Source of the DNA: an uncultured Spirochaetaceae bacterium
GTDB taxonomy: Bacteria; Spirochaetota; Spirochaetia; Sphaerochaetales; Sphaerochaetaceae
Direction: 5' to 3'
Assembly (NCBI GenBank): GCA_944389115.1
Contig: CALXLE010000142.1
Span: 1-46,796, forward strand
DNA length: 46,796 bases
Shown here piece after piece: positions 1-46,796 of the stretch; the first letter of the stretch is position 1; each line of letters opens with the position of its first letter. The notes beneath the pieces were generated by a model. The model saw only the letters and a program-made list of their open reading frames with translations. It was not told the DNA's origin and searched no databases. A program made the position numbers and the translations under genes.

Positions 1-1
1 G

Positions 2-262
2 GTTTTAATATCATTGGGCAGCAAAGGCTCTGTATGCTTTGACGGCAGTACTGTGATAAATGCGGAAGCTGGAAAGGTAAAGGTTGTCGATACCGTTGGT
101 GCCGGCGATAGTCTCTCTGCAGCGTTCTTGTACTTTCTTTGCAGAGGTGATGATACAGCTGCCGCTCTCGCAAAGGCCTCAGCTCTCGCTGATTATGTTG
201 TGACAAAACGTGGTGCGATACCAGATTATGATGAGAGTATAAGAAGAAGGCTGAACTCCTGA
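2..262 (+). CDS. PfkB-family carbohydrate kinase, 3' end only
   Basis: This is the C-terminal part of a ribokinase/PfkB-type sugar kinase whose 5' end lies before the window. Translation is open from base 2 and begins VLISLGSKGS, matching the strand before the active site in this family. The motif DTVGAGDSLSAAF is the PfkB signature 2: GAGD forms the anion hole and its Asp is the catalytic base. A TTG at base 14 is in frame but lies inside the conserved fold, so it is not the real start. PfkB kinases phosphorylate sugars such as fructose, ribose or 2-keto-3-deoxygluconate. With kduI 1.5 kb downstream a KDG kinase is possible, but the substrate cannot be read from this fragment. Confidence 0.88.
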   Translation, partial: VLISLGSKGSVCFDGSTVINAEAGKVKVVDTVGAGDSLSAAFLYFLCRGDDTAAALAKASALADYVVTKRGAIPDYDESIRRRLNS

Positions 263-301
263 TCCGTAGACGAAAATGCTCCGCTCTGGTATAGAAATGC
301 T

Positions 302-727
302 GTGAATATCCTTTTTGTCTGTCATGGGAATATATGCAGGTCGCCGATGGCTGAGGCTGTATTCAGAAAGCTTGCTGATGACCGCGGGCTTGGCAGCCGG
401 TTCAATGTATCCTCGTCTGGAGTAAGCAGTGAGGAGTCCGGCAATGATATCTATCCACCTGCGAAAGCAGAGCTCAGAAGAAGGGGCATACCGTTCTCCA
501 GAAGATCTGCAAAGCGAATAAGCGATAGGGAATTCGAGGATTATGATCTTATCATAGCTCTTGACCGTTCCAATCTGGCAGCTCTAAGACGCCGTTTCGG
601 TGATAGCCCGAAGATCAGGATGCTGCTTGACCGTGATGTGGATGATCCATGGTATACCGATGACTTCGCCACAGCATATGATGATATATCAAAAGGGTGT
701 GAGAAGCTCCTTGATTCCCTTGCATAG
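302..727 (+). CDS. Low-molecular-weight protein-tyrosine phosphatase
   Basis: The protein has 141 residues, close to the usual length of about 150 for this cytoplasmic phosphatase family. The N-terminal P-loop VCHGNICRSP contains the CX5R motif: Cys7 is the nucleophile and Arg13 binds the phosphate. The DPW sequence near residue 115 supplies the general-acid Asp. In bacteria these enzymes dephosphorylate protein tyrosine or sometimes arginine residues, often in control of polysaccharide synthesis, but the target here is unknown. It starts with GTG 39 bases after the PfkB stop, with only a weak ribosome-binding site, and is probably co-transcribed with it. An arsenate reductase role is less likely because the reductase-specific Cys pair is not evident. 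Confidence 0.9.
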   Translation: MNILFVCHGNICRSPMAEAVFRKLADDRGLGSRFNVSSSGVSSEESGNDIYPPAKAELRRRGIPFSRRSAKRISDREFEDYDLIIALDRSNLAALRRRFGDSPKIRMLLDRDVDDPWYTDDFATAYDDISKGCEKLLDSLA

Positions 728-753
728 ATAATGAGGCATGGTATCATCAGGAT

Positions 754-1701
754 ATGAAGAAGGTCCTTGCTGTTATCATGCTGTCTCTGGCAGCTATCAG
801 TACCGTATTCTCCGCACCAAAGGATGCCGAGCCACTTGTGATACTATCGCTGGCAGCTCCGGCTTTGATTGCCGCTGAGAATCCCGGAGGGGATGTTGAT
901 CTGTCCATGACGGATCAGGCTGTGCTTTTGATGATACCCGAAGAGATCAGGCGTTCAGGTATCAGGCTTGCTGGAATTCTTTCCGATAATATCATCACAA
1001 TAGCGAATGAAGGGCTGAAAGCTGCTATGCTTTATGCCGGATTCGATGATGCGGATATCATAGGAGCAGAAGGCAGTGTTTCTTCTTCCCTTGATATAGA
1101 AGGTATTGAGAAGGATGGTTTCCTCAGAACCCGGGTTGCGTTCAATGATGCCAGCGCAATATACAAGTTTGGATCAAGGACATCCAGTACGTCGCTTAAT
1201 GGCACGATCCTTCTTTCGCTTTCCATCTTATCTGATCCGCTTTTCTCATTGTATATCGATACCGGGGATATAACGATTTCTGGTGATGGGGCCTATCAGG
1301 GCCATGTGCTGGAGATCAGGGTCGATCTCAACGAGGATGCTGTCCATTCCTATTTCGATATGGCAGGTATTGGACTGCAGGAAGCGAGGATGAATGCAAT
1401 CATGATGTTCCTGATGATGGGGGGCGCGGATTATGATGATGCAATAGGAATGGATCTCTCTTCCATGGACTACAATGAGATAGTATCGGTCCTTTCCGAG
1501 GAGAATCTTCTGGATGTTCTTGATGCAGCAGCATTCTTCCTTGAAGCGAGCAATGATCCTGCAATGGATATCCCAGGGATTGCTACCGTCGCGCTGAAAC
1601 CTTCCCTCTACCTCAATGGCAGTCCTGTCCCCGGCGTGGATCTTGAGAAAGCCATGAACCGCTTCATGGATATCTACAGCCTTGCTGAGATGATTGGGTA
1701 G
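754..1701 (+). CDS. Unrecognised exported protein
   Basis: I do not recognise a family for this 315-residue protein. It begins with a clear signal peptide (MKK, then a hydrophobic run ending around SAPKDA at residue 20-24), so it should be exported. No lipobox Cys is visible. The mature part is acidic, rich in Asp, Ser, Leu and Met, and lacks further strong membrane segments. A Met-rich helix (MNAIMMFLMMGG) lies near residues 210-220. It sits 26 bases after the phosphatase gene and 58 bases before kduI, so it may share the upstream transcript. Nothing in the sequence indicates an enzymatic function. Confidence 0.7.
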   Translation: MKKVLAVIMLSLAAISTVFSAPKDAEPLVILSLAAPALIAAENPGGDVDLSMTDQAVLLMIPEEIRRSGIRLAGILSDNIITIANEGLKAAMLYAGFDDADIIGAEGSVSSSLDIEGIEKDGFLRTRVAFNDASAIYKFGSRTSSTSLNGTILLSLSILSDPLFSLYIDTGDITISGDGAYQGHVLEIRVDLNEDAVHSYFDMAGIGLQEARMNAIMMFLMMGGADYDDAIGMDLSSMDYNEIVSVLSEENLLDVLDAAAFFLEASNDPAMDIPGIATVALKPSLYLNGSPVPGVDLEKAMNRFMDIYSLAEMIG

Positions 1702-1759
1702 GTGGTGGTCACAAAGAGCAGTTTTCCTGCTATATTAGGAATATAGGAGCTTAAATATT

Positions 1760-2605
1760 ATGGATATTCGCTATTCAACAGGCAAAGAGCCTTTCAAGAG
1801 GATGAATACCGATGAACTCAGGAACGAGTTCCTCATCACAGATATCTTCCTTCCGGATGATGTCACCGCTGTATACTCCCATGTCGACAGAATTGTGACA
1901 ATGGGTGCTATGCCAATCAAGGAGACAATCTCCATCGATAAGAACATCGACTGCTGGAAGAACTTCGGCGTTGATTACCTTCTTGAGAGAAGGGAGCTTG
2001 GCGCTATAAATATCGGAGGAAAGGGAAAGATCATCGCAGATGGAACAGAGTACGCTATGGATCATTTCGATGGTATCTATATTCCTATGGGAACAAAGGA
2101 TGTGAAGTTCTCATCCGATGATCCTTCGGATCCTGCCAAGTTCTATATGTGCACGACACCTGCACACCGCCCGTATCCTGTAAAGCTCATCCCTCTCAAG
2201 GATGCCATCCATAAGCATCTTGGATCGCAGGCAACATCGAATGAGAGAACAATCAATCAGTATATCCATCCGGATGTTCTTGATACCTGCCAGCTTTCGA
2301 TGGGACTTACACACCTCGAGCCGGGTTCTGTATGGAATACGATGCCGGCGCATACGCATGAGAGAAGGATGGAAGTCTATTTCTACTTCGAGATTCCAGA
2401 TGATAATGTTGTCTTCCATTTCATGGGCGAGCCATCTGAGACAAGGCATATCGTTATGCACAATGAGGAAGCTGTCATCAACCCCTCATGGTCAATCCAC
2501 TCCGGATGCGGTACTTCGAACTATACCTTCATCTGGGCTATGGCCGGTGAGAACAGGGCATATGATGATCAGGATGTCCTGAAGACCGATAAGGATCTCA
2601 GATAA
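1760..2605 (+). CDS. kduI: 5-dehydro-4-deoxy-D-glucuronate isomerase (KduI)
   Basis: The 281-residue protein matches KduI, a cupin-fold zinc isomerase that converts 5-keto-4-deoxyuronate to 3-deoxy-D-glycero-2,5-hexodiulosonate in the breakdown of unsaturated uronates from pectin or glycosaminoglycans. The PAHTHERRMEVYFYFE stretch supplies the metal ligands His198, His200 and Glu205, and WSIHSGCG supplies His247, in the spacing known for the E. coli enzyme. Length agrees with the family (about 278). An AGGAG ribosome-binding site precedes the ATG, and a strong terminator follows at 2624-2645. No KduD dehydrogenase is adjacent in the window. Confidence 0.95.
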   Translation: MDIRYSTGKEPFKRMNTDELRNEFLITDIFLPDDVTAVYSHVDRIVTMGAMPIKETISIDKNIDCWKNFGVDYLLERRELGAINIGGKGKIIADGTEYAMDHFDGIYIPMGTKDVKFSSDDPSDPAKFYMCTTPAHRPYPVKLIPLKDAIHKHLGSQATSNERTINQYIHPDVLDTCQLSMGLTHLEPGSVWNTMPAHTHERRMEVYFYFEIPDDNVVFHFMGEPSETRHIVMHNEEAVINPSWSIHSGCGTSNYTFIWAMAGENRAYDDQDVLKTDKDLR

Positions 2606-2623
2606 TCATACGACTATGCTTAA

Positions 2624-2645
2624 GGCTGCAGCAATGCAGCCTTTT
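2624..2645 (+). terminator. Rho-independent terminator after kduI
   Basis: A perfect 7-bp stem, GGCTGCA/TGCAGCC, closes a GCAA tetraloop and runs straight into TTTT. It separates kduI from the methionine transporter genes. Confidence 0.8.
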
Positions 2646-2751
2646 GCTGTCACAGGGGATCTCCCGATCCGCATAGCTAGGGATATTATTAGCCTGTATA
2701 CCTGTTTCTTAATCCAGATATCTGATATAAATAGACTTCGGAGTATTTTAT

Positions 2752-3744
2752 ATGCAGATAAGGCTAAGGAATCTGAAGCGGAACTATGCATCGCTCCATG
2801 CTGTCGATGATGTTTCGCTTGATATACCATCCAACACAGTCTATGGCATCATAGGACGATCAGGGGCTGGAAAGTCTACACTAGTGCGTCTTGTGTCGAT
2901 GCTTGAGAAGCCTGATCAGGGCGAGGTCTATTACGATGACAAGCGCGTTGATAACCTCTCAAAGGAAGAGCTGATCCAGGAAAGGAGGAAGATCGGCATG
3001 ATCTTCCAGAACTTCAATCTCTTCTCTTCCAGGAATGCTGAGGAAAATATCGCCTATCCGATGGAGATATGCCATATGGATAAGGCTTATATAAAGAAGC
3101 GCACGGCAGAGCTTCTTGCTCTTGTAGGGCTTGAAGGGCGTGGCAGCGCTCCTATATCTACGCTGTCGGGCGGACAGAAGCAGAGGGTTGCGATTGCAAG
3201 AGCTCTTGCTGTGAAACCTGAGATACTGTTCTGCGATGAGGCGACAAGCGCTCTCGATCCACAGACGACACGTGCGATTCTCTCTCTTATCAAGGAAATC
3301 CAGAAGAAGATGAATCTCACTGTCGTGATGATCACTCATCAGATGGAGGTTGTCCGTGATGCATGCGACCGCGTTGCGGTGCTTGATGCAGGCCATATCG
3401 TCGAGGAAGGTCCTGTCTCGGATATATTCGCTTCGCCTAAAAGCGATGTTACGAAGGATTTCCTCTCATCGCTTACGAATGTCCATGAGTCTATTGTGCG
3501 CTGGTCGAATGATGGCGGGCACTATACGCTGCGCTTCCGCGGCGGTGCTACCGATGAGCCTATAATCTCAACGGTCTCCGCAAGGACAGGCGCTGTATTC
3601 AATATCAGGGCAGCAGGTGTGCAGACTGTCAATGGCGAGGAGCTTGGTGTGATGATCACTGATATCGGACCGGATGGGAAGACTGCGGCGGATGCTGTCA
3701 GGCTTCTTCAGGATATGGGTGTGCTGGTAGAGGAGGCTGAGTGA
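2752..3744 (+). CDS. metN: Methionine ABC transporter ATP-binding protein MetN
   Basis: This 330-residue ATPase of the methionine uptake transporter has Walker A GRSGAGKST (residues 35-43), signature LSGGQ (138-142), Walker B with DEATSALDP (162-170) and the switch His near 196. The last 80 residues match the C-terminal NIL domain, which in E. coli MetN binds methionine and inhibits transport. The length fits MetN (about 340). A GGAG motif lies about 10 bases before the ATG. The stop overlaps the metI start as TGATG, so the two are translationally coupled. I found no SAM riboswitch in the 106-base stretch between the kduI terminator and metN. Confidence 0.95.
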   Translation: MQIRLRNLKRNYASLHAVDDVSLDIPSNTVYGIIGRSGAGKSTLVRLVSMLEKPDQGEVYYDDKRVDNLSKEELIQERRKIGMIFQNFNLFSSRNAEENIAYPMEICHMDKAYIKKRTAELLALVGLEGRGSAPISTLSGGQKQRVAIARALAVKPEILFCDEATSALDPQTTRAILSLIKEIQKKMNLTVVMITHQMEVVRDACDRVAVLDAGHIVEEGPVSDIFASPKSDVTKDFLSSLTNVHESIVRWSNDGGHYTLRFRGGATDEPIISTVSARTGAVFNIRAAGVQTVNGEELGVMITDIGPDGKTAADAVRLLQDMGVLVEEAE

Positions 3745-4430
3745 TGGATGCTGTAATGTCTTTCTTCCAGTCAACAATGTTCACTCTTGTAGTGCAGGCA
3801 ACATGGCAGACACTGGTCATGGTGTTCCTTTCTACAATCTTCTCCATGATACTTGGACTACCGATCGGAATCCTTCTCCATGTGACTTCCTCCGAGGAGC
3901 AGGGGGGTATTATTCCTCATCCAGTCTTCTACAATGTTCTTTCGCGCATTGTGAATATCCTGAGATCATTCCCATTCATAATACTCATGATTGTCCTGAT
4001 GCCTCTCTCAAGGCTTATAATCGGCACAAGCATAGGAACGATGGCCACTGTGATACCTCTTTCGATAGCTGCGGCTCCATTTGTCGCAAGAATCATCGAG
4101 TCCGCGCTAAAGGAAGTCGATCCTGGTGTTGTCCAGGCCGCACGTGCCATGGGGTCAACGAACTGGCAGATAATCCTCAAGGTTCTTATACCTGAGGCTC
4201 TGCCTTCGCTTGTCTCCGGCGTAACGCTTACGATTATCAATCTCATAGGCTATTCAGCTATGGCAGGAGCCATAGGAGGCGGAGGACTTGGTGACCTTGC
4301 AATCCGCTATGGATACCAGAGATTCAGTCCATCATATATGGTCTCCGCAGTCATTGTAATCATTGTCATGGTTGAGGTGATACAGTTCATCGGAGATAGG
4401 ATAAGTGCTCATCTGATTGCTAAACGCTGA
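3744..4430 (+). CDS. metI: Methionine ABC transporter permease MetI
   Basis: This is a 228-residue membrane permease of the D/L-methionine ABC importer. It has five to six hydrophobic segments and the EAA-type cytoplasmic loop (EVDPGVVQAARAMGS), which contacts MetN, near residues 120-135. ATG 3744 overlaps the metN stop, giving the classic TGATG coupling. A GTG one codon upstream (3741) is also in frame but less likely. The MetI-specific pattern INLIGYSAMAGAIGGGGLGD is present. A 12-bp hairpin with a T-run follows, so metN-metI form their own unit and metQ is transcribed separately or by read-through. Confidence 0.94.
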   Translation: MDAVMSFFQSTMFTLVVQATWQTLVMVFLSTIFSMILGLPIGILLHVTSSEEQGGIIPHPVFYNVLSRIVNILRSFPFIILMIVLMPLSRLIIGTSIGTMATVIPLSIAAAPFVARIIESALKEVDPGVVQAARAMGSTNWQIILKVLIPEALPSLVSGVTLTIINLIGYSAMAGAIGGGGLGDLAIRYGYQRFSPSYMVSAVIVIIVMVEVIQFIGDRISAHLIAKR

Positions 4431-4478
4431 TTGGATATGCGGATTATCTGAAAATTCTGGGATACTCTAATTATTTAT

Positions 4479-4516
4479 AAAGCAGGGAGATATTATAATT
4501 TCTTCCTGCTTTTTCC
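4479..4516 (+). terminator. Rho-independent terminator between metI and metQ
   Basis: Bases 4479-4490 pair with 4501-4512 (12 bp with one G-T pair, core AAAGCAGG/CCTGCTTT) around a 10-base AT-rich loop. The hairpin runs into TTTTT. It separates metNI from the leader and metQ. Confidence 0.75.
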
Positions 4517-4608
4517 ATAAAATTTGCATTAAACGCATGGAAATTATGTTGCATATTCTTGCACCTTTATGCATAATCAGGACATCAAAGATAAAGGAGA
4601 GCACGATT

Positions 4609-4671
4609 ATGGCAAATACATCATCCATCATATCCATGCGCATGTTCTCCATGATGCCCGCGAGGGCATAA
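4609..4671 (+). CDS. Putative Met-rich leader peptide upstream of metQ
   Basis: A 20-codon frame follows an excellent ribosome-binding site: AAAGGAGA at 4593-4600, 8 bases before ATG. Five of its 20 residues are Met (positions 1, 10, 12, 15, 16), including MRM and MM, and Arg occurs twice. The stop TAA lies at 4669-4671, 87 bases before the metQ ATG. Bases 4656-4667 at its 3' end can form a GCCC-GCGA-GGGC hairpin, so ribosome stalling at the Met codons could change the fold. Amino-acid-rich leader peptides ahead of biosynthesis or transport genes are a known attenuation device, but whether this one is translated is inference. Confidence 0.4.
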   Translation: MANTSSIISMRMFSMMPARA

Positions 4672-4758
4672 TACTTCTATTCCACCACATTTCTATAATT
4701 GCTCAGGGTCCTTCGGGATATCGTCATACTTAATCGAATTGTTTTTGGAGATATATTA

Positions 4759-5562
4759 ATGAAAAAGACATTTGCTATTCTTGCTGTGCTTCTTATCGCA
4801 GTATCTGTTTTCGCTTCCGGTTCCAAGGAATCCGCTGATTCCAATGTCATCAGAGTCGGTGCAACACCTGATCCGCACGGAGTTCTTCTCGGTCTTGTGA
4901 AAGACGATCTCGCTGCTCAGGGAATCGACCTCCAGATTGTTGAGTTCACGGATTATGTGACACCGAATGAAGCTCTTGCTTCTGGTGATATCGATGCAAA
5001 CTACTTCCAGCACCTTCCGTACATGGAGAGCGCAAATGCAGAGCGCGGCTATCATCTTGTGAATGCTGGCGGCATCCACATCGAGCCTCTTGCAGTATAC
5101 AGCGAGAAGTATGACTCGCTCGAGGCTATCCCTGATGGAGCAAAGATTGCTATCCCTAATGATCCTACGAATGAGGGAAGAGCTCTTCTCCTTCTCCAGA
5201 GCGCAGGTCTCATCACTCTTAAGGCTGATGCTGGTCTTGAAGCTGTTCCTTCTGATATCGCAGAGAACCCGCACAACTTCTCATTCTCCGAGATTGAGGC
5301 TGCATCGCTTCCACGTGTTCTTGCAGATGTCGATGCTGCTGTAATCAACGGCAACTATGCTATCCCAGCAGGTCTTATCGCAACACGTGATGGTCTCTTC
5401 ATTGAGAACGCAGACAGCCCGTATGTGAATGTCATTGCTGTCAATGATGGCAATCAGGACGATCCTAAGGTGCAGGCTCTTGTCGCAGCTCTCAAGGGAG
5501 ACAAGGTAAGGGAGTATGTTGCAGAGCGCTATCCTAACGGAGAGGTCGTGCTCGTAGACTGA
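4759..5562 (+). CDS. metQ: Methionine-binding protein MetQ (NlpA family)
   Basis: This is the substrate-binding protein of the methionine importer, 267 residues from ATG 4759 (GGAG at 4747-4750). A further upstream in-frame ATG at 4699 would add 20 residues in front of the signal peptide and is rejected. The signal peptide is MKKTFAILAVLLIAVSVFAS. It lacks a Cys at the junction, so it appears to be a periplasmic rather than lipidated protein, unlike E. coli MetQ. NlpA-family features include DYVTPNEALASGDIDANYFQH and the later INGNYAIPAGL, which line the ligand site. It follows metNI after a terminator and a putative leader, suggesting separately tuned expression. Confidence 0.94.
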   Translation: MKKTFAILAVLLIAVSVFASGSKESADSNVIRVGATPDPHGVLLGLVKDDLAAQGIDLQIVEFTDYVTPNEALASGDIDANYFQHLPYMESANAERGYHLVNAGGIHIEPLAVYSEKYDSLEAIPDGAKIAIPNDPTNEGRALLLLQSAGLITLKADAGLEAVPSDIAENPHNFSFSEIEAASLPRVLADVDAAVINGNYAIPAGLIATRDGLFIENADSPYVNVIAVNDGNQDDPKVQALVAALKGDKVREYVAERYPNGEVVLVD

Positions 5563-5585
5563 TCAGGTCCTTTATTTCTGATTCC

Positions 5586-5625
5586 GAAGGCTGTTCTGGA
5601 TGATTCCGGACAGCCTTCTTTTTTT
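5586..5625 (+). terminator. Rho-independent terminator after metQ
   Basis: A 9-bp perfect stem GAAGGCTGT/ACAGCCTTC, extended by two more pairs, is followed by seven T residues. This is a strong terminator ending the methionine unit. Confidence 0.9.
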
Positions 5626-5640
5626 GCGAAATCCCGGTCT

Positions 5641-5682
5641 GAAACGGACTCTTTCAATAAAAATTGCAATTTCGTCCGTTTC
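5641..5682 (+). promoter_or_regulatory. Nested palindromes upstream of the alpha-mannosidase
   Basis: GAAACGGAC (5641-5649) and GTCCGTTTC (5674-5682) form a perfect 9-bp inverted repeat separated by 24 bases. Inside it lies the perfect 12-bp palindrome AAATTGCAATTT (5661-5672). There is no T-run after the second arm and a terminator already lies just upstream, so this looks like a regulator-binding region for the GH38 gene rather than another terminator. The regulator is unknown. Confidence 0.4.
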
Positions 5683-5794
5683 GGGAGCTGTTTGGTACAT
5701 ATACAGCTCCGCATATTGTGAGCCCTCCTGATAATATTGGTTGCATTGGAATCTGCCCTGGATGATAATCTCTTCTGGAAAGCAAGGAGGTACT

Positions 5795-8700
5795 ATGGAA
5801 GGCTGGAATCAGAAGGGACGGATGATAATCATCACGGAGCGAATCGCCCAGTTCATAAATGAGCTGAAGGAGAGAGGCATAGCAAGGCGCATTCCGCTCT
5901 CCGCTTCTGTATACATTACCGATGAAAGGCTCCCGCTTAAGGATACCATCAATCTGGGGCGCAGACCGATACAGCCTGGGGCTGAATGGGGTCGGAACTG
6001 GCAGTCTGGATACTTCCTTCTTGAGGCAGATGTACCTGATGATTTCCCTTGTTCTGATACCTTCCTTTCCGCAGATCTGGGAGGCGAGGTGCAGATTTAT
6101 GATGATAAAGGCAATGCTCTTTTCGGCCTGACGGATAGATCTGCTTTCGATTGCAATTATGTGAAGAGCGAGGAACGGTTCACTGTTGTTCCTGGCCATT
6201 GCAGAATCTATGCAGAAGCTGCAGCCAATAATCTCTTTGGGTTATCAAGACGCGAGATGAAGTTCTCAAGGGACATCCCTGAACCTGAAGGGCGGCATAT
6301 CAGCATATTCCGCTATGCTGACATTGCTATAATCGACAAGAAGCTCCATGAGCTCTATGTATCCATGGATGCGCTCTTCGATCTCTATCAGAATATCGAT
6401 AGGAATTCGATCAAAGCTGTCAGAATCATATCATCGCTCTTTGATGCGATGACAGCATTCTCAAGATCAGGTACTAACGAGGCTTTGGCGATTATACGGA
6501 AAGAGCTGGAAAAACCCGCATCGGCTTCCTTCCTTTCTACTGCTGTTGTAGGGCATGCCCATATCGATACAGGCTGGCTGTGGCCTATTGCGGAGACGCA
6601 TAGGAAGGTAATGCGTACATTCTCCAGCCAGATTGTGAATCTGGAGAATTATCCGGAATATATCTTCGGAGCATCATCGCCTCTTCATTATGAATGGGTT
6701 AAGACCGAGCAGCCAGAGCTTTACCAGAAGATAAAGGATGCTGTGGCTGAGGGGCGGTGGGAACTGCTTGGCGGCATGTGGGTAGAACCTGACTGCAATC
6801 TTGTATCGGGTGAATCACTTGTGCGCCAGATACTGGAAGGGAAGAATTTCTTCAGAAAGGAATTCGGAAAGGATGTGAGAACGTGCTGGATTCCGGATTC
6901 CTTCGGGTATCCTGCATCCCTCCCTCAGATTCTGGCAAAGTCCGGTATCCGGTATTTCTCTACGCAGAAGATCTCATGGTCGCTCTCCAATCAGTTTCCG
7001 TATGATAGCTTCATATGGGAAGGGGTAGATGGAAGCCAGGTTATTGCCCACTTCCTTCCAGAGCATACATATAATTCATCCGGAAACTTCGGCTCCCTTC
7101 TGAGAGCGCAGGAGAACTTCCTTGAGAAAGACAGGCTGGATGAGTTCGTGACGGCGCTTGGCATAGGCGATGGTGGCGGTGGGCCGAAAGCTGAGCATAT
7201 TGAAAGGGTGCTGCTTGCCCATGATACAGAAGGTGTTCCAAGAGCATCGTTCTCATCTGTCGAGGATTTCTTTGACCGTCTTGCAATGTCTGAGGATAAG
7301 CTTTCGCATTATAGGGGTGAGCTGTATCTGGAATTCCATCGTGGTACATACACATCTCAGGCGAGGAACAAGCGTATGAACAGAATGGCAGAGGAGGCTC
7401 TGAAGCCTGTCGAGGCGCTGGATGTGCATCATGGAGGTCTGTTCAGCAATCGGATAAAGGATGCGCTCCATACCATGCTTGCATTCCAGTTCCATGATAT
7501 CCTTCCTGGATCAAGCATCGGGGCTGTATACAGGGAGACAGAGGAAGGATACAAGGCAGTATTCACTGCTTTCTCCGATATCCTTTCTGGAGCTTTGGAC
7601 TCATCTGGATGCGGGGACTATGGATTTGCTTCATCCTTCGCCTCTCGGAATAGCCATGGCAGAATGGGCTATCTGATGATGTTCAGCGGAGACGGATACA
7701 GACTTCCTCATATCGTTAAGCTCCCAGCCTGTGATGTGCACCCCTCTTCATGCGGAGGACGTGGTATACAGGAATACAGGGGAGAATTATATACCAGTAC
7801 AGGATTATCAAGCCATAATTGGAATGTATTCAACCTTGATTATTCTGATAACCTGCCATCGGAATCGATGATTGATGCAGGGGATCTTGTACTTGATAAC
7901 GGCAGAGTCCGCTATGAATTCGATTGCCATGGCCATCTTCTGAAGGGAATGTTCAGTAAGAGTGGTTTCGAATTCACATATTCCGGCATCGGGAATGTCC
8001 TTAAGCTCTATGCGGATGAGCCGCATGTATATGATGCCTGGGATATCGAATACTACTATCCGGAGATGGAGTGCTCACAGGTTGAGTGCATCTCCGCATC
8101 GCGCAGTGTCGATGGACCGGTCTTCTCCGCTCTGAGATTCTCCTTCCGGGCAGGAAATTCCCTCATAGAGCAGGATGTCATCCTTCCGAATGATTCAGAT
8201 GAGATATACTTCAGGACGAAGGTGCAGTGGCATGAGGCGAAGAGGCTTCTGCGGGTTTCATTCCCATGCAATCCTATGGTTGGTTTCTGCACCTCGGATA
8301 TCCCTTACGGCGAGATACGTAGGAAGACCCATGTCCAGAATGAATGGGATGCTGCAGCCTTCGAATTCCCTGCGCGTCTTTTCACCGATGTAAGCAACGG
8401 CAGGGGAGTTGCACTTGCATCCGACTGCAAGTACGGATACAGCGTCAGGGGTGGGCGCATCGGCTTAAGCCTTCTCAGGAGTCCTCTTGATCCCGATCCA
8501 TACGCAGACCAGGGAGAGCATGAGTTTACATATGCTCTCATCCCCCATGAGACAGCGCTTCCAGCTAGTCATGTCAGGGAGATTGCCTCATACCTCTCTT
8601 CCGCTCATCTTGCGATTATCAGCGAAGAAATCCCAGACTTTGCTTCTGCTCCGTCAGGCTATGAGGTTGCAGGCGATCATGTGCATATCACAGCATATAA

Positions 8701-8920
8701 GATGGCAGAGGATGGGGACGGGGCAGTGCTGAGACTTGCAGAGACGGATGGATGTCGTTCGGCGGTGCGCATTATCTCCCATCGTCCTGGCTATATGCTT
8801 GCTGAATGCAATCTGATGGAAGAAAGATTGTCCGATGGTTTAATTGATATCGCAGAGCCTGTCGCTTTTTCCCCATATGAGATAAAGACGTTCCGCGAGG
8901 TCTGCATCTCTGGTGCGTGA
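5795..8920 (+). CDS. GH38 alpha-mannosidase
   Basis: A 1041-residue retaining alpha-mannosidase that removes alpha-mannosyl residues from glycans or mannosyl oligosaccharides. It has no signal peptide, so it should act in the cytoplasm. An N-terminal accessory domain (about 1-250) precedes the catalytic barrel. GHAHIDTGWLWP carries the zinc ligands His256 and Asp258, and WIPDSFGY carries the nucleophile Asp at about 368. The C-terminal half is the beta-rich domain of the family. The length fits the long Ams1-like GH38 group. ATG 5795 is chosen because AGGAGG (5785-5790) stands 4 bases ahead; an upstream TTG at 5741 lacks such a site. It is monocistronic, with a GntR regulator gene 110 bases downstream. 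Confidence 0.93.
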   Translation: MEGWNQKGRMIIITERIAQFINELKERGIARRIPLSASVYITDERLPLKDTINLGRRPIQPGAEWGRNWQSGYFLLEADVPDDFPCSDTFLSADLGGEVQIYDDKGNALFGLTDRSAFDCNYVKSEERFTVVPGHCRIYAEAAANNLFGLSRREMKFSRDIPEPEGRHISIFRYADIAIIDKKLHELYVSMDALFDLYQNIDRNSIKAVRIISSLFDAMTAFSRSGTNEALAIIRKELEKPASASFLSTAVVGHAHIDTGWLWPIAETHRKVMRTFSSQIVNLENYPEYIFGASSPLHYEWVKTEQPELYQKIKDAVAEGRWELLGGMWVEPDCNLVSGESLVRQILEGKNFFRKEFGKDVRTCWIPDSFGYPASLPQILAKSGIRYFSTQKISWSLSNQFPYDSFIWEGVDGSQVIAHFLPEHTYNSSGNFGSLLRAQENFLEKDRLDEFVTALGIGDGGGGPKAEHIERVLLAHDTEGVPRASFSSVEDFFDRLAMSEDKLSHYRGELYLEFHRGTYTSQARNKRMNRMAEEALKPVEALDVHHGGLFSNRIKDALHTMLAFQFHDILPGSSIGAVYRETEEGYKAVFTAFSDILSGALDSSGCGDYGFASSFASRNSHGRMGYLMMFSGDGYRLPHIVKLPACDVHPSSCGGRGIQEYRGELYTSTGLSSHNWNVFNLDYSDNLPSESMIDAGDLVLDNGRVRYEFDCHGHLLKGMFSKSGFEFTYSGIGNVLKLYADEPHVYDAWDIEYYYPEMECSQVECISASRSVDGPVFSALRFSFRAGNSLIEQDVILPNDSDEIYFRTKVQWHEAKRLLRVSFPCNPMVGFCTSDIPYGEIRRKTHVQNEWDAAAFEFPARLFTDVSNGRGVALASDCKYGYSVRGGRIGLSLLRSPLDPDPYADQGEHEFTYALIPHETALPASHVREIASYLSSAHLAIISEEIPDFASAPSGYEVAGDHVHITAYKMAEDGDGAVLRLAETDGCRSAVRIISHRPGYMLAECNLMEERLSDGLIDIAEPVAFSPYEIKTFREVCISGA

Positions 8921-9030
8921 TTCTGCTAGGAATCAATAAGTTTGCTTATGTCATAGAGTGAAATATTGCGTGTGGTAGCATTCTGATTTATTCTAATAAT
9001 CACATTCGGCAAATTGCATCAGGAATTTAC

Positions 9031-9744
9031 ATGGAAGAAGATAAGGAATTGCTTTATGAAGATTACGGGATAAGCGCAGAGGATAAGCTGATGAAGGATC
9101 TTCTCGCATTCATCAGGGAGAATAACCTGAAGTCAGGCGATAAGCTGCCTCCTATCAGAGTGCTTTCCGAGCACTTCAATACAACTCAGAGCCAGATGCG
9201 TACGGCATTGCTTCGCCTGGAGGCTCTGGGTGTGCTGATGATCCAGCCGAGAAGCGGATGCTATGTGAAGAATATAAGCCTGGATTCAATGCTCCAGACC
9301 TTCTGCCTGCTTTTTGAGACCGCAATGACCAACGAGATGTCTCTTATAGAGTTGTATGATCTGAAAACGGCCATTGAATCGACAATCGCGAAGCAGGTTG
9401 CCCTGATCAGGACAGAGGGAGAGCTGCTGTCGATAAAAAGCATTCTGCAGCAGCAGGAAGAGGCAGTGGAGCGTGATGAGAGGGTTGCCCTTGATGAGAA
9501 ATTCCACCTTCATCTTGCTCAGATAAGCCGCAATCCGTTCTTCTATGCTATTCTTTCAGCCATACAGTCCATACTCCGCAATGCCCGCCGGGCATATTCC
9601 GATTACGACGATATGTATGAGCAGATTGTTGCTGATCACAATAAGATTTACAATGCGATCAAGGAAAGGAATGAGAACGATGCGTATTACTATGCAAGCA
9701 TCCATTCCAACCGCAGAAAAGATCGTCTCCTGAGTTACTGCTAG
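9031..9744 (+). CDS. GntR-family regulator with FCD ligand domain
   Basis: A 237-residue FadR-subfamily transcription factor. The N-terminal winged helix (about 15-80) includes GDKLPPIRVLSEHFN and GVLMIQPRSGCYV. The C-terminal all-helical FCD domain contains DEKFHLHLAQISRN, with a later His in DHNKIYNAI and another in ASIHSN, the usual acid-sensing metal ligands. Such regulators usually repress sugar-acid or organic-acid genes. It lies between the GH38 gene and the aldolase gene, with a good promoter for the aldolase starting 7 bases after its stop. Control of the aldolase unit is plausible but inferred. It is only distantly related to the three other GntR proteins in the window. Confidence 0.88.
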   Translation: MEEDKELLYEDYGISAEDKLMKDLLAFIRENNLKSGDKLPPIRVLSEHFNTTQSQMRTALLRLEALGVLMIQPRSGCYVKNISLDSMLQTFCLLFETAMTNEMSLIELYDLKTAIESTIAKQVALIRTEGELLSIKSILQQQEEAVERDERVALDEKFHLHLAQISRNPFFYAILSAIQSILRNARRAYSDYDDMYEQIVADHNKIYNAIKERNENDAYYYASIHSNRRKDRLLSYC

Positions 9745-9750
9745 ATTTTC

Positions 9751-9778
9751 TTGACAACTGGTTTTCCGGTGATACACT
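9751..9778 (+). promoter_or_regulatory. Predicted sigma-70-type promoter for the aldolase gene
   Basis: A perfect -35 TTGACA (9751-9756) and a TACACT -10 (9773-9778) are separated by 16 bases, giving a start near 9785 and a leader of about 110 bases. Confidence 0.55.
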
Positions 9779-9797
9779 TAACTCATAATCTGATAAT

Positions 9798-9845
9798 CAG
9801 TGTGAATCAAAATTCAATAGAGGTTCGCTGCCAAGATTCGCACTG
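9798..9845 (+). promoter_or_regulatory. Inverted repeat enclosing a 15-bp element shared with the tctC promoter
   Basis: CAGTGTGAATC (9798-9808) and GATTCGCACTG (9835-9845) are inverted repeats with a single G-T mismatch. Their 26-base spacer contains CAATAGAGGTTCGCT (9815-9829). The same 15 bases occur in reverse orientation at 15692-15706, before tctC. The position downstream of the predicted promoter suits a repressor operator or an RNA leader structure. Confidence 0.45.
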
Positions 9846-9894
9846 TGTATCGGATTTGTCTTGCTGACTTGTATCAGCTGAGGAGAACCTGAAA

Positions 9895-10677
9895 ATGCTT
9901 GAGAAGAACTATAATCCAATAAAACACGGTATAAAGGAAGGAAAGAAATTCATTGCTGCCTGGTGCCAGGCTGCAAGCAATATCACGGCAGAGGTCCTTG
10001 CCGATAGCGGCATGGATATTCTCATGGTCGACTGCGAGCATGCACCGAGCGGATTCGAGACGCTCATAAGCCAGGAGCAGGCGATGAATGGCTATAAGGC
10101 TGTTCCATTTGCACGTGCTCCATGGAACGACTTCGTGCAGATCAAGAAACTGCTCGATACCGGCATGTATGGAATCCTTGTACCATATGTCGAGACGAAG
10201 GAAGAGGCAGAGAAGGCCGTTGCAGCAGTGAAGTATCCTCCATTCGGAGTGAGAGGCGTCGCAGGATCCACAAGGGCTGCCCATTTTGGCAACAACAGTC
10301 TCGGCTATTTCACGAAAGCCAATGATGAGGTGATGGTATTCATCGCAATCGAGAGCCAGAAAGGCATAGACAATCTTGATGGAATCCTTTCTGTAGAAGG
10401 TCTTGATGGCGTTTTCGTCGGTCCTGTTGATCTCGCTACCAACCTCGGCCATCTCGGCAATCCTAACTTCCCTGATGTGCAGGAAGCAATAAGCGCAGTG
10501 GAGAAGAAGGTCCTTGATTCCGGTAAGGTTCTCATGGCCCTCGGCGGAGACTGGGAAGGAACGAAGAAGAAGCTCGATGCAGGTGCCCAGATTGTTATCG
10601 CGATGAGCGATACGACAAGCCTTGGAAGCATGGCCCGCGAGAATGTGAAGAAGTTCAGGGAGTACTGCGGGGAATAA
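9895..10677 (+). CDS. HpcH/HpaI-family aldolase
   Basis: A 260-residue class II (metal-dependent) pyruvate-type aldolase. The family cleaves 2-keto-3-deoxy acids to pyruvate plus an aldehyde, such as tartronate semialdehyde, lactaldehyde or succinate semialdehyde. DCEHAPSG carries the catalytic His49, FARAPW a substrate Arg near 74, and IESQKG (Glu153) and GPVDLATNLG (Asp179) the metal ligands. The YPPFGVRG segment is family-typical. Length fits (about 255). An AGGAG site precedes ATG. A hairpin terminator follows, so the gene is expressed alone, before the kinase-enolase unit. The exact acid is not determinable; a second member is encoded at 18816-19592. Confidence 0.9.
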   Translation: MLEKNYNPIKHGIKEGKKFIAAWCQAASNITAEVLADSGMDILMVDCEHAPSGFETLISQEQAMNGYKAVPFARAPWNDFVQIKKLLDTGMYGILVPYVETKEEAEKAVAAVKYPPFGVRGVAGSTRAAHFGNNSLGYFTKANDEVMVFIAIESQKGIDNLDGILSVEGLDGVFVGPVDLATNLGHLGNPNFPDVQEAISAVEKKVLDSGKVLMALGGDWEGTKKKLDAGAQIVIAMSDTTSLGSMARENVKKFREYCGE

Positions 10678-10690
10678 TGCGGTATGGGAA

Positions 10691-10720
10691 GAGGGCAGAA
10701 GGGCTTTCTGCTCTCTTTTC
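10691..10720 (+). terminator. Terminator after the first aldolase gene
   Basis: GAGGGCAGAA (10691-10700) pairs with TTCTGCTCTC (10706-10715) over 10 bp with one G-T pair, followed by TTTT. The T-run is short, so termination may be partial. Confidence 0.6.
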
Positions 10721-10785
10721 CGCAGTTTTCCATGGTTTTCGATGCATTCTGCTGATATTCACGATGCATGAATCTTCTTGAATAT

Positions 10786-10848
10786 TGTAACATGTTCACA
10801 TTGCTTACAAATAGCATGTTTGTGAATGTAATTTGAACATATGTTACA
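10786..10848 (+). promoter_or_regulatory. Double palindromic operator and promoter for the kinase-enolase unit
   Basis: TGTAACATGTTCA (10786-10798) is mirrored by TGAACATATGTTACA (10834-10848); the two are reverse complements except for one extra AT. Each contains its own palindromic core (AACATGTT and AACATATGTT). Between them lies a possible promoter, CTTACA (10804-10809), 17 bases, TGTAAT (10827-10832), whose start would fall inside the right-hand copy. The left copy sits just upstream of the -35. This is a typical two-operator arrangement; the regulator is unknown. Confidence 0.5.
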
Positions 10849-10914
10849 AATTATTCCAATTGTTGCGACCCCGATGAGCATCTAATCTTAAGGAGGGATC
10901 TTATCAGGAGAACA

Positions 10915-11925
10915 ATGATTATGGATATCAGCAGAGAGGACGTTCTTGAGGAGTATCTCGAGGAACGTGGTTTGGTCGGAAAGGGTGATGGCCATAAGAT
11001 CAGATACCTTTCCGGGGGTGTTTCAGGCACTGTCGCGTTTGTGGAACGGAGTGATTCCTTTCCACTTATTGTGAAGGAGGCATTGCAGAAGCTTAAGACG
11101 AAAGCGGATTGGGAGTGCGATCCTGGACGTATGGAGACAGAGGCTGAGGCGAATGAGGTCTATCATGAGATAGATCCGGAGTCTGCCCCTAAGGTCCTTT
11201 TCTATGATAAGGAGAACCATATCTACGTCAGGGAGGCTCTTCCGGAGTCATGGAGGATGTGGAAGGACGATCTTATGTCCGGCTGTCTCGATTTCAATAT
11301 CGCGGCAAAGTCGGTGAAGACACTTCTGGAAGTCCATGAGAAGAGCTCCTCATCCAGGGAAATCAGGGCAAAGTTCGCATCGAAGGATGTCTTCGATAAT
11401 CTGAGGATCGATCCGTATATCCGCTATACAGTGAAAAAGTATCCTGGGCTGGCTAATCGTGTTGAGAGCGTTATTTCGCTCCTGCTCGGTTCTTCCATCG
11501 CATTGGTCCACGGGGATTATAGCCCGAAGAACATAATGACGGATGGAAAGCAGATTGCGGTCCTGGATTTCGAGGTCGCTCACTATGGGCATCCTGCGTT
11601 CGATCTCGCATTCTTCTTCAATCACTTCATACTGAAGGCGGTGAAGTTCGCGGAATACGGGAATGCCTATCTTGCGATGATGATGTACATGAAGGAGCTT
11701 TACTTCTCTTCTATGTCATATATGGACCGTGATGAGCTGGAGCGGAACGTCATGGAAGTGCTTCCGTTCCTCATGCTAGCCAGGGTCGATGGGAAATCTC
11801 CGGTGGAGTATCTCTCATCCGACGAGAAGAAGAAGGAAAGGGTAAGGAATATGGCTTTAGCGCTGATGCTCGAGAGCAGACCTTCCTTCAAGGACATTAT
11901 TTCAGCATACAACAAGGAGAATTGA
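10915..11925 (+). CDS. APH-fold small-molecule kinase (phosphotransferase family)
   Basis: A 336-residue kinase of the aminoglycoside phosphotransferase/choline kinase fold. The catalytic loop LVHGDYSPKNIM holds the HGDxxxxN motif, and VLDFEVAHYGHPAFDLAFF holds the metal-binding Asp (the DFE counterpart of DFG). The N-lobe nucleotide-binding region is around residues 25-60. Members phosphorylate hydroxyls of diverse small molecules. The context, directly upstream of an enolase paralogue (its stop is 2 bases before the enolase ATG) in a locus with aldolases and a carboxylate transporter, argues for a hydroxy acid or sugar acid rather than an antibiotic. A second ATG at 10921 is an alternative start. 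Confidence 0.85.
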   Translation: MIMDISREDVLEEYLEERGLVGKGDGHKIRYLSGGVSGTVAFVERSDSFPLIVKEALQKLKTKADWECDPGRMETEAEANEVYHEIDPESAPKVLFYDKENHIYVREALPESWRMWKDDLMSGCLDFNIAAKSVKTLLEVHEKSSSSREIRAKFASKDVFDNLRIDPYIRYTVKKYPGLANRVESVISLLLGSSIALVHGDYSPKNIMTDGKQIAVLDFEVAHYGHPAFDLAFFFNHFILKAVKFAEYGNAYLAMMMYMKELYFSSMSYMDRDELERNVMEVLPFLMLARVDGKSPVEYLSSDEKKKERVRNMALALMLESRPSFKDIISAYNKEN

Positions 11926-11927
11926 AT

Positions 11928-13217
11928 ATGAGAATCAGTGATATCAAAGCAAGACAGGTATTCGATAGCCGTGCGAATGCGACCGTTGAAGTGGATGTCA
12001 TTCTTGCGGATGGCAGCGTCGGGCGTGGTACTGTCCCTTCAGGGGCTTCAACAGGCATATATGAGGTTCTTGAGCTTCGTGACGGAGGCAAGGAACTCGG
12101 CGGAAAGAGCGTGAGGAAGGCAATCGGCAATGTCCTGAATGAGATTGCTCCCCGCATCATCGGCCTTGATGCCGAGGATCAGAGGGGTATCGACCAGCTG
12201 ATGATTGAGCTTGATGGAACGGAGAACAAGAGCAGGCTTGGCGCTAATGCGATTCTTGGCGTATCGATGGCTGTTGCCAGGGCATCTGCTGCATCCAGGC
12301 GCGTTCCTCTATTCAGGTATCTTGGAGGGACGAATGCACGCACAATCCCAGTTCCAATGATCCAGATCATAGGCGGAGGAGCCCACGCACTGCATTCAAT
12401 CGATGTGCAGGACTTCCTTGTGATTCCTCTATCTTTCGGGACTTTCTGGGAAGGCTTCGAGGCTGTCGTCAATGTATACAATGCTACCAAGAAGATCTTC
12501 ATGGAGCTTGGCCGTCCGACTGCGATTGCCGATGAGGGCGGATTCTGGCCTTCATCATTCAAGACCAATGAGGAAGGTCTTGAGATTCTTACAGAGGGAA
12601 TCAGGAGAGCTGGATACAAGCCGGGAGTGGATCTTGGTATCGCGCTGGATATCGCATCGAGCGAATTCTACGACAAGGAAAAGAAGAAGTACATCTTCCA
12701 TCTTGAGAACAAGGAGTTCTCAACATCGGAGTTCGTCGATCTCCTCTGCTCGTGGGTGGACAAGTATCCAATCGTTTCGATTGAGGATGGTACCAGCGAG
12801 CTTGACTGGGAAGGTTCTGTGCTTATAACGGAGAAGCTCGGCGGAAGGATACAGCTTATCGGCGATGACCTCTTCACCACGAACATAGAGAGAATCAGGA
12901 ACGGCGTTAAGCTCGGTGCGCTGAATGCTGTGCTTATCAAGATGAACCAGATCGGCACCATCACGGAGACGATGGATGCGATTGAATTCACGAAGAACAG
13001 CGGATACCTTCCTGTCGTAAGCGCACGCAGCGGTGAGACAGAGGATGACACGATAGTCCATCTTGCGATTGCAACGAACGCCGGTCAGCTGAAGGTTGGT
13101 TCCGTTGCAAGAACTGAGCGTGCCGTCAAATGGAATGAGACAATAAGGATGGAGGAGCTGCTTGGCAGGGATGGGGTTTATCCAGGCAAGGCAATCTTCG
13201 ATCAGATAAAGAAATAA
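11928..13217 (+). CDS. Divergent enolase paralogue with altered active site
   Basis: A 429-residue protein with the full enolase fold: N-domain with PSGASTG (Ser41 loop), then the barrel with DEGG (Glu203), LDIASSEF (Asp241), SIEDG (Glu286), GDDL (Asp313), IKMNQIGTITE (Lys338) and LKVGS (Lys389). Metal ligands and the catalytic Lys/Glu are therefore kept. Three conserved spots deviate. The N-terminal DSRGNPT motif reads DSRANAT. The Glu of QEF (yeast Glu168) is Asp162 in VQDFLV. The His of SHRSGETED (yeast His373) is Ala366. ATG 11928 follows AAGGAGA by 7 bases; an in-frame TTG at 11922 is less likely. The gene sits in a catabolic operon, not with glycolysis genes. It may act on a 2-phospho acid other than 2-phosphoglycerate, or be a weak enolase; substrate is inference. 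Confidence 0.85.
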   Translation: MRISDIKARQVFDSRANATVEVDVILADGSVGRGTVPSGASTGIYEVLELRDGGKELGGKSVRKAIGNVLNEIAPRIIGLDAEDQRGIDQLMIELDGTENKSRLGANAILGVSMAVARASAASRRVPLFRYLGGTNARTIPVPMIQIIGGGAHALHSIDVQDFLVIPLSFGTFWEGFEAVVNVYNATKKIFMELGRPTAIADEGGFWPSSFKTNEEGLEILTEGIRRAGYKPGVDLGIALDIASSEFYDKEKKKYIFHLENKEFSTSEFVDLLCSWVDKYPIVSIEDGTSELDWEGSVLITEKLGGRIQLIGDDLFTTNIERIRNGVKLGALNAVLIKMNQIGTITETMDAIEFTKNSGYLPVVSARSGETEDDTIVHLAIATNAGQLKVGSVARTERAVKWNETIRMEELLGRDGVYPGKAIFDQIKK

Positions 13218-13236
13218 AAATAGGAGATAGTGGGGG

Positions 13237-14265
13237 ATGCAGAAGATTCCATTCATGAGTTCACGAGAGAGATTCATGGCCGCATTGTTCAGGAAGCCAT
13301 TTGATGTCTATCCTGCAGCAAGCATAACGAGCACCGTGAACAGTGAGGCGATGGAGAAGACCAGATGCTTCCTGCCAGCTGCGCATTGTAAGGCTTTTGA
13401 TATGGCTATGCTCTCATCATTCGTCCATGATGAATACGGATTCGACTCTGTGTCCCCATACTTCTCACTCCATATCGAGGCCTCTCTCTTCGGATGCAAT
13501 GTATCATGGGGAGACCAGAACTCAATGCCGCGGATCCTGTCATCCCCCGAGCCGGAGCTGGAAGATCTTGCCGTTTCCGATGATTTCTTCCAGCAGGGAG
13601 CTGCTAAGGAGCTGCTGTCTGCTATCCGGATTATTGCAAAGCGCTACCAGGGAAAGGTCGCGATCATAGGGAAGGTTGTCGGACCATGGACGCTGATGTA
13701 TCACCTGTATGGGGTTGAGAATGTAATCCTCGATTCGATAATCTCCCCTGACAGGATTAAGGCGATACTTGAGCTGCTGACCGATGAGGCCGTGCGGTTT
13801 GCCCGGCTGCAGTTCTCAGAGGGCGCTGATGCAGTTGTATGGGCCGACCACGTGACCGAGGATCTTGTAAGCAGAGGACTGTATGAAAGGATGCTTCTCC
13901 CGTTCCATAGAAAGGCAGTGGAGATGCTCGGTCCCGATCATCCACTGATCCTCCATGTCTGCGGCAATGTGGAATCCAAATTCCCCCTTTTCCGGGATGC
14001 TGGATTCAGGGCTTTCCATGCCGATAGCAGGAATTCAATAGCAAGTCTCGCATCGGAGAAGGGCGGAATGGCGCTTGCAGGAGCTGTCAACAACCCCAAG
14101 ACGCTTCTTAGCCTCACTCCTGGATATGTCAGATCAGAGGTGATGGGGAATATCAGCGATGGCGTAGACATAATCAGCCCTGAATGCGCGATACCATCCA
14201 GAGTATCCGGAAGGAATCTTACGGCACTGGCTGAAGCGGCACATTCAATCCGGTATCGTGGCTGA
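13237..14265 (+). CDS. UroD-family protein resembling MtaA/CmuA methyltransferases
   Basis: A 342-residue barrel protein of the uroporphyrinogen decarboxylase superfamily. It starts SSRERFMAALFRKP, the usual opening of this group. It carries an HxC motif (His240-Val-Cys242 in LILHVCGN) and a distal Cys317 in SPECAIP. This His-Cys-Cys set is the zinc site of corrinoid-dependent methyltransferases such as MtaA, and it is absent from true UroD of haem synthesis. A methyl-transfer role, for example on a methylated acid or its corrinoid carrier, is possible. However, no corrinoid protein or activase is present in the window. It follows the enolase paralogue by 19 bases, with AGGAGA 9 bases before ATG. 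It ends 2 bases from the convergent regulator gene. Confidence 0.8.
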   Translation: MQKIPFMSSRERFMAALFRKPFDVYPAASITSTVNSEAMEKTRCFLPAAHCKAFDMAMLSSFVHDEYGFDSVSPYFSLHIEASLFGCNVSWGDQNSMPRILSSPEPELEDLAVSDDFFQQGAAKELLSAIRIIAKRYQGKVAIIGKVVGPWTLMYHLYGVENVILDSIISPDRIKAILELLTDEAVRFARLQFSEGADAVVWADHVTEDLVSRGLYERMLLPFHRKAVEMLGPDHPLILHVCGNVESKFPLFRDAGFRAFHADSRNSIASLASEKGGMALAGAVNNPKTLLSLTPGYVRSEVMGNISDGVDIISPECAIPSRVSGRNLTALAEAAHSIRYRG

Positions 14266-14267
14266 GA

Positions 14268-15482
14268 TTATCTAGGAAAGACCTCGTCGCTCGTCTTTTC
14301 AGCCTTCGCCTTTATCGACAGCATCTTGACCAGAAGCGCATCCTTTATATCATTCGCAGGATCGAGTCCGGTAAGATTCTTCAGCTTCTCAAGCCTCACG
14401 GATATCGTATTCCTGTGTACATGCGTTCTTTCAGATGCAAGTGAGAGGTTCATGCAGGCATCGACGAATGCCTGGCAGCTGTCTATCATATCGAAAGGCA
14501 GTGTTCCATCCTTCCTGCGGAGCGCATCGAGAGCAGGATCGAGGATTTTGTTTATTATCTGTGGGCTCAGCTTCTGATAGCTGCTTTCGAAAAAGACATC
14601 CTCCAGCGTTATAATCCCGCTTTTAAGTCCTTTCTCCTGCGCTAGATCAAGGATCTCCTCTGCTTCCTTATAGCTTGTCCTTATCCCTTTCAGCGTAGGA
14701 ACGATGCTTCCATACGCTACCGAGAATGAGAGGGAGGAGTACTTCCCGAGGGAATCAGACAGGTTCTGGGTTATCACATCGAGGGCTTTATATGCTTTCT
14801 TTATATCGGACTTCATCTGGAAGCTCTTTATCACGATTATCAGAGAGGATGTCTTCATTGCGACCATATCCTGGCTGGTGATGTAATCGCTTTTCATTAT
14901 CTCCTTGAGAATCTCATCCTTAAGCTCCTCGAATGATGCTCTATAACCCAATGAGAGGTTTATGTTGAAGTAATTATTCTGATAGATGTTGAGCCTGATG
15001 CATATGACAGATCTCAGAAGCGATGGATCCATATCGAAGCTGGCAAGAAGCTTCTCGCTCTCCTCCTTGTCGATATTCGATTTTGTCAGGGATATTGCGA
15101 GTTCCGCCCTTTTTTCCTCTATTGTTGTGCTTTTCTCAGCGATGAACTTCTCATACATCATGGAGCTTTCGATTGCGGCTTTGAGCTCCTGACCCGTCTT
15201 CTGGACAGCATCCCTCTTTCCTTTCAGCACGATTGCACCGAACAGCTTGCCTGATGGCTTTATCGCAGCAGTGTATATGATATTGTCCATGTTCGCATCG
15301 TCCTCGCTCGCGAGGACAAGAGGAGTATCCTGCTCGAGCGCATACCTTGAGAACTTCGCAAGCTCGGCATTGCTCTTTCCATTTGCAGAGTATGCCAGTT
15401 TTGCTTCTGTGTCGAATATGGATATCTCCAGATCATCCTTTGCGTAATGGTCGATAAGCACTCCCAGGAATTTCTGTTCCAC
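14268..15482 (-). CDS. CdaR/PucR-type transcriptional regulator
   Basis: A 404-residue regulator on the minus strand, starting with GTG at 15482 after AGGAG. Residues 1-120 resemble the sugar-diacid recognition domain of CdaR, with an IFDTEAKLAYS strand and a GAIVLKG segment. The C-terminus (about 340-395) holds the PucR-type helix-turn-helix, recognisable in HVHRNTISVRLEKLKNLTG. CdaR activates galactarate, glucarate and glycerate genes in E. coli. Here the gene is divergent from the tctC operon and convergent with the kinase-enolase unit, so both are likely targets. The diacid-domain match is weaker than the helix-turn-helix match, so the effector class is moderately supported. Confidence 0.85.
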   Translation of the reverse strand: MEQKFLGVLIDHYAKDDLEISIFDTEAKLAYSANGKSNAELAKFSRYALEQDTPLVLASEDDANMDNIIYTAAIKPSGKLFGAIVLKGKRDAVQKTGQELKAAIESSMMYEKFIAEKSTTIEEKRAELAISLTKSNIDKEESEKLLASFDMDPSLLRSVICIRLNIYQNNYFNINLSLGYRASFEELKDEILKEIMKSDYITSQDMVAMKTSSLIIVIKSFQMKSDIKKAYKALDVITQNLSDSLGKYSSLSFSVAYGSIVPTLKGIRTSYKEAEEILDLAQEKGLKSGIITLEDVFFESSYQKLSPQIINKILDPALDALRRKDGTLPFDMIDSCQAFVDACMNLSLASERTHVHRNTISVRLEKLKNLTGLDPANDIKDALLVKMLSIKAKAEKTSDEVFPR

Positions 15483-15641
15483 GTTGTTCTCCTTTTTTGT
15501 CTAATCCGCAATAAAATTATCAGAAATATTGGACACATTGCAAATTGTATCACTGATAAACAGATGTGTGCAGATTATTTTATGCAAAATGCTTGATTTG
15601 CTTATCTTTGCACGGTGAAATAAGACAACTTTCACTTAATA

Positions 15642-15706
15642 TTCTTTACCCGATATCCGAAACCTACAATAAACTTTACATAAATGAGGATAGCGAACCT
15701 CTATTG
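15642..15706 (+). promoter_or_regulatory. Predicted tctC promoter and shared 15-bp element
   Basis: A TACAAT -10 (15665-15670) lies 17 bases after a poor -35 (TTCTTT, 15642-15647), as expected for an activator-dependent promoter. About 15 bases downstream of the expected start, AGCGAACCTCTATTG (15692-15706) is the exact reverse complement of the element at 9815-9829 before the first aldolase gene. The CdaR-type gene diverges from the other end of this 254-base intergenic region. Confidence 0.45.
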
Positions 15707-15736
15707 TTCATAGTCTAAGTCTAAAAGGAGGGGTTT

Positions 15737-16717
15737 ATGACTAAGAAACTTATTTCCATTCTGCTTGTGCTCTGTGTAGTTGCTACCGGACTCTTTGCGG
15801 GCGGCGGAAATGAAGTCTATCCATCAAAGGATATCGAATTCACAGTAGGTGCTGGCGCTGGTGGCGGTTCAGATACGACATGCCGCAAGATCCTTCAGCT
15901 TACTGAGCCTATTCTCGGCGGTACATTCTATGTAACGAACAGACCTGGTGCATCTGACTGCGTAGGTCCTAATATTCTTATGACAGCAAAGCCCGATGGC
16001 TATTCCCTCGGAAACCTCACATATGGTGCTGTCGTCACTGGTGAGTACCAGCAGATCATGAAGGGCTATACAACAGATAATCTCGATCTCCTGTGTATGA
16101 TCACACGTGAGGCAGACTCCTTTACAATCAGCTCCGATGCTCCATACAAGACCTGGGATGAGTTCATCCAGTATGCAAAGGATCACCCGGGGCAGGTCCG
16201 TGTCGGCGACCAGGGAATCGGAAGCCGCGTATATCTCCTTGTAACCAAGGTCGAGCAGTACTATGGTGTCCAGTTCAATAAGATCTCCTATACATCATCG
16301 GCTCCTCAGAGAGAGGCTCTTCTCAATGGTGAGGTCGATTGTATCGTATCCAGCCTTGGGGATTTCGCACCGATAATCCAGAGCGGAGACGCAATCGGTA
16401 TCCTCGAGTTCTCAGAGGTCCGCAACCCAACATATCCTGATGTTCCTACAGCAAAGGAAATCGGTCTTCCTGATGAATTCATCTCCGGATCGTTCATCAT
16501 CATCGCAGGACCTAAGGGTCTCCCCGAAGACGTGAAGACAAAGCTTGTCGACTCATTCCGCCAGGCAGCTACTAGCCAGGAGTTTGCAGACTGGGCAGCA
16601 ACTGTCGGTATTACACCATCTTGGATGGAAGGTGATGAGCTTCTCGAGTACTGCAACCAGCTTAAGGAGAATGACTTCGCAGCACTCGATGTCCTGAAGG
16701 AGCAGGGTCTTATCTGA
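15737..16717 (+). CDS. tctC: Tripartite tricarboxylate transporter substrate-binding protein (TctC type)
   Basis: A 326-residue periplasmic binding protein of the TTT family (Bug/TctC fold), which presents citrate-like, dicarboxylate or sugar-acid ligands to TctAB. It has a signal peptide ending in LFAGGGNEV with no lipobox Cys. Family landmarks include YPSKDIEFTVGAGAGGGSD, the ligand loop near the N-terminus, VTNRPGAS, and the PDVPTAKEIGLP region near residue 235. AAGGAGG precedes ATG. It heads a five-gene operon with tctB, tctA, an aldolase and a dehydrogenase, so the imported carboxylate is probably their substrate or its precursor. Confidence 0.92.
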   Translation: MTKKLISILLVLCVVATGLFAGGGNEVYPSKDIEFTVGAGAGGGSDTTCRKILQLTEPILGGTFYVTNRPGASDCVGPNILMTAKPDGYSLGNLTYGAVVTGEYQQIMKGYTTDNLDLLCMITREADSFTISSDAPYKTWDEFIQYAKDHPGQVRVGDQGIGSRVYLLVTKVEQYYGVQFNKISYTSSAPQREALLNGEVDCIVSSLGDFAPIIQSGDAIGILEFSEVRNPTYPDVPTAKEIGLPDEFISGSFIIIAGPKGLPEDVKTKLVDSFRQAATSQEFADWAATVGITPSWMEGDELLEYCNQLKENDFAALDVLKEQGLI

Positions 16718-16738
16718 TCCAGATCCCGCTTGGATTGG

Positions 16739-16764
16739 TAGGGGCCGTATAAAAGCGGCTCCTA
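16739..16764 (+). terminator. Intercistronic hairpin between tctC and tctB
   Basis: TAGGGGCCG (16739-16747) pairs with CGGCTCCTA (16756-16764) with one G-T pair, followed by only TTT. It is likely a leaky terminator or 3'-end stabiliser that lets the binding protein be made in excess of the membrane subunits. Confidence 0.5.
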
Positions 16765-16788
16765 TTTCGGAATTGAAGGAGTTTTTAT

Positions 16789-17262
16789 ATGAAGAAATAT
16801 ATCCGCGCAGACTTCCTTACACCGCTCATCACGCTTATCGGTATGGTGATTTACTGCATTGAAGCGCTGCGTCTATCTCCCCCTATAGTCAAAGGGGTCG
16901 TTCAGGAATCATTCTTTCCTGTGATTATCTGTGTTTTCGGCATTCCCACATCGATTTCACTTGTTGTCGATGCTCTCAAGAAGATAAAGGCTAATGGGCC
17001 TCTTCCGGAGAAGAGCAAGGATGAGAAGTGGAGATCCGTGAAATGCATCATCCTTGTTGCTGTTGCATTCTTCATGGTTCTGCTTTTCGATACGCTTGGC
17101 TACTGGTTCACAGTTCCAATCTATGTGTTCATTGCAATGAACCTCTATGATGATCATTTCGGCCATTACGTAAAGAGGATTATCTATTCGGCTATCATTT
17201 CCGTTCTTATCTATGCCCTTTACGTATATGTCTTCGACATCAGGTTCCCGTCACTTTGGTAG
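16789..17262 (+). CDS. tctB: Tripartite tricarboxylate transporter small membrane subunit TctB
   Basis: A 157-residue integral membrane protein with four hydrophobic segments (about 10-28, 40-60, 78-108 and 130-150), the topology of TctB-family small subunits. It assembles with TctA in the inner membrane. Sequence conservation in this family is low, so the call rests on length, topology and position between tctC and tctA. AAGGAG lies upstream of ATG, and tctA starts 13 bases after its stop. Confidence 0.88.
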   Translation: MKKYIRADFLTPLITLIGMVIYCIEALRLSPPIVKGVVQESFFPVIICVFGIPTSISLVVDALKKIKANGPLPEKSKDEKWRSVKCIILVAVAFFMVLLFDTLGYWFTVPIYVFIAMNLYDDHFGHYVKRIIYSAIISVLIYALYVYVFDIRFPSLW

Positions 17263-17275
17263 GAGGTAGAAGATT

Positions 17276-18823
17276 ATGGGTGAAATATTGACTATTTTCC
17301 AGGGTATCGGGGTTGTTCTCCAGCCAGTATCCCTGCTTTACCTCCTCGGAGGATTCTTCATTGGAATCGTTTTCGGTGCTCTTCCGGGCCTGACAAGTGC
17401 TCTTGCTATAGCGCTTCTTCTGCCTATGACATATTCGATGCCTCTCCAGCAGGCTCTGATCATGTGTATGGGCGTATACATGGCAGGTATCTATTCCGGT
17501 TCGATCACTGCTGTAACAATCAATATCCCGGGCGCTCCTGCTTCTGCTATGACATGTATCGAGGGCCATGCCCTTATGCAGCAGGGAAGAGGCGCACAGG
17601 CTATCGGCCATGCGACAATCGCATCCGCAATCGGTGGATCGATCGGCGCACTGCTCCTTATCTTCGTATCGCCTCTGACTGTAGAGCTTGCTCTCAAGGT
17701 CCGTACGCCAGGTAAGTTCTCCCTCTGTCTCTTCGCTCTTGCAACGATGGTTGTCATCTCAAAGGATAAGAGAAAGGGTCTCATCACGCTGGCATTCGGT
17801 CTTATGTGCGCAACAATCGGTATCGATAAGCTCAAGGCTGTATCCCGCTTCACATTCGGATTCCCGCAGCTTGTCGAGGGTATCGATGAGACTACGCTTA
17901 TCGTAGGTGCATTCGCTGTCAGCGAGTTCATCTCACAGGTCAAGGTCAGCAACAAGGAATACAAGGAGCTTTCCGATCAGGCTAACAGAGTACAGTTCAA
18001 GCGCCGTGACTTCTTCGATATCTGGGACGATATGAAGGAGATCGGTATCTGGCTCTACATCAAGAGCGCTCTTATCGGATACTTCATCGGCGTTCTTCCT
18101 GGCGCAGGTGCATCAATGGCAGGTTTCGTTGCCTATGCAGAGGCCCAGAGAACGGCTAAGCATCCGGAGAAGTTTGGACATGGTGAGCCTAGAGGCATCG
18201 CAGGACCAGAGACAGCAAACAACGCAGTCTGCGGTGGAGCTCTCGTTCCTATGCTTTCGCTTGGTATCCCAGGTGATGGTACGACAGCTATCCTCCTCGG
18301 AGTCTTCCTCGTCTATGGTATCGTTCCTGGACCGGATCTCCTGAGCAACCAGCTTGCGACCTTCGCTCCTATGTACGTAGCGCTGCTCATCTCCGCAGCT
18401 ATACTCCTGCCTCTCTCGCTCTTCCTCTTCGGACCGTACTATCTGAAGATAGTGAAGATCAACAGACTTGTACTCTACAGTGCAATCGGAGCAATAGCTC
18501 TTATCGGTGTATACGCAGCAACATCATCGGCAGTACAGATGTTCCTCGCAGTACTTGTAGGAATCGCCATGTACTTCTTCAAGACACAGGGCTATCCGAA
18601 CGTTCCGTTCATCCTCGGTGTTATCCTCGGACCTATTGCAGAGGAGTACCTCAGGACAACGCTCACGCTCGGCCATGGCAACCCGATGATTTTCTTCACC
18701 GAGCCAGACAGCCTCGTGTTCCTCATTCTCACCGTTGTATTTGCTGTATTCCTTCCACGCCTTAACAGAAAGAGCAGCGCAAGTGTTGAGAAGACAACTG
18801 GAGTAAAGGACGAAGATGACTGA
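17276..18823 (+). CDS. tctA: Tripartite tricarboxylate transporter large membrane subunit TctA
   Basis: A 515-residue polytopic permease, the large subunit of the TTT importer, which uses an ion gradient. The first conserved TctA signature is GALPGLTSALAIALLLP near residues 35-52, and the family-typical ALPGLGA-like repeat recurs as GVLPGAGASMAGFVAYAEAQ around 275. NNAVCGGALVPMLSLGIPGD (about 315) is also diagnostic. Length matches the family (about 500). AGGAGG precedes ATG. Its last 8 bases overlap the start of the second aldolase gene, indicating translational coupling. Confidence 0.94.
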   Translation: MGEILTIFQGIGVVLQPVSLLYLLGGFFIGIVFGALPGLTSALAIALLLPMTYSMPLQQALIMCMGVYMAGIYSGSITAVTINIPGAPASAMTCIEGHALMQQGRGAQAIGHATIASAIGGSIGALLLIFVSPLTVELALKVRTPGKFSLCLFALATMVVISKDKRKGLITLAFGLMCATIGIDKLKAVSRFTFGFPQLVEGIDETTLIVGAFAVSEFISQVKVSNKEYKELSDQANRVQFKRRDFFDIWDDMKEIGIWLYIKSALIGYFIGVLPGAGASMAGFVAYAEAQRTAKHPEKFGHGEPRGIAGPETANNAVCGGALVPMLSLGIPGDGTTAILLGVFLVYGIVPGPDLLSNQLATFAPMYVALLISAAILLPLSLFLFGPYYLKIVKINRLVLYSAIGAIALIGVYAATSSAVQMFLAVLVGIAMYFFKTQGYPNVPFILGVILGPIAEEYLRTTLTLGHGNPMIFFTEPDSLVFLILTVVFAVFLPRLNRKSSASVEKTTGVKDEDD

Positions 18824-19592
18824 TATGACAGCGGTTGAAAGACTAAAAAATGGCGAGTGTATCAAAGGTACACTCGTCAGGATGATCCGTACTCCGGCGG
18901 TTTCGCTTGTAGCGAAGGCCGCTGGTCTTGATTTCCTCCTCTTCGATATGGAGCATGGTTCATTCTCTTTCGAGACCCTTACGGATATCGCAGCAGCATC
19001 ACGTGCAGCTGGCGTCGGTATCTTCTGCAGGGTCCCTGAGCTCAGAAAGAGCTATATCTCCAGAGCACTGGATTCAGGTATCGAAGGAGTGATGGTTCCT
19101 ATGGTCAGCACAAAGGAGCAGGCCGAGGCTTTCGTGAAGCTCGCCAAGTACCAGCCTATAGGCGACAGAGGGCTTGGAAGCAATGGAGGTCTTTCCGACT
19201 ATGCCGGAATGCAGGGGCTGAAGACCCAGGATTTCATGGACAGGCAGAATACCCTCAGCCTTGCGATTGCGCAGATCGAGACTGCAGAGGCTATCGAGAA
19301 TGTCGATGAGATTGCGGCTGTGCAGGGAATCGATGTCCTTCTTGTTGGTCCGAATGATCTTTCTATCTCCATGGGTATCCCTGGCGAGTATGACAATCCT
19401 GAATTCCTTGCGGCTATCGAGAAGGTATGCAAGGCAGCGGAAAGAAACCATATCGCATTCAGCGTACATGGTCCTATGAAGCTCCAGGCTCATTGGCAGA
19501 AGAGAGTCCAGATGCAGATGTTCAGCATGGATATCGATGCCCTGACAAATGGCTTTAAGAATATCCGTAAAGAGCTTGATGCGTTAGACTGA
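18816..19592 (+). CDS. HpcH/HpaI-family aldolase, second copy
   Basis: A 258-residue metal-dependent aldolase of the same family as the protein at 9895-10677, but clearly a different subgroup. DMEHGSFSFE carries the catalytic His47, IAQIETAEAI the metal Glu155 and VGPNDLSISMG the metal Asp181. YQPIGDRGLGSN replaces the usual PPxGxRG segment. It overlaps tctA by 8 bases and is followed 16 bases later by a D-2-hydroxyacid dehydrogenase gene. Cleavage of a 2-keto-3-deoxy acid to pyruvate and an aldehyde is the family reaction. Two paralogues in one locus suggest two related substrates or opposite stereochemistry. Confidence 0.9.
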   Translation: MTDMTAVERLKNGECIKGTLVRMIRTPAVSLVAKAAGLDFLLFDMEHGSFSFETLTDIAAASRAAGVGIFCRVPELRKSYISRALDSGIEGVMVPMVSTKEQAEAFVKLAKYQPIGDRGLGSNGGLSDYAGMQGLKTQDFMDRQNTLSLAIAQIETAEAIENVDEIAAVQGIDVLLVGPNDLSISMGIPGEYDNPEFLAAIEKVCKAAERNHIAFSVHGPMKLQAHWQKRVQMQMFSMDIDALTNGFKNIRKELDALD

Positions 19593-19608
19593 GACAAAGG
19601 AGCTTAGT

Positions 19609-20565
19609 ATGAAGATAGTTGTTCTGGATTCATTGCCGCTTGTCTCTGAGGGAATGTCCTTCTCTGTTCTGGAGAAATACGGGACAGTCGAGGTCTGCGA
19701 GAGTTCAACCCCTGAGGAGACTCTTGAGAGGATTGCGGATGCCGATGCGGTTTTCACGAATAAGGTGGAGCTTCGCGCAAGGGAGTTTGAGAAGGCAAGG
19801 AAGCTTAAGTATGTAGGTGTTCTTGCTACAGGGTTCAATATCATTGACCTTGATGAGGCCCGTAAGCATTCTGTTGTGGTCACGAATGTTCCTACCTATG
19901 GTACTGATTCGGTGGCGCAGTTTGCATTTGCCCTCCTGCTTGAGCTCTGCCACCATATCCAGAGGCATTCCGATGATGTTCTTTCCGGTGCATGGACAGA
20001 GAGCGGCAAGTGGTGCTACTGGCTCTATCCGCAAGTGGAGCTGGCAGGAAAGACTATCGGGATTATAGGCTATGGCAGGATCGGCCAGAGATCGGGTGCT
20101 CTTGCCAAAGCCTTCGGAATGAATGTCCTGATGTACGATAGTTACGCCAGGAAGGAACTTGAAGACGAAAGGAGCAGATATGCCTCTCTTGATGAGATTT
20201 TCTCCTCATCCGATGTGATTTTCCTCCATTGTCCTCTGACAAAGGAGACCGAGGGAATCATCAACAAGGAGAACATCTTGAAGATGAAGGATGGTGTTCT
20301 TATCGTCAACAATTCCAGAGGCCCGCTTGTCGATGAGGCCGCTCTGGCAGAGGCCCTGGATTCAGGCAAAGTTGGCGGGGCGGCACTCGATGTCGTCTCA
20401 TCTGAGCCTATCAGCGCGGAAAACCCTCTTCTGAAAGCGAAGAATGTGATTATTACCCCTCATATTTCATGGGCAAGCTATGAAAGCAGGAAGAGGCTCT
20501 TTGATATCGCGATAGGGAACTACGAATCGTTCTTGTCAGGCAAGAGCGTGAATGTTGTCTCCTGA
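19609..20565 (+). CDS. D-2-hydroxyacid dehydrogenase (glycerate/hydroxypyruvate type)
   Basis: A 318-residue NAD(P)-dependent D-isomer-specific 2-hydroxyacid dehydrogenase. The Rossmann motif GIIGYGRIGQ begins at residue 151. The catalytic triad is Arg237 (NNSRGP), Glu266 (SSEP) and His285 (ITPHISWAS). It most resembles glycerate dehydrogenase/hydroxypyruvate reductases (VLATGFNIIDLDEA, VPTYGTDSVAQFAFAL). It could interconvert a 2-keto acid or tartronate semialdehyde/hydroxypyruvate with glycerate, or oxidise the incoming hydroxy acid. It is the last gene of the tct operon, with AGGAG before ATG and a terminator after it. Confidence 0.9.
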   Translation: MKIVVLDSLPLVSEGMSFSVLEKYGTVEVCESSTPEETLERIADADAVFTNKVELRAREFEKARKLKYVGVLATGFNIIDLDEARKHSVVVTNVPTYGTDSVAQFAFALLLELCHHIQRHSDDVLSGAWTESGKWCYWLYPQVELAGKTIGIIGYGRIGQRSGALAKAFGMNVLMYDSYARKELEDERSRYASLDEIFSSSDVIFLHCPLTKETEGIINKENILKMKDGVLIVNNSRGPLVDEAALAEALDSGKVGGAALDVVSSEPISAENPLLKAKNVIITPHISWASYESRKRLFDIAIGNYESFLSGKSVNVVS

Positions 20566-20625
20566 TGATGGGGCTCAGCTGAATTTTGGTTGTAGAGGCG
20601 GTTTTTCCTGCAACTCTCTTTCTTT

Positions 20626-20649
20626 GGCCGGGAGCGACACCCGGCCTTT
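20626..20649 (+). terminator. Terminator ending the tct operon
   Basis: A perfect GC-rich 7-bp stem GGCCGGG/CCCGGCC (20626-20632 with 20640-20646) is followed by TTTCTC. It also lies just beyond the 3' end of the convergent fic gene. Confidence 0.65.
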
Positions 20650-20668
20650 CTCATTCCTGATATTCTTT

Positions 20669-21778
20669 TTAATTGTCATTCCTGAGAATGTATCCAGCAT
20701 TTCTGCTGTTCCCTCCATCTGCAATCAGTATGCCTTTGCTTATCAAGTCATTAATATCCCTCAGAGCTGTGGAGTGGGAGCACTTTCCAAGTTTTGCCCA
20801 TTTGGCTGTAGTCAGTTTTCCTTTGAATCCATCATGGAGCATGTTGATGATTTTGATCTCCCGTGGATTCAGAGATATTCCTCTCAGAGAATCCCAGAAT
20901 TGCGTCTTCTGGATTGCCTTTTTGATTTCGCCTTCTGCAGCTCTGATTGCATTCTGCAGCGTCAGCAGGAAGTATTCCAGGAATCCTGTGATATCCATTG
21001 TGCCTTTCTGGCAGTATTCAAGAATTTCGTAATATGCCTTCCGGTCTGCCATGATTGCAGACGATAAGCTGTAGTATCGATGGCTTGTATTATCTGCTCT
21101 TGCAAGCATCATTTCCGCTATAGCCCTTCCGATTCTCCCATTTCCATCTGAGAAAGGGTGTATTGTGACGAACCAGAAATGTGCGATTGCTGCTTTAAGC
21201 AGTGGGTTCATGTCCTTGGAATTGATGAATTCAAGGAATGCCTCCATCTCATGCTCAAGCCTGTCTGCAGGTGGTGCTTCATAATGTATTACTTCCTTTC
21301 CAAGTCTTCCCGATACTACAAACATCTCTCCTTGCCTCCATTGACCGACAAGGATCCTTCTTCCTTCACTCATTCCTGCAGGGAACAATTCGGCATGCCA
21401 TCCGAATAGACGTTCTGCCGTCAGGGGTATTTTGTGATTCCTGGCTGCATCGATGACTATATTGACAGCTCCATCGGTGTATCGATCTGCTTTTTCATGC
21501 CCTTCAGAATCAAAACCAAGCCTTGATAATATGGATGAACGTACAGAATCTCTTTGCAGTGTGATGTTTTCTATGGAATTCGATGAGAGTATCTCATTCT
21601 CAAGATTCCTGGTAAGTATCGAGTTCCTTATCTCTGGATCAATCATCGAAATCCTGCCAAGAAAATATGACTCCATTCTAGTTGTTTCATACAGCAATGG
21701 GCTGATTTTCTCCTCATCCCACCTGAATGAAGGCCAATCCGGCTTTTGCCATACGTATATCTTGTAGTTCATAGCCAT
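20669..21778 (-). CDS. Fic-family protein (class II, with C-terminal winged helix)
   Basis: A 369-residue Fic protein, an enzyme that normally transfers AMP from ATP to a hydroxyl of a target protein. The N-terminal region (about 1-80) carries the inhibitory helix motif S-x3-E-N (Ser66 to Asn71 in SSNSIEN), which places it in class II, where the helix lies N-terminal to the core. The Fic core motif HPFSDGNGRIGR (207-218) is intact, with catalytic His207. Residues about 310-365 look like a winged helix (LTTAKWAKLGKCSHSTALRD), a DNA-binding domain. No toxin or antitoxin partner is adjacent. Its promoter region holds three copies of one palindrome, suggesting autoregulation. No clear ribosome-binding site precedes ATG 21778. 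Confidence 0.9.
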   Translation of the reverse strand: MAMNYKIYVWQKPDWPSFRWDEEKISPLLYETTRMESYFLGRISMIDPEIRNSILTRNLENEILSSNSIENITLQRDSVRSSILSRLGFDSEGHEKADRYTDGAVNIVIDAARNHKIPLTAERLFGWHAELFPAGMSEGRRILVGQWRQGEMFVVSGRLGKEVIHYEAPPADRLEHEMEAFLEFINSKDMNPLLKAAIAHFWFVTIHPFSDGNGRIGRAIAEMMLARADNTSHRYYSLSSAIMADRKAYYEILEYCQKGTMDITGFLEYFLLTLQNAIRAAEGEIKKAIQKTQFWDSLRGISLNPREIKIINMLHDGFKGKLTTAKWAKLGKCSHSTALRDINDLISKGILIADGGNSRNAGYILRNDN

Positions 21779-21856
21779 ATTATGAAGTGGAAAAACCGGA
21801 TATTCAAGTCATAATATGACGTGAATATTGTTTTTCGAGTCATAATATGAATCGAA
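21775..21856 (-). promoter_or_regulatory. Three-copy palindromic operator at the fic promoter
   Basis: TCATAATATGA occurs at 21809-21819 and 21840-21850, 31 bp apart (about three helical turns). A third copy with one change (TCATAATATGG on the minus strand) lies at 21775-21785 and overlaps the fic start codon. Each core reads as TCATA-N-TATGA. The flanks extend the symmetry: 21800-21828 and 21834-21856 are each palindromes with a single mismatched pair. The sites lie between fic and the divergent rmuC. Confidence 0.6.
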
Positions 21857-21934
21857 ATAGATGTCATTGCTTCGGATAGCTCCATATAAAAATATAGATG
21901 GGAACAAACTCTTCAATGAGCTATTATTCTTTGT

Positions 21935-23281
21935 ATGTCCATTGAAATTCTTGTCCTTATATCTATTGCATTGTCTTCGCTGAGCGTAATCCTTCTGCTT
22001 ATTGTTGCTGTCAGAGGAAATGGGAGGAAGGATATTTCAAGGCTGTCCCAGGAGATGCAGGATAGGACAGCATCATCATTCGATGCATTCAGGTCATCGA
22101 TTGAGCAGAGACTCCAGTCCCTTGAATCCGCTATCTCTGATATCAACACATCGCAGAAAGGGCAGATGGCACTGTTCTTCCGTGAGAACAGGGATCTCAA
22201 TGATAAGCTCGACAGAAGGCAGAAGGAGGGCACAGATTCAATCTCCGCGATACTCTCTGAGATACGCCGAGAGAACATGAAGACAATGGAGATAGTGATG
22301 AAAGAAACAGCATCGCTGACAGAGGAGGTCGGGAAGGGTATGGAGAAGATCCGTACCGAGAACTCCGATCAGCTTGAGAAGATGCGGCTCACTGTTGATG
22401 AGAAGCTCCAGAGCACGCTTGAGGAGAGGATATCAAAATCATTCGAGCAGGTTACGAGGAACCTAGAGGCATTGTATAAGAGCATCGGCGAGATGGATAA
22501 GCTTGCTGGTGATATCTCATCACTGAATAAGATGTTCTCGAATGTCAAAGTGCGTGGAACCTGGGGTGAGGTGCAGGCAGAGAACATACTTTCCGATCTG
22601 ATGACTCCTCAGCAGTATGTCAGGAACTATGCTCCGAAGAAGGGTGGTGCAGTTGTCGAGTTCGCAATAAAGCTTCCCGGTAGGGAGAGGGACGAGGAAG
22701 TTTTCCTCCCTATCGATTCAAAGTTCCCGAAGGAGGACTTTGTCCGCTATTCCGAGGCTGTATCGGATGGAGATGAGGAGCGTATAAAGGAATCCATCAA
22801 GAATCTCAGGGCAAGGGTTCTCTCTGAAGCACGGGATATAAGGGATAAATATATCGTCCCTCCCAAGACAACCGATTTCGCTATTCTCTTCGTCCCTACG
22901 GAAAGCCTTTATGCAGAGCTTCTCCGCATGGAGGGGTTCTCAGAGACTCTGCAGGATGAATACAGAGTGCTTCTTACAGGCCCGACCAATTTCGCTGCTC
23001 TTATAAACTCATTGCAGATCGGTTTCAAGACGCTTCAGGTGGAGAAGAATACAAGGAGAATCTGGCAGCTATTCAAGGATCTCAAAACCCAGTTCTTCCG
23101 TTTCGGAGAGGACCTTGAGAAGACGCAGAATGCCATAGACCGCGCATCGGACAGGATAAGCGATGCTGTCAAACGCAACTCAATGATAACAGGCAAGCTT
23201 GAAAGGATTGAACTTCCTGATGATATTGCAGGGGAAAAACCTCTTGAAAGGGTAGACACAGAACCTGATCTGCTTGAATAG
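21935..23281 (+). CDS. rmuC: DNA recombination protein RmuC homologue
   Basis: A 448-residue RmuC-family protein. RmuC limits sequence inversions between short repeats in E. coli and is thought to be a nuclease-fold protein. It has an N-terminal hydrophobic anchor (residues 4-25), then a long coiled-coil region (about 30-180) rich in Glu, Lys and Arg. The conserved RmuC domain follows, with VRGTWGEVQAENIL, FLPIDSKFPKEDFVRY and GPTNFAALINSLQIGF. Length fits the family (about 475). There is no obvious Shine-Dalgarno at ATG 21935; translation may be weak or leader-like. It is transcribed away from fic and stands alone. Confidence 0.92.
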   Translation: MSIEILVLISIALSSLSVILLLIVAVRGNGRKDISRLSQEMQDRTASSFDAFRSSIEQRLQSLESAISDINTSQKGQMALFFRENRDLNDKLDRRQKEGTDSISAILSEIRRENMKTMEIVMKETASLTEEVGKGMEKIRTENSDQLEKMRLTVDEKLQSTLEERISKSFEQVTRNLEALYKSIGEMDKLAGDISSLNKMFSNVKVRGTWGEVQAENILSDLMTPQQYVRNYAPKKGGAVVEFAIKLPGRERDEEVFLPIDSKFPKEDFVRYSEAVSDGDEERIKESIKNLRARVLSEARDIRDKYIVPPKTTDFAILFVPTESLYAELLRMEGFSETLQDEYRVLLTGPTNFAALINSLQIGFKTLQVEKNTRRIWQLFKDLKTQFFRFGEDLEKTQNAIDRASDRISDAVKRNSMITGKLERIELPDDIAGEKPLERVDTEPDLLE

Positions 23282-23343
23282 TGTATTAGTTTTTGAATCC
23301 GGTTCAATAGAAAATGAATGTGATAAGATGTGCTTTCTGAGTT

Positions 23344-23420
23344 ACTGATTTTTAAATCACTGATTCCAAAATCAATGAATATTTTTCAATGAATCAAAAA
23401 TCAGTGATTTGGAAATCAGT
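23344..23420 (+). repeat. Long imperfect inverted repeat built of ACTGATT elements
   Basis: Bases 23344-23365 pair with 23399-23420 across a 33-base spacer: 20 of 22 positions are complementary and the other two are T-G pairs. Each arm itself consists of ACTGATT/AATCAGT units arranged as palindromes. The spacer holds a direct repeat TCAATGAAT (two copies, 5 bases apart). A further perfect palindrome CTGATTAATCAG lies downstream at 23457-23468. There is no T-run, so this is more likely a multi-site operator or a structured RNA than a terminator. A possible promoter (TTGGAA 23409, TATAGA 23433) overlaps the right arm. Confidence 0.5.
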
Positions 23421-23524
23421 ATAATGACGTTGTATAGATTATGTCCCGAAAGCTAGCTGATTAATCAGTTAAAGGAGAATTCTGGTTGTTCCATGAATCA
23501 GATGCTTTCTCATTTTAAAATAAT

Positions 23525-23565
23525 TGGTATGGATTATATACCAAAGTGGTATATAATGATTACCA
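23525..23565 (+). promoter_or_regulatory. Two tandem TGGTA-N9-TACCA operators around a TATAAT box
   Basis: Two 19-bp palindromes of the same form, 23525-23543 and 23547-23565, lie 22 bp apart. The second contains a perfect TATAAT (23552-23557). They are 50-90 bases upstream of the glycosidase start chosen at 23616, an ideal place for a repressor. The GntR regulator encoded directly downstream of that glycosidase (25568-26278) is the obvious candidate. Confidence 0.55.
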
Positions 23566-23615
23566 AGTTGCAGCATAGCTGGAATATTGACAATTGCAAT
23601 CCGGAGGAAATGCAT

Positions 23616-25565
23616 ATGAGATGGTGGGAAGAGAATAACATAAGGCTTATACAGACGAATCTGCGTCAGACAGATGCTGTTGCCGATACCGATAGGCTTG
23701 TCAGCCAGTTTATTGATTTCGGGGCGAATACTGTTCTTCTCAATACCGCTGGGATAATGTCATTCTATCCTTCCAGCCTTCCTTATGAGTATATCAATCC
23801 ATATCTTGATGGCCGTGATTTCATCGGTGAGCTTGTTGAGAAGTGCCATGCCAATGGGATACGTGTCATATCACGGTTTGATTTCAGCAAGATACATAAA
23901 TCCATTTTCCAGCAGCATCCGGAATGGGCTTATGTATCTGATAAAGGCCAGACAATCGATTATAACGGGCTGATCCATACATGCATAAACAGTGAGTACC
24001 AGAACAGGTTGTCGCTTGAGATCATCGACGAGGTTCTTGATAGATATCCTGTCGACGGTGTGTTCTTCAATATGTTCGGGTTCGTCACCCGTGATTACTC
24101 GAATAATTACCATGGAATATGCCACTGCGAAGCGTGCAGGAAGAGGTTCCGCGATGCATATGGACTGGAGCTTCCGTCCTCTGAGGAACCAGGAACTCCC
24201 GGACTCCGTGAATACAGGCTCTTCCAGCGTGATTGCGTTGATGATATTCTCCAGCGGATCTACAGCAGGGTGAAAGCCCACAGCGAGGACATAGCTGTAT
24301 GCAATTATGCAGAGGAATATGTCGACGTCGTCATGAATGAATCCAATACGGAGATGCATCGTCCCTATCCGATATGGGACTATATGACTTCGGAGAATGT
24401 TTCCAGGGTATACTCATCAAGCGCCAAGGTCAGCGGAAACATAAGCATAAACGCATCAAGCCTTGATTATAGATTCCATGGTGTCTCAGAACATCTTGTC
24501 AGGCAGAGGTTCATCCAGTCGCTTGCTGCCTGCGGCCAGCTCTTCTGGTGCATAATAGGCGTGTTCGATGGCTATCAGGATAGGAAAAGCTTTAATGCCG
24601 TAAAGGAGATGTTCAGGCTACATCAGGAGAATATAGAGTACTTCGGAAGAAGGAAATCCATCTCCGAAGTGGCGATTATCTACCCATATAAGAATGAGGC
24701 AGATGCTCTGAAGGAGTTCCGTGGTATCTATACATTATGCAAGGAACGCCACATCCTTGCTGATGTCATAGAGAGAAGGTATCTCGGACGATGCGATCTT
24801 TCAGGATATAAGGCTATAGTCATCCCAGATCTGGATCCTGATGATAAACTTATGTCAGCTGTCAGAGAGGCATCTGTGCCTGTTATATGGACAGGATCCG
24901 CATGGGCAGAATCACAGTACAATGATGAGATTGCTTCATTGTTCGGTATCAGCGGAAAGACCGAGGCTGAGGATATAAAGTGGCACTATATATCAATCAG
25001 AGGAGTCTCCGAAGATACTGACTGGTGTCTGGCAGAGGGCAGTGCCGTTCCCTTCGATTCCGGCACCGATATGTCTCTCGAGCTTATCTCTGCAGGATTG
25101 TTCGGACCACCGGAGCTCTGTGGTGGCAATAATCCTGAAGGAAGATATCTCCAGTCTCGCAGCAATCATGGAACGATGATAGCGTTTGGTCCCGGAACGA
25201 TGTACCACAAATACGGATTCATGGAACATGCTGATGTTGTCTATAGCTCGCTGGCTTCATACGTAGATGCTCCGATTGTAGAAACTGATGCACCTTCTTC
25301 TGTTGAGATTGCAATTTCGGAGAATGAAAAAGGCCAGATTCTGCTTTTCCTTGTCAATCACACAGGCTTCAATGGCCGTACATACAACAAACCGGCAGAG
25401 CTTAAGGGCTTTAAGGTGCGGTTGCTGGAAATTGCGGGGTATCATGTTGCAGAGATGCTCTGTGATGGAAATGGGATGTACACTGAGGATATTTCTGCAG
25501 GTAACTTCTCTGTGGAGATCGGCTCCTTCGGTAGCTACATGATACTTGTGCTTGAAAAGGAGTGA
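23616..25565 (+). CDS. GHL6-type TIM-barrel glycosidase (possible GH151-like), copy 1
   Basis: A 649-residue intracellular protein without a signal peptide. The N-terminal half is a TIM barrel with IRLIQTNLRQTD, ISRFDFSKI, HPEWAY, a DGVFFNM segment (Asp147) and a CHCEAC cluster (Cys169, 171, 174). The middle part resembles the beta-galactosidase trimerisation fold (KAIVIPDLDPDD), and a small beta-domain ends the protein. This layout matches the hypothetical glycosyl hydrolase 6 group and, more tentatively, GH151 alpha-L-fucosidases. ATG 23616 is preferred: GGAGG lies 8 bases ahead and a paralogue begins at the matching WWE position. Starting at 23493 would add 41 residues covering two operators and a -10 box. 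A GntR gene follows after 2 bases. Confidence 0.75.
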   Translation: MRWWEENNIRLIQTNLRQTDAVADTDRLVSQFIDFGANTVLLNTAGIMSFYPSSLPYEYINPYLDGRDFIGELVEKCHANGIRVISRFDFSKIHKSIFQQHPEWAYVSDKGQTIDYNGLIHTCINSEYQNRLSLEIIDEVLDRYPVDGVFFNMFGFVTRDYSNNYHGICHCEACRKRFRDAYGLELPSSEEPGTPGLREYRLFQRDCVDDILQRIYSRVKAHSEDIAVCNYAEEYVDVVMNESNTEMHRPYPIWDYMTSENVSRVYSSSAKVSGNISINASSLDYRFHGVSEHLVRQRFIQSLAACGQLFWCIIGVFDGYQDRKSFNAVKEMFRLHQENIEYFGRRKSISEVAIIYPYKNEADALKEFRGIYTLCKERHILADVIERRYLGRCDLSGYKAIVIPDLDPDDKLMSAVREASVPVIWTGSAWAESQYNDEIASLFGISGKTEAEDIKWHYISIRGVSEDTDWCLAEGSAVPFDSGTDMSLELISAGLFGPPELCGGNNPEGRYLQSRSNHGTMIAFGPGTMYHKYGFMEHADVVYSSLASYVDAPIVETDAPSSVEIAISENEKGQILLFLVNHTGFNGRTYNKPAELKGFKVRLLEIAGYHVAEMLCDGNGMYTEDISAGNFSVEIGSFGSYMILVLEKE

Positions 25566-25567
25566 GA

Positions 25568-26278
25568 ATGCTGAGTCCGATAAAGACCGACAGGCTTTAT
25601 GTGATCATTATGGATCAGATTACTCAGATGATAGATGATGAGAATCTTGGCCCCGGTGACAGATTGCCTTCAGAGAGGAAAATAGCATCGGAACTCGCTG
25701 TAAGCCGAGTATCTGTACGGCAAGCAATCTCTGCGCTTGTGGATGATGGGTTGCTTGTTGTTAGACCTGGAGGTGGAACATATGTTGCTGATACTGCAGG
25801 GGTGTCAGGAGTAGTCTGCAATCTCAGCATGCATCTTGCAAAAGGGCAGATCAACCCTGCGCATATTGCAGAGGTGCGGCTTTTGATTGAGCCTGAGATA
25901 GCCCGGCTCTGTGCTTTGAATGCCGATTCAGAGACCTGTATGAAGCTGGAGAATCTGCTTGATAGAAAGAGACTGTCAGAGGGCAGAGGTGCATCATATA
26001 ACAGTATGAATGATGACTTCCATATGGCTATTGCCGAGGGATCAGGTAATCCGGTATATGCAGTCCTGATGAAGGATATAATAGGAATGATGAAGAACAA
26101 TATGTGGAGATTCAGCAAGCAGAAATCAGCATCAAGACTTGAAGTTCTTAATCTCCATCTTGATCAGCATGAAGCGCTTTATGGAGCTATCACGGCTCAT
26201 AAGGGGGAACTTGCGAAGGAAATCATGGAGCAGCATATTGGAAGCATAGAGAACGAGATGATCAAAGTCTTTTGTTGA
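25568..26278 (+). CDS. GntR/FadR-family regulator, glycosidase-linked, copy 1
   Basis: A 236-residue FadR-subfamily repressor. The winged helix (about 5-75) contains GDRLPSERKIASELAVSR, VRQAISALVDDGLL and PGGGTYVAD. The FCD ligand domain holds the MNDDFHMAIAEGSGN segment and LDQHEALYGAI. It starts 2 bases after the glycosidase stop with AAGGAG 5 bases before ATG, so it is in the same operon and probably controls it through the TGGTA-N9-TACCA sites at 23525-23565. It is clearly paralogous to the proteins at 32629-33363 and 41516-42238. Confidence 0.9.
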   Translation: MLSPIKTDRLYVIIMDQITQMIDDENLGPGDRLPSERKIASELAVSRVSVRQAISALVDDGLLVVRPGGGTYVADTAGVSGVVCNLSMHLAKGQINPAHIAEVRLLIEPEIARLCALNADSETCMKLENLLDRKRLSEGRGASYNSMNDDFHMAIAEGSGNPVYAVLMKDIIGMMKNNMWRFSKQKSASRLEVLNLHLDQHEALYGAITAHKGELAKEIMEQHIGSIENEMIKVFC

Positions 26279-26433
26279 TTGGTTGTTATCATTGTTTTAT
26301 CAAGGTAGCTTGAAGCCTTTGATTAATACATTGCGTTGTTGTTTCAAAATACTTGCTTTCTGTTTTTTCTTATATTTTGAACTGAATGGGTATAAGTAAG
26401 AATCAATGGGGGTAAGGTCCCGAGTTGAAGAAA

Positions 26434-26462
26434 TTGACGATATCGTACACATAGTATACATT
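26434..26462 (+). promoter_or_regulatory. Promoter of the toxin-antitoxin pair
   Basis: TTGACG (26434-26439), 17 bases, TACATT (26457-26462). The spacer and -10 overlap GTACAC and the palindrome GTATAC, a likely binding site for the ribbon-helix-helix antitoxin. AGGAGG follows before the antitoxin ATG. Confidence 0.5.
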
Positions 26463-26482
26463 ATATATAGGAGGGTTTTAAA

Positions 26483-26731
26483 ATGCCTGCAACAACTAAA
26501 ACAGCAATGACTACAGCGACTTTCAGGCTTCCTCCTGAGTTGAAAGCCCGCGTGGACAATCTGGCAAAGATGACAAGGAGAAGTCCTAGCTCTTTCTATT
26601 CACAGTTAGTTGAAGAGCATATCGGAGAACTGGAAGAGGTCTACAGATGCTTGGCTATCCGAGAAGGGATTAAGGCTGGAACCATTAAGACTTACACTAC
26701 CGAAGAAGTAGAGAATGAGCTTGGTCTATGA
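26483..26731 (+). CDS. Ribbon-helix-helix antitoxin (RelB type)
   Basis: An 82-residue protein. Its N-terminal half (TTATFRLPPELKARVDNLAK, then RRSPSSFYSQLVEEHI) is a classic ribbon-helix-helix DNA-binding domain. The C-terminal tail, ending EEVENELGL, would wrap the toxin. AGGAGG precedes ATG, and the stop overlaps the toxin ATG (ATGA). It probably represses its own promoter together with the toxin. No other genes of the pair's kind are nearby, and the locus lies between two glycosidase units. Confidence 0.88.
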   Translation: MPATTKTAMTTATFRLPPELKARVDNLAKMTRRSPSSFYSQLVEEHIGELEEVYRCLAIREGIKAGTIKTYTTEEVENELGL

Positions 26732-26985
26732 GGGTCTTGTATTCAGATCTCAGCTTAAAACAGCTAAAGAAGATGGGAAAGTCTGAGGCCAAGAGGATCA
26801 TCAACTACATGAAAGAGATTGAGAGACTGGACAATCCCAGAGTCAGAGGAAAGGCCCTTGTCGAGAATCTAAAGGGATTCTGGCGTTATCGCGTCGGAGA
26901 TTGGAGGGTAATCTGTGACATCGTTGACGAGGAGATAATCATCCATGTCATTGAAGTAGGGCACAGGCGGGAAGTGTATAAATGA
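26728..26985 (+). CDS. RelE/ParE-superfamily toxin
   Basis: An 85-residue toxin. The pattern LKQLKKMG, GKALVENLKGFWRYRVGDWRVIC and the ending IEVGHRREVYK matches the RelE branch, with basic residues in the GDWRVI strand and the HRREVY tail typical of the ribosome-dependent mRNA interferases. It overlaps the antitoxin stop by 4 bases (ATGA), ensuring coupled translation. It appears full-length and intact. Confidence 0.9.
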   Translation: MRVLYSDLSLKQLKKMGKSEAKRIINYMKEIERLDNPRVRGKALVENLKGFWRYRVGDWRVICDIVDEEIIIHVIEVGHRREVYK

Positions 26986-27083
26986 TCAGATAGAAGGGCG
27001 CTCTTCTATTGTATTTGAAGTTTTCCATGCAAGTATAGATAAATAGAGGACTACTTCGTTTTGTTTCTTGTGCTGATAAACAG

Positions 27084-27120
27084 AACTGGCTCCCAATTGC
27101 CGAGAGCCAGTTTTATGTTT
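27084..27120. terminator. Bidirectional terminator between the TA pair and the minus-strand glycosidase
   Basis: AACTGGCTC (27084-27092) pairs perfectly with GAGCCAGTT (27104-27112). On the plus strand TTTTATGTTTTA follows. On the minus strand it lies just after the glycosidase stop, but its T-run (CTGTTT) is poorer. Confidence 0.7.
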
Positions 27121-29126
27121 TATTTCTTGTAGCTGATCCTGATGCATTCGTAGTTGTTGAGCTCTGGCAGGGTGAATGAGAGCTTTCCATTATCCTGTTT
27201 GAATTCAATTGCTTTCTCTGAACATATTGTGTTCACAGATTCGACCTTGCGTTCATTGCATAGCTCTATGCATATATCCCTGACAGGAATCGGCTCGAAA
27301 TACGATGTTCCGAAGTGTCCTGTTGCATTTACAAACTGAACAAGCGAATAATCCTTGCTTCTTGATGTCGCATAAGTGACCTCAACCATTCTGGATGTAT
27401 CGGATACAGAATGATTGCCGGCAACATTAAGGATTATATCCTTCATGAAGTTCAGCGTATTGTCATATCCTTCCTGGTAATACAGTCTGCCAGGTTCCCA
27501 TGGGATGAATATGCACTTTCCTTTTCCGAAGGAATTGACAGTCAATCCCGGGAAATCAGAGATCTGTGTGAAGTAGCATCTTTCAGGAGGTCCATACATA
27601 TGAGGTGGAATCAGCTTCATGTATTCCGATGTCTTATCTGAATAGTCCGCATAGATATATTTGTCCCCAACCATTACGATTGAATAGTCCTTCATGCTGG
27701 AGAATAGCTCTTTTTCCCTATCATCAGCTATCAGCATCGAAGACTCCATATCCTCACGGACATAGCGGATTTCATTTATGCCAGCCTCTTCTCCAAACGG
27801 ATTTGCAACCTCGTTATATGATTCATCATATTTTCCGCTGTCATAAACAACAATCAGGTTGCCTCCATCTTTGACGAACTGGCTGAGCTTCTTTTTTACA
27901 ACAGTGTCTATCTTGCGTATTGAAGGAATGATGATTGTCCTGTATTTGCTGAAATCAGAAGTCTCCGTGAGCTTGCTTTCCATAACTTCATCAAAGATGA
28001 CATGGGATTCGGTCAATGCTCTCACCCAGCCTCTTTCCTCTGGGGAGCTATCCCATATCCATGATTTGAAGAGCAGAACCTCTGATTCCGAATCCATATC
28101 CCTGAAAAGCTTTTCATTTTCCTTATGGAAAGCGAATACCTTCTTAACATTTTCGAAGCCGGATTTATCCAGATGGTTATCAAGTCTTCCCATAAGGTAA
28201 TAATCAAGTCCGCCGAGATTAGCCAGATCCTGGTAAAGCCTGAGCTTGAACTGGGCTGGGCCCACTGCTATATGCCTGAAATAGAAGCCGACGAAATCAA
28301 CACAGGTGTTGCTTGCTATCACATGGCCATCTATGCCACGTATAGTCCTTGTATTTGATGAAGCACTGTACTGATAGAATGGGAGGGGCCTGCGGTATTC
28401 CGTATTCGATTCCATCCTGAAATAATCGACTTCATTTACTGCAACTTCCGGATTGATTGATTTTATGAATCTGCAAGTTTCTGCGGTCTGCTGCTTGACT
28501 ATCCTGTCCTTAAAAAGGATGTACTTCCTATAAACTGGATCATTCATGTCATGGCTCTCTGGGAGCTCAAGTCCGAACATCTCCCGGAATTTCCTTTTGC
28601 AGTTATTACAATGGCAGATTCCTATCTTGTTGTATGAATAATCTTTCTCGTTGAATCCTCCCATGTTGAAGTAGAAGCCATCAATATCGAATTTCTCAAG
28701 AACCTCACGAAGAATCTTCTTCGCATATTCCTGCTGATATCCGCCGCATACACATGCATGGACATCACCGTTGTAATTCACTATTGATCCATCCTTCTTT
28801 CTGAAGGCCCATTCTGGGTGTCGCTGGTAAACCGGTTCCCTGATTTTGGAGAAGTCCATACGGGCGATTACCTTTATACCATTCTCATGGCATTTGGAAA
28901 TGATATTGGAGAGATTATCACCATGAAGGAACTGGCTCTGGTATTCATCTTCTAGAGATGTCTCGTAGCTGGCGATTATACCTCCTGTGTTTATCATAAC
29001 AATGGTTGCATTAAAGTCTTTCAGATCCTGAACATACCTGTCAGAATCCATATCTTCCATATCAATTTCACGGAGATTAGTCTGAATCATCCGCCATGGA
29101 TATCCTTCCCACCAGTGCTTTCCCAT
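27120..29126 (-). CDS. GHL6-type TIM-barrel glycosidase (possible GH151-like), copy 2
   Basis: A 668-residue paralogue of the enzyme at 23616-25565, with the same landmarks: WWEGYPWRMIQTNLRE, VIARMDFSKI, HPEWAF, DGFYFNMGGF (Asp149), CHCNNC (Cys171, 173, 176) and an ESNTEYRRP loop. A trimerisation-like domain (about 370-560) and a C-terminal beta-domain follow. There is no signal peptide. AAGGAG precedes ATG 29126. The promoter is predicted at 29168-29195 on the minus strand, with a perfect TGGT-N3-ACCA site at its start point. It is divergent from a sugar importer with the same operator type, so import and cleavage are probably co-induced. The substrate is not determinable; alpha-fucosides are one option. 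Confidence 0.78.
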   Translation of the reverse strand: MGKHWWEGYPWRMIQTNLREIDMEDMDSDRYVQDLKDFNATIVMINTGGIIASYETSLEDEYQSQFLHGDNLSNIISKCHENGIKVIARMDFSKIREPVYQRHPEWAFRKKDGSIVNYNGDVHACVCGGYQQEYAKKILREVLEKFDIDGFYFNMGGFNEKDYSYNKIGICHCNNCKRKFREMFGLELPESHDMNDPVYRKYILFKDRIVKQQTAETCRFIKSINPEVAVNEVDYFRMESNTEYRRPLPFYQYSASSNTRTIRGIDGHVIASNTCVDFVGFYFRHIAVGPAQFKLRLYQDLANLGGLDYYLMGRLDNHLDKSGFENVKKVFAFHKENEKLFRDMDSESEVLLFKSWIWDSSPEERGWVRALTESHVIFDEVMESKLTETSDFSKYRTIIIPSIRKIDTVVKKKLSQFVKDGGNLIVVYDSGKYDESYNEVANPFGEEAGINEIRYVREDMESSMLIADDREKELFSSMKDYSIVMVGDKYIYADYSDKTSEYMKLIPPHMYGPPERCYFTQISDFPGLTVNSFGKGKCIFIPWEPGRLYYQEGYDNTLNFMKDIILNVAGNHSVSDTSRMVEVTYATSRSKDYSLVQFVNATGHFGTSYFEPIPVRDICIELCNERKVESVNTICSEKAIEFKQDNGKLSFTLPELNNYECIRISYKK

Positions 29127-29154
29127 ATGTATCTCCTTTTGGTTTTTTGATTGA

Positions 29155-29195
29155 TGGTATGACCATTATGATAAACCATTACCATGCAAAGTCAA
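29155..29195 (-). promoter_or_regulatory. Promoter and GntR-type operator of the minus-strand glycosidase
   Basis: Read on the minus strand: TTGACT (29195-29190), 16 bases, TATCAT (29173-29168). A perfect TGGTATGACCA (29155-29165) sits over the expected start. This TGGT-N3-ACCA form is the known FadR-subfamily operator pattern. Confidence 0.6.
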
Positions 29196-29314
29196 ATAAA
29201 ATATCAATAGAATTACGTATGGAAGATATCCTCAGTACAAATATTTATATATAAATAAATTATATGTAGAATCAATAGGCATTCAAAGAGCATTATAAAA
29301 TTTTCAGATTTTAT

Positions 29315-29372
29315 TTGCCAACTCTCTGAACTCCGTTTTATAATTGGCCTAACTAGCATAGTGGTCGCACCA
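29315..29372 (+). promoter_or_regulatory. Promoter and GntR-type operator of the sugar importer operon
   Basis: TTGCCA (29315-29320), 18 bases, and a perfect TATAAT (29339-29344). TGGTCGCACCA (29362-29372) lies about 11 bases after the expected start. It is the same TGGT-N3-ACCA operator as at 29155-29165. Confidence 0.65.
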
Positions 29373-29394
29373 ATTTTTGTGCAGGAGGAGACGA

Positions 29395-30297
29395 ATGGGA
29401 AAAGCAAATTCTCTGAAATACTCAAAGAATAAAAGTGAAAGCAAATGGATTGGCTTTCTGTTTATTCTTCCTTGGTTGATCGGGCTGATCTGCTTCAAAG
29501 CTGGTCCTCTTCTTATGTCCTTCATTCTTTCATTCATGAATTACAACATAGTCTCGAATCCAAGGTTTATTGGTTTTCAGAATTATGCCAATATGCTTGG
29601 TGATGCAGACTTCATCAATGCTCTTGGAATAAGCTTTGAGTATGTTCTCCTAACAGCTCCTACAAGGTTGCTGTTCTCACTTTTCATTGCATATCTGCTT
29701 GCGCAGAAAGTCGCGGGAATAGGGCTTTTCAGAGCTGTGTATTATATCCCTTCGCTGATGGGAGGCAACGTCGCTATAGCGATTCTCTGGAGATACATGT
29801 TCTCTGAAAATGGTCTTATCAACAACCTCCTTGCATTGATTGGAATACAGGGGAAAGCTTGGTTAGCCGGTGATTTCTCTGCTCTATGCGTAGTCAGCTT
29901 GCTGCACGTCTGGCAGTTCGGAGCAACCATGGTCATCTTCCTGGCAGCTTTCAAAGGTGTTCCTTCATCAATCATAGAGGCTGCAACGATAGATGGAGCC
30001 TCAAGATGGAGGATATTCATAAGTGTGCAGCTGCCATATATCACTCCTGTCATCTTCTTTAATACAATGACGAATCTTGTAAATGCCTTCCAGGAATTCA
30101 ATTCGCCGTTCGTCATTACCAATGGCGGACCGTCGGGCGCTACGACATTGTTGTCGCTCCTCATTTACAATAATGCCTTCTCCTATCTGAAGATGGGATA
30201 TTCAAGCGGATTGTCTGTCGTTCTTTTCGTAATCATAGTCGCTGTGACCATGATTCTCTTCTCGTCATCGAAATACTGGGTCAACTATCAGGATTAA
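29395..30297 (+). CDS. Sugar ABC transporter permease (MalF/UgpA type)
   Basis: A 300-residue inner-membrane permease with six hydrophobic segments. The EAA loop IEAATIDGASRWRIFISVQLP (near residue 200), which contacts the ATPase, is intact. ATG 29395 follows AGGAGG by 6 bases; an in-frame start at 29377 would lie across that site. It is the first gene of a permease-permease-binding protein operon. No ATPase gene is nearby, so a shared MsmK-type ATPase encoded elsewhere probably drives it, which is common for such importers. Confidence 0.92.
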   Translation: MGKANSLKYSKNKSESKWIGFLFILPWLIGLICFKAGPLLMSFILSFMNYNIVSNPRFIGFQNYANMLGDADFINALGISFEYVLLTAPTRLLFSLFIAYLLAQKVAGIGLFRAVYYIPSLMGGNVAIAILWRYMFSENGLINNLLALIGIQGKAWLAGDFSALCVVSLLHVWQFGATMVIFLAAFKGVPSSIIEAATIDGASRWRIFISVQLPYITPVIFFNTMTNLVNAFQEFNSPFVITNGGPSGATTLLSLLIYNNAFSYLKMGYSSGLSVVLFVIIVAVTMILFSSSKYWVNYQD

Positions 30298-30310
30298 GGA
30301 GGTATCAGAT

Positions 30311-31156
30311 ATGACATTAAGGAAAAGAATCAACAGCACGCTTGCATACATTGTTCTGGTCATTGTCGGTGTTGTCATCATCTATCCATTTCTATGGCTG
30401 GTAGGATCATCATTCAAGACTACATATGAGATTTTCGCAGAACCTGGTATCATTCCGCATAATCCAACGTTCAATGCATATATAAACGGCTGGAAGGGCG
30501 GTGGAACTGTCGCATTCGATGTTTTCTTCAAGAATACATTCTTCTATGCGATTCTTAAGGTTATCTTTACAGTATTCTCTGCAACTATCACGGCATATGG
30601 ATTTACTCGATTCGAGTTCCCGTTCCGTAAGCCTCTTCAGGCAATCCTGATAGGAACATTGCTCTTCCCCGCGGTTGTTGTCATTGTTCCTTCGTACATA
30701 ATATTTGCAAGAATAGGATGGTCAGATTCCTACTATCCGCTTCTTGTTCCGGCTTTATTGGCAGGTGAGACATATTTTGTATATCTTCTGATGCAGTTTT
30801 TCAGAACGATTCCGAGAGAGATGGATGAAGCTGCGATGATTGATGGTTGCGGGCCTGTTAAGAGACTTTTTCTGATTCTCGTTCCGCTTATCAAGCCTTC
30901 TGTTGTAACTGTTGTTCTGTTCCAGTTCATATGGGCATGCAATGACTTCCTGAATCCAATGATCTATCTTTCCACGGAAACGAAGTTCCCTGTATCTGTT
31001 GGTCTGAAGATGACAATGGATTCCTCTGCGGGACTTATCAAATGGGAGAATATCTTTGCAATGTCCGTACTGGCGATTCTGCCACCTCTTGTGCTTTTCA
31101 TTCTTGCACAGAGGAACTTTATCGAGGGTATTTCAACCTCTGGGTTGAAGGGATAA
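30311..31156 (+). CDS. Sugar ABC transporter permease (MalG/UgpE type)
   Basis: A 281-residue partner permease with six hydrophobic segments. It has the EAA loop MDEAAMIDGCGPVKRLFLILVP and the family C-terminus FIEGISTSGLKG. GGAGG lies 7 bases before ATG, and the gene begins 13 bases after the first permease stop. The two subunits would form the transmembrane channel for an oligosaccharide or monosaccharide. Confidence 0.93.
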   Translation: MTLRKRINSTLAYIVLVIVGVVIIYPFLWLVGSSFKTTYEIFAEPGIIPHNPTFNAYINGWKGGGTVAFDVFFKNTFFYAILKVIFTVFSATITAYGFTRFEFPFRKPLQAILIGTLLFPAVVVIVPSYIIFARIGWSDSYYPLLVPALLAGETYFVYLLMQFFRTIPREMDEAAMIDGCGPVKRLFLILVPLIKPSVVTVVLFQFIWACNDFLNPMIYLSTETKFPVSVGLKMTMDSSAGLIKWENIFAMSVLAILPPLVLFILAQRNFIEGISTSGLKG

Positions 31157-31173
31157 AAAGGAGGAAAGTCATA

Positions 31174-32529
31174 ATGATGAAGAAACTTTCTGTATTGGTG
31201 CTTGTGCTTGTTTCCCTGTTTATGCCATTGTTTGCTGGTGGCGCAGGAGAGAAAGCGGATCCATCTGCTGTACTTGTAGCTGAATATGAGCCTGCTGAAA
31301 TCAGCTTTATGTGGTGGGGAAATGATACGAGAAATGCTGCCACTATTGCTGCTGGTGATATCTATATGGAGCAGAATCCTGGCGAGAGCATTGTATATAT
31401 GCCAAACCCGTTTGATGGATACCATGATAAGATCATTATCCAGCTTGCAAATGGAACAGCCCCTGATCTTTTCTGCTTCAGCACAGAATGGATGGGCGAG
31501 GTAGGCTTTGCAGAGAATCCTGTTCTGTTGGATCTCAATCTTGTATCTGATGAATATCTTGATGTTTCAACGATTGATCCGAATCTTCTTGCTGGTGGAG
31601 GTTATAACGGCAAGCTTTTCGGTATCCCGACCGGAGTCAGCGGATGGATGTTCGGTTATTACAAGGCCGCTCTTGATGAATATGTCGCAAAGACAGGAGC
31701 TCCCTATCCACCAGCACCCGGTGAGACATGGACACTTGAGGAGATGTATGAGTACGGAAAGGCCTATCATGAGGCAATGGGACCAACATCCTGTCTGTTC
31801 CATACAAGCCAGGAGCTTGGAAATTTCCTCGTATATGTTCTCAGTGAGCTGAATGGTGAGTTCTATCTTGATGAGAGCTGTCATCTGACATTTACAGAGG
31901 ATAAGCTTCTTGAGGCATTAAAGATCGTAAAGGCATTCACAGAAGCTGGCGTTCTTCCTCCAGCTGCTCTTCAGGTTGAGATGTATGCAGGCGGAACTGA
32001 CAATTATCTGGCAACAGGAGCTGCTGGTGGAGCATTCATGTGGACAAGCAATATTGCGGAACATGAGGGCAAGGTCAATACCTCTGTTGTTCCTATGGCA
32101 TACCCAGTTATTGGAAGGCCTGAGAATGATGGACTTTTCATCAGACCTGCACAGTTCTGGTCAATAAAGTCAACTTCAGAGCATCCTAACAATGCAGCGA
32201 AGTTCCTCAACTTCATCGTCAATTCCCCAGATGCTATCAGAGCTCTTGGTCTTGAGCGCTCTGTTCCTCCAACACAGGCTGGACAGGATGTTCTTGCTGA
32301 AGCTGGAATGCTTGAGGGTAATGTATATGAGTCTACTGCTTATCTCATGGAATCTGCTGGAGCTCCATACAACTGGTTCATTCTTCAGACTCAGGTTATC
32401 GATGAGATAGAGGACTACTACCAGGAAGTTATTCTTGATAAGATGACTCCGGAAGAGGCTGCTCCTGCTCTCATGGCTTCTCTTGAGAAGATCACAGCAG
32501 AGGTCAGGGCAAATAATAACCTCGAGTAG
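31174..32529 (+). CDS. Sugar ABC transporter substrate-binding protein
   Basis: A 451-residue cluster-B (MalE-like) binding protein. The start at 31174 follows AAGGAGG by 9 bases. It gives a signal peptide ending in PLFAGGAGEK with no Cys; an in-frame start at 31042 lies inside the permease gene and is rejected. MWWGNDTRNAA and PDLFCFSTEWMGE are typical ligand-lobe segments. The ligand is unknown, but the locus context with glycosidases indicates an oligosaccharide. It is followed by a strong hairpin and a GntR gene. Confidence 0.92.
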   Translation: MMKKLSVLVLVLVSLFMPLFAGGAGEKADPSAVLVAEYEPAEISFMWWGNDTRNAATIAAGDIYMEQNPGESIVYMPNPFDGYHDKIIIQLANGTAPDLFCFSTEWMGEVGFAENPVLLDLNLVSDEYLDVSTIDPNLLAGGGYNGKLFGIPTGVSGWMFGYYKAALDEYVAKTGAPYPPAPGETWTLEEMYEYGKAYHEAMGPTSCLFHTSQELGNFLVYVLSELNGEFYLDESCHLTFTEDKLLEALKIVKAFTEAGVLPPAALQVEMYAGGTDNYLATGAAGGAFMWTSNIAEHEGKVNTSVVPMAYPVIGRPENDGLFIRPAQFWSIKSTSEHPNNAAKFLNFIVNSPDAIRALGLERSVPPTQAGQDVLAEAGMLEGNVYESTAYLMESAGAPYNWFILQTQVIDEIEDYYQEVILDKMTPEEAAPALMASLEKITAEVRANNNLE

Positions 32530-32549
32530 GTCTTGAACTGATTTTCTTA

Positions 32550-32583
32550 AATTCTGCAGCGTATGAATTTGCGCTGCAGAATT
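32550..32583 (+). terminator. Hairpin between the binding-protein gene and gntR
   Basis: AATTCTGCAGCG (32550-32561) pairs perfectly with CGCTGCAGAATT (32572-32583). There is no T-run, so it is more likely to protect the upstream mRNA 3' end than to be an efficient terminator. Confidence 0.5.
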
Positions 32584-32628
32584 CATAAAAGTATAATAGT
32601 TAAAATAGTTTGTTTGGTGGGAGAGATA

Positions 32629-33363
32629 ATGAAGCCATTGCAGACAGAAAAGATTTATGAGCTTATCATCAATGAAATCAATGACCTCATTGACGAATCG
32701 CATCTGCATGTAGGTGATAGGATACCTTCAGAGCGTGAAATTGCTGCAAGATTGTCTGTAAGCAGATCTTCTGTCCGCCAGGCTATTTCCGTATTGGTAA
32801 CGAAAGGAGTTCTCACTGTTAAGCAGGGTGGTGGAACATATGTAGCTGATGGTGCATTCAATGAAAAATTCACATTAGCTCAGCAGCTTAGTACCAGTCT
32901 TGCAGAGAATCAGATATCTCCACTTGAGATTGCAGAGATGCGTCTGTTCATTGAATGTGAATCCGCTAGGCTTTGCGCGATAAACGCAACAGACAATATA
33001 ATCATCAGGCTGCAGAGCATTCTGTATAGAGCATATAACTTCAATGAGAAGACGGATTCCCTTTTCAAAATTAACAATGATCTTCACTTTACGATAGCAG
33101 AAGGGGCTTCAAACCGTGTTCTCCTTCTGATAATGAGAAGTATCCTTGAGCTCATGTCCGCAAATATGTGGGAATGGGCAAAAAAGAAGAATATGAAGAA
33201 GGATGCCAAGATGCTTGAAACGCATAGGGAGCAGCATCGCCGTATTGTTGAAGCGATAATCGCCCATAATCCAGAAGAGGCTGAAGCCTGCATGCGTGAT
33301 CATCTTTCTGACATAACCCATGAAATGAATATCCTATTCAATGAGAGCATCCAGCATAAGTAG
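32629..33363 (+). CDS. GntR/FadR-family regulator, importer-linked, copy 2
   Basis: A 244-residue paralogue of the regulator at 25568-26278. The winged helix contains GDRIPSEREIAARLSVSR, VRQAISVLVTKGVL and GGGTYVAD. The FCD domain holds INNDLHFTIAEGASN and THREQHRRIVEAI. The start at 32629 is supported by GGGAGAG upstream. Its position after the importer genes and the two TGGT-N3-ACCA operators at 29155 and 29362 make it the best candidate repressor of that divergent pair. Its stop codon lies in the loop of a terminator-like hairpin. Confidence 0.9.
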   Translation: MKPLQTEKIYELIINEINDLIDESHLHVGDRIPSEREIAARLSVSRSSVRQAISVLVTKGVLTVKQGGGTYVADGAFNEKFTLAQQLSTSLAENQISPLEIAEMRLFIECESARLCAINATDNIIIRLQSILYRAYNFNEKTDSLFKINNDLHFTIAEGASNRVLLLIMRSILELMSANMWEWAKKKNMKKDAKMLETHREQHRRIVEAIIAHNPEEAEACMRDHLSDITHEMNILFNESIQHK

Positions 33364-33374
33364 TTATGCTGGAT
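33349..33374 (+). terminator. Terminator overlapping the end of gntR
   Basis: ATCCAGCATAA (33349-33359) pairs perfectly with TTATGCTGGAT (33364-33374). The four-base loop GTAG contains the gntR stop codon. Only TTTG follows, so the efficiency is uncertain. Confidence 0.5.
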
Positions 33375-33450
33375 ATGTTTGTCCCATTTAACTTAATAAG
33401 AAAATACATAGATTATTTTTGCTGCCATGTTCGGAAAAGGAGGAATGGAT

Positions 33451-34443
33451 ATGGAGAAGGCATTGGTATATACAAACTATCCATCATCTTATCAAGAGGA
33501 ACTAAATAAAGCATTCAGCGATGCGGGGTTCAGCGTCGTCTGGATAGCTCCCAATCCGAATGATGGATCTCTAAAGGAAAGAGCCTGCAGGGAAGCAGCC
33601 GATGCTTCAGTTGCCATACTCGGTGCTGGTCTGCCCGTATCTGTTCTTGAGTCTTCCAGTGTATTGAGATGGGTTCATTTTGACTGGGTAGGTATAGAGA
33701 ATGCAGCAACGAAGACTCTCTTTGATAAAGGCGTAATAATAACGAATGGTTCCGGCCGTAATTCTATCTGCCTTGCTGAGCATGTTTTCTATTTTATCTT
33801 CACGATGACCTATGAATCGCGTCATATCCTCGAAGCTCAGGACAGGCATGAGTGGAAGGTTAAGCATGACTATCCATATGCATCATTATATGGGCGTTCC
33901 ATGCTGATACTAGGTACAGGAAGTATCGGACAGGCGATTGCATCCCGGGCAAAGGCATTCGGGATGAGGACTATCGGATTCTCCCGGACAAGGAAGGACC
34001 TTGCCATGTTCGATGAGATTCTTGCCTCATCGGAAGGAGCAATCCTCCAAGATGCTGTGAAGGATATCGATTTCCTTGTTGTTGCTGCATCCCTCAATAA
34101 ATCCTCGTACCATATGGTCGATAGCAGAGTATTCGAAGCAATGAAGCCCGATGCATATGTCGTGAACATAAGCCGTGGATCGGTCATCGATGAAGCGGCT
34201 TTGATAGAAGCCCTGAGGGAAAAGAGAATAGCAGGAGCAGGGCTTGATACAGTGGAGCAGGAGCCGCTTTCACAGGATAGTCCTTTATGGGATTTTCCTT
34301 CGGTGGTTATAACTCCGCATAGTACGCCTCAGAGCCCGCTTAAGTTTGAAATCGGTGTAAATACCGTAATAGAGAATATCGGGAGATTCAGATCTGGTGC
34401 TAAGCTTATAAACGCACAGAGCGCACAGGATCTGCTGAATTAA
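33451..34443 (+). CDS. D-isomer-specific 2-hydroxyacid dehydrogenase family protein
   Basis: A 330-residue NAD-binding oxidoreductase. The Rossmann motif ILGTGSIGQ begins near residue 153. Arg242 (NISRGS), Glu271 (EQEP) and His290 (ITPHSTPQ) form the catalytic triad. It is a divergent member, unlike the glycerate-type enzyme at 19609. The substrate is unknown. ATG 33451 lies 7 bases after AAGGAGG; ATG 33445 is too close and 33427 is upstream of that site. It heads the GH3-GH31-GH1 cluster, so it may process a released sugar acid, or be a regulatory or detoxifying enzyme. Confidence 0.85.
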   Translation: MEKALVYTNYPSSYQEELNKAFSDAGFSVVWIAPNPNDGSLKERACREAADASVAILGAGLPVSVLESSSVLRWVHFDWVGIENAATKTLFDKGVIITNGSGRNSICLAEHVFYFIFTMTYESRHILEAQDRHEWKVKHDYPYASLYGRSMLILGTGSIGQAIASRAKAFGMRTIGFSRTRKDLAMFDEILASSEGAILQDAVKDIDFLVVAASLNKSSYHMVDSRVFEAMKPDAYVVNISRGSVIDEAALIEALREKRIAGAGLDTVEQEPLSQDSPLWDFPSVVITPHSTPQSPLKFEIGVNTVIENIGRFRSGAKLINAQSAQDLLN

Positions 34444-34464
34444 TAGAAAAAAGGAGATTGATTT

Positions 34465-36882
34465 ATGGATAGATGGTATCGTCATTTCTATCAGCCAGGG
34501 ATTCCTCTTGGAAAGGATGGCCGCAGAGTCACATGCTCGGATGAACATATTGCACTCTCCCGCAGAGCTGCTGCGGAGGGAGCTGTTCTCCTGAAGAATG
34601 AAGGAAATATGCTTCCGCTCAAAAGACGTGTGGCTGTCTTCGGAAAGGGAATTGCGGACTATGTTAAAGGTGGCGGTGGAAGCGGCGATGTGACTGTGCC
34701 ATATATGCATAGCATTCTTGATGGACTGAGACAGAAAAAGGCTGTAGGTCTTCTTGATTTCGATGAGGACCTTGCTGAGTACTATCAGTGCTATGTCGAT
34801 GCAGAATATGCAGCAGGTGCGGAACCAGGGCTTGTGAAGGAAGCTGCGTTTCCTTCAGAGCTTGCATCGAAGGCAAGGAAGAAAGCCGATACAGCTTTGA
34901 TAGCCATCAGCAGATTCTCCGGTGAGAACTGGGATAGGATAAGCGAGGGAAGCCCTGTATTCTCGACAGAGAAGGGAACGATGGAGCTTCTGAAGAAAGA
35001 GGCTGCAATCTTCGAGCATGGAGACTTCTATCTCAGCAATGCAGAACGGAAGATGGTCGATTCTGTTCTTGCTTTGTTCGATGATGTCATCGTAGTCCTG
35101 AATGCAGGTGGCATGGTCGATGTCTCATGGATTGCTGGAGAGGGTAAGATAAAGGCTGCTATCCAGGCTTTCCAGGGAGGTATGGAAGGCGGGGTCGCTA
35201 TTGCCGATCTCCTTACAGGAGAGAAGAATCCGTGCGGAAGGCTTACCGATACATATGCCAGGGATCTTTCCGATTATCCTTCGAGCTTCAATTTCCATGA
35301 GTCCCTTGATTACGTAGAGTACCAGGATGACATATTCGTCGGATACAGGTATTTCAGTACCATCCCCGGAGCCGATGCCAAGGTTATCTATCCATTTGGC
35401 TATGGCCTATCGTATACATCGTATGCTTTGGAGGAGATTGCCTCTTCATTCGTTGATGGTGAGGTTCGCCTTACGATACGGGTTGAAAACACAGGAAATC
35501 TTCCTGGACGCGATGTCATCGAAATCTATGCAGGACTTCCGAAAGGACGGCTGGATACGCCTGCAAGAATGCTTGCATCATTTGCCAAGACAAAGGAGCT
35601 TGGTCCTGGCGAGCATGAGGATATCGCGATATCATTCCCGCTCTCTGTTGTCTCCGAGTTCGATGATGATGGTGCGATAAGCGAGGGGTCATGGCTTCTG
35701 GAGAAGGGCAGATACAGCATTCTTATGACAGATGACGGGTTGTCATTCCATGAGCTGTCGTGCCGTACAGAGCTTGCCGATGATTGCATAATCTCAACAC
35801 CGGGCCATCATCTTGTTCCGAATGCGCTCCATAGAAGATTGAGGAGCAATGGCCAGTATGAGGATCTCAAGACATCGGAGAAAGCCTCGCCTGAGCCTGC
35901 ATTCCCTCGTCAGGATATCTCCACGCTTGAAGGCGTCAATCCAATCGAGAGAGCTAGGACGGAAAGACTCACACGCAAGGAGATGAGGGATCTTGAGAGC
36001 GGGTTCATGCATCATGTTGCAGATGGAGATATGTCCCTTGATGAGTTCATTGCATCCCTGCCTGATGATGTTCTTGTAGATATAACCGGCGGACAGCCCA
36101 ATACAGGCGTTGCGAATACATACGGAGTAGGTAATCAGCCGGAGTTCGGTATTCCGAATGTGATGACAGCTGATGGACCTGCTGGGCTGAGGATCCTTCC
36201 TGGCCGCGGCGTAACAGCTACGGCATGGCCATGCGCAACGCTTCTTGCCTCTACCTGGGATACTGAGCTTGTAGAAGCAGTCGGAAGGGCAGGTGGCGAG
36301 GAGGTTAAGGAGAATAATATCGGAATATGGCTCACTCCTGCGGTCAATATCCATAGAAGCCCTCTCTGCGGACGCAACTTCGAGTATTACTCGGAGGATC
36401 CACTGCTTGCGGGCAGAATCGGAGCTGCAATGGTCCGTGGAATACAGAGCAATGGAATCGGAGCCTCTGTGAAGCATTTTGCCCTGAACAACAAGGAGAC
36501 GAATAGGAAGGACAGTGATTCCAGAGTCTCAGAGAGAGCAATCAGGGAGATATACCTTAAGCAGTTCGAGATTATCGTAAAGGAATCCGATCCTATCTCG
36601 ATCATGTCGTCGTACAACATAATCAACGGAGTAAAGGCTTCTGAAAATAAGGAGCTCCTTACCGATATCCTACGCAATGAATGGGGATTCAGAGGATTCG
36701 TTACAACCGACTGGTGGACGCATGGCGAGCATTACCTCGAGCTTCTTGCAGGCAATGATCTCAAGATGGGCAATGGCTACCCGGAAAGAGTTCATGAGGC
36801 GCTCAGAGCTGGAGCGATAACGATTGAGGATATAAGGAAGAATGTCCGATGCATTCTGTCCGCTATCCTTAGGCTGGAGTAG
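34465..36882 (+). CDS. GH3 beta-glycosidase with swapped domain order
   Basis: An 805-residue intracellular GH3 enzyme with its domains in the inverted order. The alpha/beta sandwich domain comes first (RRAAAEGAVLLKNEGNMLPL near residues 32-52). A fibronectin III-like domain follows (VENTGNLPGRDVIEIYAG, about 342-360), and the TIM barrel last (GVGNQPEFGIPNVMTADGPAG, about 555 onward). The catalytic Asp is about 749 in FVTTDWW; KHFALNNKE and GRNFEYYSEDP line the site. This order is known for a few rumen-bacterial beta-glucosidases. Likely a beta-glucosidase or beta-xylosidase on imported oligosaccharides. An AAAGGAG site precedes ATG, and the next gene starts 7 bases after its stop. Confidence 0.92.
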   Translation: MDRWYRHFYQPGIPLGKDGRRVTCSDEHIALSRRAAAEGAVLLKNEGNMLPLKRRVAVFGKGIADYVKGGGGSGDVTVPYMHSILDGLRQKKAVGLLDFDEDLAEYYQCYVDAEYAAGAEPGLVKEAAFPSELASKARKKADTALIAISRFSGENWDRISEGSPVFSTEKGTMELLKKEAAIFEHGDFYLSNAERKMVDSVLALFDDVIVVLNAGGMVDVSWIAGEGKIKAAIQAFQGGMEGGVAIADLLTGEKNPCGRLTDTYARDLSDYPSSFNFHESLDYVEYQDDIFVGYRYFSTIPGADAKVIYPFGYGLSYTSYALEEIASSFVDGEVRLTIRVENTGNLPGRDVIEIYAGLPKGRLDTPARMLASFAKTKELGPGEHEDIAISFPLSVVSEFDDDGAISEGSWLLEKGRYSILMTDDGLSFHELSCRTELADDCIISTPGHHLVPNALHRRLRSNGQYEDLKTSEKASPEPAFPRQDISTLEGVNPIERARTERLTRKEMRDLESGFMHHVADGDMSLDEFIASLPDDVLVDITGGQPNTGVANTYGVGNQPEFGIPNVMTADGPAGLRILPGRGVTATAWPCATLLASTWDTELVEAVGRAGGEEVKENNIGIWLTPAVNIHRSPLCGRNFEYYSEDPLLAGRIGAAMVRGIQSNGIGASVKHFALNNKETNRKDSDSRVSERAIREIYLKQFEIIVKESDPISIMSSYNIINGVKASENKELLTDILRNEWGFRGFVTTDWWTHGEHYLELLAGNDLKMGNGYPERVHEALRAGAITIEDIRKNVRCILSAILRLE

Positions 36883-36889
36883 TGCTGAT

Positions 36890-39010
36890 ATGAAATTCCT
36901 TAATGGCTACTGGCTTCTTGGGAAAGGTGTAAAGCGCATCCTTCATGCTGATTATGTTGAGCAGGAACAGGGGGAGCAATCCCTCTGTCTCTATGCTGCT
37001 GCGAAGAAGATAGAGAAGCGGGGTGATACGCTCAATCTTCCGATGCTGACAACTGAGATCACTGCTGTGATGGATGATGTGCTGAAAGTCGATGTCTATC
37101 ACCATAAGGGGGCTCTGGATAAAGGTCCTTCATTTGTTCCTTGTCCCTGTGAATCTGGTAAGATTATCATCAATGATTCTTCCATAATGGCAGGAAAGCT
37201 GTCAGCAAAGCTTTCAGATGGGACAATCGTATTCGATTATGATGGCAGAGAGATAACAAGACGAGAGAAGACACTCTCCGGATACTATACAGTCGATGAC
37301 AGACCTTATGCTGCTGAGTATCTGAGGGCATCTGTAGGTGAGACATTCTATGGTCTGGGTGAGCGATTCACTCCATTTGTTAAGAATGGCCAGAGCGTAG
37401 ATATCTGGAATGAGGATGGAGGGACAGCGAGTGAGCAGGCATATAAGAATATTCCATTCATACTCTCATCCCGCGGTTATGGCATTCTCGTATCGTCATA
37501 TGGAAGGGTGTCGTTTGAAGTGGAGAGCGAAGCCGTGGAGGACCTCCAGTTCTCCGTTCCGGGCGAGAGGCTTACATACTATATCATAGCCGGCAAGACG
37601 CTTTCAGATGTTCTCATGCGCTATTCGGATCTCGCAGGGAAACCCGCTTTGCCTCCGGATTGGTCGTTTGGTCTCTGGCTATCCACATCATTCACAACCG
37701 ACTACAGTGAGCAGACTGTGATGTCATTCATTGAGGGAATGGAGAAAAGGAACATACCTATTTCCGTGTTCCATTTCGACTGCTTCTGGATGAAGGGATT
37801 CCATTGGACGGATTTCCTCTGGGATGAAAAGATGTTCCCTGATCCCGAGGGACTGCTGAAGAGAATCCATGACAAGGGAATAAAGGTCTGCGTCTGGATA
37901 AATCCATATATAGCGCAGCGTTCTGCGCTCTTCGATGAAGGTGCGGAGAAGGGATATTTCCTGAAAAGAGCAGATGGCAGCATCTGGCAGTGGGATATGT
38001 GGCAGGCAGGTATGGCTATTGTCGATTTCACGAATCCTGAAGCTGCATCATGGTATTGTTCCCACCTCAGAAAGCTTATGGATATGGGCGTTGATTGCTT
38101 CAAGACCGATTTCGGGGAACGTATACCATATGAAGATGTTGTATGGCACGATGGCTCTGATCCATGCCTTATGCATAATTACTATTCATTCCTCTACAAT
38201 AAGGTAGTTTTCACGCTGCTTCAGCATGAAAAAGGGAATTATGCTGTCGTGTTTGCCAGATCTGCATCGATAGGAAGCCAGCAGTTCCCTGTCCATTGGG
38301 GCGGTGATTGCAGTGCCAGCTATCCATCGATGGCTGAAACGCTGCGGGGCGGATTGTCCCTCGCATTGTGCGGATTCGGTTTCTGGAGCCATGATATAAG
38401 TGGATTCGAAGATACTGCGACCCCGGATCTGTATAAACGATGGATTGCATTCGGAATGTTCTCATCGCATTCACGGCTTCATGGAAGTTCCTCTTACAGG
38501 GTGCCTTGGGCATTCGATGACGAGGCTTCCGAGGTCACTGCATTCTTTGCTTCGCTTAAGAAGAGACTGATGCCATACATAATGAAAGCAGCAGAAGAGG
38601 CACATTCATCCGGTATTCCGGTAATGAGGCCGATGGTTCTTGCTTTCCCGGATGATGAAACGGCGAAGTATCTAGATAGGCAGTATATGTTCGGCCCATC
38701 AATCCTTGTCGCGCCTGTCATGGATCCGGAAGGATATTGCCGGTTCTATCTACCAGAAGGGAAATGGTATCCGCTTCTTGGAGGAAAAGCAGAGCAGGGC
38801 GGCTCTTGGAAAGATGGCAGATATGATTACTTCTCACTTCCTCTTTATGTGAAGGAAGGTACTGTGATTGTTATGGAAGAGGACGGTAAGCGAGTGTGCC
38901 ATATCTATGGCAATGCATCGAATACTGAGGCCTGCGGCGAATATGAATCTGCTGCTATGCATAATGCTGATGGGACAGTGCAGGCAATCACTGCTAAGGA
39001 GCGTTTATGA
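36890..39010 (+). CDS. yicI: GH31 alpha-xylosidase (YicI-like)
   Basis: A 706-residue retaining GH31 enzyme. FHFDCFWMKGF and the nucleophile motif CFKTDFGERIP (Asp about 407) are the forms seen in YicI alpha-xylosidases rather than in alpha-glucosidases. FARSASIGSQQFPVHWGGDC and SHDISGFEDTATPDLYKRW are also typical. There is no signal peptide. It would remove alpha-1,6-xylosyl residues from xyloglucan oligosaccharides (isoprimeverose units). ATG 36890 is preferred; an in-frame ATG at 36842 would overlap the GH3 gene by 41 bases and lacks a binding site. The stop overlaps the GH1 start as ATGA. Confidence 0.9.
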   Translation: MKFLNGYWLLGKGVKRILHADYVEQEQGEQSLCLYAAAKKIEKRGDTLNLPMLTTEITAVMDDVLKVDVYHHKGALDKGPSFVPCPCESGKIIINDSSIMAGKLSAKLSDGTIVFDYDGREITRREKTLSGYYTVDDRPYAAEYLRASVGETFYGLGERFTPFVKNGQSVDIWNEDGGTASEQAYKNIPFILSSRGYGILVSSYGRVSFEVESEAVEDLQFSVPGERLTYYIIAGKTLSDVLMRYSDLAGKPALPPDWSFGLWLSTSFTTDYSEQTVMSFIEGMEKRNIPISVFHFDCFWMKGFHWTDFLWDEKMFPDPEGLLKRIHDKGIKVCVWINPYIAQRSALFDEGAEKGYFLKRADGSIWQWDMWQAGMAIVDFTNPEAASWYCSHLRKLMDMGVDCFKTDFGERIPYEDVVWHDGSDPCLMHNYYSFLYNKVVFTLLQHEKGNYAVVFARSASIGSQQFPVHWGGDCSASYPSMAETLRGGLSLALCGFGFWSHDISGFEDTATPDLYKRWIAFGMFSSHSRLHGSSSYRVPWAFDDEASEVTAFFASLKKRLMPYIMKAAEEAHSSGIPVMRPMVLAFPDDETAKYLDRQYMFGPSILVAPVMDPEGYCRFYLPEGKWYPLLGGKAEQGGSWKDGRYDYFSLPLYVKEGTVIVMEEDGKRVCHIYGNASNTEACGEYESAAMHNADGTVQAITAKERL

Positions 39011-40341
39011 ATGATATCTACTCATTCCCCGCTGATTTCGAGTGGGGGACGGCAACGGCAAGTTATCAGGTAGAGGGTGCTGTGCATGAAGATGGCAGAA
39101 GCGAATCGATCTGGGATGTATTCGCAAGAGAGCCTGGAAAGGTATATATGGGAGCTGATGGCAGCGTTGCCTGTGATCAGTACCACAGGTATGAGGAGGA
39201 CATTGCCCTTATTTCCTCTCTTGGATTCAAAGCATACCGTTTCTCAATTGCATGGCCGAGGATTATCCCTGATGGGACAGGGGAAGTGAATGAGGCAGGC
39301 CTTGATTATTACAGAAAGCTATGTGATTCAATCCATGCCCATGGAATGAAAGCCACTGCTACAGTCTATCATTGGGATCTTCCTGCAGTGCTTCAGGAGA
39401 AGGGCGGATGGACTAATCGTGATATAGTCGATGCCTTTGAATCATATGCCGAGGCCTGCTTCAGAGGACTTGGTGATAAAGTTGATAGCTGGATTACAAT
39501 CAATGAGCCTTTCTGTGTCACTTATCTTGGATATTATTATGGAGAACATGCCCCGGGCCATCATGATCTTAATGAGACGATAGCTGCAATCCATCATGTG
39601 AATCTTGCACATGGGAGGGCTGTCCAGATATATAGACAACTAGGCCTTAAAGCTCCTATCGGGATTACCTGGAATCTTTCGACACCTCGTCCCTATGATA
39701 GCTCCTCAGCTTCTATGAAGGCTGTTGAGTATGCGATAGCAGTGAAATCAAGGGTATTCACCGATCCAGTGCTGAAGGGTTCATACCCGGATCTTCTCGA
39801 TGAACTTGGGTTCAGATTCCCCGTCAAGGATGGGGATATGGAGACGATAAGCCAGCCCATAGATTTCATAGGCCTTAATTATTATACGGAGGATGCTGTT
39901 GTGTATTCCGAGACCAATCCTTTCAGGTTCTCTGCAGCTCCTGACTGGCATCCTGTTACCGATATGGGTTGGCAGATTATCCCAGATGGACTTCTTAGAC
40001 AGCTCAGATGGATAAGCAGTGAATCCGGTAATATGCCTCTGTATATTACGGAGAATGGTTCTGCAGAGAAGGATGAGCTGACAGCTGATGGCCGTGTGCA
40101 TGATGCTGCAAGGATTGATTATCTCAGAAAGCATTTCAAAGCCACTGCTGAAGCGATAGGCGAAGGTATCAATCTGAAAGGATATTATATCTGGTCATTC
40201 ATAGATAACTTCGAATGGGCAAAGGGATACAGCAAGCGGTTCGGTATTGTCTACTGTGATTATGCAACCTTAGAGCGTATCCCAAAGGATAGTGCATATT
40301 TTGCAAAGGATGTCATAACGGGACTTTCTGACTGGTGCTGA
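39007..40341 (+). CDS. GH1 beta-glucosidase/beta-galactosidase
   Basis: A 444-residue GH1 enzyme of the usual length. TINEPF carries the acid/base Glu167, YITENGSA the nucleophile Glu349, and the opening FPADFEWGTATASYQVEGA is the family N-terminal signature. The C-terminal SFIDNFEWAKGYSKRFGIVY is also diagnostic, and the absence of a phospho-sugar pocket motif argues against 6-phospho-glycosides. It overlaps the GH31 stop by 4 bases, so both enzymes are made together. It probably releases glucose or galactose from the debranched backbone. Confidence 0.94.
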   Translation: MNDIYSFPADFEWGTATASYQVEGAVHEDGRSESIWDVFAREPGKVYMGADGSVACDQYHRYEEDIALISSLGFKAYRFSIAWPRIIPDGTGEVNEAGLDYYRKLCDSIHAHGMKATATVYHWDLPAVLQEKGGWTNRDIVDAFESYAEACFRGLGDKVDSWITINEPFCVTYLGYYYGEHAPGHHDLNETIAAIHHVNLAHGRAVQIYRQLGLKAPIGITWNLSTPRPYDSSSASMKAVEYAIAVKSRVFTDPVLKGSYPDLLDELGFRFPVKDGDMETISQPIDFIGLNYYTEDAVVYSETNPFRFSAAPDWHPVTDMGWQIIPDGLLRQLRWISSESGNMPLYITENGSAEKDELTADGRVHDAARIDYLRKHFKATAEAIGEGINLKGYYIWSFIDNFEWAKGYSKRFGIVYCDYATLERIPKDSAYFAKDVITGLSDWC

Positions 40342-40407
40342 TTGCTTTACTGTAATCGTGATACGATAGTTCTTGCTGAATGATTTCAGCTATTAGGAGG
40401 TTTTTTG

Positions 40408-41460
40408 ATGGAAGGCAATATGAAGGTCGCTGTCATGGAGGACATCGGCAGGATAGAGATAGAGGAGCGTCCGATCCCGCAGCCGAAGGACAATGAGGTC
40501 CTGGTCAAGATAGGGTATGTCGGCATCTGCGGGAGCGATGTGCATTACTTCGAGACCGGGGCAATCGGGGACTTCGTCGTAAAGCCGCCGTTCGTGCTCG
40601 GACATGAGGCAGCAGGCACCGTCATTGCGGCAGGGAAGGATGTGAAGAATCTGAAGGTCGGAGACAGGGTTGCTATGGAGCCTGGAAAGACGTGCGGGCA
40701 CTGCGAGTTCTGCAGGACTGGCCGCTACAACCTCTGCCCCGATGTGCAGTTCTTCGCGACGCCTCCTGTGGATGGGGTGTTCCAGGAGTATGTAGCATAC
40801 GATGCCGATATGTGCTTCAGGCTTCCCGATAATGTATCCCTGATGGAAGGGGCGCTGATAGAACCGCTTGCTGTCGGGTTCCACGCTGCGAACCAGGGAG
40901 GGGCGCATATAGGGCAGAAGGCGGTCGTCTTCGGATCCGGATGCATCGGGCTGATGTGCATGCTTGCGCTGAAGGCGGAAGGGGTGACCGAGGTGTATGT
41001 GGTCGACGTCATTGATTCCCGCCTAGAGAAGGCTGCAAGGCTTGGAGCGACGGCAGTGGTGAACAGCAGCAGGGAGGATGCCATCAGGCGGATAGCGGAG
41101 CTGGCCGGAGGGAATGGCGTTGATCTTGCCATCGACACGGCAGGGGCCGATGTGACGGTCAACCAGGCGATAAGGATGGTGAAGCCAGGCGGGACGATCG
41201 TGTGTGTGGGATACAGCAGGAGCGGCCAGGTGACGATGGACATGAGCGTAGCGCTGAACAAGGAGATCACATTCCGCACTGTATTCAGGTACAGGCACAT
41301 CTATCCTATGGCGATAGCAGCGGTAGCGGCGGGCAAGATCGATCTGAAGGATGTCGTGACGAACAGGTTCACGCTTGACCAGATCCAGGAGGCTATGGAG
41401 AAGAGCGTGAGCGATAAGGTGAACATCGTCAAGGCTGTTATTGAAGTAGCAGGGGAGTAA
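40408..41460 (+). CDS. Zinc-dependent sorbitol/xylitol-type dehydrogenase
   Basis: A 350-residue medium-chain dehydrogenase. The catalytic zinc motif [13 protein letters not shown] and GHEAAG, the structural zinc Cys cluster [15 protein letters not shown], and the nucleotide-binding FGSGCIGLM are all present. It most resembles sorbitol (L-iditol) or xylitol dehydrogenases, which oxidise polyols to ketoses with NAD. AGGAGG lies 7 bases before ATG. Base composition is striking: sampled lines reach 62-65% GC, while the operon on its 3' side is near 40%. Codons are C/G-ending, indicating recent transfer or strong codon selection. It is separated from GH1 by 66 bases. Confidence 0.9.
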
Positions 41461-41471
41461 ATCATTTTTTG

Positions 41472-41497
41472 GGGCAGCTATGATTTCATAGTTGCCC
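41472..41497. other. Stem-loop between convergent dehydrogenase and gntR genes
   Basis: GGGCAGCTATG pairs with CATAGTTGCCC over 11 bp with one G-T pair and a four-base loop. No T-run follows on either strand, so it is not a canonical terminator, but its position between convergent genes suggests a 3'-end role. Confidence 0.45.
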
Positions 41498-41515
41498 ATA
41501 CGTTAGGGTCAAAAT

Positions 41516-42238
41516 TTAATTGAAGACGCCACTCATTTCGGTAACAACGGTTGACATGTGATCATACATAATCTGGCTTGCTAGTTCAGGATTATGATTA
41601 CATATTGCGTTAACAAGATCTTCGTGTTGTTCCCAATTCTTATCCTTCCACATTCGCTGATTCCCGGAATGTTCTTTTCCCCAATACCAAAGATTGCCAT
41701 TCATGAGCTCAATAAAGCATTCCATGAAAATTTTGTAGACTTTATTATCTGCCCCATCTGCAATTGTTCGGTGAAGTTCAATATTCAGATTATAAAAATT
41801 GGGATAATTATCTCCTGTAAATGATTTTGATTGGGCAATAATATTTCTCAACTTGTTACAAATCTTCTCGTCAGCATTGATTGCACATAGTTTTGCTGTT
41901 TCACTCTCAATGAGTCTTCGGGCTTGTGCTATTTCGATTGGATTGATTTGTCTTGCAGCAAGACTTTGCCCAAGGCTATCAACAATAATATCTTTAGGAA
42001 CCTTATTCATAGGTTCTGCAACATATGTGCCATCTCCTTGTTTAACTGTAATTAGGCCTTTACTTGCGATGGCAGAGATAGCCTGTCTTACTGATGTCCT
42101 GCTGACCGACAAAGCTTGGGCCAACTCTCTCTCGGATGGCAATTTATCTCCAGGCTTAAGATGTTCTTGCTCAATCAGGGCTTCTATCTGATGGCTTATT
42201 ATCGTATAGAGCTTTTCTGTCTTGATTGGAGACAGCAT
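41516..42238 (-). CDS. GntR/FadR-family regulator, copy 3
   Basis: A 240-residue paralogue of the regulators at 25568 and 32629; its first residues (MLSPIKTEKLY) nearly match copy 1. The winged helix has GDKLPSERELAQALSVSR, VRQAISAIASKGLI and GDGTYVAE. The FCD part has LNIELHRTIADGADN and WEQHEDLVNAICNH. The start at 42238 is supported by GGGAGGT on the minus strand; an in-frame ATG at 42274 is rejected. It is divergent from the sugar importer at 42522. Operator-like TGGTCTAGCCA (42263-42273), overlapping its own leader, and a related site at 42481 are likely targets. Confidence 0.9.
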   Translation of the reverse strand: MLSPIKTEKLYTIISHQIEALIEQEHLKPGDKLPSERELAQALSVSRTSVRQAISAIASKGLITVKQGDGTYVAEPMNKVPKDIIVDSLGQSLAARQINPIEIAQARRLIESETAKLCAINADEKICNKLRNIIAQSKSFTGDNYPNFYNLNIELHRTIADGADNKVYKIFMECFIELMNGNLWYWGKEHSGNQRMWKDKNWEQHEDLVNAICNHNPELASQIMYDHMSTVVTEMSGVFN

Positions 42239-42262
42239 ATTTACCTCCCTTTGAAGGTTTAT

Positions 42263-42273
42263 TGGTCTAGCCA
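42263..42273 (-). promoter_or_regulatory. GntR-type operator upstream of gntR copy 3
   Basis: TGGTCTAGCCA differs from the TGGT-N3-ACCA palindrome by one base. It lies 25 bases upstream of the gntR start, where it would allow autoregulation. Confidence 0.45.
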
Positions 42274-42442
42274 AAGTCCTTTTTATATAGATTAAAGCCT
42301 CCTTTTCCAGCTGTCAACTTAAAATAAAATAAATTGATTTTGTTCTAGTTTAAAAAAATAGGCCACAAACCCATACATATAATATTAAATATGGATAATA
42401 TTCGGTTTCATAAATAAATTTTCAACTTTATGAAATTTTCTC

Positions 42443-42503
42443 TTGATTTACAGAAAGTTTGTGCTATTAATGAGTGTAACAGTGGTCTATCCTTTAGATC
42501 ACT
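42443..42503 (+). promoter_or_regulatory. Promoter and operator of the second sugar importer
   Basis: TTGATT (42443-42448), 16 bases, TATTAA (42465-42470). Just after the expected start, AGTGGTCTA (42481-42489) and TAGATCACT (42495-42503) form an inverted repeat with one mismatch. It shares GGTCTA with the site at 42263. The rest of this 283-base intergenic region is AT-rich, with no gene visible. Confidence 0.5.
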
Positions 42504-42521
42504 TTTAAAAGGAGGCATATT

Positions 42522-43844
42522 GTGAAGTCGGTATTGAAAATGTTCGTTTCATTGCTTGTTATTCTTCTGATTGCTGTTCCAGTATTTGCTAATGGCAGTA
42601 CGGAAGGAGGGAATGGAGATACCAAAACTATAACTTTCCTTTCTCTTTCTACGCAGGGTAATGGAATCAAAGCTGCTTTTGAAGAGTATCAGAAAACTCA
42701 TCCAGATGTAGAGCTTGATCTTGTGCCATGTACAACAGTAACAGACTTTGAGACTGTCATGACAGGATATATTGCAGCAGGAACGCTCCCTGACATGTAT
42801 CTTACTCAGATCGGTGCTGTTCAGCAGGAATATGCAGCAAATGGATATGTTCGCATGCTCGGAGATACAGGTGTCATGGAAAATGTCGTGCCTGGTGATT
42901 CTGAGACAATCATGTACAATGGTGATTATTTTACATTCCCTCTTATTACTGAGGGTGTTGCAATCACTGTCAATAATGAAGTGATAAAGGAAGCAGGAAT
43001 TGTTTTGGATGAAACTCATTATCCAAGATGTTTCTCTGAGTTCCTTGAGATGCTTGATCAGCTTGTTGCTGCAGGAATCCAGTATCCTATTGCAATCGCA
43101 GGAAAGGATGCATCATCTGTTACCTCATTTGCTTTCCAGTATATCTATCAGGTAATTTATGGAAAGGATCCAAATTGGTATGCAAATCTTCTCAGAGGTG
43201 AGCATACATGGAATGATGAGCTTTATCTTGACATGTTTGAGAAATATGGACAGCTGAAACCATATATTTCTCCGAATTGTCTTGGTATGGATCAGAATGG
43301 CGTATATAGAGCGGTTATTTCAGGAGAGTCGCCAATAATGTTTGGAGCACTTAATGTCGTTGCTTCAATACGTCAGATTGCTCCAGATCTTGATGTTCTT
43401 TGTTTGCCATCATGCTTCACAGATGATCCTGCCGACCAGACAATTATTCTTGGATATGGTGATGGCGTAAGTATCTGTTCTACCACTGATATTCCTGATG
43501 TCTGCATTGACTTCCTGAAGTACCTTGCATCGGATGAAGGAAGTACAATCTATGGAAATGCTACACAGTCGATACTTGCGACAAAAGAAAATCATGTGAA
43601 TAGCGATCCTGCAAATGATATTGTCACATATATAATGCAGAATGAAACTCTCCCTGTTAGCCCAATGTATAGCCGTCAGTGGATACCTGGAGTCAAGGAA
43701 GTAATGAAGACTGCTCAGCAGAACTGGTTTGCGGGCGCAGATGCTCAGACTGTCTGTGATGAAATTCAGGCTCAGCACGATAGACTCGTTGCAGCAAATC
43801 CAGATTGGGTTAAGAATTTCCTTGATACATATACAGAGAAGTAA
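42522..43844 (+). CDS. Sugar ABC transporter substrate-binding protein
   Basis: A 440-residue extracellular sugar-binding protein starting with GTG, 6 bases after GGAGG. The signal peptide ends around PVFANGSTEGG with no lipobox Cys. ITFLSLSTQGNGIKAAFEEY is the first strand of the MalE-like fold, and GTLPDMYLTQIGA is the usual N-lobe loop. The ligand is unknown. It is only distantly similar to the binding protein at 31174, so the two importers probably take different glycans. A hairpin (43864-43886) separates it from its permeases. Confidence 0.92.
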   Translation: MKSVLKMFVSLLVILLIAVPVFANGSTEGGNGDTKTITFLSLSTQGNGIKAAFEEYQKTHPDVELDLVPCTTVTDFETVMTGYIAAGTLPDMYLTQIGAVQQEYAANGYVRMLGDTGVMENVVPGDSETIMYNGDYFTFPLITEGVAITVNNEVIKEAGIVLDETHYPRCFSEFLEMLDQLVAAGIQYPIAIAGKDASSVTSFAFQYIYQVIYGKDPNWYANLLRGEHTWNDELYLDMFEKYGQLKPYISPNCLGMDQNGVYRAVISGESPIMFGALNVVASIRQIAPDLDVLCLPSCFTDDPADQTIILGYGDGVSICSTTDIPDVCIDFLKYLASDEGSTIYGNATQSILATKENHVNSDPANDIVTYIMQNETLPVSPMYSRQWIPGVKEVMKTAQQNWFAGADAQTVCDEIQAQHDRLVAANPDWVKNFLDTYTEK

Positions 43845-43863
43845 AGGAATTTTACCTGGTTCT

Positions 43864-43886
43864 GTCTGCCCCTTTTTGGGGCAGAC
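43864..43886 (+). terminator. Intercistronic hairpin between binding protein and permease genes
   Basis: GTCTGCCCC and GGGGCAGAC pair perfectly around TTTTT and run into TTTG. This is a leaky terminator or stabiliser like that between tctC and tctB, favouring excess binding protein. Confidence 0.55.
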
Positions 43887-43907
43887 TTTGAAATTGGAGG
43901 TTGAAGG

Positions 43908-44789
43908 ATGGATTTAAGTAAGAGAAACAGATTCAGTTTCAGCGAGTTCTTATTTGTTGTCCCCGCTTTGGTTTTTTATCTGGTATTTGTCGTATATCCA
44001 CTTTTAGGTGGAATATTTTACAGCCTTACTGATTGGAATGGCATCTCTCCAGGTTTCAATTTCATTGGGTTAGATAATTATATAAACCTTGCACATGACG
44101 AATATGTTTTAGGCCCTCTTTGGAACTCTGTAATATTCGCATTTGTATCGATGATACTTTTGAATGTGTTTGGTCTTCTTTTTGCAGTTGGGCTGGACAA
44201 TGTAGCTGGTAAAAGTTTTTATAGGGCGCTTTTTTATCTTCCCTCTGTTCTCGGATCACTTATTGTAGGATATATATTTAGCTTTTTGTTCACAGTTCCA
44301 TTCTCAGAATTTGGAAAAATGATAGGGTGGGAAGCCCTTGCAAATAATGCGCTTGGAGATCCTGATCTTGCTCTTGCCATGGGATGTTTTGTTGCAACAT
44401 GGAAAGGTGTTGGCTGGTATATGGTTATCTATATTGCGGGGTTGCAGAACGTTGATAGGTCTCTTCATGAAGCTGCAATTATCGATGGCGCATCTGCTTG
44501 GAAAAGATTCTGGTCAGTTACTTTCCCCCTGATAGCACCTGCTTTCACAATTAATATGATTCTCTCTGTAGAGAGAGCTTTCAAGGAATATGATCTTATG
44601 TTCTCTCTTACAGGAGGCGGCCCGGGAAGGGCAAGTGAACTGCTTTCAATGACCATCTATAACGAATCATTTACTAATAAGCGTGCTGGTTATGGGTCGG
44701 CTTTAGGTGTGATTCTGTTCCTTATTATAGTGGCTGTTACACTTATCCAGCTTGCAATGCTGAGGAGAAGAGAGAATGACATCAATTGA
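43908..44789 (+). CDS. Sugar ABC transporter permease (MalF/UgpA type)
   Basis: A 293-residue permease with six hydrophobic segments and the EAA loop HEAAIIDGASAWKRFWSVTFP near residue 187. GGAGG lies about 10 bases before ATG. Its 3' end overlaps the next permease by 14 bases. It is AT-rich like the rest of this operon. Confidence 0.93.
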   Translation: MDLSKRNRFSFSEFLFVVPALVFYLVFVVYPLLGGIFYSLTDWNGISPGFNFIGLDNYINLAHDEYVLGPLWNSVIFAFVSMILLNVFGLLFAVGLDNVAGKSFYRALFYLPSVLGSLIVGYIFSFLFTVPFSEFGKMIGWEALANNALGDPDLALAMGCFVATWKGVGWYMVIYIAGLQNVDRSLHEAAIIDGASAWKRFWSVTFPLIAPAFTINMILSVERAFKEYDLMFSLTGGGPGRASELLSMTIYNESFTNKRAGYGSALGVILFLIIVAVTLIQLAMLRRRENDIN

Positions 44790-45645
44790 TTATCAGAAAT
44801 ATAACAAGAGAATGAAGATGTTCAAGGTAGGAAGAAAGGCTGGTGTTCAGATTGTAATGACACTTCTAGCCATTGTAATCCTATATCCTTTTGTTATGGC
44901 TCTTGGCGTATCTGTTAAAAGTCCGATGGAAGCATTGCTTAGTCCCGAGACGTTTCCTACGGAATTCCATTTTGAGAATTATGCCGAAGCTTGGGAGATC
45001 ATGGACTATCCAACAATCTTCCTGAATACAACTTTTATTACAGTTGCAGGCGTATTGGGAATAGTGTTCATAACTGGTCTTGCAGGATATGTAATTGCTT
45101 GGTCTAGGTGTAAGCGCTTTTATAACTTTATATATGTTTTCTTCCTTTGTGGAATGATGGTGCCTTTTTATACAGCACTCGTTCCTCTTGTAAAGCTTAT
45201 GAGCGATTTACATCTGACAAATTCCCGTCTTGGAATGGTCATATACTATTGGGGAAGAAATGTTCCAATGGCTGTATTCCTTTATGTTGGTTTCATTCGA
45301 GGTATTTCTGGTGAGATTATGGAAGCGGCTGAGATTGATGGAGCTAATAGATGGTCAATATATTGGAGGATAATGTTTCCATTGATGAAACCAATTACAT
45401 CAACGATCCTTATTCTTGATGGTATGTCTCTTTGGAATGATTTCCTTTTCCCGAGAATGATGCTAACTAAGTCAGCACTTAGAACGATTTCCCTGTCTCA
45501 GTATTATTTCACAGGAGAACTTGGAACCCAGTATCATCTTGCTTTCTCTGCATATATTTTGACCATGCTGCCAATAATGATTGCTTATTTCTGTTTGCAG
45601 AAATACATCATTAAAGGTGTCGCATCAGGTGCTGTAAAAGGCTAA
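44776..45645 (+). CDS. Sugar ABC transporter permease (MalG/UgpE type)
   Basis: A 289-residue partner permease. The EAA loop reads IMEAAEIDGANRWSIYWRIMFP, and the C-terminus IIKGVASGAVKG is typical of MalG-like subunits. AGGAGAAGAGAG precedes ATG inside the upstream gene. The two permeases are coupled by the 14-base overlap. No ATPase gene accompanies them. Confidence 0.93.
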   Translation: MTSIDYQKYNKRMKMFKVGRKAGVQIVMTLLAIVILYPFVMALGVSVKSPMEALLSPETFPTEFHFENYAEAWEIMDYPTIFLNTTFITVAGVLGIVFITGLAGYVIAWSRCKRFYNFIYVFFLCGMMVPFYTALVPLVKLMSDLHLTNSRLGMVIYYWGRNVPMAVFLYVGFIRGISGEIMEAAEIDGANRWSIYWRIMFPLMKPITSTILILDGMSLWNDFLFPRMMLTKSALRTISLSQYYFTGELGTQYHLAFSAYILTMLPIMIAYFCLQKYIIKGVASGAVKG

Positions 45646-45660
45646 TCCATAGAAAGCAAT

Positions 45661-45682
45661 AGCCGCTGGAAAATCAGCGGCT
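45661..45682 (+). terminator. Hairpin between the importer and the third GHL6-type gene
   Basis: AGCCGCTG (45661-45668) pairs perfectly with CAGCGGCT (45675-45682), followed by only TT. Partial termination or transcript stabilisation is likely, with read-through to the glycosidase. Confidence 0.45.
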
Positions 45683-45703
45683 TTCATCAAAAGGAGAAAA
45701 TCT

Positions 45704-46796
45704 ATGAATATCGAATGGCTTGATAAAGGCCTTAGGATCATGCAGTACAACCTGCAGATCCGTGATACAGCAGGAATGAATCCAGTTAAGATTGCGGAAG
45801 AGACCCTTGCTTCAGCATCAAACGCTGTAGTCATCAATGTAGGCGGAATCTATGCATGGTATAGGAGCAATGTTCCATATCATCATATAAATGAATATCT
45901 TCCTGAAGGAAGAGATCTCCTTGAGGAACTGATCAGCGAGTTTCATAAGAGAGACATAAAAGTCATTGCAAGGTTCGATTTCAGTCTTGCTGATGACAGG
46001 ACATATCAGGAACATCCGGAATGGTTTGCTCGCGATAAGGATATGAATCCGATGATAGCCGGAGCGACCAGGATGGGAGGCTGGGATCAGCTTTTGACGA
46101 CCTGTTCTCTCAGTGGCTATAGAAACGAAGAGGTTGCTGTCCCTATTCTTGAGGAAGTGCTTGATAGATACGCCATTGATGGCATATTCCTGAATGCGCC
46201 CACAGCGCCTTTCTGCCGGTGCAACCATTGCCAGAAGAAGTATTTGGAGAAATATGGAAAGGTTATGCCAGAAAATGTTGATGACCTAGATCCGAAATGG
46301 TTGTCTGACTGTACAAAAGAGAACATAGATGTTCTTTATAAAGCTATTAAGAAAAAAAATAAGAATATCCCATTGATTCTGTACTATGCTCCATTTTCTG
46401 AGAAGATCAAGGGATTGGGTATATCACATAGAGATAGTATCTATGACCGCCTTGCTACTGCTGATTATATCTGCTGTGAGGCGCAGGATGTTCTTTCTGC
46501 AGGGATAAAAGGCATTTCCTGTACAGAAAAACCTTCTCTGAATATGAAATCCGGGTTTGAGCCTGAATCAGGTAAGAGACCATTCGGAATCATCCATTCC
46601 TGTCCTGGTATGGACTGGCGCCATGTAGGTCTTCCAAAGGCTGAATATCTTCCATGGATGGCTCAAGTTCCTGCCAGCCAGGGAGTGCTTTGGCATTCTG
46701 TAACAGGTTATCCAGATACGATTCTTGATAAGAATGTTATGGAGGCGGCTTCTGAAGTCAACCATATGGCAGAGAAGGTTGAATCGGATATGGATG
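45704..46796 (+). CDS. GHL6-type TIM-barrel glycosidase, copy 3, cut by the window end
   Basis: The frame is open from ATG 45704 to the last base (364 codons), so the gene is truncated only by the window. AAGGAGA stands 8 bases before ATG. The barrel landmarks match the two other copies: LRIMQYNLQIRD, VIARFDFSLA, HPEWFA, a DGIFLNA segment and the CRCNHC cluster. Similarity is lower, so it is a distinct subgroup. It directly follows the second importer operon (58 bases, with a hairpin), which suggests that it cleaves the sugar imported by it. The trimerisation and C-terminal domains are not in view. Confidence 0.72.
   Translation, partial: MNIEWLDKGLRIMQYNLQIRDTAGMNPVKIAEETLASASNAVVINVGGIYAWYRSNVPYHHINEYLPEGRDLLEELISEFHKRDIKVIARFDFSLADDRTYQEHPEWFARDKDMNPMIAGATRMGGWDQLLTTCSLSGYRNEEVAVPILEEVLDRYAIDGIFLNAPTAPFCRCNHCQKKYLEKYGKVMPENVDDLDPKWLSDCTKENIDVLYKAIKKKNKNIPLILYYAPFSEKIKGLGISHRDSIYDRLATADYICCEAQDVLSAGIKGISCTEKPSLNMKSGFEPESGKRPFGIIHSCPGMDWRHVGLPKAEYLPWMAQVPASQGVLWHSVTGYPDTILDKNVMEAASEVNHMAEKVESDMD

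Follow-up and report, generated by a model that had tools for sequence, protein, structure and literature searches.

A methionine-rich short frame upstream of metQ in Sphaerochaetaceae as a putative leader peptide gauging methionine

In an uncultured spirochaete of the family Sphaerochaetaceae, metQ, the gene for the binding lipoprotein of a methionine ABC importer, follows metN and metI and is set apart from them by a terminator-like hairpin. The question raised by this locus, which lies in a window of 46,796 nucleotides (the whole stretch of DNA that was analyzed), is how a methionine uptake gene that stands as a unit of its own is controlled. A preliminary description had suggested that a 20-codon frame upstream of metQ, rich in methionine codons, is a methionine-sensing leader peptide. 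Leader-peptide attenuators are known for many other amino acids and none was found here for methionine, the amino acid that starts every protein. Shortage of methionine should lower initiation throughout the cell, which makes methionine codons an awkward gauge; such a gauge must distinguish a shortage at elongation from one at initiation, and the present system makes this question testable.

The leader locus

The features of the locus are collected in Table 1. The short frame was recovered as first described, with a ribosome-binding site (AAAGGAG at 4593-4599, 9 bases 5' of the leader ATG), five Met codons, four of them within the last 11 positions, and 87 bases between its stop and the start of metQ. 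The strong hairpin said to separate metN-metI from metQ is also borne out: a stem followed by T's lies at the place indicated, and the surrounding region, 4425-4530, folds with a z-score of -2.69, only 1 of 200 shuffles being as stable.

Table 1. Features of the metN-metI-leader-metQ region, in coordinates of the window
Feature	Position	Strand	Basis and remarks
metN, ATPase of methionine ABC importer	2752..3744	+	NCBIfam TIGR02314 best match, 320 bits (cut-off of 499.7 not reached)
metI, permease	3744..4430	+	NF008049 (MetI), 236 bits, over the cut-off of 212
Terminator-like hairpin closing the metN-metI unit	4479..4512	+	12-pair stem, 10-base loop, then T's
Promoter TTGCAT-17-CATAAT, sigma70-like	4549..4577	+	promoter-like scores compared with shuffles at 80 leader loci
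Leader Shine-Dalgarno GGAGAGCA, 5' strand of helix P1	4596..4603	+	pairs with 4643-4650; covaries over loci
Leader ORF MANTSSIISMRMFSMMPARA*	4609..4671	+	20 codons; sequence and comparison over loci
TGTTCTCC, 3' strand of P1, immediately 5' of the Met run	4643..4650	+	covariation
Met-codon run	4651..4656	+	2 ATG in the window, 3 in most relatives
Hairpin P2, ATGCCC-GCGA-GGGCAT	4654..4669	+	last Met codon to stop codon; 33/33 same-genus loci
G-depleted, U/C-rich segment with CCACCACAT (4682-4690)	4670..4702	+	base composition and motif counts
Small hairpin P3 (TCC-TTCG-GGA)	4709..4718	+	by-eye reading
metQ Shine-Dalgarno core GGAG	4747..4750	+	sequence; not specifically sequestered
metQ, methionine-binding lipoprotein	4759..5562	+	NF008285 (MetQ) 231 bits and TIGR00363 217 bits, best matches though under both cut-offs (374 and 228.85)

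The promoter upstream of the leader is kept among relatives, with a mean best score of 7.7 against 1.2 in shuffles and a score of at least 8 of 12 at 65 of 80 leader loci. Its position suggests a transcription start near 4584, and transcripts should thus begin about 10 bases 5' of the leader Shine-Dalgarno (SD) sequence. Two outcomes had been set against the leader reading in advance, namely loss of the frame in relatives and a start of metQ transcription 3' of 4671; the first did not occur (see below), and the second is unlikely because the conserved promoter stands upstream of the leader. A promoter within 4670-4700 was considered on the strength of a TATAAT at 4694 and rejected, as it has no -35 match and, by eye, is not generally kept in relatives. 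Beyond metQ, at 5804-8917, the window holds a large glycoside-hydrolase-like gene with a weak match to mannosylglycerate hydrolase.

Conservation and spread of the element

Comparison with related spirochaetes, which the preliminary description had prescribed, found the Met-rich frame conserved. Orthologues of metQ (E 1e-120 or better) were present in 34 of 36 genomes of the same genus, and a Met-rich frame ending in ...MM(M)P(xxA)* (asterisk, stop) precedes the gene at all 33 readable loci, a count that leaves out L004, where the contig begins inside metQ; this conservation is far beyond chance. In the 34th genome (G029), which has a contig break, both pattern and model matched the element on the contig that bears the 5' part of metQ. 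A covariance model of the leader element matched 82 of 139 genomes of the family at E 0.01 or better, and in a sample of 394 genomes of the class every match better than 9e-4 belongs to the window's family. Matches of 9e-4 or weaker occurred in 13 genomes outside the family; four extra-family matches were inspected (L240-L242 and L244) and none is a leader, nor are the matches L237 and L243 inside the family.

Pattern searches gave a similar distribution. Of 392 genomes of the phylum, 22 contain the strict pattern ATGATGCCCNNNNGGGCATRR, each of them once and every one in the window's family; when read backwards the pattern had no match in the same 392 genomes. A DNA-pattern scan of named genomes yielded at least 80 stretches, at least 59 of them in spirochaetes, including Bullifex porci, Candidatus Ornithospirochaeta and Candidatus Aphodenecus; the matches outside spirochaetes, at least 21, are taken as chance, none of those listed combining a leader-sized frame with an SD score of at least 6. 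Merging of identical regions reduced 101 to 69, most of them gathered by a pattern that requires P2, from which the 33 metQ-derived loci and the family survey are free. A recount of the leader loci, 93 when duplicates are included, gave 80 distinct ones; the loci are related and their counts are not independent events.

Bullifex porci and its relatives carry two leaders per genome (L086/L099, L092/L069, L088/L055 and L102/L096), the second before a metQ-like gene, and in such second genes the halves of MetQ are matched in swapped order (G030, G013). The same DNA pattern was also seen in metagenome-assembled contigs of Gemmatimonadetes and Gammaproteobacteria (L057, L065, L081, L105, L113 and L124) with near-identical surrounding translations; it is probably a conserved gene there, unrelated to the leader.

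Selection on the frame and its methionine codons

Reading on from the SD, the first ATG shares the frame of the Met run at 73 of the 80 distinct loci; no stop intervenes, and the distance between start and run, 36-78 nt, is always a multiple of three. At five further loci an ATG stands two or three bases past the SD and it is the following ATG that shares the frame, and two (L032 and L050) keep the leader frame without an SD; these two are probably leaderless, since a -10-like box is placed, by eye, for a start at the ATG. Within the variable part of the 80 leaders, Met makes up 203 of 1080 codons in frame (18.8%), against 9 of 1000 (0.9%) and 2 of 1000 (0.2%) for ATG in the other two frames; in-frame stops are zero in this count by construction, and the fair measure of frame is where the first ATG past the SD falls. 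Each leader has four to nine Met residues, the start included. The remaining residues drift: codons with a single change, from 17 pairs, comprise 17 synonymous and 29 non-synonymous cases against 12.7 synonymous expected, and the peptide tails differ among loci (MMMPVRA, MMMPLGA, MMMP*, MMMR*, MMCPCRA and MCMPWRA). As judged from these comparisons, the leader frame bears the signature of translation, and selection acts on its Met codons and not on the remaining peptide. In its frame, SD, start codon and promoter the element has the makings of an amino acid leader peptide, that is, a short ORF predicted to be translated near the 5' end of the transcript and bearing several in-frame codons of the regulated amino acid.

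A run of Met codons might alternatively be kept for the sake of the peptide, as in the nascent-peptide arrest of TnaC and SpeFL: the Met-run peptide in the exit tunnel would act with methionine, SAM or another ligand, and the codons would not serve the sensing of tRNA. The retention of MMMP or MMP at most of the 80 loci and the closeness of the run to the stop codon are in keeping with arrest. However, arrest peptides usually require fixed residues, whereas here the residue after the run is Pro or Arg, those that follow vary or are missing, the run itself is usually two to four Met and in a few loci contains an internal Cys or Arg, and the preceding residues drift. We therefore consider arrest unlikely, and read the Met codons as the sensor of a leader peptide.

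RNA structure around the Met run

The leader frame is accompanied by two helices. P1 joins the leader's own SD to the codons immediately before the Met run, and its two strands covary: matched strands pair at -13.84 kcal/mol and shuffled ones at -11.15 (66 loci, L032, L050 and L082 being left out), with none of 2000 shuffles as good. Likewise, the longest helix measures 8.4 against 6.7 when shuffled (none of 500 as good) over 78 loci, a set without L032 and L050, which lack an SD and hence P1; at least six contiguous pairs form at 72 of them, and three positions of the helix switch among G-C, A-U and G-U. P2, formed between the last Met codon and the stop, has a stem (AUGCCC-N4-GGGCAU) that is invariant in the 33 same-genus loci, whereas its loop varies. 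Since the stem never varies within the genus, a coding or sequence constraint would account for it there equally well, and its invariance in most of the 69 merged loci follows from a collecting pattern that demands it. In metQ paralogues of related genera, by eye, P2 takes the form of an (A)UGCGC/GCGCA stem with the peptide end MMMR*, which places Pro outside the needed residues; the CGC/GCG change is a single compensatory one, shared by related paralogues and probably inherited. A MAFFT-based count of P2 changes found no pair altered on both sides, since the alignment misplaces the rows with longer loops.

Past P2, a segment of about 30 nt is depleted of G (3.8%, compared with 18.5% beyond it, over 68 loci), and a CCACSACAU-like motif, represented in the window by CCACCACAT, matches at eight or nine of nine positions in 28 of these 68 loci, with a mean score of 7.0 against 5.9 in shuffles. 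P3-like hairpins of different sequence were seen by eye in many relatives, although not in all.

Known RNA regulators were sought at the same place. The Rfam scan of the window returned no family at gathering score, T-box included, and a permissive scan of 4400-4800 gave six matches, all under threshold at E 0.21 or weaker and none to a methionine or SAM family, in agreement with the earlier statement that no SAM riboswitch is recognizable; the element thus matches neither the SAM riboswitch nor the T-box covariance models. SAM-I (RF00162) was also not found in the window's genome, which is about 89% complete and was searched with strict filters that lose weak matches. In a genome of another spirochaete family (G052), a SAM-I riboswitch scoring 90.6 bits lies directly upstream of metQ (L199). 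Above-cut-off SAM-I riboswitches were seen in 13 of 60 genomes, G052 and 12 of the window's genus (L139-L145 and others), and SAM-I riboswitch and Met leader coexist in that genus.

With P1 and P2 conserved and the downstream motif recurring in part of the loci, the region could be thought an RNA that acts like a riboswitch or binds a protein, with the short frame as an incidental feature. Against this, start codon, SD and multiples of three are kept, Met is enriched only in frame, outside the Met codons no unpaired base equals the run in conservation, the loop of P2 varies, no Rfam family is matched, and L032 and L050 retain the frame in the absence of SD and P1. An RNA element of this type is accordingly quite improbable beside a leader peptide sensed through translation.

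Gene context

At the 80 leader loci metI lies upstream at a distance of 232-1248 nt in 55, and is absent from the available sequence in 25; at 27 loci of the family without a leader, metI is found at 3-108 nt in 24, and in 3 there is none within 700 nt. The difference in distance indicates that the leader accompanies metQ where it forms a separate unit, the exceptions being the three loci with neither leader nor metI. Control elements appear to be exchanged at one gene, with SAM-I before metQ in one family, the Met leader in the window's family, and no leader where metI stands immediately before metQ.

Elsewhere among relatives the element precedes metN-metI-metQ (L233), metQ-metN (L235, L238 and L247) and metQ-like genes, twice with a peptidase-like ORF behind them (L236 and L239), the MetN and MetI of these paralogous operons having been named by eye. 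It further heads metY (L245, with a model match over the cut-off), metA (L246, under the cut-offs of its models) and an ABC operon of family 5, peptide or nickel type (L232 and L234). On the minus strand of L235 (G489), a divergent leader, MNISSFATKYLLSSMCISMLMPGRA*, heads genes for an Fe-ADH and an aminotransferase, the third-best model of the latter, under its cut-off, being methionine aminotransferase; methionine salvage is a possible role for this pair. The genes downstream serve methionine, alongside a family-5 ABC operon and one Fe-ADH/aminotransferase pair whose substrate is unclear. The frame might instead encode a functional Met-rich microprotein made together with metQ, such as a peptide that binds metal or sits in the membrane. 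The good SD and the conserved frame would fit this reading, but it is hardly tenable, as Met content alone is conserved, the C terminus differs among loci and is missing in some, and wherever the downstream gene is readable it is related to methionine or to ABC transport, with the one Fe-ADH/aminotransferase exception.

The step from leader to metQ

A leader peptide must be coupled to its gene, and three routes were considered. For termination of the trp type, a scan of 4380-5800 called no terminator between leader and metQ and had a single match, inside metQ; this is a weak negative, because the scan allows loops of 3-8 bases only and also misses the metN-metI hairpin with its 10-base loop. 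P2 itself was rejected as an intrinsic terminator, since the U tract begins some 5 bases after it and is interrupted, and the scan does not call it.

Translation attenuation of the ermC type, in which a stalled ribosome frees a masked SD, also finds no support. The metQ SD is unpaired at 0.314, against 0.289 with shuffled spacers (77 loci, p 0.56), and the leader anti-SD does not covary with it (z +0.8). It is less open at loci with a leader (0.354, 77 loci) than at those without (0.522, 23 loci), a difference that base composition alone can explain. Simulated ribosome footprints at 65 loci, with L032, L050, L082 and L049 left out, gave no consistent opening of the metQ SD: it went up at 33 and down at 19 with the ribosome at Met1, 25 and 25 at Met3, and 32 and 12 at the stop. 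With no covariation, no extra masking and no consistent footprint effect, attenuation by the anti-SD or by the U/C-rich segment acting on the metQ SD was rejected.

The third route is by Rho. The window's genome encodes Rho, and the G-poor segment of 30 nt that follows the leader stop is of a fitting kind, although a typical Rho site is longer. These points make Rho-dependent termination or decay the leading guess, if weakly, and the link between leader and metQ would most likely be that the untranslated 5' RNA is terminated prematurely or decays.

A proposed mechanism and its relation to known systems

Collectively, these results lead us to regard it as likely that the short frame encodes a leader peptide whose translation, by way of its Met codons, gauges methionine and raises metQ expression when methionine is short. 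Its sensor part is well supported by sequence comparison, through the selection on in-frame Met codons, the methionine gene context and the exchange with SAM-I at the same place in another family. To this extent the first proposal of a methionine-sensing leader stands; stalling, its sign and its effect on metQ expression we infer. In the proposed mechanism, a ribosome would load at the leader near the 5' end of the metQ transcript and, when Met-tRNA is short, would stall on the Met run with P2 directly ahead. By the size of its footprint, a ribosome on the run lies over the 3' strand of P1 and the 5' arm of P2; it would thus cover the strand that otherwise closes the leader SD and hold P2 open, with the outcome that metQ expression rises under methionine shortage. 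By analogy with trpL, where the leader is translated for one round per transcript, P1 may limit this leader to a single round.

The attenuators of trp, his, leu and ilv combine an antiterminator with an intrinsic terminator before the gene. The Met leader resembles them in having a short ORF with codons for the regulated amino acid and in the position of the ribosome as sensor, and differs in that no such terminator was found. The SAM-I (S-box) riboswitch takes up this position before metQ in another spirochaete family and governs methionine genes, but it is a structured aptamer that senses SAM. A figure legend in PMC2965389 mentions a T-box before methionine transporter genes. The methionine T-boxes of the Firmicutes are likewise sensors of tRNA charging for methionine transporters, and differ in binding tRNA directly, without a leader ORF.

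The closest analogue comes from sulfur amino acids in another phylum, and a 2020 report by Canestrari is said to have described short polycysteine ORFs upstream of mycobacterial cys genes. The accessible parts of PMC1262725 place such ORFs in mycobacteria and other Actinobacteria, report that no terminator was found at them, propose Rho sites after the ORF, and state that conserved RNA structure was not seen before methionine operons in Actinobacteria. The M. smegmatis case is one of translation attenuation according to the available text of PMC13236596, which also describes leader-peptide attenuation of mycobacterial ilvB1. As far as these texts extend, the Cys ORFs and the Met leader have in common a run of sulfur-amino-acid codons near the stop of a short ORF, a position before the genes of that amino acid, and the lack of a terminator found. 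They differ in amino acid and in phylum, and the translation attenuation of M. smegmatis is unsupported at the Met leader; moreover, a hairpin on the codon run and a self-closed SD are not described for the Cys ORFs in the accessible parts of PMC1262725 and PMC13236596. Short leader genes in Spirochaetales and other groups were counted, with regard to reinitiation, in PMC4833913, as seen in part. Neither a methionine leader peptide nor an amino acid attenuator of a spirochaete was found in the accessible portions of the open-access literature (including PMC1262725, PMC2965389, PMC13236596, PMC6892785, PMC1273637, PMC4833913 and PMC8632094), which is no proof of novelty. As far as was found, the element would be of the leader-peptide kind, with a new amino acid, a new phylum and an unusual anatomy.

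A wider proposition is offered tentatively, as one that falls a little short of probable: that in the window's family ribosome stalling on Met or Met-Cys codons, and not a SAM riboswitch or T-box, controls methionine uptake and, in some members, synthesis. If so, it would be the first attenuator for methionine and the first amino acid leader-peptide attenuator in the phylum, with a new design in which the leader's own SD is closed by codons ahead of the run, without terminator or masking of the start.

Leaders before metY and metA

Beyond uptake, a Met-rich leader precedes 17 of 30 metY loci examined. All 15 metY loci of a Sphaerochaeta-like genus have one, eight with Met-Met-Cys, six with Met-Cys and one with Cys-Met-Cys; in g31 the single locus has Met-Met-Cys, and in g192 one of six loci carries a leader (the L245 locus, with Met-Arg-Met-Pro). 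None of eight metY loci in other genera passes the leader filter, which is an ad hoc one of Met/Cys content plus SD, so that these negatives are only as good as the filter. In the window's genus, none of the five metY upstream regions read (L325-L328 and L315) has a Met-rich short frame; on this ground, control by a leader is rejected for the metY of the window's genome itself (L315). Among eight metA upstream regions read, one has a leader (L246, and not L317-L323). This patchy regulon counts against the leader reading. In the metY leaders, P1-like pairing shows no covariation over 11 loci, 733 of 2000 shuffles being as good. The Met-Cys leaders before metY (L290, L292-L294, L301, L303 and L305-L314) belong to the Sphaerochaeta-like genus and g31, and in several of them the SD can also pair past the stop, for example TTGGAGG with CCTCCAA; the two closings of the SD may compete.
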